A program made the position numbers and the translations under genes. A stretch of DNA of 64,000 nucleotides, taken from assembly GCA_027452245.1 (NCBI GenBank), contig DAIDGW010000035.1, forward strand, positions 29,961-93,960. Direction: 5' to 3'. Position 1 is the stretch's first letter, and the number at the start of each line of letters is the position of its first letter. This DNA comes from Acidobacteriaceae bacterium. GTDB taxonomy: Bacteria > Acidobacteriota > Terriglobia > Terriglobales > Acidobacteriaceae. Below, piece by piece: positions 1 to 64,000 of this stretch. A model generated the notes under the pieces. The model was given only the letters and a program-made list of their open reading frames with translations, had not been told where the DNA came from and did no database searches.

Positions 1-1208
1 GCGATCTTGCCCCGCTCTCCTCCGCGGCACCCGGCCACCTTTGCGACAGCCGCATAAAGGCTGGTTGGGGATAATTTCCCGTACTCCTGGATCATGCGTT
101 CCACACGATCGCATTCGGTGCGGTCGATGAGCGCATTTTTCAACTGCTGCGGATTGATGCGCGGCGCATATTCGCTCAGCAGCGGAACAACCTGGTAGGA
201 GGCAATCACGTTTTCCATCACATTCTCGTCTTCCAGCAGGCGCACCCACGCCGACAATCGATCCTGCTGCAGCATGCCATCGTCGGTAGATTCGTCCGGA
301 GTCCCGGTGCCGACCAGGGTGACGGCATTTTCGGGAACGTTCATCCAGCTGTCGATCGTCTCGCCGGAGATTTCTTCTCCGTAGAGCGAACGCAGGTACC
401 CGGAAAAAATTTCGCGCAGTCGGCCGTAGCGGTCCGGATCCCTATCCCAATTCCCCAGCATGACGTAATGTTCGGCACAGAGATAATCATCCCGGCCGTC
501 TTCCTGGAAAGCCAGGCGATTCAGGAACAGTGGGTAGTTGTCATACGTGCCGTCGTCAGTTTCTTCTCCGAACAGCGACCGCCTTGTGCGGCCAAGGGTT
601 TCCTTTTCAATCTCGCGGAAAGTCTGGAAGAGGTCTTGTCCGACTTTTCGCAGAATAATTTTCTTGCGTACCTGAAAGGCGGCCAGGCGCTCACGATGCT
701 GGATCGCGCTCTCCTGCCGTCCACCGTCGTACCCCTTGATAAGAATGCGGCAGCGTTCCAATACCTGGGCAAACTGGGAGTTCATTTCGGCGCGCAAGAA
801 TTTGATGATGCCCAGACGCGCGAGGACGTCCAAGCTGAGCTTTCCGTCTTTTTTCGCGTAATTGAGCGTCGAAACCAGCAACTCGGCCAGCAATTCCTTC
901 AGGTCCGCCGCCTCGCCGGACCGGGGCAAGGCCTGAGCCGTCTTCTTGCGCAGCCAGGAAGGCCCACCTTGCTTGGGCTGAATCTCAGTTGAAAGAAGTC
1001 CTTCGAGCTCTCCATGACGCGCCAGCAATTTGGCAATATGGGCGCGGGCTGCCTCGCAAACTCGATTGCTCAAAACAACGTCGTGGCGCAGGTTATCGAC
1101 GCCGACGAGCAGCCCCCGCAAAGCGATGCTGGGGGTGGACGCAGCTAATTTCGGCGGGGCAGAGGAGTTCTGCGAACCGCCCAGGCGAAAGATGGGAATT
1201 CTTGGCAT
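1..1208 (-). CDS. Hypothetical protein, C-terminus runs off the left edge of the window
   Basis: Open minus-strand frame from ATG at 1208 (MPRIPIFRLGGSQNSSAPPKLAAS...) to base 1; absent from the ORF track because it has no stop inside the window. The + strand ORFs here look spurious. Confidence 0.6.
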   Translation of the reverse strand, partial: MPRIPIFRLGGSQNSSAPPKLAASTPSIALRGLLVGVDNLRHDVVLSNRVCEAARAHIAKLLARHGELEGLLSTEIQPKQGGPSWLRKKTAQALPRSGEAADLKELLAELLVSTLNYAKKDGKLSLDVLARLGIIKFLRAEMNSQFAQVLERCRILIKGYDGGRQESAIQHRERLAAFQVRKKIILRKVGQDLFQTFREIEKETLGRTRRSLFGEETDDGTYDNYPLFLNRLAFQEDGRDDYLCAEHYVMLGNWDRDPDRYGRLREIFSGYLRSLYGEEISGETIDSWMNVPENAVTLVGTGTPDESTDDGMLQQDRLSAWVRLLEDENVMENVIASYQVVPLLSEYAPRINPQQLKNALIDRTECDRVERMIQEYGKLSPTSLYAAVAKVAGCRGGERGKI

Positions 1209-1335
1209 GCGCCGCTAGCGTGTTCCTCGGAAGCTGCTGATTTGGCAGCTACATACCGAGGCTAGCATGCCGCAACAGGCCTCTAAAGTTACCCAAGTTA
1301 CCGGAATTGCGAAACAAAGGGGAAACTCTTCAGCT

Positions 1336-2262
1336 TCAGGCGCGAAGCATATTCCTGAGAACGAAAAAGGCGTTGGCAGGACGCTCACCCAAACGCCGCA
1401 TGAAGTAGGGATACCATTCAGTTCCAAACGGAACATACACGCGCATCCGCCAGCCCTCGCGAACCAGGCTTTGTTGCAGGTCGCGCCGAATGCCGTAAAG
1501 CATCTGGAACTCAAATGAATCGCGCGCAATTTTCTCGCGGGTCGCGAAGGCTTGCACTTCCCGAATGATACTTTCGTCGTGAGTCGCGATTCCGTGATAA
1601 ATGCCGCTCTTCAACAGCATCTTCATCAAGTGGATATAGTTCACATCCACCTCGCTCTTATTCTCGAACGCAATACTGGCGGGCTCCTGGTACGCTCCCT
1701 TACACAGGCGAATGCGAATTCCGGCCGATAGAAGGTCGGCGACATCTTTTTCGGAGCGGCGCAGATACGCCTGAATCACTGTGCCGACACTGTTCTGATT
1801 TCCCGACGTTTGATGAAGCTCACGAACGAAATCCAGCGTCCGCTGCGTATATGGCGACCCCTCCATATCCACGCGAACAAAACCCGGCGGATTCATGCTT
1901 GCTGCCTGGGCCACCAATCCGCTCACCAGTTCGCGGGCGAGATTCTCGTCGACATCCAGCCCCATGTGGGTCAACTTCAAACTGATATTCGCGTTCAGCG
2001 AATTTGCCGTAATCGCATTGAGGATCTCTCGGTAGAGCCTCGCGCTGTGGCGGGCTTCCTCGGCATTGGTTACGTTCTCGCCCAGGTTGTCGATACTGAC
2101 GCTCATTCCGGCGCGATTCACAGCCTGTGTCACCCGCACAGCATCAGTGATTTCATTTCCGGCGACAAAACGTCCTGAAACCCGCCGACCGATGGAAGAT
2201 TGTTCAGCAAAATTGCGGAAAGAACGGTTTTCCGAGAGATGAACGAAGAACGCTCTCAGCAT
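1336..2262 (-). CDS. Proline dehydrogenase (PRODH family)
   Basis: Motifs typical of PRODH: SLKLTHMGL, RVDMEGSPYTQRTLD, VIQAYLRRSEKD, RLCKGAYQEP, GIATHDE, YVPFGTEWYPYFMRRLGERPAN. Confidence 0.9.
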   Translation of the reverse strand: MLRAFFVHLSENRSFRNFAEQSSIGRRVSGRFVAGNEITDAVRVTQAVNRAGMSVSIDNLGENVTNAEEARHSARLYREILNAITANSLNANISLKLTHMGLDVDENLARELVSGLVAQAASMNPPGFVRVDMEGSPYTQRTLDFVRELHQTSGNQNSVGTVIQAYLRRSEKDVADLLSAGIRIRLCKGAYQEPASIAFENKSEVDVNYIHLMKMLLKSGIYHGIATHDESIIREVQAFATREKIARDSFEFQMLYGIRRDLQQSLVREGWRMRVYVPFGTEWYPYFMRRLGERPANAFFVLRNMLRA

Positions 2263-2431
2263 GTAACACCTGCTCGTATAGGAAATTTAAGGGAAGAAAG
2301 GCCTGGCTGGCGTATAAAGCTCACAGAAGGTTTTACCACAACCGGGCGCAATCGGGATGTGAGCTTACACCCTGTTCCAGAAGTGGAAACTGAGGTATTC
2401 CTCAAACCAAAAAAACATCTTAATTGGACGC

Positions 2432-2773
2432 TTACTGATCTTCGAACTTGACCTCGACCGGCTGCGTGGTTTCATGCGGAGCAGGTTCCCATCGCCACTT
2501 CTCCACGGCTTCTTGCGCCGCCTGGGCCAGGATGGGGTGGCCGCCCTTCACCTGGATCGTTTTCACGGTTCCGTTAGGTTCGACCACGACATCGAGCCGT
2601 ACCGCTCCGTGAATCTGCATTCTGCGCGCGAGTTCCGGATAACGAGGGGCGACCTTACTGACGATCTTTCGTCCCTCTGAGTCCTGGGCAAACACTTGGT
2701 TGGGGGCCGACACAACCACTACGACAGAGAGCAGGACCCCGATGGCTCCCCATCGCCGCAAGTAGCTTTTCAT
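2432..2773 (-). CDS. TonB-family energy transducer, TonB C-terminal domain protein
   Basis: Signal peptide, then APRYPELARRMQIHGAVRLDVVVEPNGTVKTIQVKGGHPILAQAAQEAVEKWRWEP, a TonB C-terminal pattern. Confidence 0.85.
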   Translation of the reverse strand: MKSYLRRWGAIGVLLSVVVVVSAPNQVFAQDSEGRKIVSKVAPRYPELARRMQIHGAVRLDVVVEPNGTVKTIQVKGGHPILAQAAQEAVEKWRWEPAPHETTQPVEVKFEDQ

Positions 2774-2850
2774 TTACACGTAGTCTAAGAAACCTCTGAG
2801 GGGAGCAGAAGATAACCGAAGTAACGGGAATCGGTCGGAAGATCGAGGGG

Positions 2851-3783
2851 TTACTTGCCGTGCTCCTCCAGGAATTTTTCCACTTCGATGGCGGCCATGC
2901 ACCCGGTTCCCGCAGCCGTGATGGCCTGGCGATAGCGCCGGTCCTGCACGTCCCCGCAGGCAAACACGCCGTGAACCCGCGTATGCACGTAGTTGTGCGT
3001 CTTAAGATAGCCGTCCTGATCCATATCGAGTTGGCCTTCGAACATCTTAGCGTTAGGCTCGTGGCCGATTCCCAGAAACATGGCACTGGTGGGAAAATCC
3101 CAAACTTTGCCGGTTTTGAGGTTCCGCAGCTTCAAGGCGGTCACTTCTTTCTTTTCCACATCATGCACGTCTTCCACGACGGTATCGGTCAGAAACTGAA
3201 TTTTCGGATGCTCCTGCGCGCGCTTGAGCATGATCTTCGAGGCACGGAAAGAATCGCGGCGGTGAATGAGCGTAACTTTCGTCGCGAAGCGGGTGAGGAA
3301 CAAGGCTTCTTCCATGGCCGAGTCACCGCCGCCGATCACAACAATTTCTTTTCCCGAGAAGAAGAAGCCGTCACAGGTGGCGCATGAAGAGACGCCATGC
3401 CCAATCAGTTGCTGCTCATGGGGAAGCCCTAACCATCTAGCGGAGGCTCCGCTGGCGATTATGAGGCTTTGCGTATGAACCTGATGCTTGCCGAGGTGCA
3501 GCACGAAAGGTCTTTGGCTCAGATCGGCGCTCGTGAGGTGCGCCATGCGGTACTCCGCACCGAAACGTTCCGCCTGCTTGCGCATGTTCTCGATCAATTG
3601 TGGACCGAGGATCCCCTCGGGGAACCCGGGGAAATTCTCCACCAGCGTCGTCAACGACAGTTGCCCGCCCGGTTCGTGACCCTCAATCACCAGCGGACTG
3701 AGATTGGCGCGGGCCGTATAAAGTGCAGCGGTGTGGCCGGAGCATCCGGAACCAATGATCACTACATTGCGAATTTCGCTCAT
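2851..3783 (-). CDS. trxB: Thioredoxin-disulfide reductase
   Basis: GSGCSGHTAALYTARANL FAD motif, CATCDG redox motif, GGGDSAMEEA NAD(P) motif, GVFACGDVQD. Confidence 0.93.
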   Translation of the reverse strand: MSEIRNVVIIGSGCSGHTAALYTARANLSPLVIEGHEPGGQLSLTTLVENFPGFPEGILGPQLIENMRKQAERFGAEYRMAHLTSADLSQRPFVLHLGKHQVHTQSLIIASGASARWLGLPHEQQLIGHGVSSCATCDGFFFSGKEIVVIGGGDSAMEEALFLTRFATKVTLIHRRDSFRASKIMLKRAQEHPKIQFLTDTVVEDVHDVEKKEVTALKLRNLKTGKVWDFPTSAMFLGIGHEPNAKMFEGQLDMDQDGYLKTHNYVHTRVHGVFACGDVQDRRYRQAITAAGTGCMAAIEVEKFLEEHGK

Positions 3784-3868
3784 TTGTTTTTATCGGTGCA
3801 GATATAGATTGCAGATTTGAATTTTGGATGCAAAGCGTAAACGTCTTCATGCTTCCGCGAGATTCTCG

Positions 3869-4621
3869 CTATTGATCTTTCCCGGGTTTGCGAGTGGCTG
3901 ATTCTCCGGCTGCCGATTTGCCGCTTGAAATTTTTGCCAGCTCCACCGGCACGATTCTCCTCACACCGAGCATCTTGCGATAACTTGCCAGGATTGATGA
4001 GCCGCTCCGGAACAACGGTTCATAGGCGCTCTGGTCGACTGCCGGGCCGCCTTCGGCCTGCGTACAACGCGCCAATGCGACCGAAGCTTTCCCAAAACGC
4101 TCCAGACGAATCCGGCTGACCGGGGTGTTGGCATTCAACATGGTCAATGGCGATGTCACCGCAGACGCGCTGTCTTCCAATGAAATCTGGATCAACTCTT
4201 TGGGATCCCGAATGTGCAGCACCAGGGTCTCCACCATATTCTGTCCATCGTTGCTGAACGAATATTGCACATTGGAAAAAGACGCCTGTTCAGGGAACTC
4301 GCGGCGAATTCGTACGTAACTAGCTACAGAGGGCTTTTGGGAAACCTGGGCGGCCTGCTGCGCCTGCAGAAAATTCGGCATGTCCGTCAACGTGGATACT
4401 CCGCGAGAGATTTCGAAATCACTGCCGAAAGCGGATTGCTTCGGAATCCGGGACAGCGCGGAACCGATTTCCTTCTGTTCTTCTGCGGAAGGTGTGCAGA
4501 CATTCAGCACGTTCACCTTGACCTGCGGCTGCTGGGAAGAGGGTGATGCATCCTGCTTGCCAGCCACCGCTACGGCGACCAAAGCGACGGCAACGAACGA
4601 GATTTGTAAGATTGTGCGCAC
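3869..4621 (-). CDS. Hypothetical exported protein
   Basis: 250-aa ORF with N-terminal signal sequence; no family recognised. Confidence 0.6.
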   Translation of the reverse strand: MRTILQISFVAVALVAVAVAGKQDASPSSQQPQVKVNVLNVCTPSAEEQKEIGSALSRIPKQSAFGSDFEISRGVSTLTDMPNFLQAQQAAQVSQKPSVASYVRIRREFPEQASFSNVQYSFSNDGQNMVETLVLHIRDPKELIQISLEDSASAVTSPLTMLNANTPVSRIRLERFGKASVALARCTQAEGGPAVDQSAYEPLFRSGSSILASYRKMLGVRRIVPVELAKISSGKSAAGESATRKPGKDQ

Positions 4622-4691
4622 CGCCGCATTCTAAATGAGAACCGGTGTCGCACGGCTATAATCGTATTTTTGAGCCTGCCCGCAATCGAGC

Positions 4692-6920
4692 ATGGAAATG
4701 AACTCTGCTTATTACAAATTCCGTGAAAAGCTCGTTCACGCGGGACTCTGGCCCGAAGGGCGCATGGCGCGGATCGCTTGCTATCTGGCTGGTCTGGCTG
4801 CGCTTTTATTCTTGCTGGAGCACATTCTGGGGCTTTTCGGCTCAAGCTGGGGCGAGCATCTCGAAGGCTGGGTCAATTTTCTTACATTTATTGCCGGTTT
4901 CCTGTTCGCTATCCTCGCTTTCGGATGGCTAAAGCGCCGGCTGTTATGGAGACTGCGCAATCGCCTGATCGTCACTTACGTTTTTATCGGCGTGATTCCG
5001 GTGGTATTGCTCGCCGCGATGGCATTTATTACCCTCTATCTTTTCGCCGGCCAATTTGCGGGCTTCATTGTGACCTCGGAATTAAACTCGCAAATGCGCA
5101 GCGCGGATGCGGGCAATGCAGCTATTGCCAATGAACTGGCAGCCCGGCTTGATCGCGGAGAGACTCCGAACGCGGAGTCGCTGGAAGGCCTGAAAAAACA
5201 TCAGACTGCCTGGCAAAAACGTCAGGTGTGCGCCTGGATCGGAAATACTCCCCTTCCCTTCTGTGCTGGGGACCCTGCCGCGAAATTTGCCTATCCAGAG
5301 TTCTTCAACAATCCAGCCAACGAATTTGCGCAGGACATGCGACGTGGAATGCCCTTTCACGCGATCGTGCGCGACCAAGACCACCTGTATCTTCGAGTTG
5401 CCATAGTGCTGCCAGCACGCTCGGCCCAGCTAACCGTTATCACAAGTGAGGCAGTTGATAAGGGCCTGATGTCGCAATTCGCCGAGAGCGTGGGTGAAAT
5501 CACGCTCTACGCCAGCGGAATTCATCTGGAAACGGCGCCCCCAGCGGCCGCGCCCTCAGAGCCATCGAAGACGCAGACCCAGATCACCAACTCAGATCAG
5601 GGCTTTGTGATCACCCAAAGCAAAAAGGGCTCCGCGCAAAAAGACCACGAACTGTTGACGCCTACGTTCACCGTGGGGAACCTGCCTCCTGCTTCCGGCT
5701 TCATCGATCGGGAAATCCATTTTGTGACGCCGCTGCGCGTCGTCGATTGGCATACCGGCGAGAGCGAACGAGCAGGCGCCCTGGTTCGGGTTCGCACGAC
5801 CCCTTCGTTGCTCTATGCCCATTTGTTCGCTTCGCTCGGGGACTTTGCCACGGGCGTCGAGTACATCCTGCTCGCGGTTGGAATCTTTTTCGCCATCATC
5901 GAACTGATAGCTCTATTCACCGGCACGCGTATGACGCGCACGGTGACCCGAGCCATCGCGGAACTGCACGAAGCCACCCGCCATGTGGACCGCGGCGATT
6001 TCAGTCACCGCATCCCCGTGCGATCCAGTGATCAACTGGCAGATCTCGCCCTGTCATTCAATTCCATGACGGCTTCCATCGAGAAGCTCATTCAAGAGCA
6101 AAAGGAGAAGCAGCGTCTCGAAAATGAGTTGGCTATTGCCCAGGAGGTCCAGGCTCAGCTCTTCCCGCGCCAGGTTTCAGAGCTGGAATCGCTGGAGGTA
6201 CACGGCTTCTGTCGTCCGGCCCGCACCGTGAGCGGAGACTACTACGATTTTCTCGCAGCAAGTTCCCACAAGATGATCCTCGCCGTGGGCGACATCAGCG
6301 GTAAGGGAATTTCAGCAGCCCTGCTGATGGCCACCATTCACTCCGCGGTGCGCGCTTACAGTGTTGAAAGCGCGCCACAGATGCGCGAACCGATGGCCGT
6401 CGGCAGCGTGGCCGGAAGTGGTCGCCTGATGGCGACGTGGCCCGAGGGAGCGGAGATTTCGCCGTCGTCTCTTCTAGCCTTACTGAATCACCAGTTATAC
6501 GAAAGCACGCCGCCGGAAAAATACGCAACTCTATTTCTTGGAATTTATGACGGTCTTTCCCATCGCCTGACGTACAGCAACGGCGGCCATCTTCCCCCCA
6601 TAATTATGGGAAAAGATGGTACCGTACGTCGCCTGGAATCTGGAGGAACCGTCGTCGGGCTGTTCGATAATATGTCGTACGACGAAGGATCGGTGCAGAT
6701 GCATGCGGGGGAGATTTTCGTGGCTTACAGCGACGGCGTCACCGAGCCCGAAAATGATTTTGGCGAGTTCGGCGAATCTCGTCTGATTGATATCGTGCGT
6801 GAGAACCGTGACGCGTCCTTAACCCAGATCAGCCAAGCCGTAACCCTTGCGGTTGATGACTGGATCGGCGACAACGAACAACCGGACGACGTCACGCTCG
6901 TGTTGGCACGAGCCCGGTAG
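4692..6920 (+). CDS. Membrane sensor with HAMP and PP2C/SpoIIE (RsbU-like) phosphatase domain
   Basis: N-terminal TM helices, HAMP-like region (TRTVTRAIAELHEATRHVDRGDFSHRIPVRSSDQLADLALSFNSM), ELAIAQEVQAQLFPRQ, SGDYYDF, GDISGKGISAALLMA, SDGVTEPEN. Confidence 0.88.
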   Translation: MEMNSAYYKFREKLVHAGLWPEGRMARIACYLAGLAALLFLLEHILGLFGSSWGEHLEGWVNFLTFIAGFLFAILAFGWLKRRLLWRLRNRLIVTYVFIGVIPVVLLAAMAFITLYLFAGQFAGFIVTSELNSQMRSADAGNAAIANELAARLDRGETPNAESLEGLKKHQTAWQKRQVCAWIGNTPLPFCAGDPAAKFAYPEFFNNPANEFAQDMRRGMPFHAIVRDQDHLYLRVAIVLPARSAQLTVITSEAVDKGLMSQFAESVGEITLYASGIHLETAPPAAAPSEPSKTQTQITNSDQGFVITQSKKGSAQKDHELLTPTFTVGNLPPASGFIDREIHFVTPLRVVDWHTGESERAGALVRVRTTPSLLYAHLFASLGDFATGVEYILLAVGIFFAIIELIALFTGTRMTRTVTRAIAELHEATRHVDRGDFSHRIPVRSSDQLADLALSFNSMTASIEKLIQEQKEKQRLENELAIAQEVQAQLFPRQVSELESLEVHGFCRPARTVSGDYYDFLAASSHKMILAVGDISGKGISAALLMATIHSAVRAYSVESAPQMREPMAVGSVAGSGRLMATWPEGAEISPSSLLALLNHQLYESTPPEKYATLFLGIYDGLSHRLTYSNGGHLPPIIMGKDGTVRRLESGGTVVGLFDNMSYDEGSVQMHAGEIFVAYSDGVTEPENDFGEFGESRLIDIVRENRDASLTQISQAVTLAVDDWIGDNEQPDDVTLVLARAR

Positions 6921-6924
6921 GAAT

Positions 6925-7971
6925 TTATTTCTTCTTGACCGAAATTACGGTGACATCCTTTGTTATCGTCTGCCCCTGCAACATTCCCCCGACAATCAAC
7001 ATCCCCTGGGGCGTGGACAGAAGACCGCGGGCGTCGAGGCGGGGCTCAGGAGTGTCGCTACCGACAAAATCCCACGAGTTGCTACGTAGATCGAAATAAA
7101 ACGTCGTCGCCGCCGGTTCAACCGCCTTGCCGTGATAATCCAACCCCTTGTAATTGTGGGGCTCGCTCGTTCCCCCGGAAAAATAGATCCGATGCTCCTT
7201 TTCTGAACTTCCTCCCGCAATGCCAAAACGCGCCGTGCCCGGATCATCCGGAAGTTTCGTCCACACGATCTTATGGGGATTTCTTGGCTCGATCTTGCCC
7301 ATCCAGCACTGGTCCGAAGCCACGTAGGGAGCGCCCGACGCGGTATTCCTGGCCGCTCCATCGATATACACGATTGTGTCTTGTACCAGGCCGCCAGCAT
7401 GCCCGAAGACCGGAGTTCCGGGATACGGTGTGGCCTCGCTCCACGCGTTTTTCTGCGCATCGTAGACTTGCACCTTGTTGACCGGCCCGGCATTCGACCG
7501 TCCTCCAATGATGTAGATGTATCGATCGCGCAACACGCCGACCACTGCATCATCCACTGCCACGGGCATATCAGGAGCGCGATACCACCGGTGCTCATTC
7601 GGGATGAAGGCATTCACGTCCGGAACGATGATTTCGTTCCCATCTTTATCGACGATGTATCCCCCGAAAACGTAGACTCTGTTCTGAGCCCCAGCTGCCG
7701 ACGCACCCAACCGGCCGGCAACTCCGGGAAGATCTGGCCCTGGAACCCACGTATCAGATCCCATATGCAGGACGTACATTCTGTTGCTAACGTCCTTCCA
7801 GGTCTTGCGTGGCCCTAGTCCCATGATTGAAAAGAGCTGGGCCCCGCCCCGCAGCCTTGCAACCGCATTATTGGCGAGCGCCTCCGGAAGTGCCGGAATC
7901 TTTGGTTGATCCGCCCCGCGCATCGCGACCGCGAGCAACACAACTACCAGGAATGTGCAGACTTTTTTCAT
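6925..7971 (-). CDS. Kelch-repeat exported protein
   Basis: Signal peptide and repeated kelch-like units (RVYVFGGYIVD, YIYIIGGRSNAGPVNKVQVYDAQKNAWSEATPYP, GMLIVGGMLQG). Confidence 0.8.
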   Translation of the reverse strand: MKKVCTFLVVVLLAVAMRGADQPKIPALPEALANNAVARLRGGAQLFSIMGLGPRKTWKDVSNRMYVLHMGSDTWVPGPDLPGVAGRLGASAAGAQNRVYVFGGYIVDKDGNEIIVPDVNAFIPNEHRWYRAPDMPVAVDDAVVGVLRDRYIYIIGGRSNAGPVNKVQVYDAQKNAWSEATPYPGTPVFGHAGGLVQDTIVYIDGAARNTASGAPYVASDQCWMGKIEPRNPHKIVWTKLPDDPGTARFGIAGGSSEKEHRIYFSGGTSEPHNYKGLDYHGKAVEPAATTFYFDLRSNSWDFVGSDTPEPRLDARGLLSTPQGMLIVGGMLQGQTITKDVTVISVKKK

Positions 7972-8014
7972 CGCTGCATTCTACGGATTCAGGCATTCGA
8001 GGGCAAAAGCAAAG

Positions 8015-8488
8015 CTACTTCACATGGTGCTGGCGCACCGCGTGGATGAAATCGGTATAAGCAGGAGTTTGTCCCAGAGAGCGCATCCGGGTTGCGATCT
8101 GGCCGCGATGATAGGCCGAGTGCAGAATGACGTGATTCAGAATATCGACCACACTGCTGTTCCACGGCTCGCCTTTGCTGTTTTTGTAGGCAACGTCCGC
8201 GTTGATCGATGAATTGTCCAGTTTGGCGAGGAAGTCGCTCCACATCTTCGGCACATCCTCAGCGTATTTTTCGCAGTCTTGCATCCTGAGATCGGGCCAG
8301 ACGGCGACGCTGGGCGGACGCGATTGCAGGCGCTCGAACCACAAGTATTCGGCCGAAAGAATGTGTGAAAAAAGCTGCATGCATCGCGGCTCCGGCGGAG
8401 TATTCGCCCGCAATGCGGCAAGAACTTCGCAATTTGCCCATGCATCGTAGGCAAATTGCCGCTGGAAATTCTGCCGAAGGTCCACCAA
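8015..8488 (-). CDS. DinB family protein
   Basis: Four-helix DinB pattern: FSHILSAEYLWFERLQ, ILNHVILHSAYHRGQIATRMRSLGQTPAYTDFI. Confidence 0.85.
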   Translation of the reverse strand: MVDLRQNFQRQFAYDAWANCEVLAALRANTPPEPRCMQLFSHILSAEYLWFERLQSRPPSVAVWPDLRMQDCEKYAEDVPKMWSDFLAKLDNSSINADVAYKNSKGEPWNSSVVDILNHVILHSAYHRGQIATRMRSLGQTPAYTDFIHAVRQHHVK

Positions 8489-8566
8489 TCCAATCTAAAT
8501 CCAGAAACATACTGGGCGCAAACCCGGAACCCGGACTTTCACATCCAACAGCCTTTTAATCACATT

Positions 8567-8580
8567 TTCACAATTGTGAA
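8567..8580. promoter_or_regulatory. 14-nt perfect palindrome TTCACAATTGTGAA upstream of phoU
   Basis: Read directly from sequence; lies 20-33 nt before the annotated phoU start. Confidence 0.4.
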
Positions 8581-8599
8581 TTAGACTCTGTGAGTTAAA

Positions 8600-9388
8600 T
8601 TGGATCGTTCGCCCACGATCAGAATGGCACGCAAACCCAAGGGTTCCCAAGACGCGCGATCCGGCAACGGTGATCAGGATTTGTCAGAGTCCGCAACCGC
8701 GAAGCCCGCAAAATCTGCCGCCAGATCGCAGGAGTCGCGTACCTCCGGATTGAGCTCGGAAGACCTCAGCCAGCTCGCTCTCAAAGCCTGCCTGATCGCG
8801 CGTGATGCCGCCTTCAATTTGCGCGACCTGCTCACAGAATCTTCGCGCATGGCCTTTCTGGCCATCAAGGACTGCGAGAAAGAACTTGACCTGATCGAAC
8901 GCCGCATTGACGAAGAGTTACCCGCCGCTATCACTCGAGTCAACGAGGTCCGCGCGCGACAGTTGCTTTCCGCTCTGAAGAGCACGACCGACCTGGAGCG
9001 TATCGGGGACCTCGTCATGAGCGTGGCCTTGCGAGTTCAAGCCCGGCAGGAAAAAATTCCATCCGCCGACTCCCGCCAGCTTGTCGAAATGGCGGCGATC
9101 CTTCGGGACATGCTCGACCTCATCTACCAGGGCTTCTCGAAGCTTAACCTGGAGTGTGCGCGAAGAGTCCTCCAGATGGATAAAGATGTAGACCGCCTTT
9201 GCCACGGCCTGTTCCAAAAGCATCTGGCAACGCATGAGCATGGCGGTGTATCCAGTTTCGAAATCCTTCTCATGGCGCAGGCCCTCGAGCGCGCCGGCGA
9301 TCACACCACGAATTTAGCTGAGGATCTCTACAGCCTGATTGAAGGCCGCAGCCTGCGGCACGCACCGAAGAAGCGTGCGGCACCATAA
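8600..9388 (+). CDS. phoU: PhoU-like phosphate signalling regulator
   Basis: LIARDAAFNLRDLLTESSRMAFLAIKDCEKELDLIERRIDEE...RIGDLVMSVA...LERAGDHTTNLAEDLYSLIEGR. True start may be downstream at an internal Met. Confidence 0.85.
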   Translation: MDRSPTIRMARKPKGSQDARSGNGDQDLSESATAKPAKSAARSQESRTSGLSSEDLSQLALKACLIARDAAFNLRDLLTESSRMAFLAIKDCEKELDLIERRIDEELPAAITRVNEVRARQLLSALKSTTDLERIGDLVMSVALRVQARQEKIPSADSRQLVEMAAILRDMLDLIYQGFSKLNLECARRVLQMDKDVDRLCHGLFQKHLATHEHGGVSSFEILLMAQALERAGDHTTNLAEDLYSLIEGRSLRHAPKKRAAP

Positions 9389-9429
9389 TTTTCATTGTTG
9401 TCAGGCACTTCCTCAAAATTCATCATCCC

Positions 9430-9457
9430 TTAACAAATCGGAAACATTAGAGAAACA
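9430..9457 (+). promoter_or_regulatory. Candidate pho box, three hexamers with 11-bp phasing
   Basis: TTAACA-N5-GAAACA-N5-GAAACA at 9430, 9441 and 9452, upstream of the PhoB-like regulator at 9494. Confidence 0.4.
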
Positions 9458-9493
9458 ATTCCTCTCTACATTCCTTATGCAAGCGCCGGGGAG

Positions 9494-10279
9494 TTGTGTC
9501 GGCAGCCAGTTCGCAGCACGAAAATGCACACTTCAGCGGAATCCTCTAACCCTGATGAACCTGCACAGAGCGCTCCGGCCGAACACCCTCTTGTCTTCGT
9601 CGTGGAGGACGAGGCGGACATCGCCCGGCTTATCTCGCATACTCTGCTAAGTGCCGGATTCAGTGTTCAAAATTTCCCGGACGGGAGATCTCTGCTCTCC
9701 GAAGCCATCCGGCAGGCTCCAGCCCTCTTTCTACTCGACATCATGCTCCCCGGTGACAGCGGCTTCGTCCTCTGCCGTCAGATTCGCCAGACTCCCAGCT
9801 TGGCTGGCGCCTCCATTATCTTTTTAAGCGCAAAAGTGTCGGAAGCCGACAAGATTTATGGTCTGGAGTTGGGCGGCGACGACTACGTTACCAAGCCATT
9901 CAGCCCGCGGGAACTGGTTGCCCGGGTCCGCAGCGTTCTGCGCGTCACACGGCAACAAACCCCAAAAGAGGACGAAATCCTGACCCTTGGCGGGATTGAA
10001 ATCAATCTGTCCTCCATGACCGTTCGTGTAGATGGAAGAAACGTTCTCACAACCGTTCGTGAATTCCGCCTGCTCGAATATCTAGCCACGCACCGTGGAC
10101 GCGTTCTGACCCGCGACCAATTACTCGATGGAGTCTGGAAAGAAACGTCCTTCGTGACGCCTCGATCGGTAGACGTTTATATCCGCCGCCTTCGCGAAAA
10201 GATTGAACTGAACCCTCGCCATCCCCAGTACCTGAAGACGCTTCGCGGAATCGGCTATCGCTTCGAGTTACCCCGCTGA
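9494..10279 (+). CDS. OmpR/PhoB-family response regulator
   Basis: Receiver domain (VVEDEADIARLI, LFLLDIMLPGDSGF, GLELGGDDYVTKPFSPRELVARVRSVLR) plus winged helix (TVREFRLLEYLATHRGRVLTRDQLLDGVWKETSFVTPRSVDVYIRRLREKIE). Confidence 0.92.
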   Translation: MCRQPVRSTKMHTSAESSNPDEPAQSAPAEHPLVFVVEDEADIARLISHTLLSAGFSVQNFPDGRSLLSEAIRQAPALFLLDIMLPGDSGFVLCRQIRQTPSLAGASIIFLSAKVSEADKIYGLELGGDDYVTKPFSPRELVARVRSVLRVTRQQTPKEDEILTLGGIEINLSSMTVRVDGRNVLTTVREFRLLEYLATHRGRVLTRDQLLDGVWKETSFVTPRSVDVYIRRLREKIELNPRHPQYLKTLRGIGYRFELPR

Positions 10280-10349
10280 ATCGAATTCCCTGCCAACTCA
10301 TTCCCCGGCTGCATTCCCGAGGGCTCATTTATCCTGATAGCTTTAGGCC

Positions 10350-13121
10350 ATGAAGTCCTCGAAGCAGCTTTGGAATCCCGAAGACCAGAACGCGCGCCTG
10401 GCGGAACTCACCGCGCGTTCGGACGATCCCGTCAAAGACAATCCCCTCCGCCGTGACGTTCGTTCATTGGGAACCCTGCTCGGGCAGGTCTTGCTCGAGC
10501 AAGGCGGAAAGGATTTGCTGGCCTCGGTTGAGCGGCTGCGCAAGCTCATGATTCAGCGCCGCGAACGCGGACGTGGCGACAGCAGCGACTCGGCTGCACT
10601 CATGGCTGAAGCCCAGTCAATCATCGGCCACATGGGCCCGCTCCAGGCCTATCGAATCACCAAAGCCTTCGCCATTTACTTCGAACTCGCCAATCTGGCG
10701 GAAACCAATCATCGCAAACGGCGGCGGCGCGCCGGCAAACTGGATAGCGGCCACGCTCCGCTGCCTGGTTCCTTTCGCGGCACCTTGTTGCGTATGAAAC
10801 AAGCTGGAATCTCCGCCAGCGATGCACTGCACGCGCTCGCGAAGATCGTTGCCACTCCGGTGTTCACCGCACATCCCACTGAAGTCGCGCGGCAGACGGT
10901 GCTCCTCAAACGCCGCCGCATCGCGGAACAATTGGAACTTCTCGACCGGCTCCCCCTCACCGCAGAAGAAGTAAAACAGGCTGAAACCGCGATCTGCGCT
11001 GCCATCACCGCGCTCTGGCAGACGGATGAAGTGCGTCTCACCAAACCAACCGTGGACGACGAAATCCGCATGGGACTGCGCTATTTTCGCCTCTCACTCT
11101 TCGAAACTCTGCCCAGAGTCTACTCCGAGATTGCCGAATCATTTCGCGAGATCTACGGCATCGAGGTTGATGAATCAACTCTGCCCAATGCGCTTCGTTT
11201 CGGCTCCTGGATTGGTGGAGATCGCGACGGACATCCACTGGTCAGTCCGCAGTGCACACGTAATGCGCTGGACTTCGCCCGAACACTCCTGTTTCGCGAG
11301 TACACCCGCGACATTGAACAGCTCAGCGACCGCCTGAGTTCTTCTCTGCGCCAGGTTCCGGCTTCGGAAGAAATGCTCTCGCAACTGAAAAGGTACGAAA
11401 ACGCCATCCCCGGAGTGCACATTCTCTGGGGTGAGCAGAATCCTTCGGAGAGTTACCGCCGCTTTCTTTCTTACATACTGCACAAACTGCATCTCAGCGC
11501 GGAATCATTATCCAATCCCGCAGCCTACGGCAGTTCCGGGGAGTTTGAACGCGACCTTCTGCTGATGCGTGACAGCTTGCGGGCCAACCGTGGCCAACGC
11601 TTGGCCGGGGGTTTTATCGATCCGCTGCTGAGAAAAGTTCGTACCTTCGGATTTCATCTTCATACGCTGGACATCCGACAGCATGCCGCTATTCACGCCG
11701 GCGCCCTGAAGGAACTGCTGGACTGGAAAGCGAAAAGAATTACGAAGCTTGCACTTGAGAGTCTCTCGCCTGCGACGCGCGGCGTGATTGAGACGTTGCG
11801 GACGGTTTCCGAATTGAAAAAGACGCATTCGCCCGAAAGCATCTCTCGCTACATCGTGAGCGGCACAGAGTCGGAAGACGATTTGCTCGCCGTCTTGAAA
11901 CTGGCAAAGTTCAGCGGCACCGATCTGCAGGCCTCCCCGCTCGATCCCGGATTGATGCCCGTTCCTCTTTTCGAATCGATTGAAGCTTTACGTGGCGCAC
12001 CCGCCATCATGGGGCGCATTTGGCAGAATTCCGATTACATTCCTCTTCTCGATTCCTGGGGACGGTGGCAGGAAATCATGCTGGGATATTCGGATTCCAA
12101 TAAAGATGGCGGGATGTTCACCAGCACTTGGGAAATCTACAAAGCACATCGCGACCTGCACCGCGTAGCTCGCGAGTGCAATGTCAAACTCCGGCTCTTT
12201 CATGGCCGCGGAGGAACCGTCGGACGCGGCGGCGGCCCGACTCATTCCGCAATTACAGCCCAACCGGAGGGGTGCTTTTCCGGAGAGATCCGCATCACCG
12301 AGCAGGGCGAAGTATTGAACTGGAAGTACGCCGATCCGGTGCTGGCGGAGTGGAATCTGGAACTGATGATTGCCGCCAGCCTCGAGGCATTGACTCACCC
12401 CGGCCACGACATCAGTTCCCTCGATGCACGCTGGGAAAGTGCGATGGAAGAAATGTCGCAGCAGGCCCACTCCGTTTATCGCCGCGAAATTGCCGATAAT
12501 CCCGAGGTCCTCGAATACTTCGAGCAGGCAACGCCTGTCAACGAACTGGATACGGCGCGCATCGGATCGCGTCCGGCACGGCGCGCGAAAAGCCGCCAAC
12601 TGAAAGATCTCCGTGCCATCCCTTGGGTCTTTGGATGGATGCAGAGCCGGCATGCTGTACCGGCATGGTTTGGCGTCGGCTATGCGCTTCAAAATTTTGT
12701 GGCTCAGGGAAACGCCAAAGAACAACTGCTGCGCGAGATGCTGTACGGTTTTCCCTTATTTGCCGACCTGCTGCGCAACGTGGAATTGGGCATGGCAAAG
12801 GCAGACCTGGGGATTGCTCGTATGTATTCTGGACTGGTTCGCAATGAAGCTTTGCGCAACGGCGTCTTCGACATGCTTGAACATGAATTCATGCGCACTC
12901 GGCGTATGATTCTGCACATTACCGGTCAGCGCCAGTTATTAGCGGGTAATCGCGTACTGGCCCGCTCGATTCGCCTGCGTAATCCCTATGTCGATCCCAT
13001 GAGCCTGATTCAGGTGGAACTGATGCGCCGCAAACAGCAGGGCGGGAACAAATCGGAACTGGAGTATCCGCTGGGCGCGACCATCAACGGGATCGCGGCA
13101 GGATTGCACAACACTGGCTGA
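10350..13121 (+). CDS. ppc: Phosphoenolpyruvate carboxylase
   Basis: VFTAHPTEVARQT, GSWIGGDRDGHP, MLGYSDSNKDGG, FHGRGGTVGRGGGPTH, IGSRPARR, RAIPWVFGWMQSR; 923 aa. Confidence 0.97.
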   Translation: MKSSKQLWNPEDQNARLAELTARSDDPVKDNPLRRDVRSLGTLLGQVLLEQGGKDLLASVERLRKLMIQRRERGRGDSSDSAALMAEAQSIIGHMGPLQAYRITKAFAIYFELANLAETNHRKRRRRAGKLDSGHAPLPGSFRGTLLRMKQAGISASDALHALAKIVATPVFTAHPTEVARQTVLLKRRRIAEQLELLDRLPLTAEEVKQAETAICAAITALWQTDEVRLTKPTVDDEIRMGLRYFRLSLFETLPRVYSEIAESFREIYGIEVDESTLPNALRFGSWIGGDRDGHPLVSPQCTRNALDFARTLLFREYTRDIEQLSDRLSSSLRQVPASEEMLSQLKRYENAIPGVHILWGEQNPSESYRRFLSYILHKLHLSAESLSNPAAYGSSGEFERDLLLMRDSLRANRGQRLAGGFIDPLLRKVRTFGFHLHTLDIRQHAAIHAGALKELLDWKAKRITKLALESLSPATRGVIETLRTVSELKKTHSPESISRYIVSGTESEDDLLAVLKLAKFSGTDLQASPLDPGLMPVPLFESIEALRGAPAIMGRIWQNSDYIPLLDSWGRWQEIMLGYSDSNKDGGMFTSTWEIYKAHRDLHRVARECNVKLRLFHGRGGTVGRGGGPTHSAITAQPEGCFSGEIRITEQGEVLNWKYADPVLAEWNLELMIAASLEALTHPGHDISSLDARWESAMEEMSQQAHSVYRREIADNPEVLEYFEQATPVNELDTARIGSRPARRAKSRQLKDLRAIPWVFGWMQSRHAVPAWFGVGYALQNFVAQGNAKEQLLREMLYGFPLFADLLRNVELGMAKADLGIARMYSGLVRNEALRNGVFDMLEHEFMRTRRMILHITGQRQLLAGNRVLARSIRLRNPYVDPMSLIQVELMRRKQQGGNKSELEYPLGATINGIAAGLHNTG

Positions 13122-13258
13122 GGGCATCCTAAAAGTCGCCGGAAACCTAAGGCCCTTGACAACTCCTTCACGCCAGCGCAGAATTCTCATAGGCGAATAA
13201 AAAGCGAAAACGCCTCCGGGCTGCTCCCCCGGTGTTCCCTGATATTTAATGAGGAATT

Positions 13259-14188
13259 ATGTCTTCCGCCGTGGTTTCCACTTCGGCGGCCCAGGGCCGC
13301 CCTTTTCTTTTTGATGCCGAACTCCCAGCCGGGGTGTGTTCCCCGACGGCTGCTCCTAAAAAACCCCAACTTCTCTCGGAAATCTACCCGGGCGGTATTA
13401 CCCCCGCTTCGCAGCTCAAAATCCGCCCCGCGCCTCAGATGGCTTCCAGTGGAATTGCCTCCCTCGACGCGCTGACCGGCGGATTGCCCCTCGGCTGCCT
13501 GACAGAAATTTTCGGCCCTGCCTCCTCCGGACGCACCAGCATTTTGCTGGCTGCTTTATCGGCCGCCACCCGCATCGGACAGTTCTCCGTATTAGTCGAT
13601 GCCGGCAATTCCTTCGACCCGCAATCTGCAGCCTCAGCCGCGGTCGATCTCGACAAGCTTTTATGGGTTCGCTGCGGCGAAGATTCCCCGCAGAAAAGAA
13701 AGAAGACTTCAGATTCACGGCCACAGGGCAGGAATGGCAAGACCAGGCATCCAGCCGAAGAGCGTATCGAGCAACTTCTGCGCGCGACGGACTTTTTACT
13801 CGAAAGCGGCGGCTTTGGCCTGATTGCGCTCGATCTCGCCGATCTGCCGCTGCAGTCTGTACGGCGCATTCCGCTGACTACATGGTTTCGTTTCCGCCGC
13901 GCGGTGGAGCACAAGCCCACCGTCTTACTTGTGCTCGAACAGCAGCCCATTGCAGGCAGTTGTTCGTCATTATTGCTGAAGCTTTCGCGGCAGGCTTCTC
14001 CGTTTTCAGACGCCACGCCTTCAGCAAAACCTGCACACGCGCAATTGCTGACCGAACTGGAAATTGATATCGAAGTCGTACGCTTGCGGCTTGGCTCTCA
14101 AAATTCAGATTGCGGTTTGCCCGAAGCTCCTCGCAAGCCGGTGAGTTCGGCTTCAACAACCTTCACGAGTGCAACTGCCTGGCGCTAA
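13259..14188 (+). CDS. imuA: ImuA-like RecA-fold protein
   Basis: IASLDALTGGLPLGCLTEIFGPASSGRTSILLAALSAAT (RecA-like Walker A) immediately upstream of imuB and dnaE2. Confidence 0.82.
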   Translation: MSSAVVSTSAAQGRPFLFDAELPAGVCSPTAAPKKPQLLSEIYPGGITPASQLKIRPAPQMASSGIASLDALTGGLPLGCLTEIFGPASSGRTSILLAALSAATRIGQFSVLVDAGNSFDPQSAASAAVDLDKLLWVRCGEDSPQKRKKTSDSRPQGRNGKTRHPAEERIEQLLRATDFLLESGGFGLIALDLADLPLQSVRRIPLTTWFRFRRAVEHKPTVLLVLEQQPIAGSCSSLLLKLSRQASPFSDATPSAKPAHAQLLTELEIDIEVVRLRLGSQNSDCGLPEAPRKPVSSASTTFTSATAWR

Positions 14189-14212
14189 AACCGCAACTGC
14201 AGAAGCTGCCTT

Positions 14213-15877
14213 ATGACGTTTGCTTGCATCCACGTGCCGAATTTTCCCCTTGCCGCTGTCTTGCGCGCCGAGGCGGAGTTGCGATCACAACCTGTCGCCG
14301 TACTCGAAGGCAAGCCTCCTCTGGAAAAAGTCCTGGCCGTTAACGAACGTGCGAATGCCATCGGCATAGAACCCGGGATGACGAAAACACAAGCCGAACT
14401 TTGCCGGGAACTCGTTCTGCGGCCACGTTCGCCAATGCAAGAATCTACGGCTCATGCCGCCTTGCTCGATGGCGCGCAATCATTTTCGCCGTGCGTGGAA
14501 GACTCGGCTTGCGACACTGTTCTGCTCGACCTTGCCGGGATGGAATCGCTCCTTGGAACTCTGCCCGGACTTGCCCGCGCCCTCCACCAGCGTGCAGCCT
14601 CGCTGGGACTGGAAGCCAATATTGCTATCGCTTCCAATCCCGATACAGCCATGCTTGCGGCGCGCGGATTCCCCGGCGTTACCGTAATCCCGTTCGGCAA
14701 GGAAGTAGAGTGGTTGGGACCTCTACCGTTAAAGGTTTTATTTGCCGAACAGCCGGGAAGCAATGGCGATCAACCACAGCGCAAGCAAAGGGATCAGGCT
14801 GAACGCTTGCTGGAAACGTTCGAACGCTGGGGCGTGCGCAATCTGCGGGCGTTAGCGGGGTTGCCGGAAATTGCTCTCAGCGAGCGACTGGGACAAAACG
14901 GAGTGCATTTGCGGCAACTGGCGCGCGGTGCGGCTTCACGCACCCTGGTTCCGGTGGAAGAACCGATTGTTTTTGAAGAGGGGCTGGAACTGGAAAATCC
15001 TATTCTTCTGCTCGAACCTTTGGCTTTTCTGCTGAATCAGTTACTCGAAAAAATCTGCGCTCGTCTGGCATCGCGCGCCCTGGCCACGCAGGAACTGCAA
15101 CTCACCCTCGATCTCGATAACCAGCCGGGGATTGATGAAGAGAATGAAAATTTCGGTATTCCCAGCGAGAGCGACGACTCGGAAGTTCCGCAATTGAAGC
15201 AGCCGCGTTATTTTGTGGCGCATCGCAAGAGCACGTTCACGCGCACGTTGCGGTTGCCGCTGCCTATGCTCGATGCCCGGCTTTTTCTGAAACTCCTGCA
15301 GTTGGATTTGAACGCGCATCCGCCGGGCGCTCCGATCGTGAAAATTCATCTTCACGCCGAACCTGTGCGGCCTCGCTCGATGCAGAGCGGATTGTTTCTA
15401 CCGCCATCTCCGGAACCGGAAAAGCTCGAACTCATATTGGCACGGATTGGCAGCCTGGTTGGCGAAACCCAGGTAGGCGCGGTGGAATTGCTCGACACGC
15501 ATCGTCCCGAAGGCTTTCGCATGCAACGATTCACGACGCAGTCTGCAGGAACAAATCAGAAATCGGCAGATCAAGATTCGTCCGGCAGAGAACCGGCCGT
15601 GATGGCACTCCGCCGTTTTCGACCAGCGCTGCGCGCGGCGGTCACGTTGGAATCGGGTCTCCCGGCACAAGTAGTTTGTGCAAGCAAAAAAGAGGTGCAG
15701 GGCAAAGTCCTCTGGAAAGCGGGCCCATGGCGCTCTTCCGGCGATTGGTGGGAACGCGAGGCCTGGGCGCGCGATGAGTGGGACATCGCCTTACAGCAAG
15801 CGGAATGTGTGGCTCTCTATCGCCTGGTTCACGACCTGCTCGGGGGAGGATGGTTTCTCGAAGGCACGTATGACTGA
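14213..15877 (+). CDS. imuB: ImuB, Y-family polymerase-like protein
   Basis: FACIHVPNFPLAAVLRAEAELRSQPVAVLEG, CDTVLLDLAGMESLLG, NIAIASNPDTAMLAARG; position between imuA and dnaE2. Confidence 0.88.
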   Translation: MTFACIHVPNFPLAAVLRAEAELRSQPVAVLEGKPPLEKVLAVNERANAIGIEPGMTKTQAELCRELVLRPRSPMQESTAHAALLDGAQSFSPCVEDSACDTVLLDLAGMESLLGTLPGLARALHQRAASLGLEANIAIASNPDTAMLAARGFPGVTVIPFGKEVEWLGPLPLKVLFAEQPGSNGDQPQRKQRDQAERLLETFERWGVRNLRALAGLPEIALSERLGQNGVHLRQLARGAASRTLVPVEEPIVFEEGLELENPILLLEPLAFLLNQLLEKICARLASRALATQELQLTLDLDNQPGIDEENENFGIPSESDDSEVPQLKQPRYFVAHRKSTFTRTLRLPLPMLDARLFLKLLQLDLNAHPPGAPIVKIHLHAEPVRPRSMQSGLFLPPSPEPEKLELILARIGSLVGETQVGAVELLDTHRPEGFRMQRFTTQSAGTNQKSADQDSSGREPAVMALRRFRPALRAAVTLESGLPAQVVCASKKEVQGKVLWKAGPWRSSGDWWEREAWARDEWDIALQQAECVALYRLVHDLLGGGWFLEGTYD

Positions 15878-15890
15878 GGGGAGCTGAGCC

Positions 15891-15954
15891 ATTGAGTGAT
15901 TGAGTCATTGAAACGCGCGTTAATGAAAATCATTCAATTACTCAATTTCTCAAT
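15891..15954. repeat. Hairpin built from ATTGAGTN-like octamers between imuB and dnaE2
   Basis: Left arm attgagtgattgagtcattgaa (15891-15912); right arm ttcaattactcaatttctcaat (15933-15954); 19/22 complementary, 20-nt loop. Confidence 0.75.
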
Positions 15955-15968
15955 TCCACAATTTCTCA

Positions 15969-18900
15969 ATGATTCCGATGTACGTAGAACTGCATGCTCG
16001 TTCGGCTTTCAGCTTTCTCGAAGGCGCCTCGGTGCCTGAGGAACTGGCCACCGTGTGCGCACAACTGCAGATGCCTGCCATGGCGCTTCTCGATATGAAC
16101 GGGCTTTACGGATCTCCGCGCTTTCATCTCGCCGCCAAAAAAATCGGGATCAAAGCGCATATCGGAGCGGAGGTGAGCGCGAATGGCATTTCGCCACAGC
16201 GGCACGGACACACAGAAAAGAAGAATAAAAACGTAACCAATTCCTCGGGGACTCCGTGCCTCTGTGGTGACTTCAGGGTCCCTTTGCTGGTCTCTACGCG
16301 CGAGGGATACCAACACCTTTGCCGTCTCATCACCAAAATGAAATTGCGCGCTAAAAAAGGGGAGGGCGCGGTTCGTCCTGAAGAATTACAAGAGCATGCC
16401 AGCGGACTCATTTGCCTGACCGGCGGCGACGAAGGACCGCTTGCGGCCGCACTAAGAAATGGCGGAATCGACGAAGCTCGCCGTACGATCGATCAACTCG
16501 TTGGAATTTTCGGCCCGCAGAATGTTTATGTCGAATTGCAGCGCCATTTTCTGCGCGAAGAAGAAGCGCGCAACCAGGCTGCGATTGCAATTGCGCATTC
16601 TCTCAACCTCCCGCTATTGGCCACCAATGGAGTTTGTTACACGACGGCGCAAAATCGCCAACTCTGCGATGCCTTCACGGCGCTTCGGTATCACCGCACC
16701 CTCGCCACCGCCGGACGCCTGCTCACCCGCAACTCCGAACGCTTTCTAAAACCTGTCAACGAAATGCGGCAGCTTTTTACAGATCTCCCCGAAGCCCTGC
16801 ACAACACGCTCGAACTTTCTTCCCGCCTGGAATTCACGCTCAAAGAACTTGGCTATGAATTTCCCCGCTATCCCGTGCCGGAAGGCGAAACCATCGAATC
16901 TTTTCTGTGTGAGCGCACCTGGGAAGGTTTTCACCAGCGTTACGGCCGGACCAAAGAAGACATCCGGAGCCGGGCGCGATGCCAGATCGAAAAGGAACTG
17001 GCGCTGATCAACAAACTTCATCTTGGCGGATATTTCCTCATCGTCTGGGATCTCGTTCGCCATTGCCGCCAAAAAAATATTCTCGTGCAAGGACGTGGCT
17101 CGGCCGCCAACAGCGCCGTCTGCTACTCGCTCGGGATCACGGCGGTCGATCCCATCAGCATGGAACTGCTTTTCGAACGATTTCTCTCCGAAGAACGCGG
17201 CGAGTGGCCCGACATCGATCTCGACCTGCCCAGCGGCGAGGAGCGCGAAAAAGTGATTCAGTATGTTTACCGGCGTTACGGCGAGCGTGGCGCGGCCATG
17301 ACCGCCAATGTCATCACCTACCGCAATCGCATGGCCGCCCGCGAAATGGGCAAAGTCATGGGATTCGATCCGGAGACTCTCAACAAGATTTCCGCCGCTG
17401 TCGCGACATGGGAATTCCGCGATGAAAATGACAAACTCGACCGCCGCTTTCATGATGCCGGACTCGACCTCACGCATCCCCGCCTGCGCAAATATTACGA
17501 ACTGTGCCTCGCCGTGCAGGACATGCCCCGCCATCTCGGGCAGCACTCTGGCGGCATGGTCATCTGCCAGGGGCAACTGGATTCCGTCGTGCCCCTCGAA
17601 CCGGCGTCCATGCCCGGACGTGTCGTCGTGCAATGGGACAAAGAAGATTGCGCGGACATGGGCATTGTCAAAGTCGACCTGCTCGGGCTCGGCATGATGG
17701 CCGTGCTCAAAGATTCCATCGAACTGATTCGCGATCGTTACGACGAAGAAGTCGACCTCGCGCATCTTCCGCAAGATGATCCGGAAGTGTATTCCGCGCT
17801 GCAGCAGGCCGACACCATTGGCATGTTCCAGGTGGAAAGTCGCGCGCAGATGTCCTGCCTTCCGCGCCTGCGCCCGAAAAGGTTTTACGACATTGTGGTG
17901 CAAGTCGCGATCATCCGGCCCGGCCCGATCGTCGGCCAGATGGTGAATCCATTTCTGGAGCGGCGCCAGGGAAGGCAAGAAGTCGCCTATGCCCATCCTT
18001 CTCTCGAACCGGTTCTCAAGCGCACGCTCGGCGTTCCGCTGTTTCAGGAGCAACTGTTGCGCATCGCCATGGTGGTCGCGGGATTTTCCGGCGGCGAAGC
18101 CGAGGAGCTTCGCCGCGCCATGGGATTCAAGCGCTCGGAAGCGCGCATGCGCCAGATTGAAACTAAGCTGCGCGCCGGCATGACCCGCAACGGGATCTCG
18201 CAAAAGGCACAGGAAGAAATCATTCTTTCCATCACTTCTTTCGCGCTCTACGGATTTCCCGAATCGCACGCAGCCAGCTTCGCGTTGATCGCCTACGCCA
18301 GTGCTTATTTAAAATGCCGCTATCTTGCGGCTTTCACCGCGGCGCTCCTCAACAATCAGCCGATGGGATTTTATTCTCCGGCAACCATTGTCAAAGACGC
18401 CCAGCGCCACGGATTAAAGCTGCTGCCTGTGGATGTGACGAAATCAGAGTGGAATTGCACGCTGGAGCGAGTCGTTGGCCGACCGTCGTCGGACGTTGGC
18501 CGCCGGTCGTTGGTCGTTAGCCAACCTGAATCCGTGCGCAACGAAAGGGAGCCGCCTAGGGACGGCATGATCGCCCTCCGCATGGGCCTGCGCTACGTTC
18601 GGGGACTGCGCGAAGACGCCGCAAAATCATTGATCCGCGAACGCATGTTGCACCCCTTCACCTCGGTTCATGATCTCACTCGCCGCGTCCCGGAATTGCG
18701 GAAAGACGAACTCACCACGCTCGCGGAAGTCGGCGCGCTGAATGCAGTCGGGCATTCCCCACAACCCACGGCTCGCGACTCGAAACTTCACCGCCGCGAC
18801 GCCTTGTGGCAGGTGGAGCGCGCGGTGCGCGCTTCCGGGCCGCTGCTCGAAAATCAGCCGGAGCCCGATTCTCCATCTCCGCTGCAGCCGATGAATTATG

Positions 18901-19307
18901 AAGAACGTCTGGTAGCGGATTTTCACGGTACCGGGCTCACCGTCGGCCCGCATCCGGTAGCGTACCGCCGTAAATGGCTGACTGCGATGGGAATTCGCCG
19001 CGCCATCGAACTTCGCGATCTGCCCACCGGAAAGCGCCTCCGCATCGGAGGCTGCGTCATTACCCGCCAGCGTCCCGGCACCGCCAAAGGATTTGTGTTT
19101 ATCAGCCTGGAAGATGAAACCGGAGTCGCCAATGCCATCATCGCGCCCGATCTTTTTCATCAGAACCGGCTGCTGCTGGCTTCCGAGCGTTTTTTGGCGG
19201 TGGAAGGAATTCTGCAGACTCAGGACAATGTGATTTCCGTGAAGGCCGAACGTGTCTTGCCGCTCTTCGTCACCAAAGCCGAAACCGTCTCACACGATTT
19301 CCACTAA
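15969..19307 (+). CDS. dnaE2: Error-prone DNA polymerase DnaE2
   Basis: PHP start (YVELHARSAFSFLEGASVPEEL), GRGSAANSAVCYSLGITAVDPI, PDIDLDLPSGEEREKVIQYVYRRYG, RPGPIVGQMVNPFLERRQG. Start could be 15969 or the Met at 15978. Confidence 0.94.
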   Translation: MIPMYVELHARSAFSFLEGASVPEELATVCAQLQMPAMALLDMNGLYGSPRFHLAAKKIGIKAHIGAEVSANGISPQRHGHTEKKNKNVTNSSGTPCLCGDFRVPLLVSTREGYQHLCRLITKMKLRAKKGEGAVRPEELQEHASGLICLTGGDEGPLAAALRNGGIDEARRTIDQLVGIFGPQNVYVELQRHFLREEEARNQAAIAIAHSLNLPLLATNGVCYTTAQNRQLCDAFTALRYHRTLATAGRLLTRNSERFLKPVNEMRQLFTDLPEALHNTLELSSRLEFTLKELGYEFPRYPVPEGETIESFLCERTWEGFHQRYGRTKEDIRSRARCQIEKELALINKLHLGGYFLIVWDLVRHCRQKNILVQGRGSAANSAVCYSLGITAVDPISMELLFERFLSEERGEWPDIDLDLPSGEEREKVIQYVYRRYGERGAAMTANVITYRNRMAAREMGKVMGFDPETLNKISAAVATWEFRDENDKLDRRFHDAGLDLTHPRLRKYYELCLAVQDMPRHLGQHSGGMVICQGQLDSVVPLEPASMPGRVVVQWDKEDCADMGIVKVDLLGLGMMAVLKDSIELIRDRYDEEVDLAHLPQDDPEVYSALQQADTIGMFQVESRAQMSCLPRLRPKRFYDIVVQVAIIRPGPIVGQMVNPFLERRQGRQEVAYAHPSLEPVLKRTLGVPLFQEQLLRIAMVVAGFSGGEAEELRRAMGFKRSEARMRQIETKLRAGMTRNGISQKAQEEIILSITSFALYGFPESHAASFALIAYASAYLKCRYLAAFTAALLNNQPMGFYSPATIVKDAQRHGLKLLPVDVTKSEWNCTLERVVGRPSSDVGRRSLVVSQPESVRNEREPPRDGMIALRMGLRYVRGLREDAAKSLIRERMLHPFTSVHDLTRRVPELRKDELTTLAEVGALNAVGHSPQPTARDSKLHRRDALWQVERAVRASGPLLENQPEPDSPSPLQPMNYEERLVADFHGTGLTVGPHPVAYRRKWLTAMGIRRAIELRDLPTGKRLRIGGCVITRQRPGTAKGFVFISLEDETGVANAIIAPDLFHQNRLLLASERFLAVEGILQTQDNVISVKAERVLPLFVTKAETVSHDFH
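16194..16267. repeat. Palindromic element inside dnaE2 coding sequence (CCACAGnGGCACGGA type)
   Basis: Arms ccacagcggcacgga (16194-16208) and tccgtgcctctgtgg (16253-16267), 14/15 complementary; frame remains open. Confidence 0.75.
18471..18522. repeat. GTCGTTGGCC-type short repeat cluster inside dnaE2 coding sequence
   Basis: GTCGTTGGCC (18471), GACGTTGGCC (18492), GTCGTTGG (18506), GTCGTTAGCC (18513); encodes VVGRPSSDVGRRSLVVS in frame. Confidence 0.65.
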
Positions 19308-20015
19308 CTACAGATCGAAGACGCGGTAGAGCATCGAGGGTTGTTGCGCCTGCAAGAGTGAGATTGCCACATTGTGTACCGGAATTCCCGTCGGAGTATG
19401 CCCGTTGGGGCGCCCATGATGCGCGTGGCCGTGCACCACCACGTCAGCTCCATGCCGGTCCACCACTTCGGCCAGCCGCGACGTGCCCATGAACGGAAAA
19501 ATCTCCGCCGCCTCGCCCTGCACGGTCTCGGCAATGGGGGAATAATGCAGCACGACGAAGCGCTTATTGGCGCGCAGTTGCGACATGGCGCGCTCCAGTT
19601 TCAGAGCTTCGTCAATGGATGCACGCACAAAGTCTTTGATCTGCCGCTCTCCAAACGCGGTAAGCACCCCGCGGCCGAAGCCTCCCACGAATCCCTTGGT
19701 TCCGGCGAAACCGACTCCGTCGCGCTCGTAGGCGCTGCCATCCAGCAGTTTCACTCCCGCGGAAACGATCATCCGGCAAAGTTCATCCTGCTTGTCGCTC
19801 TCATAGTCATGGTTGCCCAGGACTACCACCGTCGGAAGTCTCAGCCGCACCAGCACATTCAGCAAAGGCTCCATCTCTGCGGGCTGCCCATAATTCGTAA
19901 GATCTCCTGCCAGCACCAGCACGTCCGCGTCATCGCGCACGCGCTCAAATTGATCCTTCAACTTCGCGTAGCTCTGCGGAGTGAAGTGCAGATCGCCTGT
20001 AGCCGCTACTCTCAT
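19308..20015 (-). CDS. Calcineurin-like metallophosphoesterase
   Basis: ATGDLHF, VLAGDLTNYG, VVLGNHDYES, VVHGHAHHG. Confidence 0.9.
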   Translation of the reverse strand: MRVAATGDLHFTPQSYAKLKDQFERVRDDADVLVLAGDLTNYGQPAEMEPLLNVLVRLRLPTVVVLGNHDYESDKQDELCRMIVSAGVKLLDGSAYERDGVGFAGTKGFVGGFGRGVLTAFGERQIKDFVRASIDEALKLERAMSQLRANKRFVVLHYSPIAETVQGEAAEIFPFMGTSRLAEVVDRHGADVVVHGHAHHGRPNGHTPTGIPVHNVAISLLQAQQPSMLYRVFDL

Positions 20016-20864
20016 CTATGAAGCCTTGCCCGAGGCTTGCGCGTTCGAACATTTCTGAATGGATTCGATTTCCGCCAGCCTCTTCGCCCGCGTTTGCTCC
20101 AGCAGATTCGCCATCTCCCATTCGTTCACATCAATGGCAAACATCCGGTCGTCCACCAGGCTGCCGCGAAATTCGGCCCTCGGATCCGGCTGCGCAATCA
20201 CCTTCTGAAATCGCGCCAGCAATTCCTGCCAGATCTCTGCCGGGACGTAATGGCTGTGCGCGGGATACACGTAACGAAAGAACATCAGCGACCACAGCAG
20301 CAGTTCCCAGTGCTCGCCTGCCAATTCCAGTTCCCTTTGCCAGTCAAAGCAGCCGTAGGTTCCGAAAATGATGTGCGCGATGTCGGCCCCGTCAAAGCGC
20401 TCGCGCTTATCCACAAAAATCTTGGACGCTACCAGTTCCTCCGGAGCCAGCACCAGCGTCTTGACCCCGTACACCACCGCCGGCTTCGCGCGCTCAATCC
20501 ACGAATCCTCCACCACAATCACACCATTGCTCATGCCGGTGATGAGATCCACATAGAACTCATCCTTGCGTGCTTTGGCTAACCACGCCCGATCCACCAC
20601 GTCGCATGTGAAGCCTTGTTCGCGGAGATATGGAAAAACCTGGGCTGCGGTCTTCGCCGTCATGAACAGATCCAGATCTTTGGTGAACCGGCAGATGCCG
20701 GTGTGCTGGCGAAGAGCAAACGCTCCCGAGACTGCGTAGGGAAAACCCCGCGCCTCCAGCGCCCGTAAGACTTCGCTGAACAGCGTGGCCTGTACCTCGG
20801 GAACTTCCATCGGCATCGAGGAAGTGAACGGCGGATTATCCGGATGTTCGGGCGTCTCTGGCAC
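20016..20864 (-). CDS. Nucleotidyltransferase-fold protein
   Basis: YAVSGAFALRQHTGICRFTKDLDLFM resembles a minimal nucleotidyltransferase GS-xn-DxD pattern. Confidence 0.65.
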   Translation of the reverse strand: MPETPEHPDNPPFTSSMPMEVPEVQATLFSEVLRALEARGFPYAVSGAFALRQHTGICRFTKDLDLFMTAKTAAQVFPYLREQGFTCDVVDRAWLAKARKDEFYVDLITGMSNGVIVVEDSWIERAKPAVVYGVKTLVLAPEELVASKIFVDKRERFDGADIAHIIFGTYGCFDWQRELELAGEHWELLLWSLMFFRYVYPAHSHYVPAEIWQELLARFQKVIAQPDPRAEFRGSLVDDRMFAIDVNEWEMANLLEQTRAKRLAEIESIQKCSNAQASGKAS

Positions 20865-20970
20865 GAAGCTTGGATGTTGACCTTATGCCTCGCGGTTGTT
20901 GCACTTCTCTGCCAGACCGGCTTCCGCCGTTTAACAGATCAGATAACGCCTTTTCGGGACCGGGTGCCTT

Positions 20971-22623
20971 TTACTTTCCTGCGGCGCTGATCCTCCAGAT
21001 CGAGTTCGACCCGTCATCGCTGACCAGCAGTGATCCATCGGGAGCCACCGTGATTCCCACCGGACGTCCCCAGACATGTCCATCCGGAAGCACGAAGCCA
21101 GTGACAAAGTCCTCGTACTCGCCGCTCGCATGACCCGTGCCATGCAGCGGCACCCGGATTACCTCATATCCCGCCCGCACCGACCGGTTCCATGAGCCGT
21201 GTTCGCTGGCGAAGATATCCCCTTTGTACTCTGCAGGGAATTGGTTCCCCTCATAGAACGTTAATTCCAGCGACGCGTTGTGTGCCTGCAGCAGCACGTC
21301 AGGCACGATCGCCTTATCCTTCAGTTCCGGATGTTTCCCCTTCTGCCGCGGATCCTGGTGAGGTCCGATGTACCACCACGGCCAGCCATAGAACCCACCC
21401 TCCTGCACATGCGTGATGTAGTCGGGGACGAGGTTATCTCCCAACGCATCTCGCTCGTTGACCGAACACCATAGTTCTCCCGTTTTCGGATTTACGGCAA
21501 TCCCTCCCCCCGGATTGCGGATCCCGTAGGCGTAGACATGCATGTCGCTGCCGTCCGGCTTGAACTCCAGAATATTGGCGCGGTTCTTTTCGTCCGGATG
21601 CGTATCCGTGTCGTCATCATTCGACGCGGACCCCACCGCCACAAACATCCGCTTCCCATCCGGAGAAAATTCAATCGTGCGCGTCCAGTGTCCGCCCGTC
21701 CGCATGGGCACCAGGTTCTGCGCTGGTCCCGTCGCCTTCATGTCTCCGTTGTGGTAGGGAAATCGCATGATTTCGTTCGTATCGCCCACATAGACCCACT
21801 CCGGATTCGGACCCGGCGGATAGAACGTAATTCCATACGGACGATCCAGCCCGCTCGCAAAGACCTGCATCTGCTCCGGCGTGCCATCGCTGTTCATCCC
21901 GCGGAACACCCGAATTCTCCCCGGGGTGCTCTCCGCCACAAAAATATCTCCATTGGGAGCCGTTCGCATCCACCGAGGCGTATCCAAAGCGCCCGCATAC
22001 AGCTGCACCTTGAATCCTTTCGGCGCGATCGGCCACGCATTCGCCGGCCGGGCCACCACCTCCGGCCCGTTTTCCGCCGACCTCGTCGCATAGGGCTGCG
22101 GTAGGTCCGCCGGAGTGATTTTGCGAACCTTGCCCGGCATCTCGTACCGGAAGTCCGTGAACGGCGCCTTCGGCGGCGGAGCCTTGATCGTGGAACTCGC
22201 CATCTCTGGCTGCGCTTCCGGCGTGTCTTGCGCCGTGGTCTGCGACAGGCCGATCGACTTCACAAAGCTGACCAGTTCCCACCGGTCCTTCTGCGGCAGC
22301 GCCGCCCATGACGGCATTCCATTCCCCTGGTCGCCCTTGGTCACGAACCAGAAAACTTCACCCGAGGGTACCGACTCCATCTTGCCGTCCACCAGCGACG
22401 GCACATTCCCCGTCCCTTGCCCGCTTTGCCCATGGCACGACGCGCAATTCTTCATGAATAGCGCTTTTCCCGCCGTAACCGCCGAGGCCTGCCCCTCATA
22501 CGGGTTCTTCATCTCTTTCGTGGAGTCCGGCGCGTTATGAAAGCTTTGGTCCCCCGCCGACAGCATCAGGAACGCCGGAATCACCAACAACCCTGCCACT
22601 GCTATTTTCCCTGCCAGTCTCAT
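20971..22623 (-). CDS. Cytochrome c domain fused to PQQ/sorbosone-dehydrogenase-type beta-propeller
   Basis: N-terminal CASCHGQSGQGTGNVPSL heme c motif; C-terminal FKVQLYAGALDTPRWMRTAPNGDIFVAE..RPYGITFYP..NPGGGIAVNPKTGELWCSVNERD. Confidence 0.88.
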   Translation of the reverse strand: MRLAGKIAVAGLLVIPAFLMLSAGDQSFHNAPDSTKEMKNPYEGQASAVTAGKALFMKNCASCHGQSGQGTGNVPSLVDGKMESVPSGEVFWFVTKGDQGNGMPSWAALPQKDRWELVSFVKSIGLSQTTAQDTPEAQPEMASSTIKAPPPKAPFTDFRYEMPGKVRKITPADLPQPYATRSAENGPEVVARPANAWPIAPKGFKVQLYAGALDTPRWMRTAPNGDIFVAESTPGRIRVFRGMNSDGTPEQMQVFASGLDRPYGITFYPPGPNPEWVYVGDTNEIMRFPYHNGDMKATGPAQNLVPMRTGGHWTRTIEFSPDGKRMFVAVGSASNDDDTDTHPDEKNRANILEFKPDGSDMHVYAYGIRNPGGGIAVNPKTGELWCSVNERDALGDNLVPDYITHVQEGGFYGWPWWYIGPHQDPRQKGKHPELKDKAIVPDVLLQAHNASLELTFYEGNQFPAEYKGDIFASEHGSWNRSVRAGYEVIRVPLHGTGHASGEYEDFVTGFVLPDGHVWGRPVGITVAPDGSLLVSDDGSNSIWRISAAGK

Positions 22624-22791
22624 ATTGAACCCCTTACGGAAATTTTCCCCTTAGATACTCAGGCCGCCATTATAGATGCGTCCTTTTGCTGGGAGTGCAT
22701 CCGCCACCCATCCTGCTCCTCTGAAAAAAGGCATGACTAAAGTGTCCGGTGATTGTTCCCGCACCCTCGTTCGGCGTGATTAAATCCTTGC

Positions 22792-24657
22792 ATGCGGGCC
22801 CTCAGGTCGGAAACAATTCCCAGCGCCGCACCCCCTCAAGCCCCCGAGCGCGCGCGCCGGGTCCGGCTGATATGCTCTCTGCTGCTCGTGCTGGCCACGC
22901 TCTCGCTTTATAACCCTATCAGCCGGGCTCCTTACCTTGATTACGATGACAATGCGTATGTACTGGAGAATTTTCACGTCCGCTCAGGGTTGCACTGGGA
23001 CACCTTCGTATGGGCCTTCACCACGCGATCGGAGTCGAACTGGCATCCGCTGACCTGGTTGTCCCACTGTCTCGACGTCAGCCTTTTCGGCCTGAATCCG
23101 GCCGGACCGCACTACATGAACGTTCTTTTCCATGTGGCCAATGCAGTTCTCCTTTTCTTGCTGCTGGACCGGGCCACAAGGTTCCGATGGAGAAGTCTGT
23201 TCGTCGCGGCATTGTTCGCGGTGCACCCCCTTAACGTGGAATCGGTTGCCTGGATCTCCGAACGCAAGAACGTCCTCAGCATGCTGCTGTTTCTGCTCAC
23301 TCTCGCCGCATACGGATGGTACGCGCGCAAACCTTGCGTGGGCCGGTATCTACTAGTCGCGTTTACCTTCGCCCTGGCTCTGATGGCAAAGCCGCAGGTG
23401 ATCACGTTGCCCTTCGCGCTCCTGTTGCTGGATTACTGGCCTCTCGGCCGTGCTGGCAGCCCACACCCCGGGTCGGGAGAATTCGCCTCCGCCTATCCAT
23501 GGCGGCAACTTACATTGGAGAAATTGCCTCTGTTTTTCCTTTCGGCAGCGAGTGCATGGATCACAATGCTGGCCCAGACAGTCGCACTGCATCGCGAGTT
23601 CCCCTTATCGATACGGCTGCAAAATGCGGCTCTGGCTTACGTGAAATACATCGGAAAGACTGTTTGGCCATTAAATCTGGCGCCGCTTTACCCCCACCCG
23701 GGATTCTCCGTTAATGCGGAACACGCCATATTCGCGGCAATTCTACTGGCCATCATCACTGTGCTTGTAGGCGTAAGCCGGCGTCCCTATCTGTTGGTAG
23801 GCTGGCTCTGGTTTCTCGGAATACTGGTGCCAATGATCGGGCTGGTGCAAGTCGGCGTACAGGCCATGGCCGATCGCTACAGCTACATTCCAGCTATCGG
23901 CCTGTTCGTCATGGCGTGCTGGGGAATCAGTGAGCTATGGAAAAAGTGGCACGCTCCGCGGATTGCCGGTGCGGTACTGGCCGCCTGCGTTCTATGCTCC
24001 TATGCCTTCGCTTCCCATCGCTATATTGACTGCTGGAAGAACAATCTCACGCTCTGGTCCCACACGCTCCAGATAACTCAGAACAATTTCATTGCAGAAG
24101 ATAGCTTCGCCCAAGCGTTGCTGGCACAAGGAAAGATGGACGAGGCAGCGGCTCATTTTCAGAACGCAGTCAGAATCAACCCTCAGGATCCCATCGGGAA
24201 CCTTAATCTGGGGGCCTGCGAGCAACAGAAACAGGACTATTCCGCCGCCATTGCGCACTACCAGGACGTTCTTCAGCTCACTCGAATTCCCCGGCTGCTC
24301 GCTCTCGATTTAACGAATCTGGGATATGCCTACTACGCTCAAGGAAAGATTGATCAAGCCCAGCATAGCTTCGAGTCTGCCCTACAGCAGCAACCCGAGG
24401 ATTCCCACGCATTTTTGGGGCTCGGCGTCATCGCTTATGTTCGCGGCGATTTCCCTCTGGCGGTTGCCGATTACCAGAAGGCGCTGCGCCTGCAGAATAG
24501 CGACTTGGGATATCTGCTCCTGGCCCAGGCACTGGACCGGGAGGGAAACACTCATGCGGCCGCAACCGCACGCTCTGCCGCGGAGCGCCTCTCACCCAAC
24601 ATCAATGCAACGAATGCTGCAGCCCGTCAACTGCTGGCCCCACGCAATTCCTCGTAG
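22792..24657 (+). CDS. Multi-pass membrane protein with C-terminal TPR repeats (TMTC/PMT-like)
   Basis: Many TM helices, YDDNAYVLENFHVRSGLHWDTFVWAFT, HPLNVESVAWISERKNVLS, C-terminal TPR units. Confidence 0.8.
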   Translation: MRALRSETIPSAAPPQAPERARRVRLICSLLLVLATLSLYNPISRAPYLDYDDNAYVLENFHVRSGLHWDTFVWAFTTRSESNWHPLTWLSHCLDVSLFGLNPAGPHYMNVLFHVANAVLLFLLLDRATRFRWRSLFVAALFAVHPLNVESVAWISERKNVLSMLLFLLTLAAYGWYARKPCVGRYLLVAFTFALALMAKPQVITLPFALLLLDYWPLGRAGSPHPGSGEFASAYPWRQLTLEKLPLFFLSAASAWITMLAQTVALHREFPLSIRLQNAALAYVKYIGKTVWPLNLAPLYPHPGFSVNAEHAIFAAILLAIITVLVGVSRRPYLLVGWLWFLGILVPMIGLVQVGVQAMADRYSYIPAIGLFVMACWGISELWKKWHAPRIAGAVLAACVLCSYAFASHRYIDCWKNNLTLWSHTLQITQNNFIAEDSFAQALLAQGKMDEAAAHFQNAVRINPQDPIGNLNLGACEQQKQDYSAAIAHYQDVLQLTRIPRLLALDLTNLGYAYYAQGKIDQAQHSFESALQQQPEDSHAFLGLGVIAYVRGDFPLAVADYQKALRLQNSDLGYLLLAQALDREGNTHAAATARSAAERLSPNINATNAAARQLLAPRNSS

Positions 24658-24827
24658 TTTGGTAGAACAAAGCCGATCTCGCGGAAGGCAATTTTGCTCA
24701 ACCCGTAATTCTGTCGCTGCTCGTTTCCGTGCGCCTGCCATGACTCCTCGCATTAGCTAAGTGGACCCGCGTGCTATCATCCGCTCGAGTCTCACTCTGC
24801 ATCATGACGCCCGCCCCAGGAGGAGCC

Positions 24828-25142
24828 ATGCACTGGTATTTCTACCTCAGCTACTTTTTCGGAGGCGCCTTCCTCGCCAACGCCGTCCCACACTTCGTGA
24901 GCGGCACGTGCGGGCGTCCATTTCCGAGCCCATTCGCCTCGCCTCCCGGTCGCGGCCTGTCCTCCCCGATGGTGAACGTACTGTGGGGCTCGTTCAACAT
25001 GGCAGTCGGATACATTCTCGTCGCCCGCCTCGGGGAATTCTGCCTTCGCCGCACCTCCGATGTCCTTGCCGCTGGAGCAGGCGGCCTGCTAATGGCCGTG
25101 ATGCTCGCGTGGACCTTCGGGCAACGCCTTTCAGGAAGATAG
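24828..25142 (+). CDS. Hypothetical small membrane protein
   Basis: ATG at 24828 preceded by aggaggag; in frame with the tracked ORF from 24771. Confidence 0.65.
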   Translation: MHWYFYLSYFFGGAFLANAVPHFVSGTCGRPFPSPFASPPGRGLSSPMVNVLWGSFNMAVGYILVARLGEFCLRRTSDVLAAGAGGLLMAVMLAWTFGQRLSGR

Positions 25143-25302
25143 CCGCGGCGTACGCTCTTGAGAAGCGGTTGTCCATCAGAGCCGGAACCAAGCTTGCAAA
25201 GTTAGCCTCAAAATTTGTGATTTGGATCACGGTATGATCGTGTCAGACCTGCTACCGTCGTGCGACTTTAATTGCCTTCCTTCCCCCAGATAGGAAGACT
25301 CG

Positions 25303-25500
25303 ATGCTTCGCCACGAATGCAGAAGCAAGGTACTCGCGAAACTAACCAATGCCCGCTGTGAAATCGAAGACGCCCTGAACCTTTCAACGCCGGTTGCACG
25401 CTACGATCCTGTCCTGATGACTGATTCCACGCGAAATCATCTGTCGGCGATCATCGACGAACTCAACCGGGTGCTGCGCCACATTGAGGCCTCGCAATGA
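25303..25500 (+). CDS. Hypothetical small protein
   Basis: 65-aa ORF, no overlapping better candidate. Confidence 0.5.
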   Translation: MLRHECRSKVLAKLTNARCEIEDALNLSTPVARYDPVLMTDSTRNHLSAIIDELNRVLRHIEASQ

Positions 25501-25627
25501 CGTATTGGTGTTCACCTTCCAGTGAGTCTTCCCGTTTGCGGTCGAGATTATGGAACTTCAGCAGACCGGGGTGATACATCCAGAGGCCTTCTACTCGCAG
25601 CGCTGGATATGAAGGGAACAGAAACTT

Positions 25628-25702
25628 TGGTAGCCCTGACGGGAATCGAACCCGTATACCTGCCTTGAGAGGGCAGTATCCTAACCGTTAGATGACAGGG
25701 CC
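25628..25702 (-). tRNA. tRNA-Glu (anticodon CTC), CCA encoded
   Basis: Minus strand ggccctgtcatctaacggttaggatactgccctCTCaaggcaggtatacgggttcgattcccgtcagggctaCCA: acceptor, D, anticodon and T stems all fold by eye. Confidence 0.93.
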
Positions 25703-26020
25703 GCTCGGCACTTTTCTCGCATCCGCCACAGGTCTCCGGAGACACGCGGTCTCCATAAAATGTGGCAAGATCTTGATTATAACAAACACTTTCCTGCTCT
25801 CCCGGCCGCCATTTTCAAATCGGACTTTCCGCATTGCACCAGCAAAAATCTGAAGTGCAAATCATTGGCATTCACATCCCACCACGGTTTATAGTGGATA
25901 AATCTCAGCAAGCCGACCATTAATTATTCAACCGCAGTTGCCACGGCAATAGCATGTTGTTCGTGCACTCATAACCTCAATTGATCCCTGGATTTCTCGT
26001 AGGTAAAGGAGTTTCTTTTT

Positions 26021-26335
26021 ATGGCCAAGACCAAATCCCCCGCCCCCAAAACCCGCCGCGCCAAACCATCCAACGGTGAAACTGGCGCCGAACTCACCAG
26101 CACCCAGCCGGTCACTGCTGCTCAGGTCGACAACGGGCATTCCGATCCCCGCAAATTTGAAGTAACCAAGGCCGACTCCCGCGGCACCGTCGTGCCCATC
26201 AATTTAGAAGATGAGATTCGCCGCCGCGCCTACGAACTGGCCGAGCGGCGTGGCTTCCAGGGCGGCAGCGAAACCGAAGATTGGCTGGCCGCCGAGCGCG
26301 AAGTTCTGCAGCGCTATCGCCAACAAAGCGCCTGA
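26021..26335 (+). CDS. DUF2934 family protein
   Basis: LEDEIRRRAYELAERRGFQGGSETEDWLAAEREVLQRY. Confidence 0.85.
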   Translation: MAKTKSPAPKTRRAKPSNGETGAELTSTQPVTAAQVDNGHSDPRKFEVTKADSRGTVVPINLEDEIRRRAYELAERRGFQGGSETEDWLAAEREVLQRYRQQSA

Positions 26336-26539
26336 TTCTGGCGAATCATGGGACTGGCGGCCGCATGCCGGCCGCCACGAGGCGAACCGCCACCGCCCCG
26401 GTCGCATTTGTGTTTCGCCCTCTACTCCTGCCGTGGATGTGGGACAATATCTTCTGTCTGCAGCGCCGCCGCGCTCTGGGGAACTTAAAGGCTTCTTGTG
26501 CCCGGCGCACTCTGAAAATCATTTCAGGAAATAGGTGAG

Positions 26540-28591
26540 ATGGCAGCCATCGGCAGTTTCGCTCTCCTTTTAGCCCTCGGCCTGAGTGTCTACTCCTTTC
26601 TCGCGGGAATCTTCGCCCTCATCCGTCAGCACGACGAAAGCTCGCCGCGCATCGGAGAGACCGCTCGCCGCGCCGGCGTCATGATCTTTGCCGCGGTCCT
26701 GCTGGCCTCGCTGGTTCTCGTCGTCAGCGCCTTTCAGGACAACTTCACCATCGCCTACATCTTCCACCACAGCAACCGCGCGCTTTCCCTTCCTTATAAG
26801 TTTGCCGTCCTCTGGTCCGGCCAGGAGGGTTCGCTGCTGTTCTGGTCGCTGCTGCTGGCCGCCTACGGATTCGTCCTCCGCCTCCGTTACAAAACCGATC
26901 CCCGGCTGTTCGCTTATGCTTCGGTGGTCATCGCCGGCGTCCAGATATTCTTTCTCTTGCTGGTAAATTTCGCCGCCAATCCCTTCGGCCTGCTCGGTGG
27001 CCCCCTGCGCGCCGACGGCAGCGGACTCAATCCCCTGCTGCAGTATCCCGAGATGGTCATCCATCCTCCCATGCTCTACCTGGGATACGTTGGCTTTACC
27101 GTCCCCTTTGCGTTTGCTCTCGGCGCTTTGATCATGCGCTATCCCGGCGAAAAATGGATTCATATCACCCGCCGCTGGACCATGGTCACCTGGGGATTCC
27201 TCACCTGCGGCATCTTCCTCGGCGCTCACTGGGCCTATTCGGTTCTGGGATGGGGCGGCTACTGGGGATGGGATCCCGTCGAGAACGCCTCGCTCATGCC
27301 CTGGCTCGTCGGTACCGCTTTCCTGCACTCCGTCATGATGCAGGAAAAGCGCGGCATGCTGAAGGTCTGGAATATGTGGCTGGTCTTCGCTACCTTCTGG
27401 CTCTCCATTCTCGGCACGTTCCTGACCCGCAGCGGGATCATCAGCTCTGTTCACGCCTTCGCGCAATCCTCGATCGGCGACTGGTTTGCCTGGTTCCTCG
27501 CGATCAGTTTGGCGGTCTTTGTCTACTTCTTCTTCAAGAACAAGGAACATCTGCGCAGCGAGCACAAGCTGGAGTCGCTGGTCTCGCGCGAATCGAGTTT
27601 CCTGTTCAACAATCTTCTTTTCATGCTCGCCTGCTTCATCGTCCTCTGGGGAACGTGGTTCCCGAAAATTTCTGAACTCGTGCAGGGCAACAAAGTCACG
27701 GTCGGCCCGCCCTTCTACAACCGGGTCAACATTCCAGTCGCGCTCTTGTTGCTCGTGTTGACTGCCGTCGGCCCGCTGCTGGCCTGGCGCAAAACTTCCC
27801 TGGAGAGCCTCAAGCGCAATTTCTTCGGGCCCACGATGGGCGCCATCGCCGTCGCCATTTTCCTGATGGCGACTCCGCCAAGCTGGGGATCCCCCTTCGG
27901 TCTCCGTCCCTGGCAGGACATGACGTACTTCTACTCGCTGATGGCTATCTCTCTCTGCGCGCTCGTCACCTTCACGGTCGCCAGCGAGTTCTACCGCGGC
28001 GGAAAAGTCATCTCCAACAAGACCGGGCAGGGCATGTTCGCCTCCATGGTGCAACTCACCCACCGCAACACCCGCCGTTATGGCGGATACATCGTTCACT
28101 TCGGCGTCGTCGTGGTCATCATCGGTATTGCCGGCGCGGCATTCAATCAGGACAAAGAGCAGGAAATGGGCTATGGCGATAAAGCCACCATCGGCCCGTA
28201 CACCCTCGTCTGCCGCTCCTACACGCAGGACGATAAGGCCAACTATGCCAGCGAATGGGCGATCATGGAGGTCTACAAAAATGGACACATGATCGATACC
28301 CTCACTCCCGAGCGCCGCTTCTATAAGGCCAGCCAGCAGACCACGACTCTGCCCGCGGTCCGCTCCACCCTGGCCGACGATCTGTATCTGGTCTATGAAG
28401 GCCAGAATCCCGACACCCAAAAGCCGATTTTGAAGTTTCACCTCAATCCACTCGTGATGTGGATCTGGATGGGTGTCTGGATCATTCTCGCGGGAACGAT
28501 CCTTGCGTTGATACCGAACGCGCAAGCGGCGGTTCGCGTACCCGCTCCGCGATTAGTCGAGCATGCCGCCCCCGTCGCCACAGGAGATTAA
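26540..28591 (+). CDS. ccmF: Cytochrome c-type biogenesis protein CcmF
   Basis: WSGQEGSLLFWSLLLA, NPLLQYPEMVIHPPMLYLGYVGFTVPFAFALGALI, WGGYWGWDPVENASLMPWLVGTAFLHSVMMQEKRGMLKVWN. Confidence 0.95.
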   Translation: MAAIGSFALLLALGLSVYSFLAGIFALIRQHDESSPRIGETARRAGVMIFAAVLLASLVLVVSAFQDNFTIAYIFHHSNRALSLPYKFAVLWSGQEGSLLFWSLLLAAYGFVLRLRYKTDPRLFAYASVVIAGVQIFFLLLVNFAANPFGLLGGPLRADGSGLNPLLQYPEMVIHPPMLYLGYVGFTVPFAFALGALIMRYPGEKWIHITRRWTMVTWGFLTCGIFLGAHWAYSVLGWGGYWGWDPVENASLMPWLVGTAFLHSVMMQEKRGMLKVWNMWLVFATFWLSILGTFLTRSGIISSVHAFAQSSIGDWFAWFLAISLAVFVYFFFKNKEHLRSEHKLESLVSRESSFLFNNLLFMLACFIVLWGTWFPKISELVQGNKVTVGPPFYNRVNIPVALLLLVLTAVGPLLAWRKTSLESLKRNFFGPTMGAIAVAIFLMATPPSWGSPFGLRPWQDMTYFYSLMAISLCALVTFTVASEFYRGGKVISNKTGQGMFASMVQLTHRNTRRYGGYIVHFGVVVVIIGIAGAAFNQDKEQEMGYGDKATIGPYTLVCRSYTQDDKANYASEWAIMEVYKNGHMIDTLTPERRFYKASQQTTTLPAVRSTLADDLYLVYEGQNPDTQKPILKFHLNPLVMWIWMGVWIILAGTILALIPNAQAAVRVPAPRLVEHAAPVATGD

Positions 28592-28650
28592 GGAACACTG
28601 CAATGCGGCCAGAGTTTTGATCTTTTGAGACCGGTGCGCCCCAAGGGACC

Positions 28651-29157
28651 ATGCACAAAATTGTCAACATGAACAAACTGAACCCAACCCTCCGCCGAAC
28701 CTTGCAGTGCGTCATTCTCTGCTCGGCGGTATTCGCCTTTCTCGGCGCCGGAGATCCCGCCTCCCGCTTCTCCGATATCGGCCATCAACTCATGTGCATC
28801 TGCGGATGTCACCAGGTCCTGCTGGAATGCAATCACGTCGGCTGCCCCGACTCCGACAGCATGCGCAATGAACTCATGGCCTCGATCACTCGCGGTGACA
28901 GCGACTCATTAATCCAACAGGCGTTCGTGCAGAAATATGGACCGACGGTTCTCGCCGCTCCCACCACCACCGGCTTCAATCGCACCGCCTGGATCGTGCC
29001 CTTCGTCGCCTTGGCGCTGGGACTCGTTTCCGTCTCGGCCGTGGTTCGCGCCTGGAAAAACCGTCCCGCACCTGCCATTGCCGACGGCATTAAGCCTCCG
29101 CGCGGCGTGGAACTTGAGCAGTTCCGCGAACAGGCTCGCAAGGATACTGAATTATGA
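28651..29157 (+). CDS. ccmH: CcmH-like cytochrome c biogenesis protein
   Basis: LMCICGCHQVLLECNHVGCPDSDSMRNEL and QAFVQKYGPTVLAAP. Confidence 0.85.
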   Translation: MHKIVNMNKLNPTLRRTLQCVILCSAVFAFLGAGDPASRFSDIGHQLMCICGCHQVLLECNHVGCPDSDSMRNELMASITRGDSDSLIQQAFVQKYGPTVLAAPTTTGFNRTAWIVPFVALALGLVSVSAVVRAWKNRPAPAIADGIKPPRGVELEQFREQARKDTEL

Positions 29158-29456
29158 ACATTGATGCATTTCTCATCTGCGCTCTCGTTACCGTTGGAAC
29201 CTACTACTACGTTTTTCATCTCCCCGGCCGCCTCTATCTTGGTCCCGAGAAAACACGCCTCGGCTACCTCCGAGAGCGCAAGGAAGCCGTTTACGAGAAC
29301 CTCCGCGACCTGAATTTTGAGTACAGCGCTGGAAAAATGCCGGAAGCCGATTACGTATCCTTGAAATCAAACCTTCAGGACGAAGCGGCTACTCTGCTCG
29401 CCGAAATTGCCCGCCTGGAAGCGAAGGCCCAGCAAACTCCAGACCGCAAACGCTAA
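29154..29456 (+). CDS. Hypothetical membrane protein in ccm operon (CcmI-like region)
   Basis: One TM helix then LRERKEAVYENLRDLNFEYSAGKMPEADYVSLKSNLQDEAATLLAEIARLE; overlaps ccmH by 4 nt. Confidence 0.7.
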   Translation: MNIDAFLICALVTVGTYYYVFHLPGRLYLGPEKTRLGYLRERKEAVYENLRDLNFEYSAGKMPEADYVSLKSNLQDEAATLLAEIARLEAKAQQTPDRKR

Positions 29457-29580
29457 GCGCCGACCCGGGACATTTCTCCCCCCTTGCGCCTGAAACCCGT
29501 ATCCCTTAAAATAAAACTGTACCAATTTAGTTCTATTTATCATCCAAGGGTTTAGAGGTTGATTCGGCAATAACTTAGCC

Positions 29581-30063
29581 ATGATTCGCCTGGGCAAATT
29601 GACCGACTACGGATTGGTTCTAATGAGCCAGATGGCTCGCCAGCCCCAGAGCAGTTTGCACACCGCACGCGACCTTGCTGTGCAGTGCAAACTCCCGCTG
29701 CCTACCGTCAGCAAGATCCTCAAGGTCCTCTTGCAGAACGGATTGCTCAGTTCGCACCGCGGCATCAAGGGCGGCTACGGACTGGTCCGCGAGCCCCGAA
29801 TGATCTCCATCGCCGAGATCATCTCTGCCTTGGAAGGGCCCTTCGCCCTGACCGAGTGCAGCACCGATGTGACCGGCATGTGCGATCTCGAACCGTGCTG
29901 CCCGATCAAAGATAATCAGCGGATTATTAACCGGGTCGTCCAGGAATCCCTGCGCGACCTGATGCTTTCTGACCTAATCCGGCCGATGCAGCTCGCAGCC
30001 ATGCGCGGCCAAAAAAACAACATCGTACCCGCGTCGAGTTTAATTTCCGGGAGAGTGCAATGA
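29581..30063 (+). CDS. Rrf2-family SUF system regulator
   Basis: [61 protein letters not shown]; Cys-rich [18 protein letters not shown]. Confidence 0.92.
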
Positions 30064-31517
30064 GCACCAGCGTAGATACCTTTCGTGACCTCGCCCAGCA
30101 GGACTACAAGTGGGGCTTCGTCACCGACATCGAGCACGAGCAGGTCCCCAAAGGCCTGAACGAAGACATCGTCCGCACGATTTCGGCCAAGAAGAACGAG
30201 CCGGCATTCATGCTGGAGTGGCGCCTCAAGGCCTTCCGCCATTGGATGTCGCTGGAGAAGGCGCAGGCCGAGCCGAAGTGGGCCAATATCAAGTACGCGC
30301 CGATCGACTATCAGGACATCGTCTACTACTCTGCCCCGAAGCAGAAAAAGCAGCTGAACAGCCTCGACGAACTCGATCCGGAAATCCTCCGCACCTACGA
30401 GAAGCTTGGCATTCCTCTGGCTGAGCAGAAGATGCTCGCCGGCGTAGCCGTGGACGCCGTGTTCGACAGCGTCTCGGTCGCAACTACGTTCAAAGAGAAG
30501 CTGGCCGAACTGGGAGTAATTTTCTGCTCCTTCTCCGAAGCGCTGCAGAAGTATCCCGAACTGGTCCAGAAGTATCTCGGCACGGTCGTCCCTTATACCG
30601 ATAATTTCTTCGCATCCCTGAACTCAGCCGTCTTCAGCGACGGTTCCTTTGTCTACGTTCCCAAGGGCGTTCGCTGCCCGATGGAGCTTTCCACCTACTT
30701 CCGCATCAACGCCGCCGAGACCGGACAGTTCGAGCGCACCCTGATCGTCGCCGATGAAGGCGCCTACGTCAGCTATCTCGAGGGCTGCACCGCCCCCATC
30801 CGCGATGAGAACCAACTGCACGCCGCCGTCGTCGAACTGATCGCTCTCGACAACGCTCAAATCAAGTACTCGACCGTGCAAAACTGGTACCCCGGCGACA
30901 AGCAAGGACGCGGCGGCATCTACAACTTCGTCACCAAGCGTGGCAACTGCAAGGGCGTGAACTCCAAAATTTCCTGGACGCAGGTCGAGACCGGATCTGC
31001 TATCACCTGGAAGTATCCAAGCTGCATCCTGCAAGGCGACAACTCGATCGGCGAATTTTACTCGGTCGCGCTGGCCAACAATTATCAGCAGGCCGACACC
31101 GGCACGAAGATGATCCACCTGGGCAAGAACACCAGTAGCACGATCGTCTCCAAGGGCATCTCCGCCGGCCACGGGCAAAACACCTATCGCGGACAGGTGA
31201 AGATCCAGAAGAATGCCACCGGCGCGCGCAACTACACGCAATGCGATTCGCTGCTGATCGGCGACAAGTGCGGTGCGCACACCTTCCCGTACATCGAAGT
31301 GAAGAACTCGACCGCTCGCATGGAGCACGAGGCTTCCACCTCCAAGATCGGCGAAGATCAGCTCTTTTATTTGCAGCAGCGCGGGCTCAAGGCCGAAGAC
31401 GCCGTCTCCATGATCGTCAACGGATTCTGCAAGCAGGTCTTCCGCGAGCTGCCCATGGAATTTGCCGTCGAAGCCCAAAAGCTGCTCAGCGTCAGCCTGG
31501 AAGGCAGCGTCGGGTAG
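30060..31517 (+). CDS. sufB: Fe-S cluster assembly protein SufB
   Basis: [90 protein letters not shown]. Confidence 0.97.
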
Positions 31518-31626
31518 CCGGTTCGGTGTGGCGTGGCGATTTAGCGCTGCGAACCAATTTAGCCCCGGCGAAAGCGACCGATAATAGCCCGTCGCTTCAG
31601 AGCCGGGAACCTTAGGCATTGAGAGC

Positions 31627-31644
31627 GCGTCCCCGCAGGGACGC
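31627..31644. repeat. Perfect hairpin GCGTCCC-CGCA-GGGACGC between sufB and sufC
   Basis: Seven-bp perfect inverted repeat with 4-nt loop; no U-run follows. Confidence 0.7.
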
Positions 31645-31670
31645 CTGAAAGCACAACGAAGGAACAACGC

Positions 31671-32438
31671 ATGCATCTGCTCGAAATCAAAAATCTGCAC
31701 GCCAATGTTGACGGGCACGAGATCCTCAAAGGCATCAATCTCATCCTCAACCCCGGTGAAGTTCATTCCATCATGGGCCCGAACGGATCGGGCAAAAGCA
31801 CGTTGGCGCAGGTGCTGTCGCGCCATCCCGCGTACGAAGTCACCGACGGTGAAGTCTTGTACAACGGCAAAGACCTGCTCGCCATGAAGCCCGAAGAAGC
31901 CGCCTGCGAAGGCGTTTTCCTCGCCTTCCAATATCCGGTCGAGATTCCCGGCATCAGCAACACCTACTTTCTACGCTCGGCGCTGAACGCCATCCGTAAA
32001 TACCGCGGCGAAGACGAAATGGATGCGATGGACTTTCTGCCCATGTTCCGCGAGAAGTTGAAACTGCTCGAAATGGACGACAAGCTGATGAACCGCTCCG
32101 TCAACGAGGGCTTCTCGGGCGGCGAAAAGAAGCGCAATGAGATTTTGCAGATGGCCATTCTGCAACCCAAGCTGGCGATCCTCGATGAAACCGACTCCGG
32201 CCTTGACATTGACGCGCTCCGCATCGTGGCCAACGGCGTAAACGCCCTGCGCGGTCCCGAGCGCGCCATGCTGGTCGTGACTCACTATCAGCGGCTGTTG
32301 AACTACATCGTGCCCGACTTCGTGCATGTGCTGGTTGACGGGCGCATCGTCCGCTCCGGCGGAAAAGAACTGGCGCTCGAACTGGAAGAAAAAGGCTACG
32401 GCTGGATCGAAGCCGAGGCCCAACCCACATCCGCATAG
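31671..32438 (+). CDS. sufC: Fe-S cluster assembly ATPase SufC
   Basis: GPNGSGKSTLAQVLSRHPAYEVTDG Walker A, GFSGGEKKRNEILQM signature, LAILDETDSGLDIDALR Walker B. Confidence 0.97.
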   Translation: MHLLEIKNLHANVDGHEILKGINLILNPGEVHSIMGPNGSGKSTLAQVLSRHPAYEVTDGEVLYNGKDLLAMKPEEAACEGVFLAFQYPVEIPGISNTYFLRSALNAIRKYRGEDEMDAMDFLPMFREKLKLLEMDDKLMNRSVNEGFSGGEKKRNEILQMAILQPKLAILDETDSGLDIDALRIVANGVNALRGPERAMLVVTHYQRLLNYIVPDFVHVLVDGRIVRSGGKELALELEEKGYGWIEAEAQPTSA

Positions 32439-32585
32439 GTGGTACCGGTAGAGGGTGCCCCGGGGTCTCGCCGAATTTGCCAGACCTGTTTGCCAGACCG
32501 GGGAGAAATTGAAGTTATTGGGCGCGCTTTAGCGCTGCCATGCAGAATCGGCTTACAAGTGGGGTTTTAGCCCCTGAGGTACGAC

Positions 32586-33956
32586 GTGACCACGACCGCA
32601 ATTGAAAAACTCGATCATCATCTGCACACCTTCACGGAATTCGCGAAACGCGCCTCCGGCCCCTCCTGGCTGAAGAAACTCCGCGAAGACGCATTCGCCC
32701 GCTTCTGCGAAACCGGATTCCCGACCACCCGCGACGAGGACTGGCGCTTCACCAACGTCTCCGCGATCGCGCGCACCCCGTTCGAACTGGCGCAATCCGC
32801 CACTCATCTCTCGAATGCCGATATTGCGCAATGGCACATGGAAAACTCCGCCGCTGAACTCGTCTTCGTCGATGGATACTACGTCCCCGAGCTATCGCGC
32901 CTGCAAGGTGTCAAGGGAACGGTGACCAACCTGCAACCAGCGATCACCTCCAAAGAAGTCGAATCCCATCTCGGCCGTTACCTCAACATTCACCGCGATC
33001 CCTTCTCCGCCCTGAATACGGCCTTTGCCGCAGACGGCGCCTATGTCCGGATCAGGCGCGGAACCCTGCTCGAAAATCCTATTCACCTGCTTTTCGTTTC
33101 GACGCAAGCCAACACGCCGCGCATGGTTCATCCCCGCAACCTGCTGGTTTGCGAGATGGAAACGCAGGCCACGTTCATCGAACAGTACGTCTCGCTCGGC
33201 ACCGGGACGGTGCTCTCCAATAGCGCCACCGAGTTGATTGCCGGTGAGAATTCCAACATCTCGCATTACATGATCGAGCGCGAGGATACCGCCGCGTTCA
33301 ACGTCTCTACCCTGCGCATTCAGCAGGAGCGCAGCTCCAACGTCGCCTCGCATTCGCTTCTGCTCGGTGGTGGGCTCGTGCGCAACAATGTCCATCCCGT
33401 GCTTGCCGGCGAAGGTAGCGAGTGCCTGATTAATGGCCTGTTCGTCGGAAGCGGCAAGCAGCATCTTGACAACTACATGCATGTCGAGCACGCCAGCCCG
33501 CATTGCAGCAGCCGCCAGTTCTACAATGGAATTCTCGACGACCACGCACACGGCGTTTTTCACGGACGCATCGTCGTCCACAAAGACGCCCAGAAGACCG
33601 ACGCCAAGCAGACCAACCGCAACCTGCTTTTGTCCGATGACGCGCAGATCGACACCAAGCCGCAACTGGAAATCTACGCCGACGACGTGAAGTGTACGCA
33701 CGGCGCGACCATCGGCCAGATCGAAGAGAATGCACTTTTCTATCTGCGCTCGCGCGGCATCGATGAAGTCAGCGCCCGCCGTCTGCTACTGCTGGCCTTC
33801 GCCAGTGAGTGTCTCGACCGCATGAAACCCGGTCCGGCGCAGGCTCATGCCGAGCAATTGATCCACGCGCACCTGCTCAATGTTGCCGATCACGCGCACT
33901 CGCAATCTGCCAGGACGAGCAAAGGCACCGGACGCAATTGGGAGGAAGTCGGATGA
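32586..33956 (+). CDS. sufD: Fe-S cluster assembly protein SufD
   Basis: SufB/D family; DDHAHGVFHGRIVVHKDAQKTDAKQTNRNLLLSDDAQIDTKPQLEIYADDVKCTHGATIGQIEENALFYLRSRGI. GTG or internal start at 32586. Confidence 0.95.
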   Translation: MTTTAIEKLDHHLHTFTEFAKRASGPSWLKKLREDAFARFCETGFPTTRDEDWRFTNVSAIARTPFELAQSATHLSNADIAQWHMENSAAELVFVDGYYVPELSRLQGVKGTVTNLQPAITSKEVESHLGRYLNIHRDPFSALNTAFAADGAYVRIRRGTLLENPIHLLFVSTQANTPRMVHPRNLLVCEMETQATFIEQYVSLGTGTVLSNSATELIAGENSNISHYMIEREDTAAFNVSTLRIQQERSSNVASHSLLLGGGLVRNNVHPVLAGEGSECLINGLFVGSGKQHLDNYMHVEHASPHCSSRQFYNGILDDHAHGVFHGRIVVHKDAQKTDAKQTNRNLLLSDDAQIDTKPQLEIYADDVKCTHGATIGQIEENALFYLRSRGIDEVSARRLLLLAFASECLDRMKPGPAQAHAEQLIHAHLLNVADHAHSQSARTSKGTGRNWEEVG

Positions 33957-35224
33957 GTACCGCCGTGAAGCTGCCCGCCAGAGAATCCGCCCCGCACGAA
34001 ATGTCAGACTACGATGTCGAGCGCATCCGCGCCGATTTCCCCATCCTCCGCGAAAAAGCTCACGGACACACGCTCGTCTATCTCGACAACGCCGCCACCT
34101 CGCAGAAGCCCAAAGCCGTCATCGACGCGATCGTCGGCTATTACGAGCACGAGAACGCCAATATCCATCGTGGCGTGCATTATCTTTCTGAGCGCGCCAC
34201 CGAAGAATTCGAACTGGCGCGCAAGTCCGCGCAAAAATTCATCAACGCTCCACGTCCGAGTGAAATCATCTTTGTGCGCGGTGCCACCGAAGCTATCAAT
34301 CTGGTCGCCCAAACTTATGGGCGCACCCACGTTCATGCCGGAGACGAAGTGCTCATCACCGCCATGGAGCATCACTCCGACATCGTTCCCTGGCAAATCC
34401 TCTGCGAACAGCAGGGGGCCAAACTCAAAGTCGCGCCCATCAACGATCGCGGCGAACTGATCCTCGCAGAATTCGAGCGGCTGCTCACGCCGCGCACGAA
34501 GATTGTCGGCGTAGGCCACGTCTCCAACGCGCTCGGGACCGTCAACCCCGTCCGCGAAATCGTGACAATGGCGCACGCGCGCAACATCCCGGTGCTCGTC
34601 GACGGAGCGCAGGCCGCGCCCCATGTCGCCATCGACGTACAGCAACTCGACTGCGATTTCTACGCCATCTCCGGACACAAAATGTACGGCCCCACCGGAA
34701 TCGGCATCCTTTACGGCAAGCAGGCGCTGCTCGAAGCCATGCCCCCGTATCAGGGCGGCGGAGACATGATCAGTTCCGTCACCTTCGAAAAGACTTCCTA
34801 CAACCGGGTTCCGCACAAATTTGAAGCCGGCACGCCCGACATGGCCGGAGCCATCGGCCTGCGCGCCGCCATCGAATATCTGCAGAAGCTCGGCATGAAC
34901 AACATCGCGGCCCACGAGCATCAGTTGCTCGAATACGCGACCCGGGCCGTCTCCGCCATCCCCGGCGTTCGCATCATTGGCACCGCGCGCCACAAGGCCA
35001 GCGTGCTGTCATTCGTGATCGAAGGAGTTCATCCCCACGATATCGGCACCATCCTCGATCAGCAAGGCATCGCCATCCGCACCGGGCATCATTGCGCTCA
35101 ACCCGTAATGGAGTGCTTCAAGATCGACGCGACCGCCCGTGCTTCCTTTGGCATCTACAACACCAAAGAAGAGATCGATGCGCTGGTCCGCGGCATCAAA
35201 AAGGTGCAGGAGGTTTTTGCCTGA
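33953..35224 (+). CDS. sufS: Cysteine desulfurase SufS
   Basis: VYLDNAATSQKPKAVIDAI, NIHRGVHYLSERAT, SGHKMYGPTGIGILYGK, RTGHHCAQPVM. Start set to ATG 33953 (overlaps sufD stop) rather than the tracked 33809. Confidence 0.96.
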   Translation: MSTAVKLPARESAPHEMSDYDVERIRADFPILREKAHGHTLVYLDNAATSQKPKAVIDAIVGYYEHENANIHRGVHYLSERATEEFELARKSAQKFINAPRPSEIIFVRGATEAINLVAQTYGRTHVHAGDEVLITAMEHHSDIVPWQILCEQQGAKLKVAPINDRGELILAEFERLLTPRTKIVGVGHVSNALGTVNPVREIVTMAHARNIPVLVDGAQAAPHVAIDVQQLDCDFYAISGHKMYGPTGIGILYGKQALLEAMPPYQGGGDMISSVTFEKTSYNRVPHKFEAGTPDMAGAIGLRAAIEYLQKLGMNNIAAHEHQLLEYATRAVSAIPGVRIIGTARHKASVLSFVIEGVHPHDIGTILDQQGIAIRTGHHCAQPVMECFKIDATARASFGIYNTKEEIDALVRGIKKVQEVFA

Positions 35225-35676
35225 TGCCCGATCTTCGCGATCTATATCAGGAAGTGATCCTCGAGCACAGCAAGTCTCCGCGGAACTACCGCGAGTTGAA
35301 GCCCGCCGATCACAAGGCGGAAGGCTACAATCCGCTCTGCGGCGACCGCTTCACTATCTATCTGCAAATGGATGGCGATTCCATCTGCGACATCGGATTT
35401 CAGGGCTCCGGTTGCGCCATCTCGAAAGCTTCCGCGTCAATGATGACGCAGGCCTTGAAAGGCAAGACTAAAGAAGAAGCCGAGAAGCTGTTTCACCGCT
35501 TCCACGAAGTCGTCACAGGCAAAACGGAGTCCCACGGGCACGAAGCCGAACTCGGCAAGCTCGCCGTCTTCGCCGGCGTTTCCGAGTTTCCGCTGCGCGT
35601 GAAATGCGCGACTCTGGCCTGGCATACGCTCGAAGCTGCGATCGAAGGAAAACAGGAAGCCGTTTCCACTGAATAA
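35224..35676 (+). CDS. sufU: Fe-S scaffold / sulfur-transfer protein SufU
   Basis: DLYQEVILEHSKSPRNYRELKPADHKAEGYNPLCGDRFTIYL, GSGCAISKASASMMTQALKGK, RVKCATLAWHTLEAAI. Start set to ATG 35224. Confidence 0.94.
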   Translation: MPDLRDLYQEVILEHSKSPRNYRELKPADHKAEGYNPLCGDRFTIYLQMDGDSICDIGFQGSGCAISKASASMMTQALKGKTKEEAEKLFHRFHEVVTGKTESHGHEAELGKLAVFAGVSEFPLRVKCATLAWHTLEAAIEGKQEAVSTE

Positions 35677-35699
35677 CGAATTCGAGACTGAGTGGTCTT

Positions 35700-36272
35700 A
35701 TGTACGAACTGATTGAATTGAAGCGCGATTGTCCCGCCATTGAAATTCCCAGCGGCATTCACCGCCTGCTGCCCTCCAACACACGCGTGCGCGTTTCGCA
35801 GTTTCTCGGCACCAGCTACACCGTCGTCAGCGACATGGGATGTATGTTCCGTATCGATGCCAAAGACTCTGACGCGCTCGGCTTCACTGCGCCCGCCCCG
35901 CAAGCCACCGCGGCCGAAGGCGCGTTCAGCGAAAAGCTGGTTTGGGATCAGCTTAAAACCGTCTACGATCCCGAGATTCCGGTGAACATTGTCGATTTAG
36001 GTTTGATCTATTCCTGCGAGGTCTTCGAGCACGAACAAGGCGGGAAGAAAATCGCCATCAGGATGTCGATGACCGCGCCCGGATGTGGCATGGGCAACGT
36101 TCTCAAAGCTGATGTCGAAAGCAAAGTCGCGAACCTTCCGGAAGTTAAAGCCGTCGATGTTCAGGTCGTCTTCGATCCGCCGTGGAATCCGGGCCTCATG
36201 TCCGAAGCCGCCAAGCTGCAACTCGGGTTCGATCTCGACTACGGCGCTCCCGCCAACCGCTTCATCCGCTGA
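35700..36272 (+). CDS. sufT: SufT-like DUF59 protein
   Basis: LKTVYDPEIPVNIVDLGLIYSCEV, MSMTAPGCGMGNVLKADVESKV, VQVVFDPPWNPGLMSEAAKLQLGF. Confidence 0.9.
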   Translation: MYELIELKRDCPAIEIPSGIHRLLPSNTRVRVSQFLGTSYTVVSDMGCMFRIDAKDSDALGFTAPAPQATAAEGAFSEKLVWDQLKTVYDPEIPVNIVDLGLIYSCEVFEHEQGGKKIAIRMSMTAPGCGMGNVLKADVESKVANLPEVKAVDVQVVFDPPWNPGLMSEAAKLQLGFDLDYGAPANRFIR

Positions 36273-36389
36273 ACTATACAAACCAAAAATTCGACGCCCC
36301 ACTTCTCAGCGGTTTTGCGAGAGGTGGGAAGATCGTGTCCTCAAGCGCGGCTTCAGACGCGCCGCCCGGCGCTCCTCCGATTAAGAACC

Positions 36390-37529
36390 TTACCTGTGCC
36401 CCAACTCCGCATGTAGCTGCAAGAACCTCAGCACGTGCGTCCGTGAAAAAATGCCTTCCAGATGTCCGTTCGAAATCACCGGCAACTGATTCACATCTTC
36501 TTTCGCCATCATCTCCAGCGCCTGCAGCGCCGGAGTCTCCGGCGCAACCGCGCGCACCTGATTCAGCGGACGCATAATCCCCTGCAACGACGTTACCGGC
36601 CAGTCCTCTCGCCGCACTTTTCTCAAGTCCGTCGGGGTCAGCAAACCGACGACGGCTTGGTTCTGCACCACCACAAAGCAGCGCTTCCCCGTATGCAATA
36701 GAAATTGCTCCACGAAATCCTGCGCGCTGATGTGGCTTTCGACCGTGGGGCAATCGTGGTCCATCAGGTCCGAGACAGGTCGGCCTCGCAGTTCGGTCAC
36801 CAGTTCCGCCTGCGCCTGGCTGCCGCGGGCGGCGTCCAGCAGAAACCAGCCAATGAACGCCAGCCACAATCCCCCCAGATTCTCGCCCAGGAAAAACCGC
36901 CACAGCCCGTACAGGATGAACAGCACGGCGACTACTTGCCCCACCCGCGCCGCCGCGCGGGTGGACCGATTCTGGTTTTTCGTGATCCACCAGATGATCC
37001 CCCGCAGCACCCGCCCCCCGTCCAGCGGATAGCCGGGGATCATATTGAAAATCGCCAGCGCAATATTGATATAGCCCAGCCACAACAGCACGGCGGCCAC
37101 CGGCGTGACCGCTTCTTTGCCCGGAGCCCACCCGGCGAGATGCGCGAGCCCCATGCAGATGAATCCGATGACCAGGCTCGTCAGCGGACCAACCACGGCG
37201 ATCCAGAACTCCGATTTCGCGTCTGACGCTTCCGACTCGATCTGCGAAACTCCCCCCAGCGCGAACAACGTGATGGCCCGCACCTTCAGCCCGCGCGATT
37301 TGGCCAGCAACGAGTGCGCCAGTTCGTGCAGGAGCAGCGCGACGAAAAATAGCACGGCAGTGATGATCGCAGCCGACCATACGACCGCATCGCCCCACCA
37401 CGGCGTGGCGTGATGAAACTGCCAGACCAGCGACCAGGTGATCAGAGCCGCAATAATGAACCAGCTATAGTGGAGGCCGATTTCGATCCCGGCAATTCGG
37501 CCCAGTCGGATTTGCGAACGGAGTGGCAT
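36390..37529 (-). CDS. Site-2 protease family membrane peptidase (M50) with CBS domains
   Basis: [15 protein letters not shown] (HExxH-type), [19 protein letters not shown] pattern at C-terminus. Start moved to ATG 37529 ([17 protein letters not shown]). Confidence 0.9.
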
Positions 37530-37605
37530 CTTACACCTGCATTTCTGCTCCGTTCTATTGGATGATTCCGCCAGCCGATAGGTAGCCAAAAACGAAACTG
37601 CAGCT

Positions 37606-37863
37606 TCAACCCTCTGATTTCCATTCGTTTTTGGCGCCTGCCACACCGCCGCGTTCACGCGTGGGCGAGAAATAAAAGCAGTAAATGAGACCAAGTATGA
37701 ACAAGACTCCGCCCCACCATACCGGGGCATGCAGATTGAACAGCACAACCCGGTCCAGCGGCGGATAAATCCACTCGTACACTCCGGCGCCGCAGATCAG
37801 CGCGCCGTTGACCAGTAACGAAACTCCGATAAAAAACCAGATCGATAAAGAACCGGATCTCAT
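37606..37863 (-). CDS. Hypothetical small membrane protein
   Basis: Two TM helices; next to the symporter gene. Confidence 0.6.
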
Positions 37864-37869
37864 CGCTGC

Positions 37870-39570
37870 CTACCAGAAAATGATATTCACCACCACAAAC
37901 GCTAGCCCGACTACAACCGCCCAGAACACCGGACGACGAAACAGCGAAACCTGCTCTTCCTGCGGAATCTTTGTCAGCCCGTACACAACCCCAATCAGTT
38001 CCGCATCCGGTTTCGGCTTTGTGACCAGGCTCACCAACACGGTCACGATCACGCACACGGAACACGACCAGAGCGCCTGAAACATATCCTGCGCCATCGC
38101 CTTGGCATGCGGAGACAATGCCACGTATCGCAGCGCCGTGGGGTCGGCTTTCACCCATGACCACATGCCGATCGATGTCAGCGTTCCCGACAGCAAGCCC
38201 CAGAACCCGCCCGCAGGAGTTGCCCGCCGCCAAAGCATTCCCAGGATTACCGTGCCGAATAAAGGCGCCATAAAGAAGCTGAAGACCGCCTGCACGTAGT
38301 CCATGATGCTGGCGAACTGCATAACGAAATACGCAGTGACGATCGAAATAATTACGCCCGCCAGCGTGGACCACCGGCCCATGCGCACGTAGTGGCGGTC
38401 GTCTTCGTTCTTCTTGATCAGCGCGCGGTAAATGTCATACGTCCACACCGTAGTGAACGCGCTGACATTGCCCGCCATGCCCGACATGAAGCCCGCGATC
38501 AGCGCCGTGATTCCCAAGCCCAACAATCCCGGACCGCAGTAACGCGCCAGCATCAGCGGCAACACTTCGTTATAGCTGTGCCCCGCGGAACCGGCCACGT
38601 CCTGTCCCACCAGCTTGAACGGAAGCACCGCCAGCGCCAGCAATCCCGGAAGGACGACGATGAACGGCACCAGCATCTTGAATCCCGCCCCGATGATTGG
38701 GGCCATCTTCGCCGCGCGAATGTCTTTGGCCGCCAGCACGCGCTGCACGACCAGGAAATCGGTGGTCCAATAGCCCATCGAGATCACTGCGCCCAGGCCG
38801 AACACAATTCCCACCCAATTGATCCCCATGGGATTTTCGCTGAAGTGCCCCAGCGTGCTCCATAGGTGCGTGTACTCGGCGGATGCGTTCACCGCGATGC
38901 GCGCCTTCAGGCCGCTGAATCCTCCCGCTTCGATCAAACCCAGAATCGGGATCAGCAGCGCTCCCGCCCAGATCAGAATGAATTGCAGAACTTCATTGAA
39001 AATCGCCGACCGCAATCCGCCCAGCGCAACATACGCCGCGACCGTGATCGATGAAACCAGGATGCTGAAATTGATGTTCCATCCCAGGATGACTTTCAGC
39101 ACCAGCGCCATCGAATACATGTTGATGCCGCTCATCAGCACCGTCATAAACGCGAAGGAAATCGAGGAAAGCGCGCGGCTCGGCTCCCCGAAGCGCAACT
39201 TCAGGTACCCGGGGACGGAATGCGTCTTCGAGATGTAATAAAACGGCATCATCACCAGCGCGAGAAAAAGCATGGCGGGGATGGCGCCGATCCAATACCA
39301 GTGCGCGGCAAGAATGCCGTATTGATAAGCCGACCCCGCCCATCCCATCAGTTCCAGCGAGCCGAGATTTGCCGAAAGAAAACTGAGGCCCGCGATCCAG
39401 GCGGTCATCTCGCGTCCCGCCATGAAAAAGTCTTCGCCCGTTTTGGCCTGCCCCTTGAGGTAGAACCCGATCGTCAATACCAGCACGAAATAGAGGACGA
39501 TGATCACCATGTCCACCGCGGAGAGGTGAACCAGAGTGGGAGCGTGCAGCAGCAAGAGGGCAGGAATCAT
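37870..39570 (-). CDS. Sodium:solute symporter family protein (SSS)
   Basis: VHLSAVDMVIIVLYFVLVLTIGFYLKGQ, FFMAGREMTAWIAGLSFLSANLGSLELMGWAGSAYQYG, QRVLAAKDIRAAKMAPIIGAGFKMLVPF. Confidence 0.93.
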   Translation of the reverse strand: MIPALLLLHAPTLVHLSAVDMVIIVLYFVLVLTIGFYLKGQAKTGEDFFMAGREMTAWIAGLSFLSANLGSLELMGWAGSAYQYGILAAHWYWIGAIPAMLFLALVMMPFYYISKTHSVPGYLKLRFGEPSRALSSISFAFMTVLMSGINMYSMALVLKVILGWNINFSILVSSITVAAYVALGGLRSAIFNEVLQFILIWAGALLIPILGLIEAGGFSGLKARIAVNASAEYTHLWSTLGHFSENPMGINWVGIVFGLGAVISMGYWTTDFLVVQRVLAAKDIRAAKMAPIIGAGFKMLVPFIVVLPGLLALAVLPFKLVGQDVAGSAGHSYNEVLPLMLARYCGPGLLGLGITALIAGFMSGMAGNVSAFTTVWTYDIYRALIKKNEDDRHYVRMGRWSTLAGVIISIVTAYFVMQFASIMDYVQAVFSFFMAPLFGTVILGMLWRRATPAGGFWGLLSGTLTSIGMWSWVKADPTALRYVALSPHAKAMAQDMFQALWSCSVCVIVTVLVSLVTKPKPDAELIGVVYGLTKIPQEEQVSLFRRPVFWAVVVGLAFVVVNIIFW

Positions 39571-40166
39571 TTCGGGATCGATCTGGCGCGGCTGAAGGAT
39601 ATTTTGCCGAACCCGGCGGGCCGGAACACGAACGCACGCAACCGATTACCGTCCGCCGCTGAAGTCTCTGGGAGCAAGCAGAACACTACCATAACCGCTC
39701 TCCCGGACCCAACCCTGAGAGGATTGCACGGATGTTATTTTTCTGGGTTAGGAACTCCGGGGAATATAAGCGATCCGGGCCAAGTGACAGGGTCGCGGGA
39801 TCTCCGCGTGCCACTTCGGCAGAAGCAAATCACAAACCATGTTGCATATTTGTATTTACGACGGCTATTACCCGTTGTGGAGACAACGGGAGGTGCGCAT
39901 TCACACCTTTTCCACAGCTCGTATGTGACGGATAACCTTGCCTGCGGAAATCTTTTGTGCGCATCATCCACTGAGGGCGACACGGCTTCTCTCCGTGCAC
40001 CCCCTCTGTAGGGGACTGCGTTTCCCGCAATCGGCTTCTAAGTTCTTTGAAATTGATATTTTGCGCGTGAAGGGGGGATATCTGCGATTTTGTTCCCTAT
40101 CCAGAATCAACAACTTGCAGGCGAGGCTGGCTGGACATCCCTTCGAAATGATAGCTAACTCCCTGG

Positions 40167-40211
40167 GGCTCAGTATTTTACATCTAAGTCTATGCGGCTC
40201 AGTATTTTACA
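40167..40211. repeat. Two 16-bp direct repeats GGCTCAGTATTTTACA, 29-bp period
   Basis: Identical copies at 40167-40182 and 40196-40211 in a ~1 kb gap without convincing CDS. Confidence 0.8.
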
Positions 40212-40499
40212 GATGCTCATGGGGATATCCCTTTGGCAACTTCTTTGTTTTCTGGATTTTGCGCAAGTGAGCGGTTTTTTTTGGATACCCTGATATCCCC
40301 CCGGCGTCGTCTCTCCAGGCTGTGTCTTTTCCAACATAGCGAGAGATCTCAGAGAAATTGGCCTTTTCCCCGAGCAGAGCGTTAAGCCGCTTACCCGATC
40401 GAGGCTTGCACGCAGATCCATCCGCGAGTTGGTGAGCGCGCGCCGCTGACTGACGAAGCCGAACCTAGGCCGCCATGCAACCCGATGCCCGGCGGCCAG

Positions 40500-40517
40500 C
40501 AACTAAATCTTTAGTTG
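40500..40517. promoter_or_regulatory. Candidate BlaI-type operator upstream of blaI
   Basis: Perfect dyad CAACTAAA-TC-TTTAGTTG; its right end overlaps TTGACG. Confidence 0.65.
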
Positions 40518-40623
40518 ACGTTTTTAGCGACGGATCGTCCAATACACCGAGCCAATCAAATGGGGTATATAGGCGGCTAGCGTCATGGCGATCCGAACTG
40601 CGATAACTGGGGACTGAGCGATC

Positions 40624-41019
40624 GTGCCACCGACCAAATCTGCGACATTGACGGAAGCCGAGTTGAGGCTGATGGATGTGCTCTGGGAGCGCGGACCCTG
40701 CTCCGTGCAACAGGTGCTGTCAGTTCTGCCGAAACAGCCTCCATTGGCCTACAACTCGGTGCTCACCACTATGCGCATCCTGGAAAAAAAGGGATACGTG
40801 GAGCACGTCAAAGACGGGCGGGCGCACATCTACGCTCCGGCGATTAAGCGGGAAGATGCGACCAAGTCGGAGATCTCCCACCTGCTCAACCGCTTTTTCA
40901 AGAATTCGCGCGAACTGCTTCTGCTGAACATTCTGGAAGACGCCTCGATTGATCGGAAGGAAGTGGAGCGGCTGCGGGACCTGATTGCGAAATCGTCGCC
41001 GTCCGGAGAAAAGGAATGA
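40624..41019 (+). CDS. BlaI/MecI/CopY-family transcriptional regulator
   Basis: LTEAELRLMDVLWERGPCSVQQVLSVLPKQPPLAYNSVLTTMRILEKKGYVEHVKDGRAHIYAP. Confidence 0.93.
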   Translation: MPPTKSATLTEAELRLMDVLWERGPCSVQQVLSVLPKQPPLAYNSVLTTMRILEKKGYVEHVKDGRAHIYAPAIKREDATKSEISHLLNRFFKNSRELLLLNILEDASIDRKEVERLRDLIAKSSPSGEKE

Positions 41020-42449
41020 GCGCAGCCGTCGTGATGCCCACTGTTTCGCATGCCGTGCTTCTGCCGGTGGCCTTTCTGCTTGGCCCGCGAGTGGAGTGGG
41101 TAGCGGAACGATTTTTGAACGGCGTTCCGGAGGGCATTGCTCTTGCACTGCTGGCATGGGTCTGGCTGCGGCTGTTTGTTCGCAAGAGTTCGAGCACGCG
41201 GTTTGCGATCTGGCTCTCGGCCCTGCTGGCAATTGTGGCGCTGCCGCTGCTTCGCGGCTTGTGGACGCCGGAAGCGACAAGAAGCGGAAGCGCTTCGTTC
41301 ATCTCTGTCTCTGGCTCCTGGGCGCGAGATCTTTTCTACGGATGGATGGCGCTTTCCACGCTGGCTCTGATTCGAGTGGGCATGGGGATCTGGAATGTGC
41401 ACAAGCTGCGCCGCAATTGCGAGCCGGTCGATGTAGCGGAGTTAGACCCCGCGGTCCAGCAAACTTTGAAGTCATCGCGCGGTCCAAGGAAAGTTGAACT
41501 GGCAATCTCGTCGCGTGTATCGGTTCCGGCGGTGATCGGATTCTTCAAGCCGGTGATCTTGCTGCCCGCATGGGCGCTGGCTGAGCTTTCTGCGGAGCAA
41601 CTGAATACGGTGCTGATGCACGAACTGGCACACTTGCGCCGCTGGGACGACTGGACGAATCTGGGACAGAAGCTGATGCGGGCTGTGTTTTTCTTTCATC
41701 CGGCGATCTGGTGGATCGACCATCAACTCTCGCTGGAACGCGAGATGGCGTGCGACGAATTCGTGCTCTCGAGTACAAGAAATCCGCGGGCGTACGCTGC
41801 GTGCCTGGTATCGCTGGCCGAAAAGAGCCTGTTGCGGCGTACGGTTGCCCTGGCGCAGGCACTCGTGGGACGAATGGGAGAGACCTCGCGCCGGGTCACG
41901 CAAATTCTCAATCCGAATCACGGCTTGGTTCCGCGGCGCTGGAAACCCGTGTTCGCCCTGATGGCGATTGTTTCAGCTTCCGGAACGCTGTGGCTGATGC
42001 GGGCTCCGGACCTGGTGGCGTTCCGCGATGCGGCGTCGACGATTCCAGCGGCAAATGCTTCGGCGGCAGTTCCTGCGGCATTGATGCGGCAACCGGCCGA
42101 AAGCGCGAAGATGACGCTGGCCAAATACATCGAGCGCGGCGCTCCAACGGTTCGGCCCAGGGCGGCCGTGAAACGCCGCGTGATGAGGCAGAGCGAAGCG
42201 CCCGTGCTGAAGGCCAAGGCAGAACCTCCGCGGATGGTTCAGGCGAGCACGCGAATAATGCCCGCACCCCTGGCGATTGAGACGGTTTACGTCCTAAGGG
42301 CTGCACAGGTGAGTAGCGCGAACGGCGGCGCGTCTTCGTCGTGGACGCTTTGCGTGTGGCGGGTCACGCTTGTAAATGGAACGCACAGCGGCAATCAGAA
42401 CATGATCAACTCGCAGACGATGAGCGTGCTTCCGCCGAGCAGAACGTAA
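41016..42449 (+). CDS. M56-family (BlaR1-like) membrane metallopeptidase
   Basis: VLMHELAHLRRWDDWTNLGQKLMRAVFFFHPAIWWIDHQLSLEREMACDEFVL; overlaps blaI stop. Confidence 0.9.
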   Translation: MSAAVVMPTVSHAVLLPVAFLLGPRVEWVAERFLNGVPEGIALALLAWVWLRLFVRKSSSTRFAIWLSALLAIVALPLLRGLWTPEATRSGSASFISVSGSWARDLFYGWMALSTLALIRVGMGIWNVHKLRRNCEPVDVAELDPAVQQTLKSSRGPRKVELAISSRVSVPAVIGFFKPVILLPAWALAELSAEQLNTVLMHELAHLRRWDDWTNLGQKLMRAVFFFHPAIWWIDHQLSLEREMACDEFVLSSTRNPRAYAACLVSLAEKSLLRRTVALAQALVGRMGETSRRVTQILNPNHGLVPRRWKPVFALMAIVSASGTLWLMRAPDLVAFRDAASTIPAANASAAVPAALMRQPAESAKMTLAKYIERGAPTVRPRAAVKRRVMRQSEAPVLKAKAEPPRMVQASTRIMPAPLAIETVYVLRAAQVSSANGGASSSWTLCVWRVTLVNGTHSGNQNMINSQTMSVLPPSRT

Positions 42450-42465
42450 AAAATTTTGGCTTTGA

Positions 42466-42483
42466 CAACTAAAGAATTAGTTG
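42466..42483. promoter_or_regulatory. Second copy of the candidate BlaI-type operator, upstream of htrA
   Basis: CAACTAAA-GA-ATTAGTTG, one mismatch from the site at 40500; overlaps a TTGACA hexamer at 42462-42467. Confidence 0.6.
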
Positions 42484-42506
42484 CAACAACAAGGAGAACT
42501 AAACGC

Positions 42507-44069
42507 ATGCACCCCTGGCTTACGAAAACGAAAAGCACATTCAAACGGCACATCGCCGTCTCGGCAATTGCATTAACCACGATCGGTTCTTTGGCGGGAT
42601 ACGAAATTGCGCGTCCCATGCACGCGAGAGCGGCCGCCATGGCCCCGGCACCTGTTCCGCTCGATGCCAACAGCATCGCGCCGTTGCTGTCGCTCGATCA
42701 CGCCATGGAAACGCTGGCGGCGCGGGTGACACCGGCGATTGTCAACATCACGGTTACGTCGAAGACAAAAGGCGAAGCCGTCGCTCACGATGGCAACAGC
42801 GGTGACGGCCAAGGCCAGGATCAGATGCCGGAACCATTCCGTCGCTTCTTTGGGCCGGGATTCGGCGGTATGTTTCCGCACGGACACCAGGGTCCGCAAA
42901 TTGAGCATGTTGGCGGCAGCGGCGTGATCATTTCGCCCGACGGCTACATCGTCACGAACAATCACGTAATCGACGGCGCGGTTGACATCCACGTAATGAT
43001 GAGCAACCGCAAGATTTATTCGGCCAAGCTGATCGGACACGATCCGCTGACCGATCTGGCGGTCATCAAGATTGACGGGCATGATTTCCCGAGCGTTCCG
43101 CTGGGAGATTCCTCGCAACTGCACCCCGGGCAGACGGTGCTGGCGTTCGGCAATCCGTTTGGCTATCAGTTCACCGTGACGCGCGGCATCGTCAGCGCGC
43201 TGAACCGCAGGAATCCTGACCCCGAAGACCGGCGGAAACCGGGCGGCTTCATTCAGACCGACGCGGCCATCAACCCGGGGAACTCAGGCGGCCCGCTGGT
43301 GGATGTGCGCGGCGAAGTGATCGGGATCAATACGTTCCTGATTTCGCCCTCAGGATCTTTCTCGGGCATGGGATTCGCGATTCCGACGCAGGTGGTGCGT
43401 CCGGTGGTGGATCAGATCATGAGCACCGGCAAAGTCGCGCACGGCTACATGGGCATCGGTATTACGGACATAACGCCGGAGAACGCGAAGTTCTTCGACG
43501 TGAGCAACGCCAGCGGCGCGGTGGTCAGCCAGGTGGAAGATGGCTCGCCGGCTGCAAAGGCGGGACTGAAAATTGGCGACGTGATCACCGAACTCAACGG
43601 GCAGAAAGTCGTCGACGCGACTTCCCTGCAAGTGGTGGTGGGAGAGACGCAGCCGGGAACGACACTTCAACTTGGAGTGATGCGCAACGGCAAGAGCATG
43701 ACGGTTCCGGTGACGCTGGAAGCGATGGGCAGCCGCGACAAAGGTGAGAACGAAAGCGGACAGAACAGCCAGGGCAAAATGCGCTGGGGGCTGGGACTAT
43801 CCAATCTCACTCCGGATGTGCGGCAGCAGGTGCAGGCTCCGGCGGATGTTCACGGCGCGGTGGTCGAGCAGGTGAAGCCGGGAAGTCCGGCGGATGATGC
43901 GGGCTTGCAGCAGGGAGACATTATCACGCAGGTTAACCGGAAGAACGTGCAGAGCGCGAGCGATGTGCAGCAGGCGCTGGCGAGCGTCCCGAAAGGACAG
44001 GACGCGCTATTGCTGGTGTGGTCAAACGGCGGCAGCACCTTCCGCGTGTTGCATGCGCCGGGAGAGTAA
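42507..44069 (+). CDS. DegP/HtrA-type serine protease with two PDZ domains
   Basis: VTNNHVIDGA, DLAVIKIDG, QTDAAINPGNSGGPLVD, two PDZ regions. Start set to ATG 42507 after aaggag. Confidence 0.94.
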   Translation: MHPWLTKTKSTFKRHIAVSAIALTTIGSLAGYEIARPMHARAAAMAPAPVPLDANSIAPLLSLDHAMETLAARVTPAIVNITVTSKTKGEAVAHDGNSGDGQGQDQMPEPFRRFFGPGFGGMFPHGHQGPQIEHVGGSGVIISPDGYIVTNNHVIDGAVDIHVMMSNRKIYSAKLIGHDPLTDLAVIKIDGHDFPSVPLGDSSQLHPGQTVLAFGNPFGYQFTVTRGIVSALNRRNPDPEDRRKPGGFIQTDAAINPGNSGGPLVDVRGEVIGINTFLISPSGSFSGMGFAIPTQVVRPVVDQIMSTGKVAHGYMGIGITDITPENAKFFDVSNASGAVVSQVEDGSPAAKAGLKIGDVITELNGQKVVDATSLQVVVGETQPGTTLQLGVMRNGKSMTVPVTLEAMGSRDKGENESGQNSQGKMRWGLGLSNLTPDVRQQVQAPADVHGAVVEQVKPGSPADDAGLQQGDIITQVNRKNVQSASDVQQALASVPKGQDALLLVWSNGGSTFRVLHAPGE

Positions 44070-44094
44070 GTGGCAAGTGCAAGTGCGCTGGGTA

Positions 44095-44131
44095 CCCCGC
44101 TTCTCGTGCGACGTCTGCACGCGGAGCGGGG
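44095..44131. terminator. Strong hairpin downstream of htrA (possible terminator)
   Basis: CCCCGCTTCTCGTGC-gacgtct-GCACGCGGAGCGGGG (13/15 paired) followed by ATTTT. Confidence 0.55.
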
Positions 44132-44286
44132 ATTTTGTGGAACAGCAGATTCCTCGCTCCCCTCGGGACGACAAACATTAATGGTGGAGGGATACGCGAT
44201 CTTCTCGATGCCGTGCACGCCGGTGGGTCCGTAGCATAAGATGGGCGGTTTGAAATCGGCACGAGAAAGCGAGCAAGGGAAGCAAG

Positions 44287-45282
44287 ATGGAGTACATCAA
44301 TTTTGGAAAGACGGGTTTGAAGGTTTCGCGGATTTGCCTGGGATGCATGAGCTATGGGGCCCCGGCAAAAGGTCCGCTGACACCGGGCAGCCATGCCTGG
44401 ACTTTGAATGAGCAAGACAGCCAGCCGTTTCTGCGGCAGGCGCTGGATCTCGGAATCAATTTTTTTGACACGGCAAACGTGTATTCGGCGGGCACGAGTG
44501 AAGAAGTGGTCGGCCGATTTCTCCAGGGAAATACGCGGCGCGAACAGGTGGTTCTTGCAACCAAGGTGCAAGGCAGGATGCGCGACGATCCCAACGGACG
44601 TGGCCTGTCACGGAAAGAGATTTGTTTTGAGCTCGATCAGAGCCTGCGGCGACTGCAGACCGACTACGTGGATCTGTATCAGATCCATCGTTGGGATTAT
44701 GAGACGCCGATTGAGGAGACGCTGGAAGCGCTGCACGATGCGGTCAAGGCAGGAAAGGTGCGGTACATCGGGGCGTCGTCGATGTACTCGTGGCAGTTTG
44801 CGAAGTGCCTGTACCTGGCCGATCTTCACGGATGGACGCGGTTTGTTTCCATGCAAAATTATTACAACCTGATTTACCGCGAGGAAGAGCGCGAGATGAT
44901 GGGTCTGTGCCGGCAGGAAGGGATTGCGGTGATTCCATGGAGTCCGCTGGCGCGCGGGAGGCTGGCGCGTCCGTGGAAGACGGAGACGAAGCGCTCCGAT
45001 ACCGACCAGTTTGGCAAGAGTCTTTACGAACACACGGAAGAGAACGATCACCAGGTTGTGGATCGCGTCGGCGAAATTGCCGAAAAGCGAGGGGTTCCGC
45101 GGGCGCAGGTGTCGCTGGCGTGGCTGCTGAGCAAGCCGGGAGTGACGGCACCGATAGTGGGTGCCACGCAGCCGGAGCATCTTGCCGATGCGGTAGCGGC
45201 GCTCGATGTTCGCCTTACGGATGAAGAAACTGCGCGGCTGGAGGAGCTTTACAGGCCGCATCCGGTGCTGGGGTTCAGCTGA
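44287..45282 (+). CDS. Aldo/keto reductase
   Basis: MEYINFGKTGLKVSRICLGCMSYG, FFDTANVYSAGTSEEVVGRFL, DLYQIHRWDYETPIEETLEALHDAVKAGKVRYIGASS. Confidence 0.95.
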   Translation: MEYINFGKTGLKVSRICLGCMSYGAPAKGPLTPGSHAWTLNEQDSQPFLRQALDLGINFFDTANVYSAGTSEEVVGRFLQGNTRREQVVLATKVQGRMRDDPNGRGLSRKEICFELDQSLRRLQTDYVDLYQIHRWDYETPIEETLEALHDAVKAGKVRYIGASSMYSWQFAKCLYLADLHGWTRFVSMQNYYNLIYREEEREMMGLCRQEGIAVIPWSPLARGRLARPWKTETKRSDTDQFGKSLYEHTEENDHQVVDRVGEIAEKRGVPRAQVSLAWLLSKPGVTAPIVGATQPEHLADAVAALDVRLTDEETARLEELYRPHPVLGFS

Positions 45283-45338
45283 GCGGTTGGCGAATCTATC
45301 TGGGTGGAAGGGGCATCTATTACCGGAAGGACGAACCA

Positions 45339-46532
45339 TTGAATAGCGTAGTCGATCAACCCCAGGAATTATCGCCGCATCTGCAAACCAGGCATTCCGG
45401 GCACAGAGTACCGCGCTCCGGGATGGCCATTTTCGTTTTCCTCGGCGTCGTTCAATCGATCATCTTCTTCGCACACTGGGTGGTGTATCAGACCTGGACC
45501 TCATTCCGAGGTGCGGCGGATTTCGGCGGAGTGACCGACTTACGAATCGCACTGGCATTGCTGTCGATGAGCTTCGTGACGGCCAGCGTGCTCTCGCGGA
45601 GCTACTCAAATTTTCTGGTGAACTCGTTTTACAAAGTGGCCAGCGTCTGGATGGGGCTGCTCAATTTTCTGGTGGTTGCCTCGGTAGTGTGCTGGCTGCT
45701 GGCGGCAGGGGCGGCCATCGCGGGATCGTCGGGCATCATGCCGCAGGTTTTGCTGGTTATGTTTGGACTGGCAGGGGGCGCAACCGTCTACGGCGTGATC
45801 AACGCGCGGATGATTCGAATCCGGAAAATCCAGGTAAGACTGGAAAACCTCCCCAAGAATTGGCGGGGGCGGATAGCGGCGCTGGTGTCGGATATTCATG
45901 TGGGCCCGGTGAATGCGGTGGGATTTATGAGGCGCGTGGTGTCCCGCATCGCGGCAGCACAGCCGGAGATTGTTTTCATTGCGGGCGATTTTTACGACGG
46001 AACCAAAGTAGACGCGATGGCTCTGGCATCACCCTGGGAAAATTTGTCGACACCCCTAGGAACGTATTTTGTGACAGGCAATCACGAAGAGTTTTCCGAT
46101 CCCAAACCCTTTCTGGACGCGATTTCGGGCGCGGGAATTCGCGTTTTGAGCAACGAGAAGATCAACGTAGATGGCATGCAGATCGCCGGCATCAACGACC
46201 GCGATCTGGCGGATCCCGGCAATTTGAGGATGCTTCTGCAATCGCTCGAACTGAATCGCGACCAGCCAAGCGTTTTGCTGGCGCATACACCGGGGCGTGT
46301 GCCGATTGCGGAACAGGAAGGAATCTCCTTGCAACTTTCGGGTCACACGCACGGGGGACAAGTTTTCCCTTTCACCTGGTTTACTGAACGAATCTTCCGG
46401 CAATTTACTTATGGGTTGACCCAGTTCGGCTCGATGAACGTGTTTACGTCGTATGGCGTGGGAACGTGGGGGCCTCCGCTGCGGGTGGGCACACACCCGG
46501 AGATTGTGCTGATTGAATTTGTTGGAAGTTAA
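45339..46532 (+). CDS. Membrane-anchored metallophosphoesterase
   Basis: LVSDIHVGP, VFIAGDFYDG, VTGNHEE, LQLSGHTHGGQ. Confidence 0.9.
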   Translation: MNSVVDQPQELSPHLQTRHSGHRVPRSGMAIFVFLGVVQSIIFFAHWVVYQTWTSFRGAADFGGVTDLRIALALLSMSFVTASVLSRSYSNFLVNSFYKVASVWMGLLNFLVVASVVCWLLAAGAAIAGSSGIMPQVLLVMFGLAGGATVYGVINARMIRIRKIQVRLENLPKNWRGRIAALVSDIHVGPVNAVGFMRRVVSRIAAAQPEIVFIAGDFYDGTKVDAMALASPWENLSTPLGTYFVTGNHEEFSDPKPFLDAISGAGIRVLSNEKINVDGMQIAGINDRDLADPGNLRMLLQSLELNRDQPSVLLAHTPGRVPIAEQEGISLQLSGHTHGGQVFPFTWFTERIFRQFTYGLTQFGSMNVFTSYGVGTWGPPLRVGTHPEIVLIEFVGS

Positions 46533-46607
46533 GAAAGTGGGCGGGGCCAGGTTGCAAAGGTTCCCCAGTTTCAGCAAGTAAACTCTCTTTGCCCCCGCAA
46601 TTCTGTT

Positions 46608-49600
46608 CTAGAAGGTCACTCGCATGGAAAATTCGATCTGGCGGGGGGCACCGAGAGCAAACGCACCGGAGCCGAGTCCGATGCGGTTACTGGCCGGCTG
46701 GCTGTTGGATGTCGTATTGACATAGCCTGCAGGCTGAGCGATGCCGGGAATCAGGGGCTGGAGAACGCCGCTCAGCGGATTGCTGGGTCCGTCAAAGTTT
46801 ACGATATTCGCAACGTTGAACACCGAGACAGCTGGTTCGATCGTGAAATACTCGCGATACTTAAAGACCCAACTCAAATTCAAGTCAGCGGTACGTAGCC
46901 ATCCCATGGGAGCGGGAAAGTAAGAGGTGGGATAGACCACGGGCTGCACGCCGCCCAGGGCGGTAAGTTGCGCCTGAGTTATCAGGCCGCTGCCGATCAG
47001 TGTCTGGCCCGCAGGGGTCGGCTGGCCGGCGGATTTCGTGTCGTAGGTGGTGATGTAGTTGTTGATGTTTCCGGTCTTCACGGTATGGCCGTAGGATCCA
47101 ATGTTGGTTCCAGGGAGCACATCACCGAAAGCTCCATTGGAGGCGAAGCTGCCATCGCCGGTGCCGTCGCCGGTAACGTCAGTGACGAAGATTCCGCCCG
47201 GCAGGCCGGTGGGAGGAAGTGTGACGGTAAGCGGCAGGCCGCTGTAGAAGTGTCCGATCATGCCGAAGCGGAAATGGAAGGGCAGATCCATGGTGCCGCC
47301 GAAGGAGATCTGGTGGGTGCGGTCGAGCCCATTCGGTCCGAGGTACTTCAGAGGAGTATTGAAATCAGTAGCGATGCTGGCGAAGCTGGTGTCGGCGGCG
47401 TTGGAGACATTGCGCTGGAGTTGATATGAGATCTGCAGATCAAAGCTCTTGATGTGCGGATAGGGATTGTCGACATGCTGCTTCAGGGAAACCTGGAAAG
47501 CGTTGTCGACCGCGCGGCCGATGGGGAACAGCATTTGATTGGCGCCCAAGGCGGGATTGACACCGCCGAACGCAGCATATGGAGCTCCGGCATGGGGACA
47601 GGTCTGACCGCCGCAGAGCGCGTAGCCGGAATCGAGACCGTTGGCTGCGAAATCACTGATGGTACCGGCATAGGGATCAATGCCGCCGGCGGTGTAGTTT
47701 GCATTGTAGTGAGCCAAATAGCAAGTCACCATGGCGGGGCCGAGCGGCAGGGAGGGACATCCAGCAGCGGCGGATCCGGCGTTGTTGCTGGCGGTAGCGA
47801 GGATCGCGTTGCGCGCGGCGGGAGTATTGAAGAACCGAGCATCGCCGACGTGATTCGTATCGACGGCCAGCAGCGAATGAGACTCGACGTTGCGCAGAAC
47901 GTCCATGGTGAAAACCGTGCCTGGGCGGAGTTCGTGCTGGATTCCGAAGTTCATTTCCACCGAGCGCGGCGTCAGATAGTTGGGATAAAGCGGAGCGGCG
48001 CCATTGACATGCATACCATCCGCGAGGGAAGTTCCGACGAAAGATGGATTAGGAGCTTTATTGCTCATGGCGTTGGAGGCGGCCTGATAGGCTGCCTGGT
48101 TTGCCAGGATCTGAGGAATCACACTGGCGATGGGCTTGCCGCAAATATCGCTCCAGTTCTGGGTAGCGCCGTTGGGCAGAGTGAGCAGGTTGGCCTGACT
48201 GTTATTACAGACGGTGGGAGTAGAGAGGAAGCGACCGGACTGCAACCGAGCCATACGGTCGTAGGCGAGGTTCTTCCAGAGATTGCTTTCGTAGAAGAGT
48301 CCGATACCGCCGCGGACGACTGTGGTGCCTTTACCAGAGGGGTCCCAAGCCATGCCCAACTGAGGAGCGAAGTTGCGGTTTGGCTGGCGGACGCTGTTCC
48401 CAAGCGAACTAAAGTACAAATTATCGAATTGATAAAGAGCGGGGATGGTTGGCAGATCACTGTCCGTACGCCAGGTATCACGTACGTAGCGCATGCCATA
48501 GGTCAGAGTGAAGTTCGTTCTGACCTTCCAGGAGTCACCGATGTAAGCCGAGATGCGATTATCGGGGCCGAACCCACCTCCGGGAAATCCAAAGGCGGAA
48601 ACCTCCGTGGCGAAACCCTGCCCGTTCCCAAGTTGAATGGTTTGAGCGGGATAGTTCAGCGGATTGGAGGCCCCTCCGGGAAGCGTAAGACATGCGCCGG
48701 AGCAGGAAGTGGTAAGAGCGGAAACCGCGGGCGCGAGATTCATAGGACTGGAGAAGCCTCCAGCCATGATGCGATTCCAACCCCCGCCGTAGCTAATAAT
48801 ATGCGAACCGAGGACGCGGCTGCCGTTGTAGGTAAATTGATGATCAGACTGATACGTTTGCTGTGGAGCAAGGTAACTTGGGCCCGAACAGAAGGTATCA
48901 GCAGCGGGAATCAGACAATTGGGGTCGCTGCCAATCGCGAGTTCGACGCCGGGAGCGGGATTAAAGATGCTCGATCCGGCGGTCGCGTCAGTAATCTGAT
49001 TGCGAAACTTCATGTATCCGAAACGGAAGCTGTGAGTGTACTGGCCGGTAACGAAGTCGAGGCCGATTGCATGGCTGGGGACGTGGTTCACATCATTAAA
49101 CGGCTGGAAAGACATGGGAAGGATGGCAGAAACGTCTCTGTTCTGATCGTAGGCGAAACGATAGAAGAAGTGATATTTCCCATGGATTTGCCAATCGATG
49201 CGAGCCGATCCATTGGTTTCGCGGAAGGGGGAATTGAAGGTTCCGGTCAGCCCGGAAAAATTGCCCCAGGGAAGGACAGTATCGAGAAAATCCTGCTTGG
49301 TGTGCTCGATATCAACAAAGAAGAAGGCCTTGTCTTTGATGATCGGGCCGCCCACATTCCCGCCAAACTGGTTACGCTGGAAACGGTTGTGGGTGCCTCC
49401 GGGAAGATTGGCGTCAAAGGATTGGTCGCGGAAAAATCCGAAGGCTTCGCCATGAACCCGGTTTGTACCATATTTTGTGGTGACGTTCACGGAACCTGTT
49501 GAGGTCAATCCGGTGGACAGGTTAAGCATGGATTGTTGCAGTTGGAATTGCTGTACGTCGCTGGCGGGAATGTTTTGGGTGGTTGTACCGGAAACCTCGT

Positions 49601-50255
49601 TGGTAATGTCCTGGCCGTCGAGTTCGAAGAGGTCGGACCTTCCATAGCGGCCGTCGAAGGACAGAGACAACAGTCCAGTTTTTGTGGGACCGAGATTGAG
49701 GCCATCCTGGGTTTGGATGCCGGGTTCGAGTTGCGCGAGGTCCAAGAAGTTGGGCCCGTTAAGGGGGAGATTTTCAATTTCGCGCGAAGTGGCGACCTGT
49801 TGAACAGTCGCTTGTTCGGTTGCGGCAGAAGTTACGTCAATCTGGGTCTTGACGACTTGAGAAACTTGCCCAGCCTGCAACTTGATATTTCCGGACGCAG
49901 TAATGCCGACCTTCACGGCAACATCGAGTTGTGCAGTCTTAAATCCAGGAACAGCGACGACCAAGGTGTAATCGCCGGGGATAAGCGCGCCGGATGTGTA
50001 GGTGCCCTCGGAATTCGTGTTTACGGTGACAACAAGGCCAATGGCCTTGTTGGTAATCGTGACCTTAGCGCCGGTGACGACATCATAGGAGGGATCAACG
50101 ATCACTCCCTGAATGCTGCCGCTGTAAACCGTGGTTTGGGCGATGGCGAAAATAGATGCAAGAAAACAGCCTAAAGAAAGAAAAAACCAGGAGCGAAGCC
50201 GCCTCCGCACCTGACCGTAGCACAGCATTTCTTGACCTTTGGTCCACAACATCAT
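46608..50255 (-). CDS. Large TonB-dependent receptor with N-terminal carboxypeptidase-regulatory-like domain
   Basis: GSIQGVIVDPSYDVVTGAKVTITNKAIG..GTYTSGALIPGDYTLVVAVPGFK; plug/barrel-like sequence; C-terminal RQIEFSMRVTF. Confidence 0.9.
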   Translation of the reverse strand: MMLWTKGQEMLCYGQVRRRLRSWFFLSLGCFLASIFAIAQTTVYSGSIQGVIVDPSYDVVTGAKVTITNKAIGLVVTVNTNSEGTYTSGALIPGDYTLVVAVPGFKTAQLDVAVKVGITASGNIKLQAGQVSQVVKTQIDVTSAATEQATVQQVATSREIENLPLNGPNFLDLAQLEPGIQTQDGLNLGPTKTGLLSLSFDGRYGRSDLFELDGQDITNEVSGTTTQNIPASDVQQFQLQQSMLNLSTGLTSTGSVNVTTKYGTNRVHGEAFGFFRDQSFDANLPGGTHNRFQRNQFGGNVGGPIIKDKAFFFVDIEHTKQDFLDTVLPWGNFSGLTGTFNSPFRETNGSARIDWQIHGKYHFFYRFAYDQNRDVSAILPMSFQPFNDVNHVPSHAIGLDFVTGQYTHSFRFGYMKFRNQITDATAGSSIFNPAPGVELAIGSDPNCLIPAADTFCSGPSYLAPQQTYQSDHQFTYNGSRVLGSHIISYGGGWNRIMAGGFSSPMNLAPAVSALTTSCSGACLTLPGGASNPLNYPAQTIQLGNGQGFATEVSAFGFPGGGFGPDNRISAYIGDSWKVRTNFTLTYGMRYVRDTWRTDSDLPTIPALYQFDNLYFSSLGNSVRQPNRNFAPQLGMAWDPSGKGTTVVRGGIGLFYESNLWKNLAYDRMARLQSGRFLSTPTVCNNSQANLLTLPNGATQNWSDICGKPIASVIPQILANQAAYQAASNAMSNKAPNPSFVGTSLADGMHVNGAAPLYPNYLTPRSVEMNFGIQHELRPGTVFTMDVLRNVESHSLLAVDTNHVGDARFFNTPAARNAILATASNNAGSAAAGCPSLPLGPAMVTCYLAHYNANYTAGGIDPYAGTISDFAANGLDSGYALCGGQTCPHAGAPYAAFGGVNPALGANQMLFPIGRAVDNAFQVSLKQHVDNPYPHIKSFDLQISYQLQRNVSNAADTSFASIATDFNTPLKYLGPNGLDRTHQISFGGTMDLPFHFRFGMIGHFYSGLPLTVTLPPTGLPGGIFVTDVTGDGTGDGSFASNGAFGDVLPGTNIGSYGHTVKTGNINNYITTYDTKSAGQPTPAGQTLIGSGLITQAQLTALGGVQPVVYPTSYFPAPMGWLRTADLNLSWVFKYREYFTIEPAVSVFNVANIVNFDGPSNPLSGVLQPLIPGIAQPAGYVNTTSNSQPASNRIGLGSGAFALGAPRQIEFSMRVTF

Positions 50256-50532
50256 GGTCACACTCTTCTCCGCAGAACCAGAAGACAGACACATTCAAAA
50301 GCTCCAACAGTGTTGCTGCCTGAAGATCTTCCTGAGACGCTCCCTTTCACGAAAACACATTGCGGCTGGGGGACTGCTCCAGTCCGCCTGTGTATCTGAG
50401 GGCTGTGAAAGGCGAATTTTAGATTCTGTACTTTGGATGCAAAAATTGCAAGGAACACTGCCGGAAAGGCACGACCAGTTTGAGCGGGAAACTCTTCAAA
50501 TGCGAGCATTTAGGCTGAAAACGCGTCGGTTT

Positions 50533-50544
50533 GGAAGCGCTTCC
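50533..50544. promoter_or_regulatory. LacI-type palindrome GGAAGCGCTTCC upstream of the TonB-dependent receptor
   Basis: Perfect 12-nt palindrome with the central CG typical of LacI-family operators. Confidence 0.35.
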
Positions 50545-50636
50545 TTTTGATTTCGCGCACTCGAAAATGCCGGGGGCTTGCGAAGCGGACAAACTGGAGC
50601 GTCCTCTCTCAATTTTGTATGGGTTGCAGGGAGAAA

Positions 50637-51395
50637 TCAGGTTTCGGACTGCGGCGAACTGGAACCATGCAGTCCACATTCGGTTTTGGCGAAACCGGGC
50701 CAGCGACCGGCGCGAGGATCCTCGCCGGCAGAAACAGCACGCGTGCAGTGAGTGCAGCCGATGGTAGGATAGTTCTGCTGATGCAAGGGATTGAACGGAA
50801 CATCATACCGGTAGATGTAATCCCACACCTGGGCTGAGGTCCAATCGACGATGGGATTGATCTTAATCAGCCCGAACGAGGCGTCCCATTCAATTCGACG
50901 AGCGTGAGCGCGAGCGGAGGTCTGATCTCGGCGGATGCTGGTGATCCAGGCATTAAGTGTTCGCAGGTGCTGACGCAGGGGCTCAACCTTGCGCAGGCGG
51001 CAACACTGGTCGGGATCGCGTTCCCACAAATGCGGGCCATGGAGGCGGTCCTGTTCCTCGGGAGAAAGCTGGGGATAAATGCGCTCAATTGTGATGCCAT
51101 AGCGCCGCTCAATTGCTTCCATCAGCGAATACGTTTCCGGAAAAAGAAATTCGGTGTCGAGGGTAAACAGACGAAAGCGCACGCCCAGGCGCGATGCCAT
51201 ATCGGTGACAGTAACGCCTTCAGCCCCGAAGGCGGAAGAGACAGCAACTCGATCCCCAAAGGTCTGAAGAGCCCAGCGCAGGGTGTGTGCTGGAGTCCAC
51301 GACTCAGCCTGGGACTGCAATCCGGCCAGCAAATCCTGGCCATGCAAACGGTCATTCACGCAACTGGCTCCTTGGGTTGTAGAACGACTTGGCAT
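50637..51395 (-). CDS. cysH: Phosphoadenylyl/adenylyl-sulfate reductase, APS-reductase type
   Basis: AVSSAFGAEGVTVTDMASR, FTLDTEFLFPETY, CCRLRKVEPL, IGCTHCTRAVSAGEDPRAGRWPGFAKTECGLH (the Cys motifs of 4Fe-4S APS reductases). Confidence 0.93.
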   Translation of the reverse strand: MPSRSTTQGASCVNDRLHGQDLLAGLQSQAESWTPAHTLRWALQTFGDRVAVSSAFGAEGVTVTDMASRLGVRFRLFTLDTEFLFPETYSLMEAIERRYGITIERIYPQLSPEEQDRLHGPHLWERDPDQCCRLRKVEPLRQHLRTLNAWITSIRRDQTSARAHARRIEWDASFGLIKINPIVDWTSAQVWDYIYRYDVPFNPLHQQNYPTIGCTHCTRAVSAGEDPRAGRWPGFAKTECGLHGSSSPQSET

Positions 51396-52195
51396 TCCGA
51401 CAGTAGATTCTGAAGGATATCAGGGGGAAGAAGGTGTGCGATTCCGGTCTTAGGGGGCGATGTGGAAATCGGCGATGCATTCGAGCAAGCGGCGAACTGA
51501 ACGACGTCGCCGATGATCAGCAGGGCGGGAGCGGGCAGAACGGGGAGTTCTCTCAATTTCTGAAGAGAAGTGAGAGCCAATTCTTCGGCGGGAGTAGTAG
51601 CACGCGAGATTATGGCACAGGGAGTTTCACGCGAAACTCCAGCACGAACGAGGCGACGAGAAACTTCGGCGTAACCCGTACCAGGCATGTAAATGACCAG
51701 CGTGGCTCCGGGGACAATGAATTTTTCCCAGACAACGTCTTCAACGCTGGCGGCGGAGTGGGCTGTAATGAAAATAACGGCTGAAGAAACTCCACGAAGG
51801 GTCAATGGGAGTTGGGACGAAGCGGCCGCTCCAAGGGCAGAGGTCACGCCCGGAATGACTTCGCATTTGATTCCGGCCGCGCGCAAGGCTTGGAGTTCTT
51901 CGCCGGCGCGGCCGAAGATCATAGGATCGCCGCTCTTGAAGCGTACAACATGGAGTCCAGAAGCGGCGAGGGAGACCAAAAGAAAGCTGATTTCCTCCTG
52001 ACTGATTTTCTTTGCAGCGCAGCGCTTGCCGACGTTGAGGATTCGGATGCGAGGAGGGATCAGCTTAAGGATCTCGGGGAAAACGAGATCGTCATGCAAA
52101 ACCACGTCGGCTGATTGCAGCAGACGCAGGGCTTTCAGAGTAAGCAAATCCGGATCGCCCGGTCCGGCGCCAACCAAGGAGACTTTGCCTTTCAC
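51356..52195 (-). CDS. cobA: Uroporphyrinogen-III C-methyltransferase
   Basis: VSLVGAGPGDPDLLTLKALRLLQSADVVLHDDLV, VVRFKSGDPMIFGRAGEELQALRAAGI, VIPGVTSALGAAA. Confidence 0.95.
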   Translation of the reverse strand: MKGKVSLVGAGPGDPDLLTLKALRLLQSADVVLHDDLVFPEILKLIPPRIRILNVGKRCAAKKISQEEISFLLVSLAASGLHVVRFKSGDPMIFGRAGEELQALRAAGIKCEVIPGVTSALGAAASSQLPLTLRGVSSAVIFITAHSAASVEDVVWEKFIVPGATLVIYMPGTGYAEVSRRLVRAGVSRETPCAIISRATTPAEELALTSLQKLRELPVLPAPALLIIGDVVQFAACSNASPISTSPPKTGIAHLLPPDILQNLLSECQVVLQPKEPVA

Positions 52196-52809
52196 GCGCG
52201 GACTCCTTCCACCGGCTGTTTCTGTCTGTCTCGCGCCAGTTCAAACGCTTGCCGGCTGGCGAGGGAGTGCAATAGTTCGCTTTTGGTTTCAGGATCAAGA
52301 TCGCTGGCAAGGATCAGCTTTCGCGTTTCTCCAAGTTCGGCGACCCAAGGCGCATAAGCTGGTCCGAACTGCGTTTCAAGTTGCCTCCGCAATTTCTGCG
52401 CCAACGACGGGCTTTGGCCAGCGGTGGAGATGGCAATCTGGAGATAGCCGCGGCGGACGACCGCGGGATAGAAAAAGTCGGAGAGATCCGGGACATCGAC
52501 GACATTGCAGAGCACCCCGCGTTTTTGTGATTCGAGGAATATCGATTCGTCGAGAGAACGGGCACGGGTGGCGGCGATTACGAGAAAAACGTCGTCCAAG
52601 TCTTCGGGGGCGAAACCTCGAATGATGAGTTCAACTGTTCCCTGCTGGGCCCATGCGCGAACACGTTCGGAGGCTTCGCAGGCGACAACACGGATGAGAG
52701 CACCGGTGTCGAGGAGTCCGGCAATCTTCTGCTCTCCAACTGCGCCCGCACCCACGACGAGGCAGCGGCGGCCGGCAAGCTTCAGGAATACGGGAAACAG
52801 AGCGGTCAT
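52192..52809 (-). CDS. Precorrin-2 dehydrogenase / siroheme synthase N-terminal-type protein
   Basis: MTALFPVFLKLAGRRCLVVGAGAVGEQKIAGLLDTGA, CNVVDVPDLSDFFYPAVVRRGYLQIAISTAGQSPSLAQKLRR. Start set to ATG 52809, not the tracked 53148. Confidence 0.92.
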   Translation of the reverse strand: MTALFPVFLKLAGRRCLVVGAGAVGEQKIAGLLDTGALIRVVACEASERVRAWAQQGTVELIIRGFAPEDLDDVFLVIAATRARSLDESIFLESQKRGVLCNVVDVPDLSDFFYPAVVRRGYLQIAISTAGQSPSLAQKLRRQLETQFGPAYAPWVAELGETRKLILASDLDPETKSELLHSLASRQAFELARDRQKQPVEGVRA

Positions 52810-54521
52810 ACTTCGGCTCCGCTGGGAAGTCGTCCTGAGGGGAGGTCGCGAGCGACGGCATCGAGCGCTTGCCCGGCCAGAAATTCGCGGAGCTGATCGT
52901 TGCTGTGGCGGGCGAAGAACTGCCGCAGATTTTCGCCGCCTTCGCGGTCGATGAGGTAACGGCGGAGCAAACGTTCGATGGCCGCAGGAACATCGGCGGC
53001 GCGGCAGCGATATCCCACTGGGCGAGCGATGGACTGATGCAATCCCACAGCGCCCCCGAGACAAAAGTAATAAGCATCGAGGAGGCGACCCTGCTCTTTG
53101 ATTTTCTTGCCTTCGATGCCTATGTCGGCGATCCAGTGCTGGCCGCAACTATTGGGGCAGCCGGTAACGTGCAGTTTCAGATGCTGGTCGAAACCCGGAA
53201 GGAGTTCGTCCAGTTCTTCGGCAAGCCAGCGCGAAAAACTTTTGGTTTCAGTGATTGCGAGCTTGCAGAATTCGGTGCCGCTGCAGGCGACGATTCCGCG
53301 GTGGAACGCGGAACTGGCGACGGGCAATCCAATAGCGTCGAGTTCATTCGCGAGCGCGTTGGAACGGAGCCGAGGCACATTGGCGATGAGAAGGTTCTGC
53401 ATACTCGTGGTGCGCAACTCGCCAGAGGCGAAACGCTCAGAAAGTTCGGCGGCTGCACGCATCTGGTCGGCGGAGATGCGCCCTCGCAGAACCGAAGCGC
53501 CCACGTAGTGGAAACCATCGTGCTTTTGCGCGTGGATTCCGACATGATCGCGGTATTCGTCGGATGGCAGATACTCCTCGGGAGCAGTATCCAAATGGAA
53601 GCCAAGACGCTGATGTAACTCGTAGAGAAAACGGTCGGCAGTCCAGCCGTGTTGCAGAAAAAGAAACTTCAGGCGAGCGCGTTCGCGATGCTCACGGAGA
53701 ATGCCGGAGTCGCGAAAGATTTCAGCGATTCCCTTGAGAACCGGAATGACCTGGCCCCATGGAATGAACGCGTTGAGGCGAACACCGAGATGGGGATCGG
53801 TGGAAAGCCCTCCGGCAATACGGAGTGAGAAGCCAATGTGGCGCCTGCCGCGAGAATGGCGGGCTGTCGCCGTCAAACCGATGTCGTTGATTTCAGGATA
53901 TGGGCACCAGACTCGGCAGCCGGTGATACAAATTTTGAACTTGCGCGGCAGATTGTAAAATTCCGAATTACCGGCAAAGAACCGGGAGGCTTCAAGCGCG
54001 AGAGGCGAGGCATCGATTGTCTCGGCAGCATCGATACCTGCAACCGGACATCCGGTGATGTTTCGAGTCACGTCGCCGCACGCGCCCATTGTGTTCAGCC
54101 TAGCGCGGGTGAGGGTATCGAGAAGATCGGGGAGATCCGCGATGCTGACGTGATGGAGTTGAATATTCTGCCGAACCGTTATGTCGGCAATACCTCGAGC
54201 GTAGCGCTGGGCAAGATCAGCAATGGTGTGGAGTTGGGAGGAAGTAAGTAATCCGTTGGGAACACGAATGCGCACCATAAAGCGCTCGATGGACTTGCCT
54301 ACTCCTCCGTGGCCGCCGGTGACACCGAGGCCGTCTCCCTGGGTATAAACACCCCACCAGCGAAGATATGTTTCCAGCCAGTCGGGAGGGATGGAGCTAA
54401 AACCTTCTTGGGAAAAGCGGCGAATTTCGTCGAGACCTTTCCAGGGATTCTGCGCGCGCTTCAACCGCTCAGCCCGTTGGGTTTTTGTCTCTTTCATCGA
54501 ATTGGAAATGTCGGAAGCCAT
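52806..54521 (-). CDS. Ferredoxin-type nitrite/sulfite reductase
   Basis: FMVRIRVPNGLLTSSQL, VTRNITGCPVAGID, LPRKFKICITGCRVWCPYPEINDIG, CSGTEFCKLAITETK, LHVTGCPNSCGQHWIADIG. Start set to ATG 54521 after GGAAAA; tracked start 54536 is TTG. Confidence 0.93.
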   Translation of the reverse strand: MASDISNSMKETKTQRAERLKRAQNPWKGLDEIRRFSQEGFSSIPPDWLETYLRWWGVYTQGDGLGVTGGHGGVGKSIERFMVRIRVPNGLLTSSQLHTIADLAQRYARGIADITVRQNIQLHHVSIADLPDLLDTLTRARLNTMGACGDVTRNITGCPVAGIDAAETIDASPLALEASRFFAGNSEFYNLPRKFKICITGCRVWCPYPEINDIGLTATARHSRGRRHIGFSLRIAGGLSTDPHLGVRLNAFIPWGQVIPVLKGIAEIFRDSGILREHRERARLKFLFLQHGWTADRFLYELHQRLGFHLDTAPEEYLPSDEYRDHVGIHAQKHDGFHYVGASVLRGRISADQMRAAAELSERFASGELRTTSMQNLLIANVPRLRSNALANELDAIGLPVASSAFHRGIVACSGTEFCKLAITETKSFSRWLAEELDELLPGFDQHLKLHVTGCPNSCGQHWIADIGIEGKKIKEQGRLLDAYYFCLGGAVGLHQSIARPVGYRCRAADVPAAIERLLRRYLIDREGGENLRQFFARHSNDQLREFLAGQALDAVARDLPSGRLPSGAEV

Positions 54522-54540
54522 ATGTTTTCCAAACAAATGA

Positions 54541-54575
54541 AAAACCCACCGTCAGATTGCTCTGGCGATGGGTTT
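54541..54575 (-). terminator. Intrinsic terminator/attenuator hairpin in the sulfur operon leader
   Basis: Minus strand AAACCCATCGCCAGA-GCAA-TCTGACGGTGGGTTT then T (run of five T); 13 Watson-Crick pairs, one G-U, one mismatch; ends just before the reductase ribosome-binding region. Confidence 0.8.
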
Positions 54576-54600
54576 GGAATATGCCGGTCTTATGAAATTT

Positions 54601-54687
54601 CTAAGTCAGCCATCTCCCTGCGCCAGTGCACACGCATGCACAACAGCAACACATGCAAGTTGCGCGGCGATCAAGAAGAGCTGCCAT
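54601..54687 (-). CDS. Cysteine-rich leader peptide (28 aa), candidate attenuator uORF
   Basis: ATG GCA GCT CTT CTT GAT CGC CGC GCA ACT TGC ATG TGT TGC TGT TGT GCA TGC GTG TGC ACT GGC GCA GGG AGA TGG CTG ACT TAG = MAALLDRRATCMCCCCACVCTGAGRWLT. Confidence 0.82.
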   Translation of the reverse strand: MAALLDRRATCMCCCCACVCTGAGRWLT

Positions 54688-54698
54688 AACTTGCAGGG

Positions 54699-54728
54699 AT
54701 TCTACGTGCGGGCCCTTAGGCGCGTCAA
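54699..54728 (-). promoter_or_regulatory. Sigma70-like promoter for the leader and sulfur operon
   Basis: TTGACG (54728-54723), 18-nt spacer, TAGAAT (54704-54699); predicted start about 4-6 nt before the leader ATG at 54687. Confidence 0.65.
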
Positions 54729-54871
54729 CAAAAGTCTGCGGTTTCGATATTCAAAGTTCAGCTAGAAGGAATCGCAAATTTCGATGAAGCGGTAACCGAT
54801 TTGAGCCAGGGATTACTTTGCGTATGCGATCGCAGGAAACGTGAATGTAGCTGGGGCGCATCCGATGACAT

Positions 54872-55036
54872 ATGGCAGCGATCACGATGGAAGAGCGAGA
54901 GCGAATTGTCCGATTATGCAGTCGACTCGAACAGGAAGAAGATCCCAATGCGTTTCTGGAAACAGTCGGAGAGTTAGTGAATGCACTGGAGACTGAGAAG
55001 CAGGCGACTCAAGAGCAGAAATCGGGAAAACTGTAA
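54872..55036 (+). CDS. Hypothetical small protein (54 aa)
   Basis: MAAITMEERERIVRLCSRLEQEEDPNAFLETVGELVNALETEKQATQEQKSGKL; below the ORF-track size limit. Confidence 0.5.
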   Translation: MAAITMEERERIVRLCSRLEQEEDPNAFLETVGELVNALETEKQATQEQKSGKL

Positions 55037-55156
55037 TCAAAACGGTTCATTCACGGTGCTCTGGAATAAGTGGTCCGGGCAGTCGACTCCCCGCGGGATG
55101 GGCGAATGACGCAGCCGGAATGTTTCGACGGGATCGAAAATTCCATTAACTGGACT

Positions 55157-56878
55157 TCAGGTCGTCGCGGAGGAAGTGCCGCTCCGCGTCATCCGGGGAA
55201 GCAGGATCAGAATCAGACCGTAGAACAGAAGCGAGACCACCAGCGACGCGGGGTTACCAAATCGCAGGTCTTCGAATAATAGCTTCAATGTGCCGAAGGC
55301 GACAGCCCCATACGCGAGATACCCAAGTTCGATGTGCTTCCAGCGCGAGCCAAGATATCCCAGCCCCACCGCAAGCAAGCAATTTACCGCGGTCCTGATG
55401 ACAGCCAGGCGAGGCGCATCGAGATCAACCCAAGCGCGAGACAAACGGACGATCGCGACTACGGCAAGCACAGCGGCAGCCAGGGCCACAAGGAAGGCAG
55501 GCACGATCCAAAGCATGCGGCGGGCTTTCTGCTCTTCAGAAATCCAAGAGCCAATTACGTAGCAGAGCGCGGCTGAGCCAACGACAAGCAAAAGACTCCA
55601 GTCAGGGGCCTGCGGGACTGTTCCACCAAGAGCACTTTCTGCATAGTGCGGCAAAGACGATACCGCGGCTGCTGCTGCAAGACAGAACGACGCGTGCATT
55701 CCCAGGGTGAGCTTGCGAGTGCGGGTGTATACGAAGGCTGCTGCAACGGCCACCAGGCACAGAAACGGCGATTGCAGAGTTGCGGGAAAGGTCAGGAAAG
55801 TTCCAGCCAGAAGAAGTACCGCGGCAGCATGAGCGGAGACGCGACGATTGCGCGGGTAGGGTTCATCAGCAAATCTCCGTAGAGCGCCCCAATAACATAA
55901 GCCGGAAAGTATCAAGAACAATGCGCCCTCGGCGCTCACAGCGGCACCGTGCGTTGCGCGCATGACGCCAAGGGACGAAAGCACGAGGATCAGAACAAGT
56001 TGAACGATTTCAAAAATGGTTATGCGCTGACGCCATGCGAACGTACGGATGCCGATGCTGGCCCCGTAGATGGCCAGAAGGGCGATCGACAAAGCGAGGA
56101 TGGTGGCGTGACTGGCGGGATGATAGTCCTCAGGTACGCCAGCGTGGGAGGTCATGACATCGATGAGGAGCCACAGGGCAAAATCGGCAGCGAGGGCCGG
56201 AATGGCGCGAACAGTGAGGCGGCGCTCGAGGCACGCCAATTCGGTGACGAGAGCGGCTGCCAGCAGCGCAGTGGTGAGCGCGACCAGCTCATGGGTGGCA
56301 ATGATGAGCGCTATGGCGATCGATATTCCGGCAAGAGTTGCCACCCAGGGGATCAACTGCAGGTCGTGAGACCGGGCCAGCGCCAAGCTCAGAACGAGAA
56401 AAGCAACCAACACGACAGCCGCGAAGCTGGGAGACAAGACCTGGAAGCGGACGGTGGACTCCCACAGCAGAGGTGACAGGATGGCGGCAGAAGTGATGGC
56501 GTAAGCGGCGCAGGCAAAACGGTTGGCGGCATGGGCTCGAACTGCCCAAACCATCCACAAGCCGGCATAAGCGACGGCTACGGCGAGTACGGGCAGTTTA
56601 GGGACCCAACCGGACTCAGCGATGGCGCGCAGCAGATACGCGCCTGCAATTCCCAGAACCGCCTTTCCGAGAATCGGCCCGGCTCCGACAGACAAGTCCG
56701 TAGGAAGGAATCCTCTCCGGACTGCAGGAGATGGCTGCGGTTCCAGTGCAACATCCGGCGGAGATGAAAGCTGTTGTTCAGCCTTATGCTCGAGTGCGTA
56801 AACGCGTTGTTCCAGTTCGTGGAGGCGTTCGCTGAGCTGTTCAAGATCCAACCCAATGCTGCCAGAAGCGTGAGCCAC
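55157..56878 (-). CDS. Multi-TM membrane protein (DUF2339-like)
   Basis: N-terminal coiled coil (LEQLSERLHELEQRVYALEHK) then many TM helices. Confidence 0.65.
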   Translation of the reverse strand: MAHASGSIGLDLEQLSERLHELEQRVYALEHKAEQQLSSPPDVALEPQPSPAVRRGFLPTDLSVGAGPILGKAVLGIAGAYLLRAIAESGWVPKLPVLAVAVAYAGLWMVWAVRAHAANRFACAAYAITSAAILSPLLWESTVRFQVLSPSFAAVVLVAFLVLSLALARSHDLQLIPWVATLAGISIAIALIIATHELVALTTALLAAALVTELACLERRLTVRAIPALAADFALWLLIDVMTSHAGVPEDYHPASHATILALSIALLAIYGASIGIRTFAWRQRITIFEIVQLVLILVLSSLGVMRATHGAAVSAEGALFLILSGLCYWGALRRFADEPYPRNRRVSAHAAAVLLLAGTFLTFPATLQSPFLCLVAVAAAFVYTRTRKLTLGMHASFCLAAAAAVSSLPHYAESALGGTVPQAPDWSLLLVVGSAALCYVIGSWISEEQKARRMLWIVPAFLVALAAAVLAVVAIVRLSRAWVDLDAPRLAVIRTAVNCLLAVGLGYLGSRWKHIELGYLAYGAVAFGTLKLLFEDLRFGNPASLVVSLLFYGLILILLPRMTRSGTSSATT

Positions 56879-56912
56879 AGGCCTCTCCGCATCTGCCCGC
56901 CGAGATCGAGGG

Positions 56913-58112
56913 CTAGGTTGTTCCGTGCGCCGGAGTTGTCCCGGAGGCGGGAAGAGAACCCGCGTCTGGCCACGGCGGCAGGAGTTTCACGAGAACCCAC
57001 AAGATTCCGAAAGGAAGAATCATCAGCACAATCGCGGTCAGCAGGCCTTCACGCGTGGCAAAGCCCATTTTATAAGTGGTGTATCCGAGGAAGCTTTTAG
57101 AAAAAAGCTGGCCGCCTATAACAACGTTCCATCGCATGGCAAAGATGCCGACAACCGTCAGAGAGCCAGCGATGGCATAAATCCGTTTGCGCGCCGTGTC
57201 GGTGAGCGTAAGGACCTGGGTCAAACCCAGCAGCACGATCGGCGTTACGGTGCCGAGAAGAATTTGAATGATGACTTGCGAGGTCCACAGCCGGGTATGG
57301 ACCATGAAATCAAGACTGCGGAAGGATTCGTCGGCCTCATAGATGCGCTGCAATAGATCGAGCATCTCAAGGCTGAAGTCGATGACAAAGGTATAGAGCA
57401 GGTAGCGTGCGATCGTGTCGACACATCGCATGTCGATGGTCCGGGTCCGGAGGTGGGTTGTCAGCATGTAGAGCAACATCACCGCCGCGATGCCCGATAC
57501 CATCGCTGAAAAGATGAAAACAATCGGCATCAAGGGAGACGACCACCATGGGTTTGCCTTGACCGATCCGAAGATGAAACCAACGTAGCCGTGAAGCAGG
57601 AAGGCGGAAGGGATGCCGATCAGGGTGATGAAATAACCGAGTCTTTCATCAATGCGCAGCGAGCGCTCGCTGATGTTATTGGAACCCAGGCTGAGCAGCC
57701 GATACAGGAGACGGGTGAATCCCTGCGAGGTCTGCGCCTTCAAAACGATGTCACGGCGGTAGTCGAGCCAGATCTCCAATAACAGGACCGCCATCAGATA
57801 CCAGAGATAAACGAACCCGAACATGGCCATGGCGGAGGAACGGTGCGGCGTGAGATACATTTCGAAGGAGCGCTCGGGATGCCCGAGGTGCAGTTGCAGT
57901 GGCATGGGCGCAACCAGAAGGAACGAGAGCGCCGTCAACAATGCCAGACGGTAGGTCGGCTTAACCGCTTCCACGCGGAAGACGCGCTCCAGTGAAGCCA
58001 GAATAAATGCGCCCGCAACCAGTCCCGTGATGTAGGGATAAAGGACGATGAGGACACTCCACTGGAGTTCCACCTCGTTGGGATACATGAAGCCTTCGAC
58101 CGGGATTTGCAC
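56913..58112 (-). CDS. NrfD/PsrC-family membrane subunit
   Basis: Eight or more TM helices; LRLALLTALSFLLVAPMPLQLHLGHPERSFEMYLTPHRSSAMAMFGFVYLWYL region; adjacent to a ferredoxin-like subunit. Confidence 0.85.
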   Translation of the reverse strand: MQIPVEGFMYPNEVELQWSVLIVLYPYITGLVAGAFILASLERVFRVEAVKPTYRLALLTALSFLLVAPMPLQLHLGHPERSFEMYLTPHRSSAMAMFGFVYLWYLMAVLLLEIWLDYRRDIVLKAQTSQGFTRLLYRLLSLGSNNISERSLRIDERLGYFITLIGIPSAFLLHGYVGFIFGSVKANPWWSSPLMPIVFIFSAMVSGIAAVMLLYMLTTHLRTRTIDMRCVDTIARYLLYTFVIDFSLEMLDLLQRIYEADESFRSLDFMVHTRLWTSQVIIQILLGTVTPIVLLGLTQVLTLTDTARKRIYAIAGSLTVVGIFAMRWNVVIGGQLFSKSFLGYTTYKMGFATREGLLTAIVLMILPFGILWVLVKLLPPWPDAGSLPASGTTPAHGTT

Positions 58113-58133
58113 GAGCCTCCTTACGACGACGAC

Positions 58134-58865
58134 TTAACGAACGGAACCATCCATGCCGTTGTAAAAAACCTTTGCTCCTGTGGCCATGTGCGGCTTCAGC
58201 ACCTGTACGGTGTGAGTCCGCAGGAATTCATGAATCGGATCATTGGGATTCTTCAGGTCCGCCAGTTGGCGAGCACCCGTCGGGCAGACTTCACAACACG
58301 CCGTGGTCAGGCCCTTGGTGATGCGGTGATAGCAAAGGGTGCACTTTTCCGCAGTGTTGGTTTTGGGATTGATGAACCGGCAGCCATAGGGGCAGGCCTG
58401 GACGCAATAACGACAGCCGAGACAGTAAGTCTTGTCGACCAGCACGACACCGTCGGGAGTGCTGAAGGTTGCGCCCACGGGACAAACCTGCGTGCAGGGA
58501 GAATCTGAGCAGTGGTTGCAAAGCTTGGGGACGAAGAAATTCTTGCCGCCACTTTCTTCGTTGGGCGGAAAACCCTGCTTGCCACCGTTGGGCGATTCCA
58601 CCTCCGGCCTTTCAATTTTCCAATCGGAGACGTGGTAACGCTCGACCCAGGTGCGGAAATATCCCTCAGGGACATCGTTTTCGTTGGCACAAGCGCGCAC
58701 ACAACTGCCACAACCGATGCACTTGGGGATATCGATCAGCATGGCCCACCAGTGGTCGGTGAGCTTGTAATTAGGAGAAGACTCGGGCGTGCCCGCCTCG
58801 ACATACTTCCAGGCCACAGCAGCGGCGGGCAAAAGCATCAGCAGACGGCGGCGGGAGAGATCCAT
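58134..58865 (-). CDS. 4Fe-4S dicluster ferredoxin-like electron transfer subunit
   Basis: CIGCGSCVRACANENDVPEG, CNHCSDSPCTQVCPVGATF, CLGCRYCVQACPYGCRFINP, CTLCYHR...CCEVCPTGAR. Confidence 0.93.
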   Translation of the reverse strand: MDLSRRRLLMLLPAAAVAWKYVEAGTPESSPNYKLTDHWWAMLIDIPKCIGCGSCVRACANENDVPEGYFRTWVERYHVSDWKIERPEVESPNGGKQGFPPNEESGGKNFFVPKLCNHCSDSPCTQVCPVGATFSTPDGVVLVDKTYCLGCRYCVQACPYGCRFINPKTNTAEKCTLCYHRITKGLTTACCEVCPTGARQLADLKNPNDPIHEFLRTHTVQVLKPHMATGAKVFYNGMDGSVR

Positions 58866-59449
58866 TAGTTTTTCCTCCCCGACGCGGCCGTCTTTTCGTC
58901 TTCAATTCTTGGCTTATGCGGCTGGTGGCAGGTATCGCAGGCAACCCCGCCGGAATGATCGGCGGTCACCACCTGTGGGAACCATTTGGGTTTGGCGCTG
59001 TTGGCCTCGTGACAACGAGCACAGAGAACGGCGGTGTCGAGTTTGGGCGGAGTAACCGACGCGGGATCGTCGGCATGCTTAGCCAAGGGGCCATGGCAAG
59101 CTTCGCACGGGACGCCAACATGCTTGCCGAGCTTCTTTTGCTCGACGACATCGGTATGGCAGCCCTCGCAGACAGTGTGGCCGGCATAAGAAATCGGATG
59201 GGCGGCCGCCTCAGCGATAGCGGCTCCTCGGTAGTGGCCGTACTGTCCAAAGGAGCGAGGGACAACGGCAGCACGCAACACAATGAAGGCGATCAGGCCA
59301 ATCGCCATGACAGCAGCCAGACGGATGAGGTGTTCTATGTCTTTGAACACGTGGTTTTTTCCATGCGCCGGAGTCTGGATCGCAGGACCCGAAAAGCGCA
59401 TTGTTCTTCGATACCGAGTAATTTTGTTTCGAACGATGACCGGGGTCAC
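58865..59449 (-). CDS. Membrane-anchored tetraheme cytochrome c
   Basis: Four CxxCH motifs: CEGCH, CEACH, CARCH, CDTCH; N-terminal TM helix. Confidence 0.85.
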   Translation of the reverse strand: MTPVIVRNKITRYRRTMRFSGPAIQTPAHGKNHVFKDIEHLIRLAAVMAIGLIAFIVLRAAVVPRSFGQYGHYRGAAIAEAAAHPISYAGHTVCEGCHTDVVEQKKLGKHVGVPCEACHGPLAKHADDPASVTPPKLDTAVLCARCHEANSAKPKWFPQVVTADHSGGVACDTCHQPHKPRIEDEKTAASGRKN

Positions 59450-59576
59450 AAGTCACAGTGACGCGAGTCACCATGCCGCGCGTTTATTGGACTTAGGAGA
59501 CGAAAGCAGCCGCAAGATTTAGTGGCGAGGCTCAGTTTTTTCGAGCCGGTCGGAGAGAGAATCAGTGTGCGCCAGA

Positions 59577-60716
59577 TCACAACCCGGACGGGCCAACAGC
59601 AGAGACGTGGGTCCTCGAAATGCCGCGTTCGCTGACGAGGTAGACTGCGAAGCTTCCCAGCCAGTGGCCACCTTCATAATGCTCGCCGGTAACGGCGGCC
59701 AAGCCAGCCCGACTGTGCTCCTTAGCGGATACCCTTAGCGCCGGCAACCGTTTGTCGCTGTTTGGAAGGGCCTCCGCAATTCCCTCCAGCATCCACGCTC
59801 GGCTGAGATTGAGTCCATCCAGATGCGCCAACTTCGGGTCGCTGGGATCGGGGGAGACCACAGGCTGCAACCATCCACCATCACCCGATGCGGGAATCTG
59901 CGGCATGAATATTCGAAGCCAGCGGGCAAATTCCTGGCTTGGCAGCACACGTCGCATCAAGTCAGCCTCGCCGAGGCAGGGTGAAAGGAAATCCTCACCG
60001 GAGGGCTCATAGGCGAGAGGACAATTCTTGTCATGCAAGAAAAACTGCCGGGCTTTGGAGACGATTAGATCAGCGAATCTCTGATTGCCAGCAACGTGCG
60101 CATAGTCGAGCATGAGGCCGAGCGCGAATGCTGTCTGGTCGTGCTCACCGACCCGTACAGGGCTGGAGAGCTTCGGGAGCCAGTTCGTAAGCCGTTCCAG
60201 CACGATCTCCTCAAGCGGGAGCAGATTCGCTGCCATCTCTTTGGCCAGCGGGTCGTCCCACTCCCGCAATTCGGCAGACAGTTGAAGAAACCAAGCTAAC
60301 CCGTAGGGACGCTCGAAAGTGGCGCGTCCCTTGCCCCGGAGATATACGGCTTCCTGCGCGATATTTTCTGGGGAGAGACTCTGCCGCAGTGCTGCGCGCG
60401 CCGATGGAACAAAGGGAGCGTCGGGGTAAGCCCTGATCAGACGGGCGAGCAGCCAATGCCCATGTACGGAAGAATGCCAGTCATAGCAGCCGAAAAAAGC
60501 TGGCGTGAGTTTCCGGGGTGGTTCGGCATCCGCATCGCTATTCAGGGTGTGATTGATATGGTTGGGATACTCCTCGTGAACGCAGGCGAGGGCAAGATTG
60601 GCAAACCGGCCGGCCGCTTTGAGGTCAAACTGGCCTGTGTTTTGTGCGAAGGCATGCAGATTGGAAAAGACGAATATGGCGCACAGGATGAATTTCATCG
60701 CTGATACTTTAGCCAA
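59577..60716 (-). CDS. DUF2891-like exported protein
   Basis: FANLALACVHEEYPNHINHTLN..PAFFGCYDWHSSVHGHWLLARL; signal peptide. Start may be 60698. Confidence 0.75.
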   Translation of the reverse strand: MAKVSAMKFILCAIFVFSNLHAFAQNTGQFDLKAAGRFANLALACVHEEYPNHINHTLNSDADAEPPRKLTPAFFGCYDWHSSVHGHWLLARLIRAYPDAPFVPSARAALRQSLSPENIAQEAVYLRGKGRATFERPYGLAWFLQLSAELREWDDPLAKEMAANLLPLEEIVLERLTNWLPKLSSPVRVGEHDQTAFALGLMLDYAHVAGNQRFADLIVSKARQFFLHDKNCPLAYEPSGEDFLSPCLGEADLMRRVLPSQEFARWLRIFMPQIPASGDGGWLQPVVSPDPSDPKLAHLDGLNLSRAWMLEGIAEALPNSDKRLPALRVSAKEHSRAGLAAVTGEHYEGGHWLGSFAVYLVSERGISRTHVSAVGPSGL

Positions 60717-60957
60717 GTCAGCGATTCCTGAACAGTATGTAATCTTGAGGACGTTACAGTTCGCTGCGAATTACTGGGACTAAGCCCCAGCAATTTGTGA
60801 GGTCAAGATCGGATGGTCGGCTGGCATGACAGTCGGCTCTGACGAAACGGATGATGATAGCAGTATTCCGAACGCTCAAAACGCCGTTGAGCGTACCATA
60901 CTGACGAGCGTGGCCCTGCGTTGTGGAGTCTGGTGGCTGGATTTAGGAGGTCAGACG

Positions 60958-62181
60958 ATGGATGTGGCACTCGATGCTAACGAGTTCCTTGCAGACCCAC
61001 GAATGCAGAGCGTGAGATTTCAAACGTTACTGGCGTATCTCCGTAAAACCCAGTCCCGGTTACTAATCTCCAAAATTGTGTGGGATGAAGTCATAGCGAG
61101 ATATCCTGAACGCATTTCGACTCCATACCACAAGGCAGCAAATGACGTGCGGACTCTTCGCAGTCTTTTATTGGCAAGGAAAATTCCAGAGCTTCCTGAA
61201 TTGGACACAGAGAAGGAGGTCTCCGCACTGAAGAAGAAACTTAAGGAACCCTCACCATACGTCAGGGGATTGATCCTCAGAAATTTCGGAGATGTATCAA
61301 TTGAGGAAGTGGCTAAACGAGGAATCCAACGAACTCCTCCGGCTAGTCCTAAGGGTGAGGAGCTTAGAGATGTAATGGTCTGGCTAATGATGCTTGGACA
61401 TGCTAAGAAGACGGGCCGGGACATTGCGCTTATCTCACACGATGAGCACTTCCGAGAAAACGAGGGTCTGCATCCACGACTCAAGGAGGATCTCGAACAG
61501 GGAGCGATCAAGTTGCACTTCTACAAGGCAATTGACGATTTCATCAAGGCCCATGCCCCGTCGCCGAAAACTCTGACCGAAGACGAGGCATTTCAATTTG
61601 TGAGTAGACAATTCTTGCTTGACACCTTTGAGATTGAGGCTCGCAGGTTGTTCCCTCGATATTGGGGGTCTAGCACGGAGGTGGAGGTTAGCGACCGCAA
61701 AATAAAGTTTGTGCGAGCTGCCCTTTACGATGTTGGAGGAGGTTCTCAATTCGGCGAGATGGAAGTGACCGGCGACCTCGATCTCTCTCTGACGAGAACC
61801 GAGTATTCGTACGTGAACACGATTGACACACTTCCAGCCTTCGGTCCAGCCGTTGGCTTAAAGGGAGATGTGATTCCGACGGGCTTTGTCGGAAGTGCAA
61901 CTCTTCAGAACTGGGATGAATTGGGATGGGCGAGTGTAAAAGGTCTCCCACTGATGTCTACGCCTGTCAGACTAGACGAGCCTCTCGACTGGAAAAGCCT
62001 GCCATACAAGGTGACCACGTCGATGCCGGTCTTCTCTCCAACCTCCAAGAAAATGAGCGAGGCGATGCTTAAAGGAGAGATGACAGTTTCTTTTCGTGTG
62101 GTCTCTGGCCGGGTGACAAAGTTTGAGCTGGAGAACTTACGGATAGTTGAGATTCAGAATCGGAGTTCGACGCAGAACTGA
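60958..62181 (+). CDS. PIN-like domain protein
   Basis: N-terminal MDVALDANEFLADPRMQ, ISKIVWDEV, DIALISHDEHF acidic positions fit a PIN-type nuclease. Start set to ATG 60958 after aggaggt. Confidence 0.65.
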   Translation: MDVALDANEFLADPRMQSVRFQTLLAYLRKTQSRLLISKIVWDEVIARYPERISTPYHKAANDVRTLRSLLLARKIPELPELDTEKEVSALKKKLKEPSPYVRGLILRNFGDVSIEEVAKRGIQRTPPASPKGEELRDVMVWLMMLGHAKKTGRDIALISHDEHFRENEGLHPRLKEDLEQGAIKLHFYKAIDDFIKAHAPSPKTLTEDEAFQFVSRQFLLDTFEIEARRLFPRYWGSSTEVEVSDRKIKFVRAALYDVGGGSQFGEMEVTGDLDLSLTRTEYSYVNTIDTLPAFGPAVGLKGDVIPTGFVGSATLQNWDELGWASVKGLPLMSTPVRLDEPLDWKSLPYKVTTSMPVFSPTSKKMSEAMLKGEMTVSFRVVSGRVTKFELENLRIVEIQNRSSTQN

Positions 62182-62317
62182 TCCCCGGAGATTGCGACGG
62201 AGATTGGCCTGACTGGGCAGAGCGGAACATGACGCATTGGATAGTGGGACCTTGGCCTGAGATGAAGGCTTAACCGGGATGCCTGACTACCGTCCGACTT
62301 ATCATGTTGATATACCT

Positions 62318-62860
62318 ATGAAAACCGTACTGTTTCAAAACCAAGAAAAGATCGGTCGCCTAGCAAGAACTCTTCGCCTACTGGCATTTCTCGTGACTGT
62401 TCTAGTTTGTCCGCTTAACCTCCTAAGGGCTCAAACACAGCCCCAAGTCACCATGGAAGGTTATGTCCGCTGTCGGGATCGCGCAAATGGCTGGATGCAG
62501 GAGACAGAGGAAGAGAAACTGAAACTTTCACCGACTGAATTGCAATCCCGTATATCAGAGCTTGAGACGTGCTATGGGAGCTATCTACAACACGAGGAAA
62601 TACCTATCCCACCTGATCCCAACATCGTAATGTCGGCGGAGACTCGAATGGAGTTTTACGTGAAACGATCTGACTTAACCACCATTTTGGTTCTCGAAAC
62701 GAATTATCTGACTCGGGAGACCTTACTGTTGACAATGCAATTGAATCAGGAGATGAAGAAAGAATTGGAAATGATCGATTTCATAAATAAACATCATTTG
62801 CTTAAAGTCTTTGCGCACCAATCGTCAACTCCAATAAGCACAAACGAAAGACCAAAATGA
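62318..62860 (+). CDS. Hypothetical exported protein
   Basis: MKTVLFQNQEKIGRLARTLRLLAFLVTVLVCPLNLLRAQ signal-like N-terminus. Confidence 0.55.
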   Translation: MKTVLFQNQEKIGRLARTLRLLAFLVTVLVCPLNLLRAQTQPQVTMEGYVRCRDRANGWMQETEEEKLKLSPTELQSRISELETCYGSYLQHEEIPIPPDPNIVMSAETRMEFYVKRSDLTTILVLETNYLTRETLLLTMQLNQEMKKELEMIDFINKHHLLKVFAHQSSTPISTNERPK

Positions 62861-63189
62861 GGGCCGATGTTTCAAGTGGAAAACTTTTGGATTTTGATGT
62901 CCGTCTGCTCCGTACAGCAGTAGCTGCGCCGTCGAGGTCGCGATTGGGGAAGGCTAGACTCCGGGAATTCTTCTGAGTGTCACGCAAACGCGCTTGAAAG
63001 CAGAGTCAAAGTTTCAGGGAGACGATGACTGGATTTTTTCAAGTTGACGGACTCGGGGCAAGAAGCCGCTTCGGGCAACATCAGCGCTGGAGAATTACGT
63101 CAAGCCTGCTGCTAAAAAGGCAGGTTGGGCGTGATTGGATGGCACACGTTACTTGGCCAAGCACTGCAGGGGAAACTCTCTGGGGAAAC

Positions 63190-63690
63190 TCATTGGGAAA
63201 TGCTAGCCCTCGTTTTTAGCTCGTCAACTAATCGTTGGGCCGAGTTGACCGTTTCTTTTTCACGGTTCTTCTCTCGCCTCGCGAGTCTGCGGTGATCGAT
63301 TGTTTGCCATAATGAATTCTTAGTCTTTGCATCATATATCGTCAGTACCAGTTGCGGGTCAACGATCTGTGCGCTGTGCACTCGCGTGGTTCCGTCGTAG
63401 CTGTTGCTTGTACTCCAGACACGAGTTCCTCCGTGCTCCACGTGATAGGAGATTTCGACTATCAAATCGGCTTCGTCCGGAGAACCTACTATCTGGTACT
63501 TCCCCCAGCTTTTCATTTCTGAATAAAACGTGTCGTACGCGAGGTCGCTGCCTCCACCGTTTGTGAGAAAAACTTTCTTGGCGTTTACAATTACGGAAGG
63601 CAGAGGGGCAGGCGGAATATCTTTTCTAGTCTTCCCGGCAACTGCGTACATAGATGCGAACAAACAAACGGCCACTGCGACCTTGCGCAT
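63190..63690 (-). CDS. Hypothetical exported protein
   Basis: MRKVAVAVCLFASMYAVAG signal peptide; ADLIVEISYHVE; start set to ATG 63690. Confidence 0.65.
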   Translation of the reverse strand: MRKVAVAVCLFASMYAVAGKTRKDIPPAPLPSVIVNAKKVFLTNGGGSDLAYDTFYSEMKSWGKYQIVGSPDEADLIVEISYHVEHGGTRVWSTSNSYDGTTRVHSAQIVDPQLVLTIYDAKTKNSLWQTIDHRRLARREKNREKETVNSAQRLVDELKTRASISQ

Positions 63691-63808
63691 ATTGATCGCT
63701 CCCAATCGCGGTGGCGATTCTACAGCAGACCGTGCTACGAGCCAAAGCGCTTTTTCCACGCATCTGTCGAGCAAACTTGAGCCCAGGCTTCATTTCTGTC
63801 AGGAGATC

Positions 63809-64000
63809 CGTGCATTCGGTCGCAACGTGAACGGGTTCCGGCACACGCTGACAACGGGGCTTCTTCGCAGCGGAGTTTCCCCGAAGGTTGTTTCGGAAAT
63901 TCTTGGGCACTCGGACGTGCAGATCACACTTGATGTGTATGACCATCCTGAGATCGAGAATTTTCGTGCGCCGCTGGAGTCCGTAGCAGATCAGTTGTTA
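63809..64000 (+). pseudogene. Tyrosine recombinase/integrase C-terminal fragment, continues past the window
   Basis: RAFGRNVNGFRHTLTTGLLRSGVSPKVVSEILGHSDVQITLDVYDHPEIENF matches the integrase C-terminal pattern; catalytic N-terminal part is not found upstream. Confidence 0.65.

Follow-up and report, generated by a model that had tools for sequence, protein, structure and literature searches.

The window considered here (the whole 64,000-nt stretch of DNA analysed) derives from a genome of 6.23 Mb and 97.6% completeness belonging to a soil bacterium of the Terriglobales (Acidobacteriota), referred to below as G000, whose closest compared relatives are Candidatus Sulfotelmatobacter and other Terriglobales, with reductase identities of 70-73%. 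On the minus strand of the window, an operon of overlapping genes runs in the order sir/nirA-cysG-cobA-cysH. Its leading gene, which we predict to be the regulated one, encodes a NirA/Sir-like sulfite/nitrite reductase (52806..54521, ATG at 54521) with Pfam matches to NIR_SIR and NIR_SIR_ferr, and domain and family matches identify the genes that follow as a precorrin-2 dehydrogenase with the CysG N-domain (siroheme synthase; 52192..52809), a uroporphyrinogen-III C-methyltransferase (cobA; 51356..52195) and the (phospho)adenylyl-sulfate reductase cysH (50637..51395). NCBIfam equivalog cut-offs were not reached for the reductase, and consequently its substrate cannot be assigned by sequence. 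A second, distant NIR_SIR-like fragment (37%) is present at a contig end elsewhere in G000 (C50:98-961, locus L002). The window also contains, upstream of the leader described below (56913-59449, minus strand), what appear to be an NrfD/PsrC-like membrane protein, a 4Fe-4S ferredoxin-type subunit and a multihaem cytochrome c-like protein, names that were given from reading the sequence only. Among the compared loci, that of Candidatus Sulfotelmatobacter sp. JOPF005 (L016) is apparently the same as L092 from genome G191, which is assigned to the genus of the window (identity and leader both agree).

Ahead of the reductase lies a short ORF of 28 codons plus TAG, encoding MAALLDRRATCMCCCCACVCTGAGRWLT (54601..54687, minus strand; ATG 54687-54685, TAG 54603-54601), which is read directly and has homologous leaders in other genomes. 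Its codons 11-20 (54628..54657) include 7 Cys codons, and we consider them a regulatory tract on the evidence of the ORF, of shuffled sequences and of codon conservation. Upstream on the same strand are a -35 box, TTGACG (54723..54728), where a TTGACA/G-type box is kept in most relatives, and, after an 18-nt spacer, a -10 box, TAGAAT (54699..54704), recognised by its sequence and conservation and lying 11 nt from the leader ATG. Downstream, 25 nt beyond the TAG, folding and pair counts place an intrinsic terminator (54540..54575) that consists of a hairpin (54575-54542) with a GCAA loop (54560-54557) and a T-run (54544-54540), about 18-19 nt from the reductase ATG. An initial sequence-only reading of the window had already described the 28-aa ORF with 7 Cys codons in 10, the promoter with its spacings and the hairpin with its T-run, all of which are exact in the sequence, and the sulfite/nitrite reductase-siroheme-cysH genes that it placed after the leader are borne out by the Pfam and family matches.

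The Cys cluster is not explained by chance: across 5000 dinucleotide shuffles of the 300-nt upstream region, 7 Cys in 12 residues never arose within an ORF, and the highest count was 6, reached three times. Taken singly, the promoter match is at chance level (1 found vs 1.0 expected in 1.5 kb) and the imperfect stem of the hairpin was missed by a simple terminator scanner, so that the significance of both comes from their conservation. Compared with shuffles, the segment from leader to terminator has a better fold (z = -2.3), and at Rfam gathering thresholds no riboswitch, T-box or other curated RNA family matched at the locus. Among 77 sir leaders, 65 have a sigma-70 promoter that agrees with the consensus at no fewer than 9 of its 12 bases and stops 6-14 nt short of the start codon, most commonly 9-10 nt, and the commonest distance in leaders of 1-Cys peroxiredoxin genes (prx) is 5-6 nt. 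Given this spacing, the leader mRNA is probably leaderless or nearly so. For the window, the predicted transcription start zone (54689..54694, minus strand; 5-8 nt past the -10 box) is inferred and unmapped, and would imply a 5' UTR of about 1-7 nt. More generally, we infer that the 5' UTR is absent or only a few nucleotides long, without room for a Shine-Dalgarno sequence; this inference assumes normal start-site selection, and rests on strong positional conservation in the absence of mapped 5' ends.

Conservation was assessed over about 110 reductase loci from named public genomes and the family of the window. Nearly all Acidobacteriota loci above approximately 65% identity possess a Cys-rich short ORF ending about 50-110 nt ahead of the gene (e.g. 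MTSFSNLRQICMCACCCCACVCSGAGRLLT in L036 and MSSSQNLRATCCCTCCCCACVCTGAGRLLT in L032), and no Cys-cluster ORF was found at reductase loci in genomes labelled Methylomirabilota or Rokubacteria. In a blind count (threshold: at least 4 Cys in 12 residues), a poly-Cys ORF was present in 82% of 88 distinct sir upstream regions, vs 3.9% of shuffles and 1.1% of reverse strands, and the same count gave 70% for prx, 73% for cysD and 3% for cysM. Absences among close relatives are partly technical, since Ns cover the leader in L058 and fewer Cys are present in L065. The sequence-only reading had named an unconserved Cys run as a result that would refute it; instead, the Cys codons are conserved across many species.

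The N-terminal part of the leader drifts across species while the Cys codons are kept, and TGT and TGC interchange among them (320:183). In 72 leaders placed in one register, TGC and TGT mix at codons -12, -11 and -10 in ratios of 26:11, 19:13 and 25:19, and most differences in tract length in the alignment are multiples of three. In the stretch that follows, codon 0 is TCT, ACT or GCT, such that the residue varies between Ser, Thr and Ala while the bases CT are fixed; the Gly codon after the Cys tract is GGC in 70 of the 72 leaders. Of these leaders, 66 end at the same stop position, with either TAA or TAG. Synonymous swapping of the Cys codons next to a base-fixed stretch indicates that the Cys tract is maintained as codons, and the segment after it (CTGGC, within arm 2 below) as RNA. 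In one leader (L004:4845-4977), a one-base insertion directly after the Cys tract replaces the C-terminal peptide and keeps the arm 2 RNA; this may be either a natural frameshift or an assembly error.

As predicted from sequence, the leader region is a classic four-arm attenuator architecture. On the minus strand of the window, arm 1 (54666..54683) forms the 5' side of a protector hairpin 1:2 in the RNA fold of the leader; arm 2 (CTGGCGcaGGGAG..., 54608..54626), supported by duplex tests, codon conservation and folding, can pair with arm 1 or arm 3; an inner stem around the stop codon (54582..54614), seen in the fold, belongs to the antiterminator; and arm 3 (AAACCCATCGCCAGA, 54561..54575), supported by pair counts and folding, is both the 5' arm of the terminator and the partner of arm 2. 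The arm 2 consensus TCTGGCG is the reverse complement of CGCCAGA in arm 3, and many relatives carry an extra copy of CGCCAGA ahead of the Cys codons as arm 1. Duplexes between arms 2 and 3 are stronger than in shuffles (mean z of -2.39 for sir and -1.94 for prx), with z below -1.64 in 75% of sir leaders, while arm 1:2 complementarity over the sir leaders is moderately above shuffles (mean z of -1.35) and weaker than 2:3, the protector hairpin being present in the window fold. The arms also covary across gene families (TCTGGCG/CGCCAGA in sir, GCGGGTG/CACCCGC in prx), those of a rhodanese-gene leader (L285) being CTTCGGCG/CGCCGGAG, and cysD leaders have weaker terminators. RNAalifold returned only 6 outer terminator pairs from a diverse alignment, since no one consensus can accommodate arms that exclude one another and spacers that vary, and pair counts for the named structures were used in its place. 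Over 65 aligned sequences, 86.4% of 2:3 cells were paired vs 38.6-46.2% with slid partners (double changes at 4 pairs), and 92.9% of 3:4 cells vs 32.2-52.1% (double changes at 5 pairs), with the caveat that slid-partner controls do not fully remove relatedness. Duplexes, pair counts and the window fold thus agree on what an attenuator requires, namely an antiterminator just after the control codons that excludes the terminator.

When the window was folded with a ribosome whose A site lies at Cys codons 11-16, and with arm 4 absent, arm 2 captured arm 3, the two forming a hairpin with 25-28 pairs and an energy of -22.4 to -25.4 kcal/mol. This hairpin is weaker once the ribosome is beyond codon 18, and a ribosome that has reached the stop codon leaves arm 3 no strong partner other than the terminator, which forms. 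A ribosome stalled at the last two Cys codons would already mask arm 2. At equilibrium, once arm 4 exists, every case favours the terminator, that of the stalled ribosome included, and antitermination therefore has to be kinetic, as in other attenuators. Co-transcriptional simulation of many leaders sequestered arm 3 at a mean of 0.64 vs 0.43 for shuffled spacers, although leader by leader the difference was significant in only about 20%.

The element is not confined to sir. Using a covariance model together with gene-based and pattern-based searches, we found poly-Cys leaders at 35 of 50 prx loci and 22 of 30 cysD loci. The prx loci include a second leader in G000 itself, outside the window (L232, C43:414-473; MTHLRPAGVCCCMRASACG, GTG start at 414), with a promoter, TTGACA/TATCCT, 6 nt ahead of the GTG and a terminator, ACCCACCCGTGACGAAATCGGGTGGGTTTT. 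Rhodanese and SrpI (type 2A encapsulin) operons carry poly-Cys leaders at L145, L147, L153 and L285, which predicts induction of the encapsulin by cysteine shortage; the same operon and terminator occur at L146 and L160, where the region read shows fewer Cys codons. Further leaders precede a cysteine synthase with a Mov34/JAMM-like protein (family f84), cysH-sir (family f19), a second reductase type, cysK in G047, and YeeE/YedE-like, YeiH-like (PF03601) and sulfide:quinone-oxidoreductase-like genes. Leaders before these sulfur and thiol genes mostly have terminators; several of the gene names come from reading the sequence, and only part of them were tested against Pfam. Another candidate member, cysM (family f1), was rejected, having a leader at 0 of 30 loci, and serves as a negative control.

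A pattern joining the terminator to three Cys codons matched in 46 of 101 genomes of the family, and its reversed control matched in none. G000 yields exactly two matches, sir and prx, and most inspected matches precede sulfur or thiol genes, with no evident sulfur gene downstream of those at L295, L297, L320, L321 and L323. Across the phylum the pattern matched 17 of 396 genomes, almost only in the window's family and with one match probably due to chance, from which we infer that the terminator, in its exact sequence, is specific to the lineage; arms of variant sequence occur in other families (L148, L150, L152, L161, L165, L169). Within the same family, short ORFs packed with Ile, Leu and Val codons occur upstream of ilvD (L154, L328, L330, L333, L336, L341), with the same terminator type at L154, and are candidate branched-chain amino-acid attenuators. 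Separately, a Met/Cys-rich minus-strand leader at L159 (MCCMAMPMRGPSALGGMLM) with a terminator precedes a PLP enzyme of Cys/Met metabolism, apparently an O-acetylhomoserine sulfhydrylase.

We consider the element to be a cysteine-responsive, ribosome-mediated transcription attenuator, at a probability of roughly 0.88; no transcript, ribosome or expression data exist. Attenuation by cysteine had been proposed for this locus in the sequence-only reading, and gains support from Cys-codon conservation, competing pairings and recurrence before sulfur genes, the expression response itself being inferred. The leader also precedes genes of the pathway of the amino acid it would sense (reductase, siroheme genes, cysH), as attenuation demands. 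To that single-locus proposal our analyses add the competing antiterminator, at least two elements in the genome and a regulon of several gene families; we judge the predicted attenuator to belong to a multi-operon regulon wider than was suggested. The parts, their conservation, the codon-level constraint on Cys, the competing pairings and the recurrence are demonstrated by the comparisons above, and leader translation, the start site, stalling and read-through are inferred. In the proposed sequence of events, the sigma-70 promoter would start the mRNA with the first codon at, or within a few nucleotides of, its 5' end, and a ribosome would trail RNA polymerase through the 28-codon leader. Under scarcity of Cys-tRNA, the ribosome would stall in the Cys tract (codons 11-16), covering arm 1 and leaving arm 2, just downstream, free to pair with arm 3 once this is made, so that no terminator would form and sir-cysG-cobA-cysH would be transcribed. 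With plentiful cysteine, the ribosome would reach the stop codon, arm 2 would be covered or re-paired with arm 1, arm 3 would pair with arm 4, and transcription would stop.

Several alternative explanations merit consideration. Stalling might alter access to the ribosome-binding site of the reductase, and not transcription, as in mycobacteria, where near-leaderless poly-Cys sORFs before cysteine genes have the same arrangement (PMC9031893; PMC9094748). However, relatives keep a T-run hairpin in the interval from leader to gene (92.9% of cells paired, as above), it ends 19 nt before the reductase ATG and leaves the gene start region outside, and arm 2 complements the terminator arm and not the start region, which together render translational attenuation improbable here. 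Less probable still is that the ORF exists for the sake of its peptide, which would be a small Cys-rich protein that binds metals or thiols and acts in trans. Its high Cys content and the C-terminal SGAGRLLT conserved in sir leaders would suit such a role, yet C-terminal conservation tracks RNA pairing and not residues; the C-terminus changes with the terminators in prx (RVCS, PVCG) and cysD leaders, tract length and non-Cys residues drift, and in L004 a change of frame directly follows the Cys tract but spares the RNA arm. Finally, the terminator could belong to the upstream unit and the ORF be accidental, as the upstream genes share the strand and the promoter match, taken by itself, does not exceed chance, but the absence of 7-Cys ORFs among the 5000 shuffles, the near-zero reverse-strand and cysM controls, and conservation of the element in dozens of species before several gene families leave next to no room for coincidence.

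Cysteine-responsive attenuation of this kind has partial precedents. Mycobacterial polycysteine leaderless sORFs (Canestrari et al. 2020, as cited in PMC9031893 and PMC9094748) are reported to regulate translation of downstream genes (PMC9031893), and they share with the acidobacterial leaders contiguous Cys codons, a probable leaderless start, association with cysteine-gene operons and several loci per genome. In contrast to the mycobacterial leaders, which lack conserved terminator hairpins (PMC1262725), the acidobacterial ORF, in a different phylum, is followed by a conserved intrinsic terminator and competing antiterminator; control without an intrinsic terminator is thus not met at the acidobacterial locus, and a leaderless start fits the promoter spacing with the start site unmapped. 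For cys operons of Mycobacterium, Propionibacterium acnes and Bifidobacterium, candidate Cys leader peptides have been described (PMC1262725) that likewise have runs of Cys codons ahead of cysteine genes, but without a conserved terminator and with the Cys codons near the stop codon. The uORFC-8-2 of Rhodobacterales, proposed to be a ribosome-mediated attenuator, similarly combines a conserved Cys-codon uORF with an intrinsic terminator (PMC8632094). However, it has two tandem Cys codons, at positions 14-15, and is found only before cysS (PMC8632094), whereas acidobacterial leaders typically have 4-9 Cys codons and precede assimilation and thiol genes, that of the window having 7 and preceding sir. 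Attenuators of the trp/his type share the control-codon leader ORF, arms 1:2, 2:3 and 3:4 and the intrinsic terminator, and differ from the present leaders in the cysteine signal, the very short or absent 5' UTR and the multi-operon use that includes peroxiredoxin and the encapsulin operon. The class of mechanism is therefore known from mycobacterial sORFs and uORFC-8-2, and the acidobacterial regulon appears to be undescribed. We found no acidobacterial leader-peptide attenuator in the open-access literature, subscription papers being outside our scope, and the novelty that the sequence-only reading had inferred is accordingly likely and remains unproven.

A broader proposal is that, in the Terriglobales (with variants in other Acidobacteriota), near-leaderless poly-Cys attenuators are the principal global control of cysteine, replacing a protein regulator or riboswitch, and forming a regulon governed by the speed of translation, whose members would be the genes that reduce sulfate and sulfite, cysteine synthase, the 1-Cys peroxiredoxin and the operon of SrpI encapsulin and rhodanese; this is tentative, and we hold it at somewhat less than even odds. 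The findings suggest that poly-Cys leaders with nearly leaderless starts evolved in two phyla far apart, with differing outputs, translation in mycobacteria vs transcription termination in Acidobacteriota. They would also provide one class of leader with its signal, its mechanism and the genes it controls, in a soil phylum that is abundant and poorly studied, and predict that peroxiredoxin and the encapsulin operon are cysteine-starvation genes, a prediction that is directly testable.

Follow-up and report, generated by a model that had tools for sequence, protein, structure and literature searches.

The window, i.e. the 64,000-nucleotide stretch of DNA from a soil Acidobacteriaceae bacterium analyzed here, carries on its reverse strand a short putative leader open reading frame (ORF) rich in Cys codons, a hairpin with a U tract and four genes. 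In order of transcription, the features of this locus are as follows:

54699..54728 (-): predicted sigma-70-type promoter TTGACG-18-TAGAAT, 10 of 12 consensus matches
54687-54601 (-): putative leader ORF MAALLDRRATCMCCCCACVCTGAGRWLT followed by a stop, 28 codons, 7 Cys; a Cys-run ORF lies at the same place in relatives
54666..54683 (-): segment 1, CAGC TCTTCTTG AT CGCC, predicted to pair with segment 2; anti-antiterminator
54628..54657 (-): Cys codon run, 7 Cys, TGC ATG TGT TGC TGT TGT GCA TGC GTG TGC
54607..54626 (-): segment 2, predicted antiterminator 5' arm, composed of CTGGCG (54626-54621), GGG (54618-54616) and GATGGCTG (54614-54607)
54578..54610 (-): inner helices of the predicted antiterminator, GCTG (54610-54607)/CGGC (54586-54583) and CTTA/TAAG around the leader stop codon
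54575-54542 (-): terminator hairpin AAACCCATCGCCAGA / TCTGACGGTGGGTTT with one C-A mismatch, then the U tract TTTTT
54561..54575 (-): segment 3, AAACCCATCGCCAGA, antiterminator 3' arm and at the same time terminator 5' arm
54540..54556 (-): segment 4, TCTGACGGTGGGTTT plus U tract TTTTT (54544-54540), terminator 3' arm
52806..54521 (-): first gene, siroheme/4Fe-4S NirA-type sulfite (or nitrite) reductase, 571 aa, Pfam NIR_SIR and NIR_SIR_ferr
52192..52809 (-): precorrin-2 dehydrogenase (CysG N-terminal domain), TIGR01470, 142 bits, above cut-off
51356..52195 (-): uroporphyrinogen-III C-methyltransferase, TIGR01469, 267 bits, above cut-off
50637..51395 (-): phosphoadenylyl-sulfate reductase CysH, NF002537, 260 bits, above cut-off

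Judging by their predicted products, the four genes form a sulfate-assimilation operon, making sulfide for cysteine. The product of the first gene has its best PDB match in NirA of Mycobacterium tuberculosis (1zj8, E 9.8e-84) and matches the NCBIfam NirA-type model below the curated cut-off. With a reductase of the sulfite reductase type, the siroheme genes and CysH, the operon serves the biosynthesis of the amino acid that the leader would sense, as in other attenuators of this class, and a Cys attenuator at this position in turn supports a sulfite reductase role for the NirA-like enzyme. Further upstream on the same strand (56913-59449) lie genes for an NrfD-like membrane protein, a 4Fe-4S protein and a multiheme-like cytochrome, i.e. 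a respiratory complex module.

The upstream regions of the first gene and of its orthologues from relatives provided a comparative sample of 177 distinct sequences, including the window and some truncated contigs. A simple rule (Cys-run ORF, hairpin and U tract) recognized a leader in 152 of the 177, of which 139 were retained after doubtful ones were dropped; leaders were undetected before most orthologues on contigs labelled Rokubacteria/Methylomirabilota (e.g. L130, L133, L136-L141). The nearest named relatives of the window's genome are mostly Candidatus Sulfotelmatobacter and other Terriglobia. The number of Cys codons per leader has a median of 7 and ranges from 4 to 12 in these relatives. 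Promoter spacing places the transcription start of the window leader at about 54691-54692, leaving a predicted 5' UTR of about 4-5 nt; no Shine-Dalgarno sequence precedes the ORF, which with this start would be near-leaderless. Relatives share the arrangement: 58 of 66 leaders have promoter hexamers with at least 9 of 12 matches (the mean being 9.3, against 4.3 in shuffled sequences), the -10 element usually lies 9-10 nt from the leader ATG, and a Shine-Dalgarno-like motif precedes the leader ORF in only 4 of the 66. The leader peptide has no match among NCBIfam models. In a pattern search of the window's genome, the window leader was the only one among runs of at least four Cys codons to possess a fitting terminator.

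The stem and its five Us sit between the leader and the first gene, as expected of an intrinsic terminator. In the window, the hairpin folds with -19.8 kcal/mol (z -4.2 vs. dinucleotide shuffles), and the helix is conserved among the aligned leaders, with 92.9% of cells paired and changes of its own. Positions 54552 and 54565 form a C-A mismatch where most relatives have G-C (CTGACGG instead of CTGGCGG), which makes the window terminator weaker than is typical (-19.2 vs. a median of about -25 kcal/mol). A simple terminator scan missed this hairpin on the reverse strand, probably owing to the A-C mismatch and the strict rules of the scan.

The leader and its hairpins could instead act mainly on translation, with the pairing of segments 3 and 4 (3:4) sequestering the sulfite reductase gene's ribosome-binding region and termination playing a secondary part. 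Such an output has a parallel in mycobacteria, whose Cys-codon leaders act on the translation of downstream genes according to the account in PMC9031893 (citing Canestrari et al., 2020). It would also suit the 17 of 66 leaders in which the first (main) ATG lies no more than 15 nt from the terminator hairpin (e.g. L103, L104, L108), in some of them directly after the U tract (L103, L104), with no strong Shine-Dalgarno sequence at those downstream starts. At a median of 23.5 nt, however, the first ATG lies too far away for direct occlusion in most leaders, and a conserved GC-rich stem with a run of Us behind it is what marks an intrinsic terminator, which leaves mainly translational control improbable.

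The initial annotation had proposed that the end of the leader ORF pairs with the 5' arm of this terminator. Its core holds, with sequences and coordinates correctly given: CTGGCG (54626-54621), which begins one nucleotide past the last Cys codon, can pair with CGCCAG (54567-54562), the latter being part of CCATCGCCAG (54571-54562) within the 5' arm of the hairpin. The second half proposed at the time, ATGG/CCAT, giving 10 bp with a 7-nt bulge, has to be replaced, as it is both less stable (-8.6 kcal/mol vs. -12.9 kcal/mol for CTGGCG, a 2x2 internal loop and GGG/CCC) and not conserved, the ATGG columns reading mostly AGGC or AGGT in 69 aligned leaders with no consistent pairing. In the same alignment, 86% of cells are paired for GGG (54618-54616) with CCC (54572-54570) and 91% for the CTGGCG/CGCCAG helix, one flanking pair included. 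Once the inner helices GATG/TATT, GCTG/CGGC and CTTA/TAAG are added, the antiterminator reaches -21.0 kcal/mol; 77.5% of cells are paired in the inner helix (helix 3), with both-side changes at five of six pairs. As predicted from these pairings, the antiterminator (2:3) is a single extended hairpin with interruptions, and the stop codon of the leader falls within its upper part. The isolated fold of 54645..54557 in the window is no more stable than its shuffles (z -0.8), and some genera (e.g. L192, L196, L205) show weak 2:3 pairing in the predictions. Segment 2 also contains a G-rich, Shine-Dalgarno-like stretch (54618-54613 in the window, GGGGAGG in relatives), and many leaders keep a G-rich stretch about 6 nt before the last sense codon; beyond GGG, it might hold a terminating ribosome.

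A further element, absent from the initial annotation, directly precedes the Cys codons and competes for the same CTGGCG. In the window, this segment 1 is predicted to pair with 54624-54607 through 16 bp in three helices, and for 63 of 66 leaders the prediction (P>0.5) pairs segment 2 with the codons just before the Cys run, TCTTCGCCAG and TTGCCAGA being examples from relatives. Segments 1 and 3 are accordingly similar in sequence, and likewise segments 2 and 4. By its predicted pairing, segment 1 completes a full trp/his-type 1-2-3-4 arrangement, in which the helices 1:2, 2:3 and 3:4 are mutually exclusive.

Among close relatives, CTGGC/GCCAG is nearly invariant and by itself carries little information; covariation there comes from the flanking (outer) pair, which occurs as UA, AU, CG and GC, and from the inner helix. 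Including the inner helix, 85% of 2:3 cells are paired vs. 32-51% when the arms are slid against each other, and 21 both-side changes are seen vs. 8.5 after shuffling (0 of 500 shuffles). The covariation of 2:3, as read from the alignment, thus rests on the outer pair, the inner helix and divergent clades. Because shuffling leader by leader has little power where GC content is high, a cross-species pairing test was adopted, which compares the leader's own terminator arm with the arms of other species after removal of row and column effects (double centring). For 40 representatives, the native segment 2/segment 3 interaction amounts to -3.34 kcal/mol (null sd 0.46), with p = 5e-5 being the smallest value that 20,000 permutations can give. 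The same p of 5e-5 is obtained when the test is limited to leaders without the CTGGC/GCCAG pair, and 12 divergent representatives give p = 1e-4; an early version without the flank on the terminator arm was weaker (p = 0.0037). One such leader, L048, has CCCGA/TCGGG in place of CTGGC/GCCAG, with CCCGAGTGTGGG set against CCCATCGTCGGG. Co-adaptation of 1:2 is stronger than that of 2:3 (-4.3 to -5.1 kcal/mol, p = 5e-5; controls 0.30-0.92), and none is seen for 1:3 (p = 0.88). The controls are null, with p = 0.82 for a reversed segment 2, p = 0.84 for upstream DNA outside the leader, and p values of 0.30-0.98 over the five controls for the 2:3 and 1:2 tests. As native 2:3 arms are better matched than cross-species combinations (p = 5e-5) and the controls are null, support is not confined to the terminator helix, the outcome that the initial annotation had named as speaking against an antiterminator. 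When a covariance model was run over the phylum, the signal was mostly lost outside close relatives.

These constraints also bear on whether the leader is kept for its peptide. Translation reads the CTGGC core in frame 1 in 76 leaders, in frame 0 in 6 and in frame 2 in L066, whose C-terminus is frame-shifted to ...VRWRGEVADLK while the segment 2 RNA, CTGGCGCGGGGAGG, is intact. As all three reading frames are thus used among the leaders, selection acts on the RNA, and L066, as far as sequence comparison goes, is natural evidence for RNA rather than peptide as the selected entity. That the ORF encodes a functional small Cys-rich peptide for metal or thiol binding, the hairpin being its ordinary terminator, would explain why the Cys run is kept across phylogenetically broad relatives. 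It is nevertheless very unlikely, because residues outside the Cys run follow RNA constraints, the N-terminal codons are constrained as segment 1, and 1:2 and 2:3 are co-adapted, none of which an ordinary terminator would need. Chance complementarity in a GC-rich leader, with the terminator alone being real, would suit the single window sequence, whose post-Cys region and terminator arm pair to an only moderately unusual degree (-21.5 vs. -14.5 +/- 2.5 kcal/mol shuffled, p = 0.013) and the per-leader shuffles, which reach p<0.05 in only 57 of 152 leaders, but is scarcely credible given the cross-species permutation result, its null controls and the conserved position of the segment after the Cys run.

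Hence the antiterminator with trp/his logic proposed by the initial annotation is backed by comparative data, and the locus very probably represents a Cys-tRNA-responsive, ribosome-mediated transcription attenuator of the NirA-type sulfite reductase/siroheme/CysH operon. RNA polymerase would start a few nucleotides before the leader ATG, and a ribosome would load near the 5' end. With ample cysteine, the ribosome would pass the Cys codons and leave, 1:2 would pair, and segment 3 would be free to form 3:4, so that transcription would stop before the sulfite reductase gene. When cysteine is short, a ribosome stalled on the first Cys codons would mask segment 1 and leave segment 2 free to form 2:3 (CTGGCG/CGCCAG and GGG/CCC, enclosing the small helix around the stop codon); 3:4 would then be blocked, and transcription would continue into the genes for sulfite reductase, siroheme and PAPS/APS reduction. 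Folding of 69 leaders with a ribosome placed at the first Cys codon gives a median P(2:3) of 0.79 before segment 4 exists and 0.50 without the ribosome, whereas the full-length RNA at equilibrium has a P(3:4) of 0.97; as the terminator wins at equilibrium, the switch has to depend on the order in which helices form during transcription. With a footprint assumed to reach from 18 nt before to 11 nt after the first base of the A-site codon, a ribosome stalled on either of the first two Cys codons covers CGCC in segment 1 while segment 2 stays free, and in the median leader stalls at 6 of 7 Cys codons leave the whole of segment 2 free. Masking of segment 1 by a stalled ribosome would follow from this modelled geometry. 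The initial annotation had assumed that a ribosome reaching the stop codon covers segment 2; this applies to GGG, whereas at usual footprint sizes CTGGCG would only be abutted, and for this reason the off state appears better explained by the 1:2 hairpin.

The classic trp/his-type ribosome-mediated transcription attenuators are those of Proteobacteria. The window element resembles them in its short leader ORF, where codons of the regulated amino acid form a run, in the mutually exclusive helices 1:2, 2:3 and 3:4, and in the intrinsic terminator before a biosynthetic operon. It differs in that cysteine would be the amino acid sensed, in its occurrence in Acidobacteriota, in the location of the Cys codons in the loop between segments 1 and 2, and in being nearly leaderless (predicted 5' UTR of about 4-5 nt), whereas trp/his leaders have a Shine-Dalgarno sequence. 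Mycobacterial polycysteine leaderless short ORFs control translation, as the work of Canestrari et al. (2020) is cited in PMC9031893 and PMC13236596; genes with Cys-codon leaders in mycobacteria include nirA (PMC4633059, Fig 7), and no conserved terminator was found for these leaders (PMC1262725). Likenesses to the window are the Cys-codon leader, the leaderless start, which for the window is a prediction from promoter spacing, and the position upstream of sulfur genes including nirA, whose mycobacterial product is the nearest solved relative of the window operon's first enzyme. In contrast to the translational control reported for mycobacteria in the portrayal of PMC9031893, the window has a conserved intrinsic terminator and a predicted antiterminator. 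The uORFC-8-2 motif before cysS in Rhodobacterales comprises a predicted Cys-codon uORF and a terminator stem with a U run, and transcription attenuation by Cys-tRNA was proposed (PMC8632094). It differs in its two tandem Cys codons, its cysS target and its occurrence in Alphaproteobacteria, and no antiterminator covariation is reported (PMC8632094); no sequence relation to the window leader was seen, and 54000-55500 gave no Rfam match up to E=1. In their 2010 survey, Naville and Gautheret could assign a function to hardly any predicted attenuator of Acidobacteria (PMC2965389), and among open-access papers no description of a Cys attenuator in Acidobacteriota was found. The window leader would thus add a Cys case to a known attenuator type in a phylum with few function-assigned attenuators. 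Cys-codon leaders also appear to have been recruited before NirA-type sulfite reductases in at least two phyla, with an output that would differ between them: termination here and translation in mycobacteria. The near-leaderless start, if true, would couple ribosome loading tightly to transcription.

Finally, a leader model (R1) was searched in 101 relatives and gave a single match in the window's own genome. Elsewhere, R1 matched Cys-run leaders with a terminator before a CysD-like gene, a TauE/SafE-like exporter, a Pyr_redox_2 (SQR-like) oxidoreductase, an AhpC/TSA peroxiredoxin and a second NirA-type reductase, a pattern that may, going by gene annotation, represent a cysteine-attenuator regulon; these Cys leaders occur in L332, L327, L334, L341, L343 and L333. 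R1 also matched a Thr/Ile-rich leader, MTTLIQKSTRITSTGTGMSTRITCLLEDGIG, before aspartokinase, and an Ile/Val/Leu-rich leader, MNSRLHTIAVVARISSRVQIIVRHGALLEESIC, with a similar terminator before ilvC (ketol-acid reductoisomerase). Whether these leaders belong to one Acidobacteriota attenuator family is an evenly balanced question: the RNA scaffold (segment 2 and terminator) would be shared and the leader codons re-coded per amino acid, with Cys before sulfur genes, the window being this version, Thr/Ile before aspartokinase and Ile/Val/Leu before ilvC. The ilvC leaders are found in L331 (ilvC at 688-1728), L338 and L342, and the aspartokinase type in L319 (leader near 250-400, aspartokinase at 439-1905), L317, L318, L320 and L325. 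Many genomes of the same genus carry, on the opposite strand at a distance of about 5.5 kb, a second attenuator, consisting of a Thr/Ile-rich aspartokinase leader whose terminator is nearly the same.
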